44,935 nt of DNA. It comes from a virus. The notes under the pieces were generated by a model that saw only the letters and a list, made by a program, of their open reading frames with translations, was not told where the DNA came from and did no database searches. The DNA lies in IMG/VR virus record IMGVR_UViG_3300050033_000118, positions 1 through 44,935 of that record. One strand, written 5' to 3'. How positions within the stretch are numbered: position 1 is the stretch's first letter; each line of letters opens with the position of its first letter. Positions 1-44,935 of this stretch are shown piece after piece. Both the position numbers and the translations under genes were made by a program.

Positions 1-247
1 CTATGCCAACCTGCGCGGTGCCGACCTGCGCTATGCCAACCTGCGCGATGCCAACCTGCGCGGTGCCGACCTGCGCGGTGCCGACCTGAGCGGTGCCGAC
101 CTGAGCTATGCCAACCTGAGCGGTGCCGACCTGAGCTATGCCAACCTGCGCGGTGCCAACCTGCGCGATGCCAACCTGCGCTATGCCAACCTGCGCGGTG
201 CCGACCTGAGCGGTGCCGACCTGCGCGGTGCCGACCTGCGCGGTGCC
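1..247 (+). repeat. 15-bp tandem coding repeat (pentapeptide array)
   Basis: The unit is GCCRACCTGMGCNRT, about 16 copies in a row with variation at only a few positions. It encodes the pentapeptide array of the partial gene. Near-identity at DNA level makes this a likely site of slippage and of assembly breakage. Confidence 0.9.
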
Positions 248-310
248 AAAATCAAGAAAACGCAAACCGAGCAACTTCTTAAGTCGCTTTTAATTATTAT
301 CGAGGATTAA
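2..310 (+). CDS. Pentapeptide-repeat protein, C-terminal part (5' end outside window)
   Basis: The reading frame is open from the window edge and gives 102 residues. About 80 of them are uninterrupted A(N/D)L(R/S)(G/Y/D) pentapeptides, the pattern that folds as a right-handed quadrilateral beta helix. A short non-repeat tail ([14 protein letters not shown], then a hydrophobic end IIIED) closes the protein. Some pentapeptide proteins mimic DNA (Qnr, MfpA), but nothing here points to a specific target. The start and any N-terminal domain lie outside the window. A Shine-Dalgarno site follows 10 bases later for the next gene, so the two are probably co-transcribed. The repeat identity is certain; the function is unknown. 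Confidence 0.9.
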
Positions 311-331
311 GGCCCGGAACGGAGGATAAAA

Positions 332-1252
332 ATGAAAATCAGCGGACAACTCTGCGGCGTGAACGTGGAACACATTAAAGCCAAGTTAAAAAGACTGAGG
401 ACATATATTAACGGTTGTGAAGATAAAATGGTAGAAGCGGTTTTGAAAGATATTGAACTCATATTGGATGGCCATGACATTGAAGCAGAACGGAACAAGC
501 CGGTGGCGAAGGAACCTGCGCATACGTCGCCGCCCGATCATCCCTTTCCGCAACACTTCTCGTGCGAGGGGTGTATATATCTTGATAGCCGTGGGTTTCC
601 TCCTGAATGCAATGGATGTTGTTATAGCAGAATAATGAAGAGTGAGCGCAAGAACTGGACCGCCCCGGCCCCCGCGCCCATCATGCAGGCAAATGGCTGT
701 TGGAATTGTGGCGAGGATTGGTCAAGTTGCAAGCGAGGCGGTTGGAATGGTGGATGTGATGAGTGGAAGTCCAAGCAAGCCCCGGCCCCCGCGCCCAAGG
801 TGACGGATGACGGAAAAAGACACTTATGCAGAAATTGCATAAACCTAAATTTAGCCGCCAACGTGTACCCTTGCTCCGCTTGCGACCACATCGGACATTC
901 CGACAGGGAAAGAATTTTAACGGACAAGTGGTCGCCGAAGGTGACGGATGCACCACTTTACGAAAAGGACTTTGACGACGCTGTATCCGCCAGCGATGAG
1001 TTAGGTAGGCCGGCCGAGCAACCCCTTGCGGACTTCATCCGCACCCTCGCGCAACGGGCAGGGGAGAGATACGCTATTCCAGAAATTAAACACTGGCTCG
1101 AAGGCGGAGTCATGCGGGACGGGAACAACAGACTTATCGAAAGCGGAGCGTTGATAAACTTAATTGGAGAACTCAACGACCCGCAGTCCGGCATCAAGTC
1201 AGTCACCACCCGCGCCGACACGCGGCCTGACCGGGGAATGGGGGAGAAATGA
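332..1252 (+). CDS. Cysteine-cluster protein with three Cys4-type modules joined by Ala-Pro linkers
   Basis: A 306-residue protein of unknown function. After an N-terminal helical part (1-75) come three similar modules. Each has a C-x2-C pair, a second cysteine pair or pair-like cluster, then a tryptophan about ten residues on. They read as CEGCIY..CNGCC..NW, CWNCGEDW..C..CDEW and CRNCIN..CSAC..KW. APAPAP linkers follow the first and second modules. The C-terminal 100 residues have no cysteines and look helical. The arrangement suggests three small metal-binding knuckles on a flexible string; metal binding is inferred. The start has a good ribosome site (GGAGG). The end overlaps the next gene by ATGA, implying translational coupling. 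The gene at 1739 carries one similar module. Confidence 0.85.
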   Translation: MKISGQLCGVNVEHIKAKLKRLRTYINGCEDKMVEAVLKDIELILDGHDIEAERNKPVAKEPAHTSPPDHPFPQHFSCEGCIYLDSRGFPPECNGCCYSRIMKSERKNWTAPAPAPIMQANGCWNCGEDWSSCKRGGWNGGCDEWKSKQAPAPAPKVTDDGKRHLCRNCINLNLAANVYPCSACDHIGHSDRERILTDKWSPKVTDAPLYEKDFDDAVSASDELGRPAEQPLADFIRTLAQRAGERYAIPEIKHWLEGGVMRDGNNRLIESGALINLIGELNDPQSGIKSVTTRADTRPDRGMGEK

Positions 1253-1485
1253 GCAAAATAGAAATACTTGGTAAAAAAATCAATGCCGAATTTCGGAACA
1301 AGCTGAAAGCCAGAGTCAGGGATAAGTTTGGCATAGAAGTAAAGACCGAATGGAACTTTATCTCCGGCGCTTTAGTGACTTCCAGAGAGAATGAAAAAGA
1401 CTTCACAAGAAAGCAACTGGATTTTATCGAAGCCTATTCTGATGGATATGAAGACGCAATGAACCAAATCAAGGAGTCCAAATGA
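1249..1485 (+). CDS. Small hypothetical protein (78 aa)
   Basis: No family recognised. The protein is charged and mixed helix/strand, with a basic N-terminal half (KKINAEFRNKLKARVRDKFG) and an acidic end. There is no signal peptide, membrane segment or cysteine pair. It starts in an ATGA overlap with the upstream gene and ends in an ATGA overlap with the next one, so it sits in a tightly coupled operon. The coupling on both sides is the main evidence that it is real. Confidence 0.75.
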   Translation: MSKIEILGKKINAEFRNKLKARVRDKFGIEVKTEWNFISGALVTSRENEKDFTRKQLDFIEAYSDGYEDAMNQIKESK

Positions 1486-1742
1486 CCGAAATGCAAAAAA
1501 TGCACAAATTGAGCGGGGCAGTTGATGAATTTGTTTTGGCAATGAAAGAGCGTCTGTTCCAAAAAGAAGCTGAAGGATATTCGGGATGGGATGGTGCCTA
1601 TCCAAAAGAGGATTTGGCGAAAGAAATGGAAGATGATTGCGCTATAATCGGGGCCGCCGGGGTAGATGATAGAAAATTGTGTGTGGATATTGCCAATCGA
1701 GCCATGATGCTTTGGTATCAAGTACGAAAGGAGGCCAAATGA
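1482..1742 (+). CDS. Small phage protein with a MazG-like helix motif (86 aa)
   Basis: A mostly helical protein. The C-terminal half has VDIANRAMMLWYQV, which resembles the VDVANFAMM stretch seen in MazG-like phage proteins and related small proteins. The upstream EDDCAIIGAAGVDD lacks a complete catalytic ExxE motif, so enzyme activity cannot be claimed. ATGA overlaps with both neighbours indicate translational coupling. It could be a degenerate member of the MazG-like group or an unrelated helical protein. Confidence 0.7.
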   Translation: MTEMQKMHKLSGAVDEFVLAMKERLFQKEAEGYSGWDGAYPKEDLAKEMEDDCAIIGAAGVDDRKLCVDIANRAMMLWYQVRKEAK

Positions 1743-2185
1743 CCACAGGAACAGGCGACGGGGACAAGGACGGCAGGACGTGCGGGAATTGTGTCTATGA
1801 AAATAGTTGTATGAACTACGATTGCTTGGCACCTGAACTTTTAAGTTGGACACCCAAGCCCAAGCCCCAGCCGCAGGTTGCGCCGACCTTCCCCAACGCC
1901 CGCGACTGCGAGCATGGACACCAGCGTTTGAAGTGTCCAGAGTGCGAATTGGACATATTACGCAAGGGTTTTGACGCTGTTACAGCCGTAAGCATGAAGC
2001 AAAAGTGCGAGCGCGACCGCATCCTCGCCACGATCAAGGATGATGTGATGGCGGAAGCAGTAGCACAAGGAGTTCCGCGCTACAAGGAATGTACCAGCGA
2101 TCAATGTACCGAAGTGTTTGACGGCATTAAGGATTACCGCGCCGCGCTGATGGAGCGGATAACCAAGGAGAACGCCAATGGATAA
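1739..2185 (+). CDS. Cysteine-cluster protein with one Cys4-W module (148 aa)
   Basis: The start at 1739 is chosen because AAAGGAGG lies just upstream and ATGA overlaps the previous stop; an in-frame upstream ATG would overlap that gene by about 60 bases. Residues 12-37 hold CGNC, two further cysteines and a tryptophan, matching the modules of the 306-aa protein at 332. A proline-lysine linker (PKPKPQPQ) follows, then a second group (C-EHGHQRLK-CPEC) and a helical C-terminus with a late C-x4-C pair. It looks like a metal-binding adaptor protein. The function is unknown. Confidence 0.8.
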   Translation: MTTGTGDGDKDGRTCGNCVYENSCMNYDCLAPELLSWTPKPKPQPQVAPTFPNARDCEHGHQRLKCPECELDILRKGFDAVTAVSMKQKCERDRILATIKDDVMAEAVAQGVPRYKECTSDQCTEVFDGIKDYRAALMERITKENANG

Positions 2186-2489
2186 CTGCCGCGATGAAGA
2201 AGATTGCCCGTCAAAGGAATGCAAGGGGAAGAACTGCCCGGAGTATCAGGCACCGTTGCCGCTCGATATTCTTGCCACCCTCGCCGACTTCATCCCCAAG
2301 ATCAACCAGATTTGCGACCAGCTCCATGCCAAGTCGCTTGTGCTGGAAGACGACTACTGCAAGGCCGGCGACAAGGCCAACGCCATATTCGACCTGTGCG
2401 GGGAGTTGCAGGCGGATTATATAAAGATTGTTGACGATGAGTCAGAGTTTCCTGATGCCAAGGGCGTGCCAATGGATCACAATGGCTGA
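2178..2489 (+). CDS. Small hypothetical protein with cysteine-rich N-terminus (103 aa)
   Basis: The first 20 residues contain four cysteines (NC-x5-C-x4-C-x4-C), followed by a helical region and an acidic end. No family recognised. It overlaps the upstream gene by 8 bases. It is the last plus-strand gene of the left module and lies only 28 bases from the end of the minus-strand operon, so the two operons converge here. No clear hairpin terminator is visible in that gap. Confidence 0.75.
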   Translation: MDNCRDEEDCPSKECKGKNCPEYQAPLPLDILATLADFIPKINQICDQLHAKSLVLEDDYCKAGDKANAIFDLCGELQADYIKIVDDESEFPDAKGVPMDHNG

Positions 2490-2517
2490 ATTCGGCGTCT
2501 GGATGCCCTGTAGAGCG

Positions 2518-2628
2518 TCAAAACTGCCCGCACCCACACGAATACCCCTTGGCGAGTATCTGCTTCGTGATCGTCCGGCGATCCTCTACGTTTCGCGCCC
2601 GCCATTCGAGGGCAACCACGTTACTCAT
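2518..2628 (-). CDS. Small protein at the end of the minus operon (36 aa)
   Basis: A 36-residue reading frame whose ATG overlaps the stop of the papain-like peptidase gene as ATGA, the same coupling used across the operon. The sequence starts MSNVVALEWRARNVEDRR and ends CGCGQF, giving a basic peptide with a terminal C-G-C. No signal peptide or membrane helix is seen. Without the overlap it would be easy to dismiss; with it, translation by coupling is plausible. The function is unknown. Confidence 0.5.
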   Translation of the reverse strand: MSNVVALEWRARNVEDRRTITKQILAKGYSCGCGQF

Positions 2629-3428
2629 GCCGCCATCTCCTCTATGTTTTGTTTGAACGAGTACAGGTCGTTTTCCGTCTTCTGCACCACCCAACAATCG
2701 TCAACCGGGTAATCGTAGGGAATAGTTCCATAGCCGCCATTGCCCCACCCTACACCCCAGGAATTGCGGATAATGAACCGTCTTGCGGCATCGTCATAGC
2801 CGCAAAACATAATCGCATGCCCCCCCAAGGGTTTTCCAAACCGACTCTCAAAGAATCCGGGCGTGGGAATGATTCCGGACTTTGCAACCGCGTCCGTTTC
2901 CATGGACGGCCATACCGTGAACCCGCCCGCAAATGGGAATCCAGCCGCAAGACACGCTCGCATTTCGTCAACCGATTCCAGCTTCTGGTATGCGCTTATG
3001 GTGTGTTTGGATGCCTCCGCATAGCACACGGATGACGGCTGAACTGCGAACTGACCAATGTCATAGGGCCACAGCGATTCACGACACACGCCGAGAGTCT
3101 TCAAAACCTGTATGCCCGTGCGAAGCTGGGCGCCGGAGTCCTGTGACACCGTGCCCTCTACATCCCGCTCATCGTAGTACAGCAGGAGCCGGGACAGGTC
3201 AACGAAGGGCGAACCGGCTTTGATCTCAAGGAACTCAAGGACGCCCACCAGCGCGTTAGCCGTACAACTGCCGAGGTTGCCCTGGTCCTCGATGGGCGAA
3301 CATCTATCACGCAAGTCAATCAGCGGGGGCAAGGCTACAGGGATGCGGTACTTGAACGGGAACAGAAGGTGGTCCAATGGGTCAATCGAATCCTTGATCC
3401 AGCCGTATTTGTGCATAATTTTCCCCAT
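2625..3428 (-). CDS. Papain-fold (C1) cysteine peptidase
   Basis: A 267-residue cysteine peptidase of clan CA, C1-like. In this numbering the motif DQGNLGSCTANA carries the oxyanion Gln49 and nucleophile Cys55, GGHAIMFCGYD carries His204, and NSWGVGWGNGGYG carries Asn222, so the catalytic residues are complete. There is no signal peptide and no obvious pro-domain. The start is the ATG after AGGAGGGG; a longer in-frame form lacks a ribosome site. It sits beside a holin-like protein and a small lipoprotein, with no lysozyme, amidase or NlpC/P60 gene in view. It may act in lysis, in host takeover or in virion maturation; context favours the first only weakly. Confidence 0.88.
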   Translation of the reverse strand: MGKIMHKYGWIKDSIDPLDHLLFPFKYRIPVALPPLIDLRDRCSPIEDQGNLGSCTANALVGVLEFLEIKAGSPFVDLSRLLLYYDERDVEGTVSQDSGAQLRTGIQVLKTLGVCRESLWPYDIGQFAVQPSSVCYAEASKHTISAYQKLESVDEMRACLAAGFPFAGGFTVWPSMETDAVAKSGIIPTPGFFESRFGKPLGGHAIMFCGYDDAARRFIIRNSWGVGWGNGGYGTIPYDYPVDDCWVVQKTENDLYSFKQNIEEMAA

Positions 3429-3471
3429 AACCCCTCCTGCTTGCCCTACACGCCCTATCGCCACCTAACCC

Positions 3472-3759
3472 TTACTTGGACACCGCCGGACTTATCGCCG
3501 CCGCGGTCGCCACGACTTCAGGGACCATCACCGTAGGAATCGTGACCGCCGTCTTGCCCTGCACCTTGTTTTTGATCCGCGTGTAGAGCGCATTGCCGAC
3601 AAATATCAGGATGGCCACGCCGATCTGGATGAACGTGTCCATGTCCGACTTCGTTGCCACGCCCTTGGTCACCAGCAGGGTGATCCACACGCCGCAGGCG
3701 CTCGCAATGGTCTTTCGAAGCCACTCCGCTAGCATCTTTTGGATTAGTCCGTCGAGCAT
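3472..3759 (-). CDS. Holin-like small membrane protein (95 aa)
   Basis: The protein starts at the ATG preceded by AAAGGAGGGTGCT. It has an amphipathic N-terminus (MLDGLIQKMLAEWLRK), a first hydrophobic stretch (ASACGVWITLLVTKG) and a second one (FIQIGVAILIFVGNALY). A basic segment (TRIKNKVQGK) and an Ala/Val-rich tail follow. Two short helices with a charged cytoplasmic end match the general plan of phage holins, and similar small phage proteins are often annotated that way. Its place between a peptidase and a lipoprotein supports a lysis role. The holin label is inferred from topology and context. Confidence 0.6.
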   Translation of the reverse strand: MLDGLIQKMLAEWLRKTIASACGVWITLLVTKGVATKSDMDTFIQIGVAILIFVGNALYTRIKNKVQGKTAVTIPTVMVPEVVATAAAISPAVSK

Positions 3760-3800
3760 AGCACCCTCCTTTGTTTCGTTTCTACAAATCGTTACCGTCC

Positions 3801-4076
3801 TCAAGGAATCGCCCCCGCCGCTATCCCCGCCTTTATCGCCGCGCCAACAAGTTGGCCTAAAGCGTCACTAGATGCCGTGATAACTGCCGCGTCGCCCTTG
3901 GTCGTGTAGCCTTCGAGGTTTAAGTATCCGTTGGTATTGCTCTCGGAAAACTTCGGGATGTCAGCCGTCGTGCAGAAGGTCTTGATGGTTGCCATGCCAC
4001 AAGGCGTAGGAATTCGATAGACGGCACAGCCGCAAAGCAATTCTGCAATCGCTATGACTGTCAGTAGCTTTTTCAT
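3801..4076 (-). CDS. Small lipoprotein (91 aa), possible spanin-like outer-membrane component
   Basis: The N-terminus MKKLLTVIAIAELLCGC is a lipoprotein signal peptide with the lipobox LLCGC, so the mature chain would begin at Cys17 and be lipid-anchored. The mature part is about 75 residues, contains three further cysteines near the start and ends in a Gly/Ala-rich helix. The start overlaps the upstream stop (ATGA). Small lipoproteins beside holins are often outer-membrane spanins, but no i-spanin partner with a long coiled coil is evident, and the Pro-rich mature region typical of Rz1 is missing. An exclusion lipoprotein is an alternative. Confidence 0.65.
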   Translation of the reverse strand: MKKLLTVIAIAELLCGCAVYRIPTPCGMATIKTFCTTADIPKFSESNTNGYLNLEGYTTKGDAAVITASSDALGQLVGAAIKAGIAAGAIP

Positions 4077-4522
4077 GTTGGATTCTCCTGTGGAGTTATC
4101 GGCCGGGGATCGCCAGCCTTGCGGTGATCGTCCCATGCCTTCTGCGCCCCTACCCTCAGGCAGAACCAGAATATCGTCGCGTAGATCGGATGCCCAAACG
4201 CCTTGCAAGCCAAATTGAACCATTCGTCGCACCACTTCCGCGCATCATGCTCCGTGGTAATTGACGATGGCAGAAAAGGGCTTTTCATGCCTTGCCAATA
4301 CAGGTAGTCGTGTCCAACGCCGAGGGGGTGTTTTATCTTATAGCCCTGCATGTCGAGTTGTGGAAAACAGGAAATCCCATCTGAATATGGTTCCCACCCT
4401 GCCATGTACGCCGCCGTAATTACCTGCCGGACAATGTTCCCGGGGGCCAGTGGTATCTCATCCATGAGTTGCTGGACAAGGATACTGTGATCGTTTTCCC
4501 AAATCTTGATTGGTTTGTTCAT
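4073..4522 (-). CDS. DUF1353-like phage protein (149 aa)
   Basis: Central and C-terminal features fit DUF1353-type phage proteins: a GVGHDYLYW motif, a downstream R-x2-CDEWF stretch, and a terminal G-x2-AWDDHRK segment after a hydrophobic helix (PIYATIFWFCLRVG). These proteins have no established biochemical role but are often near lysis or tail genes. No signal peptide is seen. Overlaps tie it to both neighbours. The family assignment rests on motif spacing read by eye. Confidence 0.6.
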   Translation of the reverse strand: MNKPIKIWENDHSILVQQLMDEIPLAPGNIVRQVITAAYMAGWEPYSDGISCFPQLDMQGYKIKHPLGVGHDYLYWQGMKSPFLPSSITTEHDARKWCDEWFNLACKAFGHPIYATIFWFCLRVGAQKAWDDHRKAGDPRPITPQENPT

Positions 4523-4719
4523 ATTGATCCGCTTGGATTGCCCTGATCCCAGTTCGGCAACGGCTTGATTGCTTTCTCCAACGCCGCAATGTCCTTGTTC
4601 ACCAGCTCTAATTCGCTTCTATAGACCCGATGGTTCGGCGGGTCACTGACGACCTTGAGCATGTCCTCGATGGATAACTTCCGGGCGTACAGGTCCGCGA
4701 GTGTCGATGTGTCGGTCAT
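4519..4719 (-). CDS. Small helical protein (66 aa)
   Basis: The start at 4719 is chosen because its ATG overlaps the stop of the collagen-like gene (ATGA); a longer in-frame form would lie deep in that gene. The protein is helical with an acidic/basic pattern (LADLYARKLSIEDMLKVV, ELELVNKDIAALEKAI), likely an antiparallel helical hairpin, and ends in a Pro/Gly tail. It resembles small chaperone-like or gpW-size phage proteins only in length. The function is unknown. Confidence 0.65.
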   Translation of the reverse strand: MTDTSTLADLYARKLSIEDMLKVVSDPPNHRVYRSELELVNKDIAALEKAIKPLPNWDQGNPSGSI

Positions 4720-5045
4720 GTCAGCCACACTTTTGCAATCGTTTTCCACGCCAGCGTCAGTAACGCGATTATCAGCGCGCCACCCGCGATTGTTATTGCC
4801 CAACAGAGCACGCCGAGAATACGGTCTCCCCGATCAAGCCGGGTCTGGATGCTGACCGTACCATTGTCCTTGTAGAGACGTTTGTTGATTTCATTTGTCA
4901 GGGTAAAGAGAGCATCATATTTTTCGTTGCTTTGCCGGTGAAGTTCATTGCACATTGCCTGTGAAACATAGGTTCCATGGTCACCGTGGACACCCTGAAT
5001 GCCTTGTACCCCTTGTACGCCCTGCGGACCTTGTTCGTCGCTCAT
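4716..5045 (-). CDS. Collagen-like repeat membrane protein (109 aa)
   Basis: Residues 6-24 form six Gly-X-Y triplets (GPQ GVQ GVQ GIQ GVH GDH), a short collagen-like segment that can trimerise. A helical middle region (30-75) with heptad-like spacing follows. A strongly hydrophobic segment (ILGVLCWAITIAGGALIIALLTLAW) then forms one membrane helix near the C-terminus. A collagen-like tip on a tail-anchored membrane protein is unusual. The neighbours are small membrane proteins, so a role in the envelope during lysis or exclusion is possible, but there is no direct evidence. Confidence 0.75.
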   Translation of the reverse strand: MSDEQGPQGVQGVQGIQGVHGDHGTYVSQAMCNELHRQSNEKYDALFTLTNEINKRLYKDNGTVSIQTRLDRGDRILGVLCWAITIAGGALIIALLTLAWKTIAKVWLT

Positions 5046-5049
5046 GTTC

Positions 5050-5202
5050 TCACCCGCCCTTCGTCTTAATTTTCATCCTCTTCCTCATCACCCTGTAAAT
5101 TATTCCCGGCAACTGGCATACCAGCATGACGAACATGATGATAGCGCAAACCAGCGCCACGATCGCCGTCCACGTCCAGTCGAGTTTTTCGATGGTAGTC
5201 AT
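5050..5202 (-). CDS. One-helix small membrane protein (50 aa)
   Basis: A 50-residue frame beginning MTTIEKLDWTWTAIVALVC, with one long hydrophobic helix (about residues 10-35) and a very basic tail (RVMRKRMKIKTKGG). A GGAG ribosome site lies 7 bases upstream. The stop is 4 bases before the start of the collagen-like gene, and the fibre gene ends 30 bases upstream. A short N-out helix with a positive C-terminal end fits a pinholin-size or antiholin-like peptide. That reading is topology only. Confidence 0.6.
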   Translation of the reverse strand: MTTIEKLDWTWTAIVALVCAIIMFVMLVCQLPGIIYRVMRKRMKIKTKGG

Positions 5203-5232
5203 ATTCAACTCCGCCCAGGCCGGGCGAGGGGG

Positions 5233-8004
5233 TCATGGCAACCTGTTAATTTGTATCCAAGTGTATACCTGATCAGGATTGTTGGTATTAACTGTTGCGC
5301 CAAGATAGTCTAAGCGAATCTGGTTTGTGGTAGTTGGACAATCAAATATATACGTCATCGGGTTAACAATGTTTCCTTGATATAGCCGTCCCATGACGTT
5401 TCCGTCCTTTACTGCCGCAAAGTAAGATGCCCCCCCCTTCATGAAGTAATTTGCAACCATTATGTATCTGCCGGGAATACTCGGAGAAAAAATACCGGTG
5501 TTTATGTTCCAGCAATTACCGTAATTATATAGCACAGTAGGAAATAGCACCGTGGTCTGCGAGGCGGGAAAAACTTGAGAGCTATTTTGATATGCCGACA
5601 CTCCCGGCCCCACTTGCCATGAGGCGTTTCCGAGGCCACCTGTATCGCAAAGGAATGCGGAATTACTCAACGTACCGCCCGTGACCTGCAACGCCGACAC
5701 GCTCGCCGCGCCGTTGCTGATCGTGTGTCCGTTCAGGTTGATGTTCCCGCCCATCGCCCCGCCGGTAAGGAGAAGTGTGTTGGTATTCAATATCGCCACC
5801 TGACCGCTGACACTTGCGCCCCAGTCGCCGCGATAGGCCGTGGAACTGGATGTGCCGTAAGATTGGACATAGAGCGGGGTGCCGGTAGCCCCGCCAGCCG
5901 CTATGATGCCTGTCGCATTGTTGGATACCGCCCCCACCTGCGCCGCCGTGGTCGGGATCGCGTTGCTGGTTGCGAGGTTTTCGGTCTTTGTCGCCACGTT
6001 CGTCGCGTCCACCTGCACCACGCCAGCCTTAGTGATCGTCCAATTCATGCCGTCAAAACCGGATTTCCATGAAATGTTGCCGGTAGAGGTAGAACCGTAG
6101 ACCACAGTGAGGGCGCTTCCCTCTTCGGCATCATAATAAGACCCGGTAACGGTTAAAAAACTTGATGTTTTTGACAACCAATACAACACCTGATAGTCAG
6201 GCATAATTTTATATTGATCGGGATAAAAGATATTTGTCGCAATCACGCTTCCATAAACATTCGTCCAAACCATCGCGGGCAAAGAACTATAAACTTGATA
6301 GTAGATACCAGTCTCGATCACTGGCCACAATATTCCCATGTTCCCGGTTACTAATAAATTTGTGCCCACTACAGCACCCACCCATGCCACCTGTTGCGTG
6401 GCGTTGTAGCCTGACCAGCCGGACACCGCGTTCGTCGCGCTCAGGTTCGGTTGAGGACCGCCCGGAACGGCGATCTGCACGCTACCGTCCGTGGAGACGA
6501 TGTTGGTGATGCTGCCAGCGCCCCCGCCCGCGTTCGTCCGAACATTCAGCGCGAGCACTCCCGCGTTAGTTGTCACGCTGGACGCGTTTGTGCTCTCCGC
6601 AACAGTCATGCCGGTGATCGTACCGAGATAGGTTTCGTTGGTCAGCCATCCGGGATTATTCGTAAGTGCCGCCAAGTAGCGGGCATCATTTGTCGGAACG
6701 TAGCCAACGACATTCGTGAGCCATCCGGGGTTATTGGTTAAAGCCGCAAGATAGCGAGCATCAGTCTTGTCCACCTTGCCGGTAGATAAGGATGTGATCT
6801 GACCCTGAAAGTTTGACGGGTCGCTGTTGAGGTAGAAATACGACGGCGCGTGGGACTGCCATGTGCCGGGATAGTCGTTGGTATTGGCAAGACCATTTGT
6901 AGACGGGATGGATGGGGTATTCGTAAAGTTGGCGTAGTTAAGATAAAAGCTGGGAAGATGCGCGCCAAATGTGCCCGCCCAGTCGCCGGTGTTGGATTGG
7001 ACATAGGTATTCGTTGACAGCCAATTAGTAAAGATTGATCCAGTCTCATTAGTCAACCAGCCCGGATTCACCTTAATGTAGGTGTTCGTGTTCAACCAGC
7101 TTATGAACGCCGCCTCGTTTGTCAGCCAACCGGGGTCAAACTTGACATAGGTGTTGGTCGAAAGCCAACTTATGAATTCGGTCTCATTGGTCAAGAATGG
7201 AACGTCGTTGTTATAATCCGACAAATTCGTGGACATTGCCGCAAGATCATTGTTGTATTCCGATAGGTTTGTCCAAGTCCCCGGCGAACCATTTGTTAAA
7301 AAACCGGGATTAGATTTGACATAAGCATTGGTGTCAAGCCAGTTGGTAAATACAGGGTCAACTTCAACCTTGACGTAACTATTCGTTGATAGCCAATTTG
7401 TAAAGGCCGGTTCTGTTTCGTTGGTCATTCCTCCGCTACCTGTATTCGTTGCCGTCAGCACCAACCCGTTCCACAACAATCCGCTACCTATCTGGTTTGT
7501 GTGGATGGCTGCGCTGTCGGTGGTGTTGGTGCTACCGCCACCTGTTTCTGTAATCCTGCGAAAACTGTAATTGCGAATTTGCGAAAGCATGTTTTCGCTG
7601 ACATGCGTATATTCCGGCGAAGGCTGTTGCGGAAATCCCGCACTATTTGTTGACAATGAACACACCGCCGCATATCCAGCTACCATACCAACATCACTAC
7701 TTCCACCTTCCGCATACACAACTTGCGCTGTTATTACAGTGGCATCCGCATAAACCAAGTTTGTTATCACCCAGCCGTCCACAGAACCAAGAATGTTCTC
7801 CGTGAACAGATATTGCCCGTTGGTCACATTCAATCCAGTGAACCCTACCACTGATAAATCATAAAAGTTACCAGACACCTGATAGCTGACATTTGCCACT
7901 TGCTCAACATAGGACTGGACATCAAGTTCACCCTGCACCAAGGGCGGTGAGGCGAACACTAATCCAGCAACAAGAATAAAAAATGAAGCTAAAAATCGTT
8001 TCAC
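5233..8004 (-). CDS. Large secreted-type fibre-like protein (923 aa) with signal peptide and Thr/Asn-rich repeats
   Basis: A long fibre-like protein starting with GTG, which overlaps the upstream stop. Residues 1-25 (MKRFLASFFILVAGLVFASP) are a textbook Sec signal peptide. From about residue 195 to 465 there are many short repeats built on W-L-(S/N)-T-N-x-Y-V-K and NPGWLTNE, typical of beta-rich fibre shafts. The last third is less repetitive and ends in a beta-rich domain (residues about 790-923) that could be a receptor-binding tip. Size, repeats and place before two other fibre-like genes suggest a tail fibre or adhesin. A signal peptide is unexpected for a virion protein assembled in the cytoplasm. 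Confidence 0.75.
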   Translation of the reverse strand: MKRFLASFFILVAGLVFASPPLVQGELDVQSYVEQVANVSYQVSGNFYDLSVVGFTGLNVTNGQYLFTENILGSVDGWVITNLVYADATVITAQVVYAEGGSSDVGMVAGYAAVCSLSTNSAGFPQQPSPEYTHVSENMLSQIRNYSFRRITETGGGSTNTTDSAAIHTNQIGSGLLWNGLVLTATNTGSGGMTNETEPAFTNWLSTNSYVKVEVDPVFTNWLDTNAYVKSNPGFLTNGSPGTWTNLSEYNNDLAAMSTNLSDYNNDVPFLTNETEFISWLSTNTYVKFDPGWLTNEAAFISWLNTNTYIKVNPGWLTNETGSIFTNWLSTNTYVQSNTGDWAGTFGAHLPSFYLNYANFTNTPSIPSTNGLANTNDYPGTWQSHAPSYFYLNSDPSNFQGQITSLSTGKVDKTDARYLAALTNNPGWLTNVVGYVPTNDARYLAALTNNPGWLTNETYLGTITGMTVAESTNASSVTTNAGVLALNVRTNAGGGAGSITNIVSTDGSVQIAVPGGPQPNLSATNAVSGWSGYNATQQVAWVGAVVGTNLLVTGNMGILWPVIETGIYYQVYSSLPAMVWTNVYGSVIATNIFYPDQYKIMPDYQVLYWLSKTSSFLTVTGSYYDAEEGSALTVVYGSTSTGNISWKSGFDGMNWTITKAGVVQVDATNVATKTENLATSNAIPTTAAQVGAVSNNATGIIAAGGATGTPLYVQSYGTSSSTAYRGDWGASVSGQVAILNTNTLLLTGGAMGGNINLNGHTISNGAASVSALQVTGGTLSNSAFLCDTGGLGNASWQVGPGVSAYQNSSQVFPASQTTVLFPTVLYNYGNCWNINTGIFSPSIPGRYIMVANYFMKGGASYFAAVKDGNVMGRLYQGNIVNPMTYIFDCPTTTNQIRLDYLGATVNTNNPDQVYTWIQINRLP
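6610..7425 (-). repeat. Degenerate coding repeats in the fibre gene
   Basis: Repeated units of roughly 60-90 bases encode variants of NPGWLTNE...FISWLSTNTYVKF and DARYLAALTNNPGWLTN. At least eight partial copies can be read. Copies differ at many third positions, so they look old and kept at protein level. Confidence 0.7.
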
Positions 8005-8534
8005 GTTTTAGACCTTTCCAGATATAAGGCTGCCGAATGAAGAATAGCAGGATTATCTTTTGCTACTCCCAAAATAAAATTACATCCAAAACATAACAAG
8101 CCCCTAACTGTCTTAGATTTGTGGTCATGATCTACGCAAAAATTCCTGCTAAATTCGCTATTACATATTGCACATTTGCCGTTTTGTTTTTTTATTAAAT
8201 CGCAAAGAACATCAGAAGTAACTCCATAACGGTGTTTTCGATCTCTACTTAAACCACATGATTTGCAAAGCCTTGAATAACCATTTTTGAAAGACCTGGT
8301 TTTATCAAACAAAAAACTGGACTTTATTTCTTTACAAGAAGGACATTTTATAAATTCTTCTTTGCTGTAATCCTTTTTATTATTTTTTAATCTATTTTGG
8401 GCATAAAAACTTTTGTGAAATTCATTTACGCATTTTTTGCACTGAACTTGTATTCCGTATTTCAATCGCTTGTTTTTATGAAACTCGGAAAAAGGTTTGT
8501 CTTTTTTACATTTCGGACAAATTTTTGTTTCCAT
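8001..8534 (-). CDS. Recombination endonuclease VII-type HNH nuclease (177 aa)
   Basis: The N-terminal half has two zinc-ribbon-like units (CPKCKKDKPFSEFHKN, CPSCKEIKSSFLFDK) ending in extra C-x2-C pairs. The C-terminal part (about 104-160) reads YGVTSDVLCDLI, CAICNSEF, CVDHDHKSKTVRGLLCFGCN, the conserved core of the endonuclease VII family: a DHDH catalytic motif flanked by zinc cysteines. Such genes act as Holliday-junction resolvases or as freestanding homing nucleases. This one is clearly more AT-rich than its neighbours and lies between two fibre genes, overlapping the next start, so a mobile nuclease is the better reading. No good ribosome site is visible before its ATG. Confidence 0.88.
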   Translation of the reverse strand: METKICPKCKKDKPFSEFHKNKRLKYGIQVQCKKCVNEFHKSFYAQNRLKNNKKDYSKEEFIKCPSCKEIKSSFLFDKTRSFKNGYSRLCKSCGLSRDRKHRYGVTSDVLCDLIKKQNGKCAICNSEFSRNFCVDHDHKSKTVRGLLCFGCNFILGVAKDNPAILHSAALYLERSKT

Positions 8535-8538
8535 AATT

Positions 8539-9705
8539 TTACCATGAAAAGCGGCAATAATTGATAGTCTGCGGCGACAATCCTTGCACGAGATATTGAC
8601 TAAAATTAGCAGGGTCTATTCTGGCTTGCGCTCCAGGTATTAAAGCCCCCGTATCAAGCCTATAACTTTGAAAAAGAACAGCCCACCTATCAACAGCATT
8701 ATCATTCAAAACATCTGTCGTCCCAATATCTAATATGAATGAACTGCCATTATTGATTCCATCCCATTGAACTTGAGCCGTGAATATCCGAACCCCTGTC
8801 GGAATAGATACTGTTATTGTAGAACCGCCAAGTGAGGCAGTAATACCTAATCCAGATGCAAGAACATCTACTTTGTTATTACCATTAGTCATGGCAACAT
8901 ACCGATATATTTGATTAGATGAAACACTCATGCTTATTATTTCCCCTTGTAATACTGCCTCTGCATTTGTTGCCCTCGTCGCTTCAACCGCCACCTCCGT
9001 ATTCACGTAGTTGCTGACAGCCGCCTCGGCATTCGTAGCGCGTTGATATTCCGCAGTCACGTTGGCGTTGACGGAATTGCTGACGATGGCTTCGGCGTTC
9101 GTTGCCCTCGAAACTTCGGCGGCCAGATTCGTCGTCAGTGTGCCGAGCGCGGTTGTCACTTGGCCGGAGGTGGCATTGAAGGTCGCGGTGAGGTTGGCGA
9201 TGTTGAGGGTGTTGGAGCCAACCTGCGCCCCTATCCAGTTTGTCAACCACGACAAGTTGATCTGCTGCATGGCAGACCACATGTTACTTGATACAGACGG
9301 ATCGTACAGAACTTGAAGCCTACCGGTGGCCCATGTTTTTGTGTAACCCGAAGAATATGTGCCCTTGATGCTGAACCAATAATCGCGTGGCGCCGGCCAC
9401 ACGTTCGTTGAACCCAAGAAGTCTATCTCGTTACTCCCGCCGAATACGCCCGGAACGATAAACACCCCGTTCGTGCTGAACTGCGTCTGGAATACGTCCA
9501 TCTCGCAAGCCCATAACGTCATATCAATGGGAGTAGGGGCGCCATCATAGAAGGAAGCCTTAAGGAATGGCGTGTTGGCGGCATACTGAAACGGCACCAA
9601 GTAGTCAGTCTTGGGGTGCTGGCTGTCAATATTGATCGAGTAATACTGGGCGCCAGCCGTGGACGCCAGAAGGCACATTGCGGCTATGCGGATCCATTTG
9701 AACAT
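8539..9705 (-). CDS. Baseplate/fibre-like protein (388 aa) with signal peptide and coiled-coil repeats
   Basis: The ATG at 9705 is preferred over an upstream in-frame GTG because GGGGG lies 5 bases before it. Residues 1-20 (MFKWIRIAAMCLLASTAGA) form a Sec signal peptide. The N-terminal region to about 145 is beta-rich, with an order of motifs (input stretch, T-LWACEMDVF, ...YWFSIKGTYSSG) that recalls upper-baseplate (BppU-like) domains. Residues 165-250 carry a repeat, E-x-x-RATNAEA-x-VSN-x-VN, predicted to be a trimeric coiled coil. The rest is a beta domain. It is probably part of the adhesion apparatus; the signal peptide is the odd feature. Confidence 0.7.
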   Translation of the reverse strand: MFKWIRIAAMCLLASTAGAQYYSINIDSQHPKTDYLVPFQYAANTPFLKASFYDGAPTPIDMTLWACEMDVFQTQFSTNGVFIVPGVFGGSNEIDFLGSTNVWPAPRDYWFSIKGTYSSGYTKTWATGRLQVLYDPSVSSNMWSAMQQINLSWLTNWIGAQVGSNTLNIANLTATFNATSGQVTTALGTLTTNLAAEVSRATNAEAIVSNSVNANVTAEYQRATNAEAAVSNYVNTEVAVEATRATNAEAVLQGEIISMSVSSNQIYRYVAMTNGNNKVDVLASGLGITASLGGSTITVSIPTGVRIFTAQVQWDGINNGSSFILDIGTTDVLNDNAVDRWAVLFQSYRLDTGALIPGAQARIDPANFSQYLVQGLSPQTINYCRFSW

Positions 9706-9717
9706 ATGCACCCCCGG

Positions 9718-10149
9718 TTACTGAATTATCAGGATGGCTTTCAGGAACGAATTGGTCGTGGTGACTATGGCCTTAAATCTCAAATAGCGGCAGACCCCCG
9801 AGCTGAACTGGTAAAATCCTATGCCATTCGCCGCGTTCGTGAAGGTGAGGCCCGTCACAATGTTTGTATTCGACGGGAAGGTGATGCCGTCGTTTGACAA
9901 ATCGCAGGACACATTGACTACGCCGGCTGTTCCCGTTGTCAGATTCGTCGCCTGCAACTGCAAGGCGTAGTTGAAACTGAAGGGTTGATAACCCCAGAGA
10001 TCAATGGTGGGCGAGTAGTTCGTTGAGTTTACGGCAAGACTTGACCCATCGAACGGCACAACCGTATGAATAGTGCGGTCCTGGGCAAACAGAACGGTTG
10101 TGGATAACAGCATGGCAGACACGGCGAGAGCGGTTAATTTTGAGCGCAT
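9718..10149 (-). CDS. Small exported beta-rich protein (143 aa)
   Basis: An N-terminal Sec signal peptide (MRSKLTALAVSAMLLSTTVLFAQ) is followed by about 120 residues rich in Thr, Asn, Ser and aromatics, likely a beta sandwich. The end, CRYLRFKAIVTTTNSFLKAILIIQ, alternates like strands. It is the first gene after a sigma70-like promoter (10186-10214) and precedes the other fibre-like genes, so it may be co-expressed with them. It could be a fibre, fibre chaperone or surface decoration. No family recognised. Confidence 0.65.
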   Translation of the reverse strand: MRSKLTALAVSAMLLSTTVLFAQDRTIHTVVPFDGSSLAVNSTNYSPTIDLWGYQPFSFNYALQLQATNLTTGTAGVVNVSCDLSNDGITFPSNTNIVTGLTFTNAANGIGFYQFSSGVCRYLRFKAIVTTTNSFLKAILIIQ

Positions 10150-10185
10150 GATTGATTCCTTTCGATAGTTATTTTAATAAATGAC

Positions 10186-10214
10186 CTAATATCAAAAAAC
10201 GAGGCAAAAAGCAA
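10186..10214 (-). promoter_or_regulatory. Sigma70-like promoter upstream of the fibre genes
   Basis: On the minus strand, TTGCTT and TATTAG are separated by exactly 17 bases, about 30 bases upstream of the start of the 143-aa gene. The -10 box and spacing are the same as in two stronger candidates at 34041 and 36767. It lies in the only sizeable gap (71 bases) between the ejection-protein and fibre clusters. Confidence 0.55.
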
Positions 10215-10220
10215 GACAAT

Positions 10221-13200
10221 TTATCGGTAGCCGGCTTTTTTCAGTCTATCCATCCTCCTTTGTAAAGTCTTTTCAGGCGAAGGCGGATTACGCATCCTCG
10301 CATCTTGTTTCCTGATCGCGGCGTCTATCTGCTGGCTGGACATTGGAGCGCCAGCGGGCTGATCTTGAGACTCAGCCAGCGCAGCTTCGGCCAAAGATTC
10401 AAACGTCGGGATAGCATATAGTCCCGGAACACCCAGCCCGCCCAAGACCTCTGCGCCTGCGGCCGCTGCCCTGATTGCTGCCCGCTCTTTCGTTTCTGGC
10501 TTTTTAGCCGTGTAAATCTGCTTTGCCGACCGCAATAGTCCGATGATCGTATCTTCAGCCGGTACGCCGCTTTCTCCATATCGCCAAGCCGCGAGAATGT
10601 TGGACATATAAGGTGGCCAACTAAGAACATCCTCTACAGCCCTGTGTACAAATTCTTCTCCAAATGTCTTGGCTTTTCTAACTTTCTTTTTGGCAGATTC
10701 CGGCAATAACAGATATGAAATCGTGGCTCCGCCAGCCGTAATGGCGGCTTCCCATGCTACTGTTGAAGCGAGTGCCAAAAGAAGACCAAGTCCAGCCATG
10801 GGAGACCGCTTAAATGTCTTTGGAATATCAAGCACGTTGCTGTATCTTTCCAGTCTGAACAGACCGAATTGAGCTATGGCTCTGGGTATGCTTATATTTC
10901 CGCCGAAGCCCAGCCCTTGAGTAAGCATCGGTTGCATGTCCTTGGGCAATGTTGATGATACCGCGCGAGTCATTCTATTGGCCGCCGTATATGCCGCCTT
11001 GCCGATTGGAGTAGAAGGATCGGTTGCATCAGCGATGTCGTCCTGATCTAAGGTAGGCACACGACCCATTGCCTTTAATTCTTTCAGAAAACGCCCAGTG
11101 AATGTTGCCCTGGCAATAGACGCATCGAAGAAACGGCCAGCATAAAAACCGTAAAAATCAGCCCTTGCTCTCATTTCGGCGTATGTGATAGAACCTGCTT
11201 GGCGGGAAAATACCTGTGGAAACATACGTAAAAACTCTTTGCCTTCTGGTGTCATTTGATAGTGGAACCCATCATAGAGATAGTTCAACCCACCCGCATG
11301 ATAGGCCGCAAGTGGCACAGATGAAGTATGTTTAATATTAGGAAGCAAACGATAAAGAACCATCGCCCTGCTTGTGCCTCGGCGCATCTTATCAAGAGCC
11401 GGCCACCGATGGGCCCCTGCTCCATGTCCATCGGTCACAGTAGTCGTTAGCCACTTCAGCGCCAATTCTTGCCCCATGTCCCCGTATTTTTCCCTGAACC
11501 GTGGGTCGCGTAGCATTTTACCAACTTGGATTGCCTTTTCCTGCATATTTAACAGACGTAGAACGTTTCTCTGGTCGGCTTCGGCCACATCAAAAGCATC
11601 CAGCCGAATAGCTGTTTTGGCATGAGGTTTTCGTTCAAGGATAAATCCTTGCTTTAATTTGCTTGTATTATAAGCATGGAAGTTTCCAAGAACCTGTCCC
11701 AATGATTCGACTTCTTCTTCAGAAAGGGGTCTTCCTGTTCTTTTATCTGCTATCGGATTTGTCGGGTCAGAAACGTATTTATGCCAATCACGCATCCAAG
11801 GAAAGCGGTTTTCCACCGGAGTTATATCAATGTTGTAGGCATCATAAAGAAACTGTTGAAGCCTTGGAAAAACCTGCTTCTGGTAATCATCCCACGCCTT
11901 TATCCATACCTGCCATCGTTTATCGGTTTCAGCCCGCTTTCTTACTGCTTCTATACTTTCTTTGGTAACACCCGTTTCAGCCATCAAGCGTTCTTCACCG
12001 CCCTCTTGCCGGAGGTGCATATATGTCCCGATGCCGGTTTCATCTTCTGGTGTGAACTTCTGCTCCTCTTGGATTTTATCAAACGATTCGCGTAATGGAT
12101 CGAATTCACGCCGATAAGCGTCAAATGCGGCAGACATCGGATTGCTTATATGGTCGAATAGCGGACCCGCGAATGTTCCTCTTGACCCCTGCATGGTATC
12201 AAAAAACTTGTTTTGAGATTGAGGTCCACGAATAAGTAATATCCGCCAGTTATCTTCCTGCTCGCCCATCCAGTTAGCAAAACGCTCCTTAGCCTTAAGG
12301 CTTGTCATTGGCTGCGGGAATATCTCCTTGTTCGCTTCTATTGGAGCACTTGGACCCGCAAGCATTTCGTTTATCTTTTCTTCGCGTTCTGCTTCCTTCG
12401 ATGCTTGTCTATCCTTAAATTTCGTATGCCCGAGTTTTTCAGCCAGCCGTAGATTGGTTTGCAATGTGGCAATAGCCGAAATATCCATATCCCTGATATT
12501 GCCCTTTCCCAGATCGTCTATGGATTTGCGTATCTTTTCAGGAAGATAAACGTCCTTGCCCGCGGACTCCATCTTGTCTAGGAACTCCTTGGTTTTCTGT
12601 AGTTTGTCCTTGGTGGCTTCCGTTACCTTCTTCAAGTTAATGTCTGCAAGTATCCGCCGAATAAGATTTTTCACTTTAAGATCAACGGATGGCGAATCAA
12701 CAGCCCTGCTGGCAACCTTGCGAATATCGGCAATAGCATCCTTCTTCCAGACTTCATCGGCTTTGTCGGAAATCTCCTGTATGACCTTAGCAGACCGTTC
12801 ATACATGGACTCCGGATCGCCTTTTTCAATAGATGGACGCTTCATGGCTTGTGTAATGCGATTAACGAAGGCGCCACGTTCATCAGGCGGAAGCAATTTA
12901 TTTACGGCTTCTACCATCTGACTACGCACCTTTTCTTGGTCGGCAGCAAGCCAAGCATCAGTCTCTTTGTAAGTCTTCTTCATGTCTACAAGTTGTTGTT
13001 TCAAACCACCAATAACAACATCAGATGCGGCCCTTGCTTCTTTACTACCGCGGGCATATTCTTTGGGAGCAACTTCTTTACGTGCTTCTTCCCGTCCCTT
13101 AGCCCGTTCACCTATCCTGGCACCCAGAACGGCAGACTCCGCACGAGCCTTTATCTGTTCCACCCTGGCCTTACCCAACTCCTTCAACCTCGCCATACGC

Positions 13201-14339
13201 TCTGCCGTAGATTCCTTTACACGCTCGGCCTTCTGTTCAGCTTTAACCGTGGCCTCTTCCTTGCCCAAAGCCTTGCCCAGCGTGTGCCCGATGGTGGCTG
13301 CCTTACTCGGTAATTCCTTTTCCTCTTCCGATTTTTGGATGAGTTCGGCGTATTCGGCGGAAATGTCGCCATACTTCGGCGGGCCTGAAATGCCAGTCGT
13401 CTTCTCTGCACTACCAGTTGGAGACATGATCCTGTTAAATATTTCCGATCTTAACTTCAGAGCCTTGGCCTTGTCCTTGAAGGCGTCCGCCATATCCATC
13501 CCGCCTAAATGCGATACGGCTATTTCTTCATCTATCGCGCGCTCGACTTCGGCGGCTATGCGATTGCGCTCGGAAACACTCAACATCTTCTTGTTTTGCA
13601 GTCCAAGTGTTTCTGCGGCGTTCTGCCCATAAATCCGCCGAACATCCGGTTGCGACATTAGAAAATCCTGCATTCCCTGGCGCATTCCTGAATTGCGGTC
13701 CACTTCTTGAATAAGCGACGCGACGGAAGCATCGCCGCGCCTGTTCAACTCATGCCCGATTTCATGAACGGTCAGATATTCTGCGTCAGGATGATCGCTA
13801 AGCAGAACGCCTTGCGCGGTATTGACTCCGCCCCAATCAACATTCTCGATAGGGACGATGTTTAATCCGTTTTTCTTTCCTATGGCGTGGATTGCGCGGA
13901 AGCGGTCGCTTTGCGCGAAGGCGTCAGAAAGTCGAACCGGTGCGAGTCTGGATTTTTGTTCGCCATATTTTTCAACATCGTCTCGTCTTGCTCGCTCAAA
14001 TAATGAGGGCCATTCCGATTTATCGGAAGCGCGTATCTCGTAGTCCCCTCTTGCACGAATAAGAACTTGGGCAACGTCTTGTTCATCGTATTCTCCTTTT
14101 TTTGAAAGATCACCGTACTTCGCTGTTTCTGCTATTGCTTTCTGTTGTGGCTGGAAATACCCCAACGCCGTTTCCTTGTCGGGCATCTTAACTTCGCTGG
14201 CATCCTTGACGCCCCAGTTGCTTTTAAAGTACGCAAACGATGCCATTTTCTCGCGCTCTTTGGCATCCGGGAAGCGGTCCTTCAGGCTGTCTTGGAACTC
14301 CGACCAGCCGGGTAATGTTTTTGGACAGGGTAGCATCAT
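10221..14339 (-). CDS. Giant internal virion/ejection protein with zincin metallopeptidase domain (1372 aa)
   Basis: A very large multi-domain protein. An N-terminal domain contains YLTVHEIGHELNRR (His192, Glu193, His196), a zincin HExxH motif. Acidic residues downstream (DEEIAVSH, near 270) could give the third ligand. Residues 330-650 are strongly charged and helical, likely coiled coil. The C-terminal half is mixed, with a hydrophobic region (about 1180-1230) that could insert in membrane, and it ends in a basic tail. This build matches polyvalent proteins of phages, long chains of effector domains thought to enter the cell with the DNA. The nearby 1942-aa gene has the same character. The peptidase may act in virion maturation or after entry. 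Confidence 0.75.
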   Translation of the reverse strand: MMLPCPKTLPGWSEFQDSLKDRFPDAKEREKMASFAYFKSNWGVKDASEVKMPDKETALGYFQPQQKAIAETAKYGDLSKKGEYDEQDVAQVLIRARGDYEIRASDKSEWPSLFERARRDDVEKYGEQKSRLAPVRLSDAFAQSDRFRAIHAIGKKNGLNIVPIENVDWGGVNTAQGVLLSDHPDAEYLTVHEIGHELNRRGDASVASLIQEVDRNSGMRQGMQDFLMSQPDVRRIYGQNAAETLGLQNKKMLSVSERNRIAAEVERAIDEEIAVSHLGGMDMADAFKDKAKALKLRSEIFNRIMSPTGSAEKTTGISGPPKYGDISAEYAELIQKSEEEKELPSKAATIGHTLGKALGKEEATVKAEQKAERVKESTAERMARLKELGKARVEQIKARAESAVLGARIGERAKGREEARKEVAPKEYARGSKEARAASDVVIGGLKQQLVDMKKTYKETDAWLAADQEKVRSQMVEAVNKLLPPDERGAFVNRITQAMKRPSIEKGDPESMYERSAKVIQEISDKADEVWKKDAIADIRKVASRAVDSPSVDLKVKNLIRRILADINLKKVTEATKDKLQKTKEFLDKMESAGKDVYLPEKIRKSIDDLGKGNIRDMDISAIATLQTNLRLAEKLGHTKFKDRQASKEAEREEKINEMLAGPSAPIEANKEIFPQPMTSLKAKERFANWMGEQEDNWRILLIRGPQSQNKFFDTMQGSRGTFAGPLFDHISNPMSAAFDAYRREFDPLRESFDKIQEEQKFTPEDETGIGTYMHLRQEGGEERLMAETGVTKESIEAVRKRAETDKRWQVWIKAWDDYQKQVFPRLQQFLYDAYNIDITPVENRFPWMRDWHKYVSDPTNPIADKRTGRPLSEEEVESLGQVLGNFHAYNTSKLKQGFILERKPHAKTAIRLDAFDVAEADQRNVLRLLNMQEKAIQVGKMLRDPRFREKYGDMGQELALKWLTTTVTDGHGAGAHRWPALDKMRRGTSRAMVLYRLLPNIKHTSSVPLAAYHAGGLNYLYDGFHYQMTPEGKEFLRMFPQVFSRQAGSITYAEMRARADFYGFYAGRFFDASIARATFTGRFLKELKAMGRVPTLDQDDIADATDPSTPIGKAAYTAANRMTRAVSSTLPKDMQPMLTQGLGFGGNISIPRAIAQFGLFRLERYSNVLDIPKTFKRSPMAGLGLLLALASTVAWEAAITAGGATISYLLLPESAKKKVRKAKTFGEEFVHRAVEDVLSWPPYMSNILAAWRYGESGVPAEDTIIGLLRSAKQIYTAKKPETKERAAIRAAAAGAEVLGGLGVPGLYAIPTFESLAEAALAESQDQPAGAPMSSQQIDAAIRKQDARMRNPPSPEKTLQRRMDRLKKAGYR

Positions 14340-14342
14340 GGC

Positions 14343-14426
14343 CTATTCTTCTCCGTCATAAGCGTTGTCGTACTCATTGTCTTCTTGACCGATCGCCTCG
14401 TCGAACCATTGTAAGGGAGGGTTCAT
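14343..14426 (-). CDS. Tiny acidic protein (27 aa)
   Basis: A 27-residue frame (MNPPLQWFDEAIGQEDNEYD...) starts in a TAATG overlap with the stop of the ATP-grasp gene. It ends 3 bases before the start of the 1372-aa gene, whose ribosome site lies inside it. The product is strongly acidic after its first ten residues. Translational coupling makes it plausible; it may mainly serve to couple translation of the next gene. Confidence 0.45.
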   Translation of the reverse strand: MNPPLQWFDEAIGQEDNEYDNAYDGEE

Positions 14427-15691
14427 TAGAATAAATCCAGCCCCATCTCGGAAGCCTCGTCAATCTGTTCCTGTGCCTCGTCAATGGACTCCACCTTAAT
14501 CGAAACCTTACCTTTGACTTCCTTGGCAATATCCTTAACCATCTCGCCGGCCTCTTTCAGCGTCTTACCCATGCCGATCACGGACCCGATCTGCGGCCAG
14601 TGAAACCTTGTCGGGATGACTTGGTAATGTCCATTGACCTTAACCAAGTTACGAAACTTGATGAACTGTGACAAGTTCTTTGGAAACTCCACGGACACCG
14701 GATCATCTTCCATGGCCGTATCAGAATAAATAATGGCCTCGACACCCCACTTGGCAGCTACGTCGGGTTCTTTCAGTTCGCCTTGGGCACCGGCAAGGAT
14801 GATTTCCGGCATGTTCTTGTACTGCTCCATGTACAGGCTGGAAGGCGGATTTGCCAAGCGCGCGCAGAAGTCGATCATGAACGGCACCTTATCGCGCCCC
14901 ATCCGGATCTCCGTGCTCTCGTTTCCCCTGAACTTTAATCGCTTAAGCGTCGGTTCGATGGCCGTGTCGAACCGATGGACGTATTCGGGAAGATCGTCAT
15001 CGTCCTTGACCATGCCCGCATAGCCGAGGTCCTTGACTTCGATGCCAAGGAGCGCCTTCTTCGGATACTTTCCATCCACGGAATAGTTGTCACGCCCGAA
15101 CTCAATCTTCCCCTCCAAGGACTTTTCACAAACAAACACCGTAATCTCCGACAACACCCCAAGCCGCTGTTCAAGTTTATCCAGTTCGTTCTTCGCAAGA
15201 AAGTAACTATCAAAATGCTTCGTCTCCCAGTCGCCACGGTACCGCGACATCTTGACGTGAACATCCGGGTTGTCCTTGATATACTCGCGCAATGCCGTGA
15301 CGCCCTTAATCACATCATACGGACCAACAGGCAGGCCCAGCTTAGCCATGAGTTCCTTGCAGTACACCCGGTCAATCTCAAGCCGCTCACCCATGCGCGA
15401 GCCCCAGACTGGAATCTGTAATTTCTCGGCAAAGTGGACCTGCATCGGTCCGCAATAGACATCCGGGAACACAGCAACGTCAATCTTTTCCAAGACCTCC
15501 CATGGGTTGTTGACGACCTCGATACCATCTAATCCATACCCAATCAGCTCATCGTGCATCGTGGGGTAGCTTCCGGTGCTGAACGGGCAGTAGTACACCT
15601 TGGCACAATCTTCTCCCAGCCGCTGTGCCAGCGATACGAAACTCCCATGGTCCACGACCAGCATTGTTACCTTTGAAACATCGGTCAGCAT
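14426..15691 (-). CDS. ATP-grasp ligase-like protein (421 aa)
   Basis: The layout is that of ATP-grasp enzymes of the PurD type: an N-terminal Rossmann-like part (VTMLVVDHGSFVSLA, DVAVFPDVYCG), then PVWGSRMGERLEIDRVYCKELMAKLGLPVGPY, which parallels the SK-x-F-x-K-x-F segment. Later come a lysine strand (VHVKMSRYRGDWET), a probable acidic nucleotide motif and IDFCARLANPPSSLY, resembling the metal-binding E/N-x-R-x-(G/N)-x-P end. These enzymes join a carboxylate to an amine with ATP. The gene overlaps the 1942-aa virion gene (TAATG), so it may modify a virion or host component rather than serve purine synthesis. No PurD substrate motif can be confirmed by eye. Confidence 0.6.
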   Translation of the reverse strand: MLTDVSKVTMLVVDHGSFVSLAQRLGEDCAKVYYCPFSTGSYPTMHDELIGYGLDGIEVVNNPWEVLEKIDVAVFPDVYCGPMQVHFAEKLQIPVWGSRMGERLEIDRVYCKELMAKLGLPVGPYDVIKGVTALREYIKDNPDVHVKMSRYRGDWETKHFDSYFLAKNELDKLEQRLGVLSEITVFVCEKSLEGKIEFGRDNYSVDGKYPKKALLGIEVKDLGYAGMVKDDDDLPEYVHRFDTAIEPTLKRLKFRGNESTEIRMGRDKVPFMIDFCARLANPPSSLYMEQYKNMPEIILAGAQGELKEPDVAAKWGVEAIIYSDTAMEDDPVSVEFPKNLSQFIKFRNLVKVNGHYQVIPTRFHWPQIGSVIGMGKTLKEAGEMVKDIAKEVKGKVSIKVESIDEAQEQIDEASEMGLDLF

Positions 15692-18600
15692 TACTTACCC
15701 CTCGGTTGTCGAGTAAATTGGACGTACTTCCCCAAACTCTGGCACCACTTCCACATCAGGAATTGATCCCGCGTCTGGCCAAACTGCTTCAAGCCATCCT
15801 TTTTATAGGCCGCATCGAGATCGGTTTCGGACTTGAACCCAGACTCCTCAAGGGATGGCAGATCGGGCTTCGCCTCGATTTCAGGCGTTTTAACCGCCTC
15901 TACAGGGGGTTCTACAGCCTTGCCAGCCTCTATCTCGCCCACCCCTTGCTCTTGTGCCTCTCCGGTCGCCGGGACGGTTTTCTGCGTCTCTACGGGCATC
16001 TTACCGCGTTCTGACACCTTTTGAGGCACTTTCTCTCTCTTTGACGCTCCGATTGCCTCTTCAAACCTCTGCCAGACGTTCGGCTTGGACGTGCGCTCCT
16101 CTGTGATCTTGGCAACCAGTTCCTTCATCGCCCGTTCGTGGTCGGCTTCGTTGGCCAGATCCAAGTCATACTTCCGCGCAATGGAGGACAACTGCATCTT
16201 TCGACCGGACTTGGTGAGGGTGGCGTCGAGTATCTTGAGACGAGCATCGCCGGTTAAGTCTGATAAGGCTTTACTCCTGAAGCCTTCAGGACTGAATTGA
16301 TAATCTTCAAATCCTCCTGGGTCGCCGGCTTTACGGGCGGCATAGTCGGCCCGTAGAGATCGCTCGCCTTCCCGAAGTATCTGCGCTTGCCGATCTGCCG
16401 GTGAACCAACAGCTCGCTCGACTTTTCGTTGCTCATCACGTCCTCCTTTATTTATGTCCAAGTGACTATATCTTTTTCCAGCCGGGAGTCCAGCGGGTTC
16501 GGTAGCTGGTTTTTCTGCAACAACTTTCGTTCCCGGTAATTCTTGCGCCATTTCCTCAAGTTTTTTATTCTTTGCTTCTTCAACTCGCTGGGCTTCTTCG
16601 TCTTTCGACGGCCCATACTTCGTGGCAACATCTACGCCTCTTCGTGGCATTATGATGGCATACTCACGTTTTCCAGTAAGAACAAGAGGAAGTATGTCAT
16701 CTTTCCAATTTACAGAAAATTCCGTATTGCCGGTTTTCCGCATGAGCATTGCAGCATCTTCGAGAAATTGAATTTGATAATTGCCAATAAATTTACCCTT
16801 GCTTATATCGGCAGAACGATATTCACCGACTTCCTCACGCTTTTCAGCCATTGCAACCTTGCCATCTGGCATAATGAAAAGATCAACAGAATCTTGTCCG
16901 CCTCTATCACCTGACGTAGCCGACAATGCTTGACGTAGTTGCCGAATGAATTGTTCCGTATCCGAAACCTTAGCTTTCTGATGGTCAGATAAATCAGGTA
17001 ATTTACCTTCACGATAGCCGGGAACGGCTTGTTTAATAGCAGCGGTAGGATAGTCGCCTTCATGCTTGGTTGTTGGACCTTTAACGTCCAAAAGAATAGC
17101 CATTCGCTTGCCGTCCGTAGCGACCATTGTTCCATCTTCTACATGAGCATCTTGTAAAACAACTCTTTCTTCGTCCGTTGAAACAAATGGTTTCATCACC
17201 TTCTGAAGTTCGGCCTGGTCTTTCGGGCGAGCCGACTCCTTGGATATGGTCGTTGGGCCGACGGGTTTTGAACCAGTCTGTTTAGATTCCAATGTGGATA
17301 GCGGAAACTTTTTAGCACGCTCGCGGAATGCCTCTAACGACTGACGGGTATTTAGAATCTCAAATGTTCCATCGCCGGGGACTTCGATTGTTACCTTGCC
17401 AAACTTTTCAATATTGGATTTATGAGCCGTCAATCTTTCGGCAGTTAGTTCGTCTTTTCTTGTGGGAGTTAGATGCTCGTAGTCCCATTTTGAAAGCGCA
17501 TCAACTGGATCGGGAATTAAATCCTTTGCCATTGGTGCTTGTTCAACCACTTTATCAATTTGAGCCAGCAAATACTTTTTCTGTTGTGAAGGCTTAATAT
17601 CCGATTTATCCGCTGAAGGAACGGACACATTTACATCACCGGACTTGGTTTCAACCATCTCGACCTTAGCCTTCATCACGCTCTTGGCTTCGGGAATCTT
17701 GCGCTTGACAACAGGCTCCGCCTTCTCCCCCCGCGCCCCTTCGGGTGGTGGTTCTGACTTAGAAACGCCAACCTTCGATTCATTACGCCACGCTTCGTTC
17801 GCTAATTCTTTTTCCTTGGAAAGTTCTGACAGTTTTTCTTGTGCAGTTTTTAACTCTGCTTTTTTATTTTCAAGCTCTGATTGCTGTTTACGAAACTCAG
17901 CATTAGCCTCATCTTTATCTTTGAAACCATACTTTGATAAAAATTCTTTTTTTGACATTCTTGACTTTGAAGGCGTTTCAGGTGTGGTACTCTTTGAATC
18001 AGCTATCATCAAAAACATCTTATGTTCCATGTTACGCACTTGTTTTTCAAGTGGTTCAACAACATCAACGGCATGGCTTCCCCATGCTTGCCCCGCCCGT
18101 TCGGCAACAGAAGCGGCAGATAGTTTTGTAGTAGGTGTTACTTTCGCCCCCTTCGGCGCAGGCTCCGCTGGCTTGGCTTGCTCGGCTTGCTGTCTTATTC
18201 TACGTTCAGCTATTTTGCCGGATGCGATTGCAATAGTTTCGCCCTTATCGGTATTAGGAATTGGAGTTATTCCTTGAGACTTCAAATGTTCGTTAATTGC
18301 GCCTCTCCACGAAGAGCCAGCGGCATCAGCAATCTTCTGCACTTCTGGAATTATCTTGCGAGTTTCAGCCATTTTTATTTGACTGTCGGACCGTATTTTA
18401 CGAATAGCAGAAGCCTCTTTCTGCAAATCTGATATTGTGCGCTTAACAAGAGCGTTACGTTTGATAACCCAATCGGAACGATTTACGGCTGTCGTTGCCG
18501 GTTCTTCCCCGATTAGTTCCTTAACGAGTTCGGCTTTAGTGCTTGGTAAAGAAACAACAGGCAACTGCACTTCCTGTTGTCCCGCCATTGGAGGTGCAGG

Positions 18601-21519
18601 CTCCGGCGTCACTTTAGAAAGGGCCGGAGTTTGCGAGATGGGCTTCCGCTCTGCATCTTTCGCCTTATCCGGCATAGTTCTGCTTAACCACTCCATCGGC
18701 ACCGACATTTGGGATTTACCCGTCCATATAACCGCCTTACCATCTGGCAAACTTCCCCGATAATTTACCTCGGAAGTGTCTCCCGAAAAAGGCGAAGACA
18801 TAAATAATTTATCGTCAACATTAAATGGCGTGGCATCCGGCGTCATCATCTCCGGCCTCTCGGCCCCCGAAGGTGGTGCAGGTTCTTTGGCTATTCCCTT
18901 TTTCAACGCTTCGCCTTCATCTGTGGTTCCGCTCCAAATGAACTTTTTGCCTTTACTCTTAGCATAATCTTCGGATGCTTTTATAAGTTTTGTACCAATT
19001 CCTTTTCGGCGATATTCTGGACGAACTTCAATGTATTGCAGTTGAACAGAATCGTAGTCCTCGGCAATAGTGGAATAACCAACAAGACCTTTTTGGGTTG
19101 GTGTATTTATTTCAGCCCTAATAGTAATATCACTCTGACCATGAGAGGCTCCCTTTAGTTCCGGTTCTGAAATAGTTACTGGCGCACTCGTCGTATCCGA
19201 AGGTAACGCCCCCGCCGCAGGTGCTTCTACTCTCTCAACGAGTTTAGCCGCTTCTACAGGCAATTTGGCACGTTTAGGTGGCAAAACAGGCTTTTTCAGC
19301 CCATCAGCCCCTTGCGTCCTTCCCGCGCCTTCTGCAACGCGATCGCCACCGACTGCTTGGCCGCCTTGGCCTTGCCGAACTTGTGCGCTGTATGGGCGTA
19401 TGTCTTCCCGCCGTGCAGTTCCGATATGTTCTCCGACACGACCTTCTGGCTCTTTCCCGGTTTTAATGGCATCTGACACCTCCGTTGTTGGTTGTTGCGT
19501 TAAAGAGGGTCCCGCTCCAGGCTCCCTTTTAGTAATAACCCCCGAAGGGGCTTGTACTGTTGGTATCTGATTTGGTGGAGTGGGCGGGACCGTTAAAATT
19601 GAATCGAGTTTTGACTTATTGATTTCATCGGCGCCCGGTCTGTTCTGGACGGCATCAACCGCCGTCTGGCCGGGAATCTTTGAACGATCAGTAAGCAATT
19701 CCTCATTAGCCGCTTGGATAGTCGCTTGATATTCTTCGGGAGTCTTTGCCTGCTCCACAGCATCGGCAAACACACGCATTATGGCACGTTCTTCTGGCGC
19801 GCGCGTTTTCGCCTGCTCGCGGATCATAGCCGCAACTCGGCCGGCGTCGGTGGAAACATTATCGGGGCCGATGGATGCAGGGACGTTCAGGACGCGGCGG
19901 GCGGGTAAGAGACCACCAGCACCAATATCCGCAGGAGCAGGACGGCCGACTTCACCGGGAATTCCAACATCGGCAACGGTAGAAGCGGCGCCCGGTTTTC
20001 TACCAGTAAATGCCGTCTGTTCAGTCCCGTGGCGCTTTCCAATTATATCACGAGCTTCAGGATCACCAGCCCGGAAACGAGCCTGTAAATCATTTTCAGT
20101 CGCATCAATTTCCGCCTTCTTCTCTTGCCATTCCCGTAAAATCTTCTCTCTTTGTATTTCAGCCTTTACACGTTCCTTTGGAGTATAATATGCGTTTTCA
20201 TTGATTGACCTTGTTCCTATACCAAACATGATGTCCTGCATCACTTCTGGCCCAAGATTCATGGCGGCATAGATCGGCCAGTTTTCAGGTTTACCTTCCT
20301 TTTCAGCCTGGGCGCGAGCCGCACTAATTCCCTTGACATAGGTTTCACTGTTAAGCCCCATGTTCGCCAGAATAGCCCCCGTCATCGCCATCCAATGACT
20401 CGGAGCCAGTGAAGCAAAAGTCGGAACGCCCATATAAGCCGCCGTGTTGAGTGCCGACTTCATCTTCTCTTCCGGAGTACCGGGGGTGCTTACATAGACG
20501 GCCGCCGACACCTTGGCATTCTGCACCGCCGCACGGCGCATCATTGATGCGGAACCGGTTAATTCAGCAGGATCGTGACCACTTACGCCTCGAAGCATAG
20601 CCAAGTTGATTGCCAGAGAAACGCCACCATCAACAAGAGATTGAGCAACAGACCCGCCAAGACCGTGTTCCTTGGCTATTTCATCAAGGGATTCCTTGTG
20701 GATGTCCTTGACCCCATCCATGAATTCATTGACAACCTGAGTCGCCTTTCCTTCTCTTTGTTCACCTTTTGATTCTTCCAGTGGCCGTGCGGGCATCTGA
20801 CCGCGACTTTCTTGAAACTTCTGCATCTGGTCAGGAAAAGCATTCCACAAAAAGCTGAAGGCATTGTCTCGGATGGTCTTTGGCATATCCAACAAGCTCT
20901 TTGCCGTCTGTACCGTGCCCTCGGCTTGTCTATAAAGAGTTTCAAGACCAGCCGCACCGGCGCTTCTTTCTTCCGGCGTCGTGCCCGTGAAAATGTCAGG
21001 AACCGCGCTTTCAAGTGGCTTTGCTACCGTAACGCCAGGAGTCTTTAGATTTAATTCAGGACCTTGAATCAATCCCAAACCAGTGGCGGTACGTGTAGGT
21101 GGCGCCGCCGGCAATCCGATCAGCCCCGCAGCTTCTTCCGTGGGTGGTACAAAAGGCTGCTTCTGGACTGGTTCAACTGGTGCAACTGTCTGTGCTGGAG
21201 GCGCCCTGACCGGCGCAATCCCCGCCCGCAAGTCCGTCACGGGGTTAATCAGTCCGGTGGACCCCGGGATCGGCGCCGGGGGAGGAGTGTAGGTGACCCC
21301 CGTCAGACCGCCACCAGGCTGATTCATCACAGCACGGCCGGTAGCCGGCTGCACAATGGCGCCCAAACCGGACGTAGGCGCATCCGGTAGTTCGTCCCAA
21401 GGTTGCTTCTGGACCGTCGCGGGAGGCGCCGGCGCGTCCGGCAGGGCATCCCATGGCTGCTTGCTGGGAGGCGCCGTAGTCACAGGGGCATCAGGAAGTG
21501 TGTCCCAAGGATTGCTCAT
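15691..21519 (-). CDS. Giant polyvalent virion protein with GNAT and sliding-clamp-like domains (1942 aa)
   Basis: The largest gene here. Residues 2-52 hold three repeats of PWD-x-LPDAP. A long low-complexity linker follows, then a hydrophobic region (about 285-400) of the kind found in membrane-crossing ejection proteins. Around 790-880 a GNAT acetyltransferase fold is visible: VQLQYIEVRPEYRRKGIGTKLI holds the acetyl-CoA loop (RRKGIG). Around 1440-1630 the text resembles the later domains of the DNA polymerase sliding clamp: MVATDGKRMAILL, and IQFLEDAAML...LPLVLTGKREYAIIMPRR. Charged coiled coils separate the domains. It probably enters the host with the DNA, where the domains may act on host proteins or replication. 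Stop and start overlap both neighbours. Confidence 0.75.
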   Translation of the reverse strand: MSNPWDTLPDAPVTTAPPSKQPWDALPDAPAPPATVQKQPWDELPDAPTSGLGAIVQPATGRAVMNQPGGGLTGVTYTPPPAPIPGSTGLINPVTDLRAGIAPVRAPPAQTVAPVEPVQKQPFVPPTEEAAGLIGLPAAPPTRTATGLGLIQGPELNLKTPGVTVAKPLESAVPDIFTGTTPEERSAGAAGLETLYRQAEGTVQTAKSLLDMPKTIRDNAFSFLWNAFPDQMQKFQESRGQMPARPLEESKGEQREGKATQVVNEFMDGVKDIHKESLDEIAKEHGLGGSVAQSLVDGGVSLAINLAMLRGVSGHDPAELTGSASMMRRAAVQNAKVSAAVYVSTPGTPEEKMKSALNTAAYMGVPTFASLAPSHWMAMTGAILANMGLNSETYVKGISAARAQAEKEGKPENWPIYAAMNLGPEVMQDIMFGIGTRSINENAYYTPKERVKAEIQREKILREWQEKKAEIDATENDLQARFRAGDPEARDIIGKRHGTEQTAFTGRKPGAASTVADVGIPGEVGRPAPADIGAGGLLPARRVLNVPASIGPDNVSTDAGRVAAMIREQAKTRAPEERAIMRVFADAVEQAKTPEEYQATIQAANEELLTDRSKIPGQTAVDAVQNRPGADEINKSKLDSILTVPPTPPNQIPTVQAPSGVITKREPGAGPSLTQQPTTEVSDAIKTGKEPEGRVGEHIGTARREDIRPYSAQVRQGQGGQAVGGDRVAEGAGRTQGADGLKKPVLPPKRAKLPVEAAKLVERVEAPAAGALPSDTTSAPVTISEPELKGASHGQSDITIRAEINTPTQKGLVGYSTIAEDYDSVQLQYIEVRPEYRRKGIGTKLIKASEDYAKSKGKKFIWSGTTDEGEALKKGIAKEPAPPSGAERPEMMTPDATPFNVDDKLFMSSPFSGDTSEVNYRGSLPDGKAVIWTGKSQMSVPMEWLSRTMPDKAKDAERKPISQTPALSKVTPEPAPPMAGQQEVQLPVVSLPSTKAELVKELIGEEPATTAVNRSDWVIKRNALVKRTISDLQKEASAIRKIRSDSQIKMAETRKIIPEVQKIADAAGSSWRGAINEHLKSQGITPIPNTDKGETIAIASGKIAERRIRQQAEQAKPAEPAPKGAKVTPTTKLSAASVAERAGQAWGSHAVDVVEPLEKQVRNMEHKMFLMIADSKSTTPETPSKSRMSKKEFLSKYGFKDKDEANAEFRKQQSELENKKAELKTAQEKLSELSKEKELANEAWRNESKVGVSKSEPPPEGARGEKAEPVVKRKIPEAKSVMKAKVEMVETKSGDVNVSVPSADKSDIKPSQQKKYLLAQIDKVVEQAPMAKDLIPDPVDALSKWDYEHLTPTRKDELTAERLTAHKSNIEKFGKVTIEVPGDGTFEILNTRQSLEAFRERAKKFPLSTLESKQTGSKPVGPTTISKESARPKDQAELQKVMKPFVSTDEERVVLQDAHVEDGTMVATDGKRMAILLDVKGPTTKHEGDYPTAAIKQAVPGYREGKLPDLSDHQKAKVSDTEQFIRQLRQALSATSGDRGGQDSVDLFIMPDGKVAMAEKREEVGEYRSADISKGKFIGNYQIQFLEDAAMLMRKTGNTEFSVNWKDDILPLVLTGKREYAIIMPRRGVDVATKYGPSKDEEAQRVEEAKNKKLEEMAQELPGTKVVAEKPATEPAGLPAGKRYSHLDINKGGRDEQRKVERAVGSPADRQAQILREGERSLRADYAARKAGDPGGFEDYQFSPEGFRSKALSDLTGDARLKILDATLTKSGRKMQLSSIARKYDLDLANEADHERAMKELVAKITEERTSKPNVWQRFEEAIGASKREKVPQKVSERGKMPVETQKTVPATGEAQEQGVGEIEAGKAVEPPVEAVKTPEIEAKPDLPSLEESGFKSETDLDAAYKKDGLKQFGQTRDQFLMWKWCQSLGKYVQFTRQPRGK

Positions 21520-22781
21520 TGAACTTTTCCACCCATGGCGGCATAGCGTTGCTGATCCGCCGCCGGTACCTGTTTCCGTTTCCCGTCAGGAAAGAGCATC
21601 GTCACCGTTCCGGATTGCGCCGCCGCCGCCGGTTGCGCCGGAAGCAAACCCGGCGTGGACGAAGTAACCGCGGGCGAAGGCTGATTAGTCAAACCACCGG
21701 GATACGGTATCGGCGGAAGAGGAGGAGCCGACAGAGACGGATTGGGTTGCTGATTTACAGCCCTCTTACCCCCGACTTGAGACGCAGCGCCACCACTATG
21801 AGCGTCAGTCATGGCTTGGCGCTCTTCGGGTGTAAGCGGAAGGTATTTGGGATACCCTTTTCCATATACACCGGAATCCTCTTTGCCCTCTTTGTTCGGA
21901 TCCACAAGTTCGTGGTGTTTGGTATCCCTGTTGTACATCCATTTTTGTCCAGGCCCGTTGCCCCAAGATGAAGGATTATACCAATGCGAGGGTGTATCAT
22001 TCTCTTTTCCAGGGGCAAGGTTTTTGGCGTCGCTAATCCTATCCATTAGCTCATCATGCGATGTCGCCCGTTCTTCTGCGTCTTTTGCCAATGGTTTGCC
22101 GTTTACCATGTGAAGTCCGGTAGCTTCATCCTTCGTGATTACGCCTTGAGCGCCCGAGGCATCCGCCTTGATCTGTGCTGCCGCTTCTCCTTTGACCCGC
22201 TCCTTTTCTATTCCAGCCTGTTCCTTGCCAATCAGTCCCAGACCTTGTTCATGTGCGACTCCAATAGCGGTCTTAGATGTGAGTTCCGCCTGCTTCTGTG
22301 TAATTGCGTCCTGTTCCAACTGGCGCGTTCTGGCAGTAGCGGCATTATGCGTCATGCCCTGCCCAGCCGCCGATTGCATCGCCCTGGTAGCGGCCGCGCC
22401 TTGCGCGTATTGTGCCGCCTCGCGCGCCGCGCGCTGCTGCTGAGTCTCAACCAATCCCGCCGGAGCAGATGCGGAAAAGTTAGCGTTCGTGTTCAATGGC
22501 GTGGAAAATAAACCCGTTGGCGTTGCGATATTCGTTCCTACACGCGCCGCTGTCGCCATTGCCTCTTGGTTTGTCATTGCCGGACCCACGGCAGGCCATG
22601 GAGTTGTGGCGGGTTTCAACTCTTGGTCTTTCGGAGGACCCAGGAGGCTTGGCATAGTTTTTTCAATCTGCCCAGCCTCCGCCTGCGACTTCTGCAACGC
22701 CGACGTGCCCATCGCGTTGACTCGCGCGCGTTCGGCCGCAATACGTTTTTTATTCGTTTCTATGTCGTTTAATAAGGCCAT
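21516..22781 (-). CDS. Internal virion protein, Ala/Gln-rich (421 aa)
   Basis: The start at 22781 follows GGAGGG by 7 bases; two codons upstream there is only a TTG. The N-terminal half is helical and rich in Ala, Gln and Arg (TQQQRAAREAAQYAQGAAATRAMQ), like the long helical internal proteins of short-tailed phages. A proline-rich linker follows (about 340-385), then a small C-terminal domain, VTMLFPDGKRKQVPAADQQRYAAMGGKVQ; its PDG...VPA pattern recurs at the ends of phage virion proteins. An ATGA overlap couples it to the giant gene downstream. Confidence 0.7.
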   Translation of the reverse strand: MALLNDIETNKKRIAAERARVNAMGTSALQKSQAEAGQIEKTMPSLLGPPKDQELKPATTPWPAVGPAMTNQEAMATAARVGTNIATPTGLFSTPLNTNANFSASAPAGLVETQQQRAAREAAQYAQGAAATRAMQSAAGQGMTHNAATARTRQLEQDAITQKQAELTSKTAIGVAHEQGLGLIGKEQAGIEKERVKGEAAAQIKADASGAQGVITKDEATGLHMVNGKPLAKDAEERATSHDELMDRISDAKNLAPGKENDTPSHWYNPSSWGNGPGQKWMYNRDTKHHELVDPNKEGKEDSGVYGKGYPKYLPLTPEERQAMTDAHSGGAASQVGGKRAVNQQPNPSLSAPPLPPIPYPGGLTNQPSPAVTSSTPGLLPAQPAAAAQSGTVTMLFPDGKRKQVPAADQQRYAAMGGKVQ

Positions 22782-22783
22782 CG

Positions 22784-23008
22784 TCAATCCCTCCTTGTTT
22801 GTTGTTCTCCGTGATGTTCATTTCCTACTGATCGTACATAAACCGGGTTAACGGCGCCGGCGACGGGCACACCCGTTGCCAGCTCGGTCTTGGATTCGCC
22901 AACACCGCCAGGAGCCGTAGTATCAACAGTTAATGGCGAAGGAATGCCAGTCGGATCGTTTGGACGTTGCTTGCGCTTCGTCGGGTCGTCTGTGTCATCT
23001 ATAGCCAT
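22784..23008 (-). CDS. Small protein carrying the GG-x-GESKTELATGVPVA peptide (74 aa)
   Basis: The ATG at 23008 is preferred: AGGGAG lies just upstream, and the only longer form begins with GTG. The protein is short, hydrophilic and probably unstructured in its N-terminal third (DDPTKRKQRPNDPTG). Residues 34-50 are GGVGESKTELATGVPVA, almost identical to a segment in the 1049-aa tail protein encoded at 26210-26260. It lies among virion genes, so it may be a minor structural or assembly protein that docks through this shared peptide. No known family. Confidence 0.7.
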   Translation of the reverse strand: MAIDDTDDPTKRKQRPNDPTGIPSPLTVDTTAPGGVGESKTELATGVPVAGAVNPVYVRSVGNEHHGEQQTRRD

Positions 23009-23043
23009 ATTATTCTCCCTTTGTTCGCTCACCAGTTCACCAG

Positions 23044-24303
23044 TTAAAATGAGTTCGTGCAGTAATTGAATTGCGGAAACACGTAAGATTCTGAATTGAC
23101 AAATCTATAAGTTGCCCCATATAAATCGCGCTGGTTTTGCACGTTACATGGTGTTTGAAATTCGGGAATTGGATAATCAATCAGAAACACATGATTTGAG
23201 GGCCATTCTTTTACGGTTCTTTGACTTGCATTCGTATAGATTTCATCACCGGAATAATATGAATGAAAAACATTAGTAGCCGTTGGAATGTTTACACCAT
23301 AATCAACAAAATAAGTAAACGGCCCCTCGGAGATATATTGTTGGCAGAATGATTTTATTGTTTGAAGATTGGTATTTAGAACCTTCGGACCTGTTATTTT
23401 TAATCGCTCTGTAATTGCCCCGCCGATATATTTATTTGTTCCTGAAATATTGCCTACAAAATATGCTGAAACCCCAATTTCCGCCCAAGTTTGCCCGGTG
23501 GTTTGCCAAACACTCCCAACCGCCGAACTTTCATTTGTGATTGCTCCGCTTTCAGCAAAGGATGTCACGCCATTTGTGCAAGTAATAGAAAGAAGCAACT
23601 GGTTAAACGAAGTAAAATTATCCCAACTACGATACGGAAAAATATCTTCTCCATACGAAAGATATTGTTTTTGAGACAATTCTGTATCGAAAGCCGATGC
23701 AATCTTCACGCACTTCAACGCATTCAGCACCTTGTACCGCTCCTGCCACGCCACGACGTAATTGCGCCACGCCCAGGGGCCGAAGGTTGCGGCGTTGGTC
23801 GTGCAGTTCGTTGTGCCGGGATTGTTTGTCCAGCAGGGGATTTGTGTAAATTGGTTTGTGTGATCCCCAATACCCAGTGTAGCAAACAAATTCGTCACCG
23901 TCAGCATCACGATATTCGTAGTTCCATCGAATACCGAATTTGTATCAACGTAGTAAGGAATAAGCGCAAATATCTTGGCGTCGAGATCAACCATCATGGC
24001 GCGATCGGTGAACCATGAAAGCTGATTTGTAACTTGATTCGTAACCCACGCAAAATTTGTTCCACTCAATCCATTGGTCGTCACCCATGAACGGACATAA
24101 GATGGCGGACTGACACTATAGGTCGAATTCGTATTTATTTGCGTAGCAAGGCATCGTTCGGTCACACCCAGAACAATCTCAACAACATCACGCTGATAAA
24201 TATATTTAGGCGCATTGCTGGCAACGTAAATCGTACCACCGGTTAAGACCGCACCGGCTACGATCCGCCATCCATACCGCAACGCTGTAGTAGCTATGCT
24301 CAT
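23044..24303 (-). CDS. Membrane-anchored Thr/Asn-rich protein (419 aa)
   Basis: The start at 24303 overlaps the upstream stop as TAATG and has a G-rich ribosome site; a longer in-frame form would overlap the previous gene by over 100 bases. Residues 8-30 (LRYGWRIVAGAVLTGGTIYVASNAP) look like a signal anchor. The rest is rich in Thr, Asn, Tyr and Trp, with scattered cysteines and no repeats, suggesting an extracytoplasmic or virion-surface beta protein. It is more AT-rich than the flanking genes. The position suggests a tail-associated protein, but the anchor hints at insertion in the host envelope during DNA entry. Confidence 0.65.
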   Translation of the reverse strand: MSIATTALRYGWRIVAGAVLTGGTIYVASNAPKYIYQRDVVEIVLGVTERCLATQINTNSTYSVSPPSYVRSWVTTNGLSGTNFAWVTNQVTNQLSWFTDRAMMVDLDAKIFALIPYYVDTNSVFDGTTNIVMLTVTNLFATLGIGDHTNQFTQIPCWTNNPGTTNCTTNAATFGPWAWRNYVVAWQERYKVLNALKCVKIASAFDTELSQKQYLSYGEDIFPYRSWDNFTSFNQLLLSITCTNGVTSFAESGAITNESSAVGSVWQTTGQTWAEIGVSAYFVGNISGTNKYIGGAITERLKITGPKVLNTNLQTIKSFCQQYISEGPFTYFVDYGVNIPTATNVFHSYYSGDEIYTNASQRTVKEWPSNHVFLIDYPIPEFQTPCNVQNQRDLYGATYRFVNSESYVFPQFNYCTNSF

Positions 24304-25388
24304 TATCCCCCCGGAGCGATATTGCCAAATATACAAATATCGCCAGCAGTTTGACTTAAATCGAAAACCCAAGCATTGGCAGGCTGGGAAGTAGGCATTG
24401 ATCCCGCCCATGTGTATCCACTTCCGTCCAAGTTTACACTCAAAAAACCCGTTGCACCGCTTTCCGTAGGATCAACAGTAATCATCGGCTTGTTACCCAC
24501 CCATGCGAATCCGCTAAATGGCATCGCACCGCCACCTGCCGGCTCCCACGCCGCCGACACGTCACTCTGTGAAGTCAACAGCGGTAAAGTCAATACCATC
24601 GGCCCCACGCCACCCATTGAATTCTGATCCCCGCGATTCTGATTAAGTATCGCCGGATGGATACCGCCAAGCGCGGCGTTTAATTCTGCACGAGTGATAA
24701 ATGTTTGCGACATACCTTCCGCTGTTTTTTTGATAGCTTCCGCAACATCTGCTGATAGAGGGGCTTCAACTTCGGAAGCTGGAGGTTTTGCTCCACCTTG
24801 CCCCACGCCACTATGAGCGCGGCCAAGCGGCGTTGATTGTCCCATAATCGCTCTTGCCTTGGCAACCTCATTTGAATCGGCAACCACGCCCATCGGTGCA
24901 TCCCTGCCCATCGTGCGAACACGTTTTCCGCCACCCAACACTCCTTCATCGGCGTTCTTCAATAAAGACGCCTGTTGCTGATGTAACTGTTCGGCGTATT
25001 TATTGGCTTCATCCACCGAATTAAACTTGCCAAGATACTTACCCGTCTTGTGATATTGGTCAATAGCTTCTTGATGAGACATTATGCGAGCATCTTCGCT
25101 GACTGTAGGAACAAGAATCTCTTGACCGTTCTCATTGAAGGACATACTTCGCACGCTCGCGGTTTTGCCGTCAGGCATTTTAACGGCAGGACGATTAAAT
25201 AGATTAATATTACCCCTATCAACAAACGACGACGCATCCCACTCGGCCTTGTTGTCCTGCGCTATGGCTTCCTTTTCATCCTTAGCTGTGGCGTAAATCT
25301 TGCCATCGCTACCCCGATGATTAGCAAAGGCGGTCTGTATCATTGCCTCAACTTCCGACCGCGTAAGACCTGTATTTTCGTTATCCAT
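24303..25388 (-). CDS. Virion protein with a phage-specific GN-x-x-L-x-NRP domain (361 aa)
   Basis: Residues about 59-145 read GNINLFNRPAVKMPDGK, SVRSMSFNENGQEILVPTV, RIMSHQEAIDQYHKTGKYLGKF and ANKYAEQLHQQQ. I recognise this as a conserved module of unknown function found in large phage virion and ejection proteins. The N-terminus is a short helix, the middle is low complexity, and the C-terminal 120 residues form a Gly/Ser/Pro-rich beta region. It overlaps the next gene and follows the 1049-aa tail gene by 2 bases. A structural role is likely. Confidence 0.7.
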   Translation of the reverse strand: MDNENTGLTRSEVEAMIQTAFANHRGSDGKIYATAKDEKEAIAQDNKAEWDASSFVDRGNINLFNRPAVKMPDGKTASVRSMSFNENGQEILVPTVSEDARIMSHQEAIDQYHKTGKYLGKFNSVDEANKYAEQLHQQQASLLKNADEGVLGGGKRVRTMGRDAPMGVVADSNEVAKARAIMGQSTPLGRAHSGVGQGGAKPPASEVEAPLSADVAEAIKKTAEGMSQTFITRAELNAALGGIHPAILNQNRGDQNSMGGVGPMVLTLPLLTSQSDVSAAWEPAGGGAMPFSGFAWVGNKPMITVDPTESGATGFLSVNLDGSGYTWAGSMPTSQPANAWVFDLSQTAGDICIFGNIAPGG

Positions 25389-25390
25389 GA

Positions 25391-28300
25391 TTAAAACGGC
25401 TTTGTAAGTGTGTCAACCGATATATCCCCATCAAGCCTGTATGTCTTATGTACCACCCATAATCCACCACCCGCAGGGCTGATACTACTTGATTCAACAG
25501 TTCCACTTGTAGCCGCCGCCGCCGCATCTGTTGCATTCAAATAAAACCCTATGCTGTGCTCACGAACAACTTGCCGATGGTGCACGTAATGAAGCCATGA
25601 CTTGCCAGTAGGCGCATCAAACGTATAGACATTTTGCGTGTATAAATCGCCGTAGTTATACCATGACACGGGAGACGGACATGACTTCGGAACTCTGGCC
25701 GTGGACGTATGCTTCTGATAATCGTATTTGTTCAGGGCGTTGAGTTCGCCTGAAACCGACATAGTAACATCCACCGTATCCGTCACCGTAGGAATTGCGT
25801 CAGCATCCTGACCACGCTCGACTGTCACGATAGCTTCGTCGCTATATGTTGCCGTGTAGGATGTGACAACCACCTGTGTGCTCTCAACCATGTTCGACAC
25901 CCTGAATGCACCGCCGCTCAACTCCTGCCTTTGCCGATACTTGAGAATGAAGTTGCCCGTAACACCTTCCGTTAATGCGGCAGTCCATATCGTTGAGAAG
26001 TCGGCGGCCAGCACGATGGGCCATATACGTTCCTGCGCGGCGCGTTGAGTTCCTGATGCCGGAATGTCCCGCATGATGAGAGCAGTTTCAGACTTCAGAG
26101 TTTGCTTCTTCTCAATCGTAGCCTCACCCGCGCCACGTTCTGTCATGCGAATATCGTCAAGAGCATAATTGGCGTCAGTAGCTCCCGCCGCTACTATTGC
26201 GGCTGCCGAAGCTACGGGGACTCCAGTAGCTAACTCTGTCTTAGATTCTCCAATACCACCAAGATTTTGTATGCCTACCTTAACGTATGTCGGCGTGGTA
26301 TTGCCCCACGTTGGTGTTTCTTCCTTCATCCCTCGCATCATAAACGTGCCGTTGCCGTTCAGACTGACTTGAATTTTTCCCTTCGGCGGAGTTCCCAAGA
26401 ACGTCTGGAGCGTGGTAAAGATTGTGCCAAGATCAGCATACGCAATTTCAGGATATTCTTTAACATCGGTAATCGCCACCGCCGCCTGTAACCCATGCGG
26501 GTTTATGGTATCTTCCGTGGAAAATAACGCTGGCGTATAAGCTACCGGCTTTTTGGATATACTTTGATTGATGTTCCCAGTCTTATCGCCAGCATCCGAC
26601 CCTTCCGCGCTATGAATCGTGTCACCAGCAGCCACGGTGTAGGGCGCAGTTCCAGCCAAGGCGAGTGCAACCGCCGTTGCCAAAGCATCCTTATCCGTCA
26701 GATTCACATCAATCCACAGGCGATCCTGCGTGGTCTGGTGAAACTGGCTGGGCTGAATCGAACGGATTGCGCCCAAAGCCCGCGGCGCGGCCTGTAAAGT
26801 GCGCCATGTATAAGTCACATTGGCCGACCCGGTCCCACGGTCATCATCGCTGATGTCCAGCACAATGATGTTCGGTATGGCGTTTATCGCCGTCTTGACT
26901 GTACCGATAGCCGCAAACGGCACATTTAGATAAACCGTGGTGGCCCGTGTCACCAGCCCAAAGGTATGCGTAAAACTCTGGGCGTGAACCGCGCTAACTG
27001 TAAATGGAGCAACTTGCACCTTGGATAACTGTTGAACCACCGTCAACGCCATCCGTGACTCGACTATGGAAACACTGTCCACCTTATATCCAACTACAAT
27101 TGCCGTTTGAAGTGATAGGTAAAGTGCGTTGGCATCCGCAAGATTTAGTCCGGGATAGTGATACGTTATCCGTTCACCCTCGAACGTCGGATATTCAATA
27201 GCCGTCTGTATCTTATCGGCAATCGTTCCTCTGGTCAGCATCGTTCGCGTAATGTTGCACGAACCTGTGCCGCTGTAATTATTGCCAACGCGCAAGGCCG
27301 TATATCCCGTAGGAGCCGTCAGCAATGTGGTCATGGCAGTGTCCAAATCGGCATCCTTCACGCCCAGCCAAACCGTTGTGCGAATAACACCAGTGACCAT
27401 CAAAAGCAGAATGTCTTCATCGGTTCGCACGCCATTGTTGGGTGTAACCGTGCCGGGGAAAAGTTTATCCTGCGTCTGCACAATCCGCGCATACCCTTCT
27501 TCTGCCGTGGAATCAACCAGAGATGAAACCTTGTATCCAGTTGTAGGGGTAGAAAGCGTGGTTTTGAATGCCGCAAGACTTGTCAGCGGTATATGCGAAA
27601 ACGTCTCCGTTATCCCTTCGGCGGCAAACGTTGGCGATTGAACCCGCTTCTCCCATACTTGCGAGAGATCGCCATTCCAAGTGTTCGTCTGCGTCATGAC
27701 CTGAATGTTGCATGAACCGTCATCGGCCTTTATCACCTTGGCGTCAATCACACCCGCAACAAGAACCACAGTATTCCGCAAAGTCTGGGCATAAGAAGGG
27801 TCAATCCAGCGGTATTCCCAGACGAAAGAGTTTTTGAACGATGTGACGTCAAGCGCGAACGGGGAAAGCAACGCCAAGTCATCGCTCAAAAGAATCGGCG
27901 CGGAGAGTGTGTCCGGGGTCGTGACCAGATTCTTGGCCAGCATTATGGTTATGACGCCGCTACCATCCTCTGCCCGGCTGGGTTTTACGTTCAGGACCCG
28001 CCACTTTTGGTCGGTCGGCGCCGGCGGCGAACCTGCCGGTGGACCATTATATGTTTCACCGGCGATTACAGGATTGACAATATACTTTGTGGTTTCAAGC
28101 CCGGCAACCATCGCGCCCAATTTGGAATAGTTCAAGTTGGGAAACCGCACCTGAAAACTACGTGCCGGCTGCAATGGCTGGGTGTCGCCGTCCACCAGGC
28201 GAGCTTCCGACCAGTTTATCTGTGACGCATATCCGAACACCAATGTCTGAATCGGGCCGACTTCATCTTTCCCGGCTGCTTTACCAGAGGCGTCCACGTG

Positions 28301-28540
28301 CGCAACGCGCCATAGACCCGGATAAACCTTGCTGACGGCCGGCGCCGTTCCCGATGAGGCAATGGGATCCTGCACGGTCAGGATGGTATTGAGATAGGCA
28401 AGGGCACTGGCTTGGAGTTCCGGACGCCCAAAGTCCCAGCGGCGCTTGAGGGTCTTATCGCCAGTCAAGGGGTCTTCCGTGAACAACACTCGCAAGGCGG
28501 CTTCATTGGCAAGATACTTCGCCTCTTGTTCGTAGGCCAT
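25391..28540 (-). CDS. Large modular tail-type structural protein (1049 aa)
   Basis: A beta-rich protein made of several similar modules. Variants of a signature recur (EDGSGVITIML, DDGSCNIQVMTQ, GTGSCNITRTML, GTGSANVTYTWR), each after a stretch like GYKVSSL...E..YARIVQ, suggesting at least four copies of a domain of roughly 100-170 residues. Near residues 760-777 it contains GGIGESKTELATGVPVA, also present in the 74-aa protein at 22784. Following the adaptor genes, it could be the tail hub, nozzle or a large needle component. No catalytic motif was found. Confidence 0.7.
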   Translation of the reverse strand: MAYEQEAKYLANEAALRVLFTEDPLTGDKTLKRRWDFGRPELQASALAYLNTILTVQDPIASSGTAPAVSKVYPGLWRVAHVDASGKAAGKDEVGPIQTLVFGYASQINWSEARLVDGDTQPLQPARSFQVRFPNLNYSKLGAMVAGLETTKYIVNPVIAGETYNGPPAGSPPAPTDQKWRVLNVKPSRAEDGSGVITIMLAKNLVTTPDTLSAPILLSDDLALLSPFALDVTSFKNSFVWEYRWIDPSYAQTLRNTVVLVAGVIDAKVIKADDGSCNIQVMTQTNTWNGDLSQVWEKRVQSPTFAAEGITETFSHIPLTSLAAFKTTLSTPTTGYKVSSLVDSTAEEGYARIVQTQDKLFPGTVTPNNGVRTDEDILLLMVTGVIRTTVWLGVKDADLDTAMTTLLTAPTGYTALRVGNNYSGTGSCNITRTMLTRGTIADKIQTAIEYPTFEGERITYHYPGLNLADANALYLSLQTAIVVGYKVDSVSIVESRMALTVVQQLSKVQVAPFTVSAVHAQSFTHTFGLVTRATTVYLNVPFAAIGTVKTAINAIPNIIVLDISDDDRGTGSANVTYTWRTLQAAPRALGAIRSIQPSQFHQTTQDRLWIDVNLTDKDALATAVALALAGTAPYTVAAGDTIHSAEGSDAGDKTGNINQSISKKPVAYTPALFSTEDTINPHGLQAAVAITDVKEYPEIAYADLGTIFTTLQTFLGTPPKGKIQVSLNGNGTFMMRGMKEETPTWGNTTPTYVKVGIQNLGGIGESKTELATGVPVASAAAIVAAGATDANYALDDIRMTERGAGEATIEKKQTLKSETALIMRDIPASGTQRAAQERIWPIVLAADFSTIWTAALTEGVTGNFILKYRQRQELSGGAFRVSNMVESTQVVVTSYTATYSDEAIVTVERGQDADAIPTVTDTVDVTMSVSGELNALNKYDYQKHTSTARVPKSCPSPVSWYNYGDLYTQNVYTFDAPTGKSWLHYVHHRQVVREHSIGFYLNATDAAAAATSGTVESSSISPAGGGLWVVHKTYRLDGDISVDTLTKPF

Positions 28541-28882
28541 TTACTTATCTCCCAGTAAGCCAAGGAACTTGCCTTCATGCTCTGCGGAACGAGTCTCATC
28601 GTGGGCATCGCCCTCGGCATTGAAGAAGCGGAATATGAGGTATTCGACCAGCACATTCTTGTAGAGATCGTCCAGGGGCACGGTAGCGCCCATATCCGTC
28701 AAATCGGTCCATGAGTTCAAGACGCCGGCGCTTGTCAACCTGGATTCGGGATGCTCATTGTAAATCCGACGGCAACCTTCATTCAGGAATGGCAGAAACA
28801 CAGCATCGCCCCAAGTCGTAGCATCGCTGTCATTGACCTGCGGCCTCACAATCGCAAGGACATCTGTACCCGTAAAAGCCAT
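28541..28882 (-). CDS. Head-tail adaptor-like protein (113 aa)
   Basis: The second of two adjacent ATGs is chosen because it has better spacing from GGAGG and overlaps the upstream stop (TGATG). The N-terminal pattern DVLAIVRPQVNDSDATTWGDAVFLPFLNEGCRRI matches phage adaptor proteins annotated as DUF6682-like. The C-terminal helix (LVEYLIFRFFNAEGDAHDETRSAEHEGKF) fits packing against a ring neighbour. It is probably part of the connector between portal and tail. The family label rests on by-eye similarity. Confidence 0.6.
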   Translation of the reverse strand: MAFTGTDVLAIVRPQVNDSDATTWGDAVFLPFLNEGCRRIYNEHPESRLTSAGVLNSWTDLTDMGATVPLDDLYKNVLVEYLIFRFFNAEGDAHDETRSAEHEGKFLGLLGDK

Positions 28883-29535
28883 CATGCCTCCAAGCAGGGA
28901 ACTTCATGTTTGTAATCTGCAATGTTCTCGCGGCGTAGCCGGTTGATGCCCTTGAAGTAATCCTTCTGGAAATCTAAAGCCCTTTGCGGATCGCTCCACT
29001 TGCGCTTCTTCATTGTAAGTAAGGATGCCAGAGCGCCACCGACTATCGCCTCGTGCCAACGCTCAAGAAAATCAGCATTTACCACCGTAACCGCATTGTA
29101 CACTGGCAAGAGACTGACTGCCACATCCAGACCCCCGGTCACGCTGACTGACGGAATATGCTGGTATGTGAATGAAAGCGTATGCGCCGCAATAGCGGAT
29201 CCAAGTCTTGTGCTGGCTTCGGCGTAATAGTCGTATGCCTTTTCCTTGACTGGCACCCCCGTATAACCCGCGGCTATAGCATCAGCCGTGTTGATGCACA
29301 CTTTGAGGACATGGCGTATCTCAGTGTCAGTCGGCGCTGTCAGCAAATAATCCCTCAGCTGCGCCACAAGGTTGATGCTCGGCAACCACTGCCGCCACCC
29401 ATCCGTTTCTTGACAAAACTTACGTGCCGTCTTCTTTAATGCTTGCAAGATGAACGGCTCGGGGCAAGACGGCAAATCCGGCTCCATCAGAGGATACAAA
29501 TCTGAAAATGCCGTTATTGACGTAGATGTAGGCAT
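28882..29535 (-). CDS. Tail adaptor / connector protein (217 aa)
   Basis: A helical N-terminus (ILQALKKTARKFCQETDGWRQ) and a C-terminal motif, FLERWHEAIVGGALASLLTMKKRKWSDPQRALDFQKDYFKGINRLR, match the general pattern of phage adaptor proteins that form the ring below the portal. The middle is beta-rich. It lies two genes after the capsid and overlaps the second adaptor, the usual order for head-completion genes. Confidence 0.65.
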   Translation of the reverse strand: MPTSTSITAFSDLYPLMEPDLPSCPEPFILQALKKTARKFCQETDGWRQWLPSINLVAQLRDYLLTAPTDTEIRHVLKVCINTADAIAAGYTGVPVKEKAYDYYAEASTRLGSAIAAHTLSFTYQHIPSVSVTGGLDVAVSLLPVYNAVTVVNADFLERWHEAIVGGALASLLTMKKRKWSDPQRALDFQKDYFKGINRLRRENIADYKHEVPCLEA

Positions 29536-29538
29536 GGA

Positions 29539-29961
29539 CTATCCTTCAGAACGAGAGACATCTTTCTTTGCAGCATCCCTTGTTGCCTTATTGCCTTCAC
29601 GCAAAAGTTTTTTATACTCTTCCTCAGTCGCTTCGCCAAGAAGATCATACGGAAAAAGATGTATCTCACCAGTAACTTTTCGGTTGCGGCCTGGCTCCTG
29701 AGTAAACGTCGGAAATGCGGCATTGTCCGCGCACACCTTATACCGCTCACGAATGATCGTTTCCTTGCCGCGTTCGAGGACAAGTGGATCACCATTTACA
29801 GCCAGTTGAACGTCATCTGGGTCTGTCGACGCGCTCTTGTTATGAAACCGTACCCGGTAAAACTTTTCCGGCTTCGGCACCTTGAACTTCGTCAGCTTTG
29901 CTTCTTTAATCTCGCCCAACTCGGCAACTTCAGCAATACCATCTTTAGCTTCTGAACTCAT
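29539..29961 (-). CDS. Small structural protein (140 aa)
   Basis: The N-terminus is acidic and helical. Residues 35-110 look like a small beta barrel (FYRVRFHNKSASTDPDDVQLAVNGDPLVLERGKE), and the C-terminus is a charged helix (EEEYKKLLREGNKATRDAAKK). No family recognised. Being between the decoration-like protein and the adaptors, it may be a head-completion or minor capsid protein. AAAGGAG lies 8 bases upstream of the start. Confidence 0.65.
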   Translation of the reverse strand: MSSEAKDGIAEVAELGEIKEAKLTKFKVPKPEKFYRVRFHNKSASTDPDDVQLAVNGDPLVLERGKETIIRERYKVCADNAAFPTFTQEPGRNRKVTGEIHLFPYDLLGEATEEEYKKLLREGNKATRDAAKKDVSRSEG

Positions 29962-29988
29962 AGCCTATCTCCTTTAGTTTTGGGTATA

Positions 29989-30017
29989 GGGGAGACCGGC
30001 GTTGAACCGGCCTCCCC
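29989..30017 (-). other. Intergenic RNA hairpin in the head operon
   Basis: GGGGAG and CTCCCC (6 bp) enclose CCGG/CCGG (4 bp) after one mismatch, with a 7-base loop. It sits between the decoration-like gene and the 140-aa gene. No U-run follows in the minus direction, so it is more likely an mRNA-stabilising element or partial attenuator than a full terminator. Confidence 0.5.
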
Positions 30018-30046
30018 ACAAACCCCTTTAATCACAATCGCGTCAC

Positions 30047-30754
30047 TTACAGATCGAACTGCTCGGCCTCGAACACCATGCCTTGGTCATTGCCGTTGAG
30101 CGTGGTGTTGATGATCTTGAATCCGGCGGGGCAGACACTGCCGATCGGCACAGGCGAGAAGTCATACTTGCCCTTGATGGCCAGAACCTTGCCGGTCGGA
30201 GCGGCGCGGTCCAGCGTCACTTCGTCGGCGGTGATACCCTGGCCGGCTGTCAAAGCCAGGATCGTGTACCAGACGGCGCTCTTGCCGTTGCCGTCGCCGA
30301 TGCAGATTTCCGAACCCGCACCGATCATGGCGCCGACAACATCGTTGTTGAAGTGCCCTGTCCGATTCGCCAACGTATCCAGCGTCCACGTGTCGATCGC
30401 CGGGGATCCGGGAGACACATCGGAGAATGCGGGATCTTTCCCGCGGTAATCCTCGTTGAGCCGGCGCATGATGAAGATGCCGCCTCCATAGGTCACATCC
30501 GTCTGGTTCGCGGCCGTCATCACGTCCCCACCGACATAGGGCTCAATGCCCGCCGCAGCCGCTACGGCCGCGCTGACGCCCTGGGTTTCCAGAACGCCAT
30601 CAATCTGCTGAAGGGTCCGCATGAGCCGTGACCACCGGGCCACCAGGCACGTTGTCGCCGTCAGATTCCTGACGACCACCTTATCCGGCAAGAACCCGCA
30701 ACCGACATACAACACGGCGCCGGTGCCGTTGAAAAACCCTGAAATTTTCTTCAT
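30047..30754 (-). CDS. Capsid-associated protein, decoration-like (235 aa)
   Basis: The start at 30754 has GAGGAGG at ideal spacing; the ATG two codons earlier is too close to it. The protein is beta-rich and Gly-rich with a Gly/Ala-rich middle (QGVSAAVAAAAGIEPYVGGDV). It ends FKIINTTLNGNDQGMVFEAEQFDL. It directly follows the major capsid gene, the usual place for a decoration or second capsid protein, and has one of the strongest ribosome sites in the window. The family is not recognised. Confidence 0.65.
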   Translation of the reverse strand: MKKISGFFNGTGAVLYVGCGFLPDKVVVRNLTATTCLVARWSRLMRTLQQIDGVLETQGVSAAVAAAAGIEPYVGGDVMTAANQTDVTYGGGIFIMRRLNEDYRGKDPAFSDVSPGSPAIDTWTLDTLANRTGHFNNDVVGAMIGAGSEICIGDGNGKSAVWYTILALTAGQGITADEVTLDRAAPTGKVLAIKGKYDFSPVPIGSVCPAGFKIINTTLNGNDQGMVFEAEQFDL

Positions 30755-30808
30755 AACCATTTCCTCCTCGATCTGATGTTTCTACTATCGTTTTATCTTC
30801 GCTGACTT

Positions 30809-30837
30809 GCCCGGCTTCAGTTTAGCCTCCACCGGGC
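30809..30837 (-). other. Weak intergenic inverted repeat after the capsid gene
   Basis: GCCCGG and CCGGGC pair over 6 bp with a 17-base loop, in the 100-base gap after the major capsid gene. No U-run follows. It could modulate expression of capsid versus downstream genes, or be chance. Confidence 0.3.
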
Positions 30838-30857
30838 TCGTCAATCTTTTCCGTTGC

Positions 30858-31871
30858 TCACGCAGGATTCGCCGTGCAAGCGACTTCAATCCGTGCCATC
30901 CACATCTGGTTAAGGATTGCCGCCGTTTGATAGGTCTTCCACGAAGCAAACCCGTTCTGGCCAAGCTCATCGCCAATGACCGGTTTCGGATTCACAACCG
31001 CTACTGAAGCCGCGTTCTTGCCTTGCAGAGGAACAATGGCATACGCATCACGCGCCACGACGAGAATCGGATACACATCCGGATAACCGGTGCCAGAGGC
31101 GCCGTTTGTCAGATATGTTGAACCACTCTCGCTTGTCGCAGCCGCCAGCCAGGGCTCGAACAACGCGGAACAGATGAACCGCATATTCTCAACCTTGCCG
31201 ATTTCGCCCGGAAGCGCCTTATCCGAATTGGAATACTGAGGCGTCGGAACGAAGCCTGTGATATTCCGAATGTCGGCATCCAGGTCGGTGCTGGCCAGAG
31301 CGAAGAACGCGGCCTGCACGGGCTCGGTGGAAATCAGCGGAGATGCTTTGATGATCTCGGTGATCTCACGGGCCTTGTTGCGCTTGAACGAGCGATACAC
31401 CAAGCGCAGGGTAGCGCGGTCACAAGGACCAGCCACCGTAGCGCGAGTCGTCGCAGGAGACGGATAGAATACGTTGGTGCCGGCGCGGACAATGTTGTAC
31501 CGCACGACTTCAACGGTTTCAGCCATCTGCTCACCCATGATCTTGACGGTCTCGTCAAGCACGGGGTCTTCATGCGTATCGATAATGACATCGGACACTT
31601 TCACGACATCGCCATACTGTTCCAACGTGGCGATAACGTCCGTATAGGTCAAACGCTGCCCAGCCGGGCTGATGCCTTCCGCCAACGGAGCGATTGCCCG
31701 TTGCAACGAATTGTACCGACGCCATTTGCGGGTCTTGGTCTTGTTCTGGCCTTGCGGATCAATCTGACCAAACCGCTCCAGCACCAAAAGGTACTGACCG
31801 CGTTCCAGCAACTTCCGAACTGCGAAACCAGCCGTGCGAGGGCTGATGTCTCCATAAATGTTTGAGGGCAT
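30858..31871 (-). CDS. Major capsid protein, N4-gp56 family
   Basis: A 337-residue protein with the hallmark run of this family: a basic-aromatic stretch KWRRYNSLQRAIAPL, then EGISPAGQRL, YTDVIATLEQYGDVV, SDVIIDTHEDPVL and GTNVFYP. These capsids have the HK97 fold and form the shell. The strong Shine-Dalgarno AAGGAGG fits high expression. It follows scaffold and a Com-like gene and precedes a decoration-like gene. There is no protease domain, so maturation would need another protein or none. Confidence 0.9.
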   Translation of the reverse strand: MPSNIYGDISPRTAGFAVRKLLERGQYLLVLERFGQIDPQGQNKTKTRKWRRYNSLQRAIAPLAEGISPAGQRLTYTDVIATLEQYGDVVKVSDVIIDTHEDPVLDETVKIMGEQMAETVEVVRYNIVRAGTNVFYPSPATTRATVAGPCDRATLRLVYRSFKRNKAREITEIIKASPLISTEPVQAAFFALASTDLDADIRNITGFVPTPQYSNSDKALPGEIGKVENMRFICSALFEPWLAAATSESGSTYLTNGASGTGYPDVYPILVVARDAYAIVPLQGKNAASVAVVNPKPVIGDELGQNGFASWKTYQTAAILNQMWMARIEVACTANPA

Positions 31872-31939
31872 AACGAACCTCCTTACCTAACTGTTATTTG
31901 TTTGCTTTAACTTGGCTCGCTGGCCCTTTATTGTTTTGA

Positions 31940-32140
31940 CTACATGAACGTGTACGTGATAAATGCACTACAATTCCGGCACCTAACCTGTAAAATGCTG
32001 ACTGGCGCGATACTGCCTTTGAATAGAATACGCAGACATATCGGGCACTTGTATATGGCCTCCTTTCCTTCTTCTATTGAAATGGCCGGAGTCTTGTACT
32101 CTTCGAGCCACACGTTATTTTTCTCGTTGAAATCCGGCAT
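31940..32140 (-). CDS. Com-like zinc-ribbon protein (66 aa)
   Basis: The start at 32140 lies inside the end of the scaffold gene and has GGAGG upstream. The C-terminal half is a zinc ribbon: KCPICLRILFKG...LQVRCRNCSAFITYTF, with two C-x2-C pairs 21 residues apart. The layout resembles Mu Com, an RNA-binding translational activator, and other phage proteins of that group. Placed between scaffold and capsid, it may tune translation of a neighbour; this is inference. No mom-like modification gene is present. Confidence 0.65.
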   Translation of the reverse strand: MPDFNEKNNVWLEEYKTPAISIEEGKEAIYKCPICLRILFKGSIAPVSILQVRCRNCSAFITYTFM

Positions 32141-33053
32141 CGAAATCCTCCGAATCTTCGCTCGATTGCCGGGCCGATCTTCCACCACCCCTTAAAGTAT
32201 CGCCATGCAGATCATCCCGCTTGGCCTTGGCCTTTGCCGCTTCAGCATCCTTCTCCGCCTTGGCGGTCTTACCTAAAACTTCCTTATAGGCATCCAACAC
32301 TAACTTGGCATCATTTGGATCCGGCGACCTCGCCATCAACTCCGCATGAGGCGACTTCGCCACCCAGTCCTTAAAGCCTTGGCTCGCTGTCACCGCTCGC
32401 GCATCTGGATGAGATGTCTGGACTTCATTCCAGAACTGCATCGTCGCCATCTGCGCCTGCATCGCTTGGGAAGCTTCTGATGTTACAAACTTCCCTGAAC
32501 TCATCAACTGCTCTACCGTCTGTTTGGCAATAGTGTCCGCCAATATCGCCGCGGCCCGCACTACTTCTGGATACTCCTTGGCAAACTCGCCAAGCGGCGT
32601 ATCCTTGCCATCCACCGTAATCTTGCGGTCAGCAGCCGCCGCCAATGCCGCTTCAATCGAATTGCCAGCGTCCTTTGCCGATACCGAAGTTTCCTTCGGC
32701 TTTTCAACTGCCGCCGGCCGTTGCTCTTCCGCTGGCTTTGCGATAGCGCCATCAGTTTCCTTCGGCTTAGCCGTCTCCGTCGCCCGAGTCTCCATCCGTT
32801 CATGGGCAGTTGGTTCTGGCTTTACTACTTCCTTGGCCTTGGCATCCTCTTTCGGTTTCACCTCGGTCTTAGCGCCATCCGCCTTCACTGGCGCCACATC
32901 CCGATTCTCGGTTCCTGCATCCGCTTTCGGTTGCTCTTCCTTGGTTTTCTCCGCTCCAACCTGACCACCCGCCGCCGACTCCGTCTCAAATCCACCGCCA
33001 AAATCCTTATCGGCCGCCTGATCTTCGATTCCGCTTTCATTGTCTTCGGGCAT
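32115..33053 (-). CDS. Scaffolding protein (312 aa)
   Basis: The first 140 residues are highly charged and disordered (repeated KPKE, AKEV, AEE runs). They are followed by a helical core (KITVDGKDTPLGEFAKEYPEVVRAAA, EQLMSSGKF) and a charged, coiled C-terminus (KTAKAEKDAEAAKAKAKRDDL). This composition, the size, and the place just before the capsid gene fit an internal scaffold that guides shell assembly and then leaves. A hairpin terminator candidate lies upstream. Confidence 0.8.
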   Translation of the reverse strand: MPEDNESGIEDQAADKDFGGGFETESAAGGQVGAEKTKEEQPKADAGTENRDVAPVKADGAKTEVKPKEDAKAKEVVKPEPTAHERMETRATETAKPKETDGAIAKPAEEQRPAAVEKPKETSVSAKDAGNSIEAALAAAADRKITVDGKDTPLGEFAKEYPEVVRAAAILADTIAKQTVEQLMSSGKFVTSEASQAMQAQMATMQFWNEVQTSHPDARAVTASQGFKDWVAKSPHAELMARSPDPNDAKLVLDAYKEVLGKTAKAEKDAEAAKAKAKRDDLHGDTLRGGGRSARQSSEDSEDFDAGFQREK

Positions 33054-33101
33054 ATTGGCCCCCTTTCTTTATTTGGCTTTACTGACTATCGGTACAAAGA
33101 A

Positions 33102-33142
33102 AGAGGGCGCTCTACAGGTTTACGCCCGTAAAAGCGCCCTCT
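33102..33142 (-). terminator. Nested hairpin, terminator candidate before the scaffold gene
   Basis: AGAGGGCGCT and AGCGCCCTCT form a perfect 10-bp stem. Inside it TTTAC and GTAAA form a second 5-bp stem with a GCCC loop. In the minus direction the stem is followed by TTTCTTT. It sits between the head-fibre group and the scaffold gene. A partial terminator would set the ratio of head-fibre to shell transcripts. Confidence 0.6.
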
Positions 33143-33193
33143 CTCGAACTATTGTCGAATCCAGCTGGCCGGCCGGACTCTTTGTATTTTTAA

Positions 33194-33322
33194 TCAATCT
33201 TCACTATCATCATCGCCGCCATCGTCACAGTCACCGGACTCGCCGCATTCGCATGAACTGTCTGCGGCATCCGCCTGTTGCTCGGCAATCTCCACACCCC
33301 AGTTTTTCTTGTTAGGATCCAT
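33194..33322 (-). CDS. Small acidic cysteine-containing protein (42 aa)
   Basis: The frame starts at an ATG 5 bases after the stop of the head-fibre-like gene. The C-terminal half is extremely acidic (DCDDGGDDDSED) and contains three cysteines (CECGESGDC). No ribosome site is clear, and a longer in-frame form would overlap the upstream gene. It precedes the terminator hairpin. It may be real but is poorly supported. Confidence 0.45.
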   Translation of the reverse strand: MDPNKKNWGVEIAEQQADAADSSCECGESGDCDDGGDDDSED

Positions 33323-33327
33323 GACAC

Positions 33328-33744
33328 TTAGGGATGTTGCGTTGTAATCACTACGTTCGTCACGGCAGCCACAGAAGCCGCCTGAGGAGTAAATATAGCC
33401 GTGCATGTTACGTTTGTCATCAATACCTGCACGATTGGGTTAGTCGCTGCATTCAGGTTTGTAAATGTCCCGTACTGAGGCGTAATCGTAATTGCAACAG
33501 TTCCGTTAGTCGCGCTTGCTACAACTTGCCGCGTGATCGTAAGCGTCGCGTTCGTTATCCCGATGGTTGACGCAGTGTTGAGCTGGCTGGCCGTTGCCGT
33601 CACCCTGGTTCCTTGGATGGACCAGATACATCCTTTGTCAAAATTCACGGTCCCGGAATAATTATAGTCGCCAGGATATGTAATGGCCATCAGCGGCAAG
33701 GCACACAGAACAAGAGCGGCGGCAGAAATTAAAAAGCGTTTCAT
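33328..33744 (-). CDS. Head-fibre or decoration-like protein with signal peptide (138 aa)
   Basis: The start at 33744 gives a classic signal peptide (MKRFLISAAALVLCALPLMA) and lies 2 bases past the upstream stop; a form four residues longer is possible. The mature part begins YPGDYNYSGTVNFDKG and contains GTRVTATASQLNTAS, which matches the V-TATA-x-LN stretch common in phage head-fibre and capsid-decoration proteins. The rest is a beta-rich Thr/Asn domain. It lies in the head cluster, which makes a Sec signal peptide surprising. Confidence 0.7.
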   Translation of the reverse strand: MKRFLISAAALVLCALPLMAITYPGDYNYSGTVNFDKGCIWSIQGTRVTATASQLNTASTIGITNATLTITRQVVASATNGTVAITITPQYGTFTNLNAATNPIVQVLMTNVTCTAIFTPQAASVAAVTNVVITTQHP

Positions 33745-33746
33745 GG

Positions 33747-34016
33747 TTATTCCCATTCTTTTGGTTCGTTTGAGATCATTTCACGAGCAATACGTTGCGA
33801 TTGAGTAACAAATTTTAGCCCTGCTATAAATCCTACAGCATACCGAAAATCACGCTTGCAATCAACGCAATCAATATGCGGGCTTTCTTCCAAGTCCTGC
33901 CTGCGTTTTTTTACCTCCTCTTCCAGTAATTTTATTAACGCCGCACCGGCACCGACTTCATTCAGTTTGGCCAGCGCAATAATCTCGTCGTCGTTAAGTT
34001 GCGGCTTTAGTTTCAC
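33747..34016 (-). CDS. Small helical protein after a strong promoter (89 aa)
   Basis: The GTG at 34016 is chosen because GAGGAG lies 10 bases upstream and the promoter at 34041-34069 would place the transcript start near 34034, leaving no room for the longer TTG form. The protein is helical with one C-x2-C pair (HIDCVDCKRDF) and a short hydrophobic helix (YAVGFIAGLKFV). It is the first gene of a probable transcript leading to head genes. No family recognised. Confidence 0.6.
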   Translation of the reverse strand: MKLKPQLNDDEIIALAKLNEVGAGAALIKLLEEEVKKRRQDLEESPHIDCVDCKRDFRYAVGFIAGLKFVTQSQRIAREMISNEPKEWE

Positions 34017-34040
34017 TATAATCTGGCTCCTCAATTTCGC

Positions 34041-34069
34041 CTAATACCATTTTGTAGCTCCAATGTCAA
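34041..34069 (-). promoter_or_regulatory. Strong sigma70-like promoter for the head operon
   Basis: TTGACA and TATTAG are separated by 17 bases on the minus strand. The sequence around the -10, GGTATTAGGCGAA, is identical to that of the promoter at 36767. It overlaps the last codons of the GIY-YIG gene, so head genes downstream need not depend on read-through. Confidence 0.75.
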
Positions 34070-34686
34070 GCGTTATTTTTACATCTAAGTTTTGCGGCTA
34101 CACGCATTCTTTGTCGCGATTCTTCGGAACGATGCTGGCCTCTAAGTGCATCGGCTCTTTTCTTCTTCGTTTCGTCAGATTGATGCCTACCTCGTAGCCA
34201 TAGTTTAGGCTTTCCTCTATGACCTTCTGCTATTTTGCGTCGTGCTTCCTCGGACTGATGCCTACCCTTCATTGGAGATGGTCTGCCCATAAGGGCGACA
34301 GAAAGTTTGAGACGTGATTCCGCCGAAGGAGATTTGCCTTTGTGTGATAAAGATGACTTGCGCCTCGTTTCTTCTGATGGATGATGCCCGATATTTCCAC
34401 CCATTCTTAGATTGTAACCAAACTCCGGTTGATCGCTTTTATAATGAATAATCCAAAGACGTTCCTGAATATCCAATAGTCCTTCTTGCGTTTCCTCTAA
34501 AACACGAAACTCAAGATTGTCTTCTCCATATTTATGGAACGCAGCTTGCAGATGAGCATTGACGTGATTGTTGCCTCTTAATTTAGAAAGATGTCCACGC
34601 TTTCGCACACCAATATCCACGCTCTGCCCGATATACCACTTGCCGTTGGTAGTATTCTTAAATCCGTATATACCACAAATGCTCAT
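34066..34686 (-). CDS. GIY-YIG homing endonuclease with NUMOD3-like repeats (206 aa)
   Basis: The catalytic GIY-YIG domain (about 1-95) shows GIYGFKN at the start, KWYIGQS, a conserved arginine (VRKRGH) and the metal-binding glutamate region (DIQERLWIIHY). Residues 100-200 contain four or more NUMOD3-like DNA-binding repeats of the form HQSEEARRKIAEGHRGK. This is a freestanding homing endonuclease of the Seg type. It begins in an overlap with the portal gene and ends at the head promoter, so it sits at a junction between two conserved blocks. Confidence 0.92.
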   Translation of the reverse strand: MSICGIYGFKNTTNGKWYIGQSVDIGVRKRGHLSKLRGNNHVNAHLQAAFHKYGEDNLEFRVLEETQEGLLDIQERLWIIHYKSDQPEFGYNLRMGGNIGHHPSEETRRKSSLSHKGKSPSAESRLKLSVALMGRPSPMKGRHQSEEARRKIAEGHRGKPKLWLRGRHQSDETKKKRADALRGQHRSEESRQRMRVAAKLRCKNNA

Positions 34687-36716
34687 TGTTCCTTTGCAGC
34701 AGAAGCAGGGTGTGACTTGGTTTCCATAGCGTGAATAGTTTTTGCCCTTTCAATCTTTAGAGCATCATCTTTATGGCCTATGCTGGCCGCAGATAGTTGA
34801 GCTTGAGCTTCCGCCCTATCAGCCTCAGCAGAAAACTTTTTGGTTTGAGCTTCGCGCAAGGGATCGGGAGGAGCGGACGCGGCCTGCTGTGCTTCCGCCA
34901 TCTTTTCAGCATCGCTTTTAAGAATTTGCTCAGGATCCATATCAAGAGCTTTAGCCAGTTCATCAACAAAAAAGTGCAACTTACATTCCTTCATCAATTC
35001 AGGACTTGAAAGTATCATCGTAAGCATCTGTTGCAGACGGGCAATACGTTCTACTCTGTCCTGAAACGAACTGAACCCCAACGCTTTTACTATGTAGCTT
35101 CCTTTTCCGGTTTTCTGTTCCGGGTCCAACATGTTGTAGGAATAAAATTTTTCGACCATAGGCTCGATCAAGCCTTCATCAAAGTTTCGAATGACAGAAC
35201 CGATATATTTTCCAGCCTGTTCGACTTGTTGCGCAGCTATGAACGCACGCATAGCGGGCTGTTTCACGTCTTGCCCTTGCACGATTTTTGGTATGAGCGT
35301 GTCAGAATCGCATTCCTTTTCCATCAACTCAATCAGTGTAATCAAACTCTGCCCCACATCCGGTATCACAATCGGCATAACCGCTTTACGTGCATCGTCA
35401 CAGTCCTCGGAAATCTCCAGCACCATGCCGGTCTTGGTCTCCTTGAAGTCTTGTTCCATGAATCGGCGCTTGACTGCGAGTATCACGTTAGCCGAAAGTT
35501 TCTTGTTGTCTTCAAATGCTCGGACTGCTCCATTCAAAACAAACTGGCTATTGGCCGCATTATCGGCTACCCCGATGGCACCAAGATCGTCAAGGGAGTC
35601 TTCCCACACACCACGGCGGAATGGTCGCTCCTTGGCATCGGTTCGGGCATAACGCACCACTTCGTCGCCGGCCACACACACCATGCACTCGACTTCGTTG
35701 CCTTCGTCATTCGTTGCATCGTAAGCCACGGCCGGCACGTCCTCTCCCTTGAATAGTTCTTCCTCAAATGCCTCGGCAGTCTCACGCGGCACACGTCCCC
35801 AAAACTCAAGATAGAGCAAGGTGTTCTGCCGGTTCTTCACATACCGCAAGGCCGGTGGAAGGCTTAGAGGATCCTGTTCGGGTTGGTCCGCGCTTGTGCC
35901 ACTACGCTGTGCCAAGGACAGGGCGTTATCAATCTTCTCATTCAGATATAACGGCCTATCCTTTTTCTGCCTGAGCCAGAATGGCGCAACTAACTGGCGG
36001 TGGATACAACCGGCAGAGGCTTGGAGATCGTCGTTCTCGAGGTCACGGAAAAAATCCCACAGGCTTACATATTCCCAACCGGGTTGTAATCCTTGCTCAA
36101 GAATGGGATCGAAAGTCTTGTATTGCTCAGGAGCACCAGGAACCGCGACGCTTGACTGCCACCGCTGGCGCTCGATGTTAATGACGACCTGCTTGGCAAT
36201 GGTCTCGCCATACTTGGCCGCGCACAGGACGTTCCGCATTAGCGACCGGTTGGCGTTACAATCCAGAAGCTGTTGTTCTATCAACTTCCGCATGTCTTCA
36301 ATGTCTTTCTTCTCCTGCTCGGCATCCTGGAGTTGCATCTGACTTTGACGCACATCATCCCACGGGGAAGGTTTCAGCATGAAGGGAATCTTGGACCCGG
36401 CCAACTGCATATCAATCACAAGCGAGTAGGCCGACATGATCTTCTGCTTGGTGATGTTGATGAAGGTGTTGGATCGCCAGCCTTTGCCTTCGCCGGACTT
36501 CCAGTTGCCACGGCCTACGCGGCGGGCGCCGACGTTATCGTACTCGCGGCCACCTTCGCCTTTATAATTTGCGTCCCAGAATTGCTCGCTGGAACCGCGA
36601 AACGCGCTATCATTCTCATTCCACTTATCCTGTAATGGCCTTCTATTCTCCTGCCACTGTTGGTAGGTCTTTATCACGAAATCGCTCAAACCGTTCCGGC
36701 CGCTTGGGCTTGCCAT
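34683..36716 (-). CDS. Portal protein, podovirus (P22-like) type
   Basis: A 677-residue protein with the features of portals of short-tailed phages: an N-terminal helical region with Y-x2-W-x-ENRRPLQDKWNEN, a central part with YVSLWDFFRDLEND, and a C-terminal stretch QVEQAGKYIGSVIRNFDEGLIEPMVEKFYSYNM that matches the stem-crown helices. A charged Ala/Gln-rich tail follows. It would form the dodecameric ring for DNA passage. It lies between TerL and scaffold as usual, after its own promoter. Confidence 0.85.
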   Translation of the reverse strand: MASPSGRNGLSDFVIKTYQQWQENRRPLQDKWNENDSAFRGSSEQFWDANYKGEGGREYDNVGARRVGRGNWKSGEGKGWRSNTFINITKQKIMSAYSLVIDMQLAGSKIPFMLKPSPWDDVRQSQMQLQDAEQEKKDIEDMRKLIEQQLLDCNANRSLMRNVLCAAKYGETIAKQVVINIERQRWQSSVAVPGAPEQYKTFDPILEQGLQPGWEYVSLWDFFRDLENDDLQASAGCIHRQLVAPFWLRQKKDRPLYLNEKIDNALSLAQRSGTSADQPEQDPLSLPPALRYVKNRQNTLLYLEFWGRVPRETAEAFEEELFKGEDVPAVAYDATNDEGNEVECMVCVAGDEVVRYARTDAKERPFRRGVWEDSLDDLGAIGVADNAANSQFVLNGAVRAFEDNKKLSANVILAVKRRFMEQDFKETKTGMVLEISEDCDDARKAVMPIVIPDVGQSLITLIELMEKECDSDTLIPKIVQGQDVKQPAMRAFIAAQQVEQAGKYIGSVIRNFDEGLIEPMVEKFYSYNMLDPEQKTGKGSYIVKALGFSSFQDRVERIARLQQMLTMILSSPELMKECKLHFFVDELAKALDMDPEQILKSDAEKMAEAQQAASAPPDPLREAQTKKFSAEADRAEAQAQLSAASIGHKDDALKIERAKTIHAMETKSHPASAAKEQ

Positions 36717-36766
36717 GATTACCCCCGATCAGTTCTGTAGGCACAATTTTACTCTTACAACTTCGC

Positions 36767-36795
36767 CTAATACCAAAAAAACAAGCACTTGTCAA
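36767..36795 (-). promoter_or_regulatory. Strong sigma70-like promoter for the portal gene
   Basis: TTGACA, 17 bases, TATTAG on the minus strand, about 50 bases upstream of the portal ATG. The -10 surroundings (GGTATTAGGCGAA) repeat those at 34041. It overlaps the last codons of the 87-aa gene. Confidence 0.75.
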
Positions 36796-37055
36796 GAACC
36801 AATTTTATTACCACGCCGCTCAACATAATCAACAAGCATACGCAACTGATTGTTTTTAACATCAGAGCTCATCCTGTTATACCGCTTGTACAACCTTCCC
36901 GCAAACACATGCTGTCCCGGCGTCCGCCTCTCCATCGAATAAACATTCTTGCAAAACGCCTTCTCGTACGGCGTCATGTCCTTCCAGTGATGGCGCACGA
37001 GCCAGTCCAGTTTGCGGCTGGTAGGATGGAAGCGAGTTGCAAAGGGATCGCTCAT
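36792..37055 (-). CDS. Small basic protein (87 aa)
   Basis: The ATG at 37055 has GAGG upstream and is preferred over a GTG two codons earlier. The protein is helical and basic, with FHPTSRKLDWLVRHHW, MTPYEKAFCKNVYSM and NRMSSDVKNNQLRMLVDYV. A nucleic-acid-binding role is possible from charge. It precedes the portal promoter and follows a run of zinc-ribbon proteins. No family recognised. Confidence 0.7.
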   Translation of the reverse strand: MSDPFATRFHPTSRKLDWLVRHHWKDMTPYEKAFCKNVYSMERRTPGQHVFAGRLYKRYNRMSSDVKNNQLRMLVDYVERRGNKIGS

Positions 37056-37062
37056 TGACACC

Positions 37063-37269
37063 TCAATAGTAATCGCAATGAAGTTTATGCCCGCACTTAG
37101 GACAATGGCACCCGCCAGTATCCACGGGCTCGTTAAGAAACTTCAGCCACTTCTTTAACTGCTTGCGGGTTGGAACACATACGATCTGACTATCTGGTTT
37201 GCGTTCCAGTCCGAGAGTTTGTTTGGGAGATACCATTTCTGATATACTGGTTTTAGACTTACGCTTCAT
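37063..37269 (-). CDS. Small zinc-ribbon protein (68 aa)
   Basis: The ATG at 37269 has a GAGGTTG ribosome site; longer frames run back into the upstream gene. The body is basic (MKRKSKTSIS, TRKQLKKWLKFLNEP) and the end is a compact cysteine knuckle, CHCPKCGHKLHC. The product looks like a nucleic-acid-binding or protein-binding zinc mini-protein. The function is unknown. Confidence 0.65.
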   Translation of the reverse strand: MKRKSKTSISEMVSPKQTLGLERKPDSQIVCVPTRKQLKKWLKFLNEPVDTGGCHCPKCGHKLHCDYY

Positions 37270-37276
37270 GACAACC

Positions 37277-37594
37277 TCACTTCTTTGGCGGCTCGTTGAT
37301 AATCTTCTGCGCCTCTTCCTCAAGCACTCCCCCAATGACCTTGTGTATGGCATTCTGCTGTTGGGAGACTTCGCGCTGACTGACGATTTGTTTCTCGATG
37401 CCTTCAATATCGCCCATCTTATCGGCCGTCCGGTATCCGCACGGGCACGACACGATTACCACCCATGTTTTGAAGTTGATCTCGGCGCCTATCTTGTCGC
37501 CCAGGCACTTCGGACACTTGGCTCCCTTGGCAAATATCGCCGCGGCTATCATGTGCGCTATGGACTGTTTCTCGGCGGGCGTCAGTGTGAGCAT
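37277..37594 (-). CDS. Zinc-finger protein between terminase and portal (105 aa)
   Basis: The N-terminal helix (TPAEKQSIAHMIAAAIFAKG) leads into CPKC, then after a strand CPCGYR, a C4-type zinc ribbon. The C-terminal third is a helix rich in Glu, Gln and Lys. It overlaps the previous gene by 13 bases. Small zinc proteins in packaging operons may help head or terminase assembly, but no specific role is known here. Confidence 0.7.
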   Translation of the reverse strand: MLTLTPAEKQSIAHMIAAAIFAKGAKCPKCLGDKIGAEINFKTWVVIVSCPCGYRTADKMGDIEGIEKQIVSQREVSQQQNAIHKVIGGVLEEEAQKIINEPPKK

Positions 37595-37977
37595 GGTTTT
37601 TTTTCCTTTGGTTTAACCCTCAACGCATCCGGCATCTCGTTTATCCACTTGAACGGGTTGGGCTCATCGCGCCAGCCGATCTCGACGCCGACGGAGTTGA
37701 GCAGACGGACTTGTAGCATCTTGCCTATGGCATAAGCACTGGCAAGATCAGCGACGTTAGACAAAGACTTATGCCACTTCGGTTTCTTCCTTGCCCATCG
37801 TTTCGCTACCTTGGCAAACTTCCTCGCCGCCTGCCTGGTCCACTGTCGCTTGCGATACACACGCTTCGGTTTCATGTCTTTCCCTTTCACAACGTAAAAC
37901 GACTCAATACGCCCGATCCGTCCTATATGTCCAAATCCTGCGCCCTTATATGATCCCATTGGAGAAAACTTACTCAT
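37582..37977 (-). CDS. Basic hypothetical protein (131 aa)
   Basis: The start at 37977 overlaps the upstream stop (ATGA) and follows GAGAGGA; a longer frame lies inside the upstream gene. The N-terminus is Gly-rich (YKGAGFGHIGRIGRI). The middle is strongly basic and helical (KPKRVYRKRQWTRQAARKFAKVAKRWARKKPKWHK), suggesting nucleic-acid contact. The end is a mixed domain with a Trp-Lys-Asn pattern. No family recognised. Confidence 0.65.
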   Translation of the reverse strand: MSKFSPMGSYKGAGFGHIGRIGRIESFYVVKGKDMKPKRVYRKRQWTRQAARKFAKVAKRWARKKPKWHKSLSNVADLASAYAIGKMLQVRLLNSVGVEIGWRDEPNPFKWINEMPDALRVKPKEKKPCSH

Positions 37978-38606
37978 GTCCTCTCTCTCCATGGCCACCG
38001 TTCCATCGCCACCAGCGCACACGTCAGCGCATACACGGCCGGGTATAGCGCCAACTCCACGGAGCCCAACGCGCCCTGGCATTGACGGGCTTGATCCTTT
38101 ATCGCTGCTGACGATTGCTTGAGCCGTTTGGTGTTAATCAGACTCCAAAATACCGGCAACACCTGGTCGTCAGATTGCCAGGGAATCTCGATAAACGCCG
38201 GTTTGGGAGACACCATCTCCGACCTCAAGACCTGCATCAAGTATGTTCTGTGGACAAGTTCCGGAGCATTGTAATAAAAGTAATGGCAAAAATATCGCGC
38301 CCAACAGTTGTTTAACCAGTTGGCAATCCCCTCAAACGTCATGCGCCCATTCTCCAATATCGGATCAATGCACCGAAACTCTATGTCCTCAAACACGGTA
38401 TAACACTTCGTTTGCAGATTAAACCCGACCATGACGGCGTGACCGATGGCAATCCCGCCGGCGCCGGTCCTCGGGACCACTGGCCAGCATATTCCACCGC
38501 GCAGGTAATATTCCCCCGTCAGCGGGTTAGAGTCGTCGTTGTCAAAGCGCAGGTTTGATGTCTTGCGCTCCGCGTCATACGTTGATTGTGTCGGTGCTTC
38601 AATCAT
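37974..38606 (-). CDS. Unknown protein downstream of TerL (210 aa)
   Basis: It starts in an ATGA overlap with TerL and ends in an overlap with the next gene. The N-terminal half is beta-rich (GGICWPVVPRTGAGGIAIGHAVMVGFNL). The middle is aromatic (NNCWARYFCHYFYYNAPELVHRTYLMQVLR) and the C-terminal part is helical with a hydrophobic stretch (LALYPAVYALTCALVAM). No catalytic motif is recognised. It is not a typical procapsid protein by sequence. Confidence 0.65.
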   Translation of the reverse strand: MIEAPTQSTYDAERKTSNLRFDNDDSNPLTGEYYLRGGICWPVVPRTGAGGIAIGHAVMVGFNLQTKCYTVFEDIEFRCIDPILENGRMTFEGIANWLNNCWARYFCHYFYYNAPELVHRTYLMQVLRSEMVSPKPAFIEIPWQSDDQVLPVFWSLINTKRLKQSSAAIKDQARQCQGALGSVELALYPAVYALTCALVAMERWPWRERT

Positions 38607-40000
38607 ATTTCACTATCCTCCAGCGTACCAACCTTTACCGGAGACGGTCCGGACACCGACGCGCCGATGGGACGTGCCATCACCGCGTGACAAACGGAAT
38701 CAACCGCGTGGTCCTCAAGACGACTATCAATTTCCTCGGTGTCATGCGGATCCACTTGCATGAGTTGAACGGTCCGGATGAAGTCGCTACAGGAGTTATA
38801 CACGACGAACATGGGCATCTGGCCGGCCGTTACCCGTAACCGTTGGTGTAATTGCCTGAATTTAAGCTTCCTGTTGGCATCCCCAGGCGCCATCTGTAAC
38901 CCCGCCTGAGCAAATACCTCGGCCGTGGACGGTCCTTGGCCACCCCCGCGGTAATCCGGCTTGCGGTTGAAGCAGGTCGGATCGCACAACCGCGTGATAA
39001 ACCGGCCGCTTATCCCCTCGCGCTTCTCGTGCGCCACTATCCGCTCGGCAATCTCGGCGTCAGTCTGGCGCAGGCCGACATCCATACCACCCGGCATGGC
39101 GCCGTAAAGCTCGGAAAACAGATACAGCCGGCCGTCCTGGTCCACCCAGAACCACTCCGCGGCGTAAGGCTTCCCAAAGCCCCAGTCAAAGGTCATATAA
39201 AGCGGCGCATTGGCCGGCACTGGCAACGGCTGAATGACATGGACCGCCGGGTTGAAGGCGAACGCCTGCTCGGTGAACACGTCCCAGCGGCCTTCCTTCC
39301 AAGCCAAGCGAAGAGGCTCGGGAAGGGTGTTAAGCATGTCCCAGTAGGACTTCGGCAGGCTCGGATTGTCGGAAGGCAGAGCCGGCACGAAGGCAAACTC
39401 CTTGGCTTCTGCCTGTAGTTCCGGCGGGAATATCCGGTCTATCCAGTAGGACTTCACCCACTGGTGCCCAATTCCGCCAGGATTGGACGTAGCGACGAAC
39501 CGCGGTGTCTTTATCCCTGGCCAGCGTAACGAGCCACGGAGCATGTTAAACGTGCTTAGCGGGTTTTTGGTTAACTCGTCCACGCCGATCATGGCAAACT
39601 CGGCAGACTGATATCGGCTGGCATCGTCCAAGTTACGGAGCGCCATAAACCCATGACCATCCCGAATATGAAAACCAAGACCCTCCGTCACAGACTTGCG
39701 AACCTCGCCAAGATCCCTCGGAAACTCCGCAACTATCTTGCTAATCTGCCGGTCCGTCAGGCTCACATAGTCTTCACAGAACAGCGCCACATGGACATTC
39801 TTCATATTTTCATTACCAGTATCAATCCATTCTTGCCGCGCCCGTAAAAGATATTCCAGCAAATACCAACGGATCCACCGGCTCTTCCCTGGTCCCCGCG
39901 ACCCACCAAATAGGGTGTATTTGTGGGTGTTAGCCGCGTCACACGCCTCCAACTGCTTAGGCCAATAATTAAATTTTACTTCAATTTTGCTTGTTTTCAT
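38603..40000 (-). CDS. terL: Terminase large subunit
   Basis: A 465-residue packaging ATPase and nuclease. Walker A is GGSRGPGKS (32-40), Walker B is AMIGVDE (ending D141 E142), and coupling motif TSNPGG is at 171-176. The nuclease domain shows the acidic positions FDWGFGKP (D272), the E-L-Y-G segment near 297, LCDPTC (D340) and DHAVDSVCHAV near the end. All key residues are present. It would cut concatemeric DNA and drive it through the portal. TerS lies upstream beyond a 237-base gap. Confidence 0.93.
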   Translation of the reverse strand: MKTSKIEVKFNYWPKQLEACDAANTHKYTLFGGSRGPGKSRWIRWYLLEYLLRARQEWIDTGNENMKNVHVALFCEDYVSLTDRQISKIVAEFPRDLGEVRKSVTEGLGFHIRDGHGFMALRNLDDASRYQSAEFAMIGVDELTKNPLSTFNMLRGSLRWPGIKTPRFVATSNPGGIGHQWVKSYWIDRIFPPELQAEAKEFAFVPALPSDNPSLPKSYWDMLNTLPEPLRLAWKEGRWDVFTEQAFAFNPAVHVIQPLPVPANAPLYMTFDWGFGKPYAAEWFWVDQDGRLYLFSELYGAMPGGMDVGLRQTDAEIAERIVAHEKREGISGRFITRLCDPTCFNRKPDYRGGGQGPSTAEVFAQAGLQMAPGDANRKLKFRQLHQRLRVTAGQMPMFVVYNSCSDFIRTVQLMQVDPHDTEEIDSRLEDHAVDSVCHAVMARPIGASVSGPSPVKVGTLEDSEI

Positions 40001-40237
40001 TGAAAAAGACTGTATTCCTTATAAAACAACTTGCTACAATGGACTACAACACGTCAAACCTTCGATTCCCTTGTCATGGTATTGCCAAATGCCAATAGGG
40101 CTGACGCCCCACCACTTTTTAAAACCATTGATTCCATTGACTCAAAACAGCATACCCATTTCATAGTGGACTCTTGGTTATATGGTGTTTTTATACTATA
40201 TTGATTTATAACTACTTACAAAAAATGAATGGGTAAC
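40001..40237 (-). other. 237-base gap between terS and terL
   Basis: An AT-rich stretch without a convincing gene. The longest minus frame is about 36 residues with no ribosome site. A weak promoter-like pair (TTGTAA and TATAGT, 15 bases apart) lies near the terS end. Short imperfect repeats (TTGGCATTTGGCA) and a small GGG/CCC stem are present. Most phages have terS and terL overlapping or adjacent, so the gap may be a lost gene, a regulatory leader or a packaging site. Confidence 0.4.
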
Positions 40238-40747
40238 TTAAGGCTTATTATGCGACGTATCACATTCTTCCGGAGCATCATGACTTTCGATCTGCTTTGG
40301 ATCCACAACATCAATCGCCTGCATTTTGTCGTCGCTGACCCGCGGTTGATCCCGAAGGATAATCACCAACTGGCGGTCCCCGGCGCCGGCGTCGTAGACT
40401 TTTTCGATCTTATTGTCGATATCAATAGCAGAAATCCTATCTCTAAACGTTGCTGAACCATCTTCTTTGACTTTTAGGTGTCCTTCGGCAATGTCTTCCA
40501 GTATCTCTCTCTTGCGTTTAATGGTGAACACGCAATCCTTTTTTGCTTCTGCCTGGATATCTTTAACCCTAGACGATAGTTTGTGAGCGAACCTTGATGC
40601 CTGCGAAGATAAGGAAGACGGTTTGAGAGGCTTGGAATGTGGATAAAGCGATAAATATACGGCAGTTTGAGATTCTCCTTTTGCCAGGCGCTGTGCCGCA
40701 ACTTCAAGCAAGAATTCGGTAGCCCGTTGTGGACCTGATTTTGGCAT
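40238..40747 (-). CDS. terS: Terminase small subunit
   Basis: A 169-residue protein. The N-terminal region has a helix-turn-helix-like arrangement (ATEFLLEVAAQRLAKGESQTAVYLSLYP, SSLSSQASRFAHKLSSRV). A central helical part follows with KREILEDIAEGHLKVKEDGSATFRDRISAIDIDNKI, which matches the oligomerisation segment of Terminase_2-type small subunits. The C-terminus is a short strand and an acidic tail. It would recognise the packaging site and hand DNA to TerL. AGGAG lies upstream of the ATG. The repeat cluster at 40875-41038 lies just ahead of it and is a candidate binding site. Confidence 0.8.
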   Translation of the reverse strand: MPKSGPQRATEFLLEVAAQRLAKGESQTAVYLSLYPHSKPLKPSSLSSQASRFAHKLSSRVKDIQAEAKKDCVFTIKRKREILEDIAEGHLKVKEDGSATFRDRISAIDIDNKIEKVYDAGAGDRQLVIILRDQPRVSDDKMQAIDVVDPKQIESHDAPEECDTSHNKP

Positions 40748-40786
40748 AATTACTCCTTTTTTTTATTACATATTTGGTATCACAAC

Positions 40787-40870
40787 CTATTCGGCTTTGA
40801 ACCGTTTGAGGAACTCATCCATCTTGCCGTTCAGCTTCCGCAGTTCCAGCACTGCAATTCGGCTTTGCAT
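40787..40870 (-). CDS. Possible tiny helical protein before terS (27 aa)
   Basis: The frame encodes MQSRIAVLELRKLNGKMDEF and continues to a basic helix end. Heptad-like spacing suggests one amphipathic helix. There is no Shine-Dalgarno site, and an in-frame GTG upstream would extend it into the CGTCCAC repeats. It could be a real peptide or the remnant end of a lost gene. Confidence 0.3.
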   Translation of the reverse strand: MQSRIAVLELRKLNGKMDEFLKRFKAE

Positions 40871-40874
40871 ATAT

Positions 40875-41038
40875 CGTCCACACCGTCCACGATCGTCCAC
40901 GCGGGGTCAAATGGACGGTGCCGTTTCGAGGTCGTCCACGCGTCCACACCCCTTTAGGGTGGACGTGGACGAACGGGCACGTTCCATGACTGGAAAAACA
41001 ACGAGATTTTTGATGGTAAAAAAGACAAATCGTGGACG
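40875..41038 (+). promoter_or_regulatory. Cluster of CGTCCAC/GTGGACG repeats (origin or packaging-site candidate)
   Basis: Eight perfect copies of a 7-base word in 164 bases: direct at 40875, 40884, 40894, 40933 and 40941, inverted at 40959, 40965 and 41032, plus one imperfect copy (ATGGACG) at 40911. Neighbouring copies are 6-10 bases apart in pairs or triplets. By chance about 0.02 copies would be expected. No coding frame with a ribosome site spans it. It lies between the replicative helicase and HNH genes and terS. Iteron-type origin or TerS-binding pac/cos-flanking site are the two main readings. Confidence 0.7.
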
Positions 41039-41045
41039 ATTTTGA

Positions 41046-41423
41046 CTATTCATTTTTTCGTTCCAACCAGTCATAAAATTTTTCAAATTCATATTCATCT
41101 GGTTCGTTCACGCCGCGCTTGTCGCACCAAGTTTGAAAAGCGGCATCAATACGCTTGCCTTCTCTAATATTAGACTGTGCCGTTGCTCTTAAAGAATCGG
41201 CTTTTTCATGGCAATTTTGGCAAACTATTTGAAGGTCTTCCATCCGTTCATGGCCCAACCGTTCATAAGTCAAGTGATGAACAAAAAGATGACGAGACCC
41301 CCAACCGCATATTTCGCATCTTTTCCCGCGTTGCCAAAACAATATTCTACGGGTATTGTGCCATGCGGCAGATTTTAGATAGAGGTTGTATTTTTGTCGC
41401 CATTCATATTCTTCGTTTGTCAT
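41046..41423 (-). CDS. HNH endonuclease (125 aa)
   Basis: The start at 41423 follows GAGG and lies 1 base past the helicase stop; the longer frame runs into that gene. The HNH core reads CEICGWGSRHLFVHHLTYERLGHERMEDL, then VCQNCH, with zinc cysteines (CEIC, CQNC) around the catalytic HH. N- and C-terminal helices are charged. It may be a freestanding homing nuclease or a packaging-linked HNH nuclease; it lies close to terS with the repeat cluster between them. Confidence 0.85.
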   Translation of the reverse strand: MTNEEYEWRQKYNLYLKSAAWHNTRRILFWQRGKRCEICGWGSRHLFVHHLTYERLGHERMEDLQIVCQNCHEKADSLRATAQSNIREGKRIDAAFQTWCDKRGVNEPDEYEFEKFYDWLERKNE

Positions 41424-41424
41424 T

Positions 41425-42828
41425 TTATTCCTCTTTGCGTGGATACCACTTACCAACAACTGATTTTGAGCATTTAATTTCCTCGGCTATTTTGGCGTAG
41501 GAATAGGATGGGTGTTCGTTGGCCATCATAATGATTTTTTTGCCCATTTCCGAAGACTTATTTGGCTCGGATTGATCGGATGGAACAGTCCAATATGGTT
41601 CGTGAATGGATGGAGAATGCTGAATCATTAAATCGCGCACAAGTCCGCCAGTTCCATTGTCGAGTCCGTTGCGTTCGGCGTTCTTCCCGAAGCGAAGACG
41701 GTATTTTGTGTCGTCGTCCTGATAGCCAGTAATTTCTGCGGAAGTGCGCGCCCATGCCGCGATAGCCTGTGAACCTACGGCCATGTACACGGATTCGCGG
41801 GCGGTCCACTGTTCACGATCATGTGGCTTCGGGGTATGAGTAACGAGCAAAAAGGCGCAATTATGCTGTTTGATGATGCGGTTTAGGTTAAAATTGAAAG
41901 CAAGGAACGTCGAAGCATCATTAATGTTCATGCCGGCCGGGATGAAGTTTTGATACGGATCGAGGATAAAAAGGTCAATGGATTGCTTAATAATCTGGTT
42001 TTCTACCCAGGCGTCGAGCGATGAACCCTGAAGGCCATATACATGATGAATGGATAGGTTTTCCTGAACCAAAGCGGTGTCAGCCTTGAGAAATTTGACG
42101 ATGGATAGTATGTCACGCTGGAGTGTTTCTTCGTCGTTTTCAGCCTGAATATAAAGTACACGCGCTGGTGCCGGGACTTTGAGACACCCAAGAATAGGCA
42201 ATCCAGAAGCAACTGAAACGGCTATTTGTTCGGCCAGAATGGATTTACCAAGCGATGTGCCTCCAGTCAGAAGGCAACCGCCGCCGCGCCGAAGCCACCC
42301 GTGGCCGGCAATAATGTGGCCTTCTGGAACGGTGTAATTAACGAGGTCAAGATACCGGATAGATGGAAAACGATCCTCGTCTGACTTGGCGTGATCGGTG
42401 AGCGCGGTTTGAATCAGGCCGTTTAGACGTTGGCATTCCGATAATTCACCTTGAGCAACGGCTTCTTTCAATTCAATTTCAAGCATGGATATTTTGCGAA
42501 TGGTGTGCCATTCCATCAGTATGTCCATGTAATATTCCGCGTGTGCCGCCGTAGGAATGGAATCCAGCAATCCATTTAGGTATGCCGTGCCACCAATCTT
42601 ATCAAGCCCTACTTGTCCGAGTTTTTCGGCAACGGTCAGAACATCTATAGGCCGTTTTTCATCGGCCATAATCATCAGGGTTTTCCATAAATAGGCGTGT
42701 GGCGGATGATGGAATGCGTCGGGGAGAAGTTTCTTTTGAGTGACGGCGAAAGGCATTACCTTATCGGCGTCGAGGAGTGCGGCGCCGAGAACACCCATTT
42801 CTGCCGCTTGATTAGATAGTTGATTCAT
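41425..42828 (-). CDS. Replicative helicase, DnaB N-domain fused to RepA-like ATPase (467 aa)
   Basis: Residues 1-105 match the DnaB N-terminal domain (AAEMGVLGAALLDADKV, DVLTVAEKLGQVGLDKIGGTAYLNGL). The ATPase domain has Walker A GGTSLGKS (189-196), VLYIQAENDEE, and Walker B DLFILDPYQNFI. In its details (YIQAEND, VTHTPKP) it is closer to RepA-like hexameric helicases than to classic DnaB. The C-terminus is a short helix-turn-helix (YSYAKIAEEIKCSKSVVGKWYP). It would unwind DNA at the replication fork. No primase or polymerase is present in the window, so host enzymes or missing phage genes must complete the replisome. Confidence 0.88.
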   Translation of the reverse strand: MNQLSNQAAEMGVLGAALLDADKVMPFAVTQKKLLPDAFHHPPHAYLWKTLMIMADEKRPIDVLTVAEKLGQVGLDKIGGTAYLNGLLDSIPTAAHAEYYMDILMEWHTIRKISMLEIELKEAVAQGELSECQRLNGLIQTALTDHAKSDEDRFPSIRYLDLVNYTVPEGHIIAGHGWLRRGGGCLLTGGTSLGKSILAEQIAVSVASGLPILGCLKVPAPARVLYIQAENDEETLQRDILSIVKFLKADTALVQENLSIHHVYGLQGSSLDAWVENQIIKQSIDLFILDPYQNFIPAGMNINDASTFLAFNFNLNRIIKQHNCAFLLVTHTPKPHDREQWTARESVYMAVGSQAIAAWARTSAEITGYQDDDTKYRLRFGKNAERNGLDNGTGGLVRDLMIQHSPSIHEPYWTVPSDQSEPNKSSEMGKKIIMMANEHPSYSYAKIAEEIKCSKSVVGKWYPRKEE

Positions 42829-43003
42829 GTTTTCCTTTCAATTCTTTCAATTCGCTCAATGACTTGAGATCAGACCGCATCCAGTCAATTTCAGACTTCA
42901 CGGCTTGCAAAAAAATGTCTGGGCAGTTGGCGGCTTCGAGATTGGTCAGCAGGCGGGCTTTGTGGCGGTTGCAAATTCTATCTGCGTCAGTCAGCGTTTC
43001 CAT
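42812..43003 (-). CDS. Small helical protein, first gene of the minus operon (63 aa)
   Basis: A helical, charged protein (DADRICNRHKARLLTNLEAAN, FLQAVKSEIDWMRSDLKSLSELKELKG), probably a helical hairpin. It overlaps the helicase start by 17 bases and has a ribosome site (AAAGG) and a strong promoter (43038-43065) upstream. It may be a helicase partner such as a loader or regulator, judged only by position. No family recognised. Confidence 0.7.
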   Translation of the reverse strand: METLTDADRICNRHKARLLTNLEAANCPDIFLQAVKSEIDWMRSDLKSLSELKELKGKHESTI

Positions 43004-43037
43004 CGCTCAATCCTTTCTTGCTTTCAAACTACCCCAT

Positions 43038-43065
43038 ACTATACACCTATTCAAATCTTTGTCAA
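43038..43065 (-). promoter_or_regulatory. Strong sigma70-like promoter for the helicase operon
   Basis: TTGACA and TATAGT separated by 16 bases on the minus strand, 35 bases upstream of the first gene of the operon. Both boxes are near consensus. Confidence 0.7.
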
Positions 43066-43109
43066 TTCCAAACTAAATATATTTTCACATTTTAATCCAC
43101 GCGCGTAAT

Positions 43110-43137
43110 ATACTACCATATTTTGGGAGTAAGTCAA
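43110..43137 (-). promoter_or_regulatory. Second leftward promoter candidate
   Basis: TTGACT and TAGTAT separated by 16 bases on the minus strand, about 70 bases upstream of the first leftward promoter. The spacer ends in GG before the -10, as in the head-operon promoters. Possibly a tandem early promoter. Confidence 0.4.
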
Positions 43138-43233
43138 TCGTTATTTTGGGGCCTGATTATCCACGCGCTCCAGATGCTATCAAGTCGCCGACGGGAGTCA
43201 ATCATTTTGCCGAAACGATCCGCGTAAATTTAT

Positions 43234-43260
43234 TTAACAAAATCACAAAACTTGTATAAT
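43234..43260 (+). promoter_or_regulatory. Rightward promoter candidate
   Basis: A perfect TATAAT preceded by TTAACA at 15 bases. The spacing is short, but the region is AT-rich and the rightward operon must start near here. Confidence 0.35.
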
Positions 43261-43408
43261 CTTGCAAATATATCGTTTTGACGTAGGCGGGCATTGATAG
43301 GAAAATTGCGCGATAATACAACATTTTGTTTGCGATTTTTGTTGCACAGAAATATAGATATGTTAAATTATAAGCATCGGAACAAAAAAGACGAACTGGA
43401 AAGCGTCA

Positions 43409-43549
43409 ATGAAAACCCAAAACAAAAAACAAACCCCGGCCCTCACGCGTCCCGCAGTCGCCCTGATTGCGGCTTTCCAGTGCGTGGGGTGTCCGGGCGC
43501 TCGGCCCGGAGAGACCGGGATGGAACAAGGAAACAAGGGGAGAACATGA
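43409..43549 (+). CDS. Small protein at the head of the rightward operon (46 aa)
   Basis: The frame begins MKTQNKKQTPALTRPAVALI and contains FQCVGCPGARPGETG, with one C-x2-C pair. GGAAAG lies upstream and the end overlaps the next ATG as ATGA, supporting real translation. A different, longer frame covers the same bases (see rejected items). No family recognised. Confidence 0.55.
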   Translation: MKTQNKKQTPALTRPAVALIAAFQCVGCPGARPGETGMEQGNKGRT

Positions 43550-43752
43550 CCATAAAAATCACATACGAAAAATCGGGATTGAATAAACACGGATGGGATT
43601 ATGTTGCCCGGTGTGCGCTGACTGGTGACGGTGCAAGAGCCAGCACGCCGCAAGAAGCCGCTCATATCTTGGCCGGTCGGATACTCAAGCCGGGGCAATC
43701 CTGTATGATAGAAAGCGCGACAAGTTACAACGGGGCAAGGATTACAGCATAA
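43546..43752 (+). CDS. Small hypothetical protein (68 aa)
   Basis: The ATG at 43546 follows AAGGGGAGAAC and overlaps the upstream stop; the longer in-frame form lacks a ribosome site. The protein is a mixed alpha/beta miniature (MTIKITYEKSGLNKHGWDYV, TPQEAAHILAGRILKPGQ). No family recognised. It belongs to a chain of small accessory genes. Confidence 0.7.
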   Translation: MTIKITYEKSGLNKHGWDYVARCALTGDGARASTPQEAAHILAGRILKPGQSCMIESATSYNGARITA

Positions 43753-43786
43753 CGCAACACACCGCAAACGACCGCAGGGGGACACC

Positions 43787-43999
43787 ATGAAAAATAAAAT
43801 TTCAGCTTCTGAAATGCAATCAATCCGTGACGGTGACAGAGGTTTCCGCAGGATTAAAACCATCGAAGAAACACAGGCGTTGTTAAATGAAGCGGCAGAC
43901 AATAACGCCCGCGACATAGCAGAAGGCATAATTGAAGACATAGAAATTGAAGAAGAAATTATTGAGGAAAGCACAAAAGACCAAGATCATCCATATTAA
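43787..43999 (+). CDS. Small acidic helical protein (70 aa)
   Basis: A helical protein whose last third is very acidic (IIEDIEIEEEIIEESTKDQD). A strong ribosome site (CAGGGGG) precedes the ATG. Acidic phage mini-proteins sometimes mimic DNA or bind host regulators; nothing here shows that directly. The structured RNA candidate begins 8 bases after its stop. Confidence 0.65.
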   Translation: MKNKISASEMQSIRDGDRGFRRIKTIEETQALLNEAADNNARDIAEGIIEDIEIEEEIIEESTKDQDHPY

Positions 44000-44006
44000 A
44001 AATTAA

Positions 44007-44166
44007 GTGCGTGCGATTAGGCTATCCGGCAACCTGATAGGGTGTTAACCCGTCTGTGGGTTAGAACGCAGACCGAGGATGAAAGCATCTTGTTAAAAGC
44101 CAATAAGCCGTTACTCTGCAATGTGTAAACCGAAAGCGGGGAAGTACGAGCCGAACCCGCACGCAC
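44007..44166 (+). ncRNA. Structured noncoding RNA candidate (about 160 nt)
   Basis: GTGCGTGCG (44007-44015) and CGCACGCAC (44158-44166) form a perfect 9-bp closing helix. Inside are CTATC/GATAG (44022/44036, 9-base loop), TAACCC/GGGTTA (44046/44058, 6-base loop) and GCAGA/TCTGC (44068/44115). Within the last are AGGATG/CATCTT (44076/44086) and CCG/CGG (44130/44137), both with AAAG loops. The loop GTCTG (44052) also pairs with CAGAC (44069), which would make a pseudoknot or a competing fold; GCGGG (44136) can pair with CCCGC (44156). No frame with a ribosome site crosses it. It could be a cis-acting leader of the next gene or a free RNA. I do not recognise the family. Confidence 0.7.
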
Positions 44167-44211
44167 AATTTAACGCAACGATAGAAAACAACGAGCGAAA
44201 GGAAACACACC

Positions 44212-44439
44212 ATGACACCTACGAAGGCAACGCACACTATGACACCCTATGACGCAACGCTGGCAGGCTTAGACGCTGGAGCGGCTGGCATCCGGTTAGA
44301 GATGGACAACGGAACGCTTAAAGCATATCACAGCGAAGACGGCGTGCTCTTATTGGATGTCAAAAACGTAAAGGCCGGAACATGGGATGCTATCTGGGCG
44401 TTAATGAAGGCAAGCGGAGATGTGCAATTTTCGGCATGA
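44212..44439 (+). CDS. Small hypothetical protein (75 aa)
   Basis: The protein reads MTPTKATHTMTPYDATLAGLDA then GIRLEMDNGTLKAYHSEDGVLLLD, a small beta-rich domain, and ends WDAIWALMKASGDVQFSA. GAAAGGAAA lies upstream; an internal ATG ten codons in is an alternative start. It follows the RNA element by 45 bases and is the gene that element would control if it acts in cis. Confidence 0.65.
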   Translation: MTPTKATHTMTPYDATLAGLDAGAAGIRLEMDNGTLKAYHSEDGVLLLDVKNVKAGTWDAIWALMKASGDVQFSA

Positions 44440-44498
44440 CACCATCAAGGCCACCGTGCTTTGACGCGGCACGGGGCAAGCCAGGGCATGAGTTTTGA
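44436..44498 (+). CDS. Possible 20-residue coupled peptide
   Basis: An ATGA overlap with the upstream stop opens a 20-codon frame (MTPSRPPCFDAARGKPGHEF). Coupling is the only support. It may be translated as a by-product. Confidence 0.25.
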   Translation: MTPSRPPCFDAARGKPGHEF

Positions 44499-44535
44499 AA
44501 CGACAGGGAGCGAAAACAGAAAAGGAGAAAATTAA

Positions 44536-44935
44536 ATGAAGATCACAAAGAACTGGCTCAAAGAAAAGTCGGCGTGTGTATCAGGAGAGGACTGGTTTAA
44601 CGCGCAAGAAGAAACCAATGACGTGAAGATCGTCCAAAAACTCATGATTGAGAAACGCTTCGATTGGGCCAACTGGCTCATCGTGCGGATCATGGAGCGC
44701 AAGCAATATCTTGCATACGCTATCTTTGCGGCTCGGGAAGTCTTATATATCTTTGAGAAGAAATACCCTGACGATAAACGCCCCCGGAAAGCAATAGAAG
44801 CGGCAGAAAAATATCTGGCAGACGATTTTCTTGAGAATCAAAATGCCGCCGCCGCCGCCGCCGCCGCCTACGCCGCCTCCGCCGCCGCCGCCGCCGCCTA
44901 CGCCGCCGCCGCCGCCTCCGCCGCCCCCTACGCCG
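44536..44935 (+). CDS. Imm-5-like protein with alanine-repeat tail, 3' end cut by window
   Basis: The first 104 residues (MKITKNWLKEKSACVSGEDWF, DWANWLIVRIMERKQYLAYAIFAA, EKKYPDDKRPRKAIEAAEKYL) match a family common in phages and bacteria that I recognise as the Imm-5-like putative immunity domain. From residue 104 the chain becomes almost pure alanine with Tyr or Ser every few residues, and the frame is still open at the edge. A strong ribosome site (AAAGGAG) precedes the ATG. The function of phage members is unknown; the immunity label comes from toxin-immunity contexts. Confidence 0.7.
   Translation, partial: MKITKNWLKEKSACVSGEDWFNAQEETNDVKIVQKLMIEKRFDWANWLIVRIMERKQYLAYAIFAAREVLYIFEKKYPDDKRPRKAIEAAEKYLADDFLENQNAAAAAAAAYAASAAAAAAYAAAAASAAPYA
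44845..44935 (+). repeat. GCC-triplet repeat encoding polyalanine with Tyr/Ser
   Basis: Runs of GCC broken by TAC, TCC and one CCC up to the end of the window. It is prone to slippage and to assembly breakage. Confidence 0.9.

What the first reader, a model, noticed from the sequence alone, without database searches (positions are those of the whole stretch)
44007..44166. Unrecognised structured RNA with a perfect 9-bp closing helix and a possible pseudoknot
A 160-nt gene-free stretch folds into a closed multi-branch structure with five further stems. A hairpin loop can pair with a strand that also belongs to another stem, which suggests a switch or pseudoknot. It lies in an accessory operon of a phage.
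Basis: partly seen in the sequence, partly recalled or inferred. Interest (0 to 1): 0.8.

Follow-up and report, generated by a model that had tools for sequence, protein, structure and literature searches.

The report
Orphan folded RNA between phage genes
A 160-base stretch between two small genes of an uncultured phage would fold into a compact, self-contained RNA shape somewhat more stably than chance predicts, but it matches no known RNA and no second copy could be found anywhere, so its function, and even whether it has one, cannot be settled from sequence.

Summary
Window 44007-44166 (+) is a non-coding 160-nt stretch in a 212-nt gap of a small-gene operon on a viral contig. It has the stated perfect 9-bp closing helix, and energy folding gives a closed, branched structure (-55.7 kcal/mol; z -3.1 to -3.3; 0-1 of 200 shuffles), stronger on this strand than on the other. 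The domain keeps its fold in longer contexts and leaves the next gene's ribosome-binding site outside it. No Rfam family matches. The evidence is nevertheless modest: the window ranks third of 224 sampled, and a perfect 9-bp inverted repeat arises in 3.5% of shuffled gaps. The 'pseudoknot' strand pairing is matched by 5.5% of all 160-nt tiles, and the hairpin it needs has predicted probability about zero. No homologue was found by sequence or covariance model; the two near sister contigs (terminase 87% and 98%) do not cover the region. Covariation, the decisive test, could therefore not be run. Best reading: an orphan, autonomously folding intercistronic mRNA element (stability, processing or insulation); chance folding remains a serious rival. 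The switch or pseudoknot claim is not supported beyond chance.

The parts
44007..44166 (+). folded intercistronic RNA domain
   Evidence: MFE -55.7 kcal/mol, z -3.13 / -3.32; minus strand z about -1.1; closing helix probability 0.99 also inside the longer mRNA
44007..44015 (+). 5' arm of the 9-bp closing helix
   Evidence: exact complement of 44158-44166; 3.5% of shuffled gaps contain such a repeat
44158..44166 (+). 3' arm of the 9-bp closing helix
44028..44104 (+). arm A: irregular hairpin (22-24/93-95, 29-40/78-89, 43-52/61-73 in RNA numbering), the most unusual part energetically
   Evidence: -27.0 against shuffle mean -16.4, z -3.5, 0 of 200; helix probabilities 0.68-0.95
44109..44148 (+). 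arm B: hairpin 103-105/140-142 and 108-113/130-135 (RNA numbering)
   Evidence: helix probabilities 0.67-0.82
44046..44073 (+). site of the proposed pseudoknot: UAACCC/GGGUUA hairpin whose loop GUCUGU pairs with GCAGAC
   Evidence: 15 of 1000 shuffles and 31 of 560 tiles do as well; the hairpin itself has probability 0.0
43787..43999 (+). upstream ORF (70 aa, acidic), ends 7 nt before the domain
   Evidence: codon score +23.7; no Pfam or PHROGs match
44212..44439 (+). downstream ORF (75 aa); ribosome-binding-site-like AAAGGA at 44198-44203 lies outside the fold and is mostly unpaired
   Evidence: codon score +13.2; accessibility; no homologue
44536..44935 (+). Imm5-like gene, open at the contig end
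   Evidence: Pfam Imm5_like E 5.5e-8, phrog_38757 E 5.3e-36

Best explanation
The stretch is an intercistronic element of the + strand operon mRNA: a self-contained folded domain, closed by its 9-bp helix, sitting between the 70-aa and 75-aa ORFs and leaving the downstream ribosome-binding site free. Most likely it acts in cis as a structural barrier or processing and stability boundary between the upstream and downstream cistrons, letting their mRNA levels differ. Shown: position, non-coding character, closing helix, better-than-shuffle folding of the sense strand, insulation from the flanks in the folding model. Inferred: transcription as one mRNA, folding in the cell, and the function.
For: Sense-strand folding beats shuffles while the antisense strand does not, as expected of a transcribed RNA. 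The 212-nt gap is long beside its neighbours of 34 and 96 nt. The domain is the same in the 160-, 212- and 311-nt folds, and the closing helix keeps probability 0.99 in the 653-nt mRNA while the ribosome-binding site stays mostly open. No intrinsic terminator-like site and no separate promoter-like site on the + strand in the gap, which favours read-through over an independent gene.
Against: No homologue and hence no covariation. The energy signal is only moderate: third of 224 sampled windows, whole-gap z -2.4. Promoter scans use the sigma-70 consensus only and the host is unknown.
Confidence: 0.4

Rival explanations
1. The fold is incidental: a non-functional spacer (or decayed gene remnant) that happens to fold well, noticed because the endpoints were chosen at a chance 9-bp inverted repeat.
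For: 3.5% of shuffled gaps hold a perfect 9-bp inverted repeat; a second unrelated 9-bp repeat lies nearby (44037-44045 / 44242-44250); two sampled windows inside coding regions fold even better relative to shuffles; no homologue anywhere searched.
Against: No shuffle of 100 has any 160-nt window as stable as the best one in the gap; arm A alone is beyond 200 shuffles; the signal is on the sense strand only.
Confidence: 0.32
2. A discrete phage non-coding RNA gene (trans-acting small RNA or ornate RNA) released from, or transcribed within, the operon.
For: A compact closed domain with A+T-richer, mostly unpaired flanks has the look of an excised RNA.
Against: No + strand promoter-like or terminator-like site in the gap; no match to any Rfam RNA family, phage-linked ones included; no family found.
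Confidence: 0.14
3. A ligand- or protein-responsive regulatory switch for the downstream ORF and Imm5-like gene, using alternative pairings (e.g. 44037-44045 with 44242-44250 inside the ORF, or the proposed pseudoknot).
For: Alternative helices exist at 10-30% probability; perfect 9-nt complement to the start of the downstream ORF.
Against: Ribosome-binding site not sequestered; the long-range pairing has probability 0.0001; pseudoknot potential at chance level; no terminator/antiterminator.
Confidence: 0.1

Closest known systems
Orphan candidate structured RNAs of phages and metagenomes (e.g. motifs of Weinberg et al. 2010, PMC2864571)
   Same: Non-coding, intergenic, branched fold with a closing helix, in phage or metagenomic DNA
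   Different: Those motifs rest on several homologues with covariation; here there is one sequence and no homologue
Cis-acting intercistronic mRNA structures in polycistronic operons (stability or processing elements; from general knowledge)
   Same: Position between cistrons, self-contained fold, free downstream ribosome-binding site
   Different: No transcript, processing site or effect is shown; usually simpler hairpins
Large ornate phage-associated RNAs (GOLLD, ROOL; PMC12286853)
   Same: Multi-branch non-coding RNA on a phage contig
   Different: Much larger families (from general knowledge); no Rfam match here

Membership tests
Any of the 4227 Rfam 15 families | covariance-model score at or above the gathering cut-off | tested here: not met
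   0 matches in the window; only chance matches, E 2.4 and 6.2, to unrelated families on the minus strand with permissive filters
tRNA / tmRNA | ARAGORN-detectable fold | tested here: not met
   0 genes in the window
Conserved structured RNA family (comparative-genomics criterion) | homologues with compensatory changes | not testable with these tools
   no homologue found in phages, plasmids, viral records, or phylum samples of possible hosts
H-type pseudoknot | hairpin and loop-strand helix both favourable and beyond chance | tested here: not met
   15 of 1000 shuffles and 31 of 560 tiles match it; hairpin probability 0.0 in the nested ensemble; pseudoknot energies were not computed
Riboswitch-type attenuator | aptamer followed by terminator or sequestered ribosome-binding site | tested here: not met
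   no + strand terminator in the region; ribosome-binding site mostly open
Discrete small RNA gene | own promoter and terminator or defined processed ends | tested here: inconclusive
   no sigma-70 promoter-like or terminator-like site in the gap on +; processed ends need RNA data

The most novel reading that the evidence does not exclude
A new class of phage structured RNA, restricted to a rarely sampled phage lineage and so absent from Rfam and from the collections searched, with a branched core closed by a 9-bp helix and a function in the early operon.
Probability: 0.17. Interest if true: 0.55.

Novelty: new member of a known kind. Interest (0 to 1): 0.25.

Why it matters
If real, it adds an orphan structured RNA to an early phage operon in a lineage distant from cultured phages. 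The practical value of this check is to separate what a single sequence shows (a moderately unusual fold) from what it cannot show (a pseudoknot, a switch, a new RNA class).

Tried and rejected
Homology: blastn in phages and plasmids, three DNA-pattern scans of IMG/VR, nhmmer against fetched loci, neighbour-protein and terminase scans, whole-record searches of related viral contigs and phylum samples of possible hosts: none gave a credible homologue. Short matches around 44012-44049 (two viral contigs, Bradyrhizobium plasmids, 65 pattern hits) were followed up and rejected: they are 15-36 nt long (one nhmmer extension to 61 nt at E 0.006 in a locus preselected by BLAST at E 2), mostly look like coding sequence, and do not extend into the rest of the structure. 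A protein-coding reading of the gap was not supported by codon usage (one short open + frame, 35 codons without a start, was not scored separately). The control with other folding parameter sets returned identical numbers, so the sets evidently did not load; robustness to parameters is untested. One search timed out and was replaced.

Full report
Setting. The window is a complete IMG/VR virus record of 44,935 bases. It carries a terminase large subunit, a head-tail adaptor or portal protein, a major head protein and a DnaB-like helicase, all on the minus strand. At the right end a + strand series of short ORFs runs away from the helicase gene: 43546-43752, 43787-43999, 44212-44439, and 44536 onward, an Imm5-like gene cut by the contig end. 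The finding lies in the 212-nt gap 44000-44211.

Is the observation there? Yes in its main points. The 9-nt arms are perfectly complementary. No + strand frame in the gap looks coding, while three of the four neighbouring ORFs score clearly positive and the fourth, 43546-43752, about zero. The 160 nt fold to -55.7 kcal/mol, z -3.13 with 1 of 200 shuffles as good and -3.32 with 0 of 200 in a second run. The antisense strand is unremarkable. Arm A (44028-44104) alone gives z -3.5, and no shuffle of 100 had a 160-nt window as stable as the best in the gap. The domain is unchanged in 212- and 311-nt folds and its closing helix has probability 0.99 in the 653-nt mRNA.

How much is that worth? Moderate. 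Of 224 windows sampled over both strands of this genome it ranks third, the whole gap gives only z -2.4, and the endpoints were chosen at the inverted repeat, which 3.5% of shuffled gaps also possess. [quoted passage not shown] The accepted criterion for new bacterial motifs is variation that conserves pairing among homologues (PMC2864571).

The pseudoknot. GUCUGU (RNA 46-51) can pair with GCAGAC (62-67), and the flanking UAACCC/GGGUUA could form a hairpin around GUCUGU. In the nested ensemble the first helix has mean probability 0.95 and the hairpin about zero. An equal or better hairpin-plus-loop pairing is found in 15 of 1000 shuffles and in 31 of 560 tiles of the window. It is not evidence of a pseudoknot or a switch. 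The 9-nt complement between 44037-44045 and the downstream ORF has pairing probability 0.0001.

Known families. No Rfam match and no tRNA or tmRNA.

Homologues. None was found. Direct blastn in phage records, plasmids and the whole operon region in phages gave only chance matches or none. Terminase alignments brought in over 150 related viral contigs and 31 bacterial loci, among them Desulfovibrionaceae, Verrucomicrobia, Kiritimatiellae and Clostridia. Neither nhmmer nor a covariance model of the single sequence found the RNA in those searched; the model finds the window copy at 204 bits, so it works on a positive control. Contigs with the Imm5-like gene also lack it, as do phylum samples of 388 and 395 genomes. 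The two close sister contigs, L278 (terminase 87%) and L326 (98%), start at or inside the terminase gene and run the other way, so they do not cover the gap.

Mechanism. The anatomy that is shown, a self-contained sense-strand fold between two cistrons with an accessible ribosome-binding site after it and no + strand promoter or terminator site within the gap, fits a cis-acting intercistronic element that sets an mRNA processing or stability boundary. This is an inference at about 0.4. Incidental folding is nearly as likely (0.32); a discrete small RNA (0.14) and a regulatory switch (0.10) are less so.

Conclusion. An unmatched, moderately supported structured stretch in an orphan phage operon; not a demonstrated pseudoknot, switch or new RNA class.

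Noticed in passing
window 43391-43485 (+): A second structured stretch upstream in the same operon: 20-nt inverted repeat, 85% complementary, z -2.8, 2 of 200 shuffles. It would sequester the GGAAAG ribosome-binding-site-like sequence before the small ORF 43409-43549 by pairing with GCTTTCC inside that ORF.
   Followed up: partly
window 44839-44935 and 1-310: The contig ends inside a GCC-rich, alanine-coding repeat of the Imm5-like gene and begins inside a pentapeptide-repeat gene. Several other viral contigs with the Imm5-like gene also end within a few hundred bases of it (L387, L389, L391, L394, L396), which suggests assembly breaks at this repeat.
   Followed up: partly
L278 and L326 against window 36792-40000: In sister contig L278 the terminase is only 87% identical while adjacent small proteins are 97-100% identical, which looks like local recombination or gene replacement.
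   Followed up: no
window 8001-8534, 34066-34686, 41046-41459 (-): Probable free-standing homing-type endonucleases: two HNH-like ORFs and a GIY-YIG-like ORF overlapping the start of the portal gene's neighbour. Only 41046-41459 was tested, with a marginal Pfam HNH match (E 3.8e-4, just under the cut-off).
   Followed up: partly
window 43003-43409: About 400 nt of divergent regulatory region; the surrounding 1.9 kb has more promoter-like sites than shuffles (8 against 3.1), the best TTGACA-16-TATAGT on the minus strand towards the helicase gene.
   Followed up: no
L090:2035-2162 and L136:8599-8726: A pattern hit shared by two viral contigs looks non-coding and possibly structured, with repeated GAAAGC motifs, but is unrelated to the finding by sequence.
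   Followed up: no
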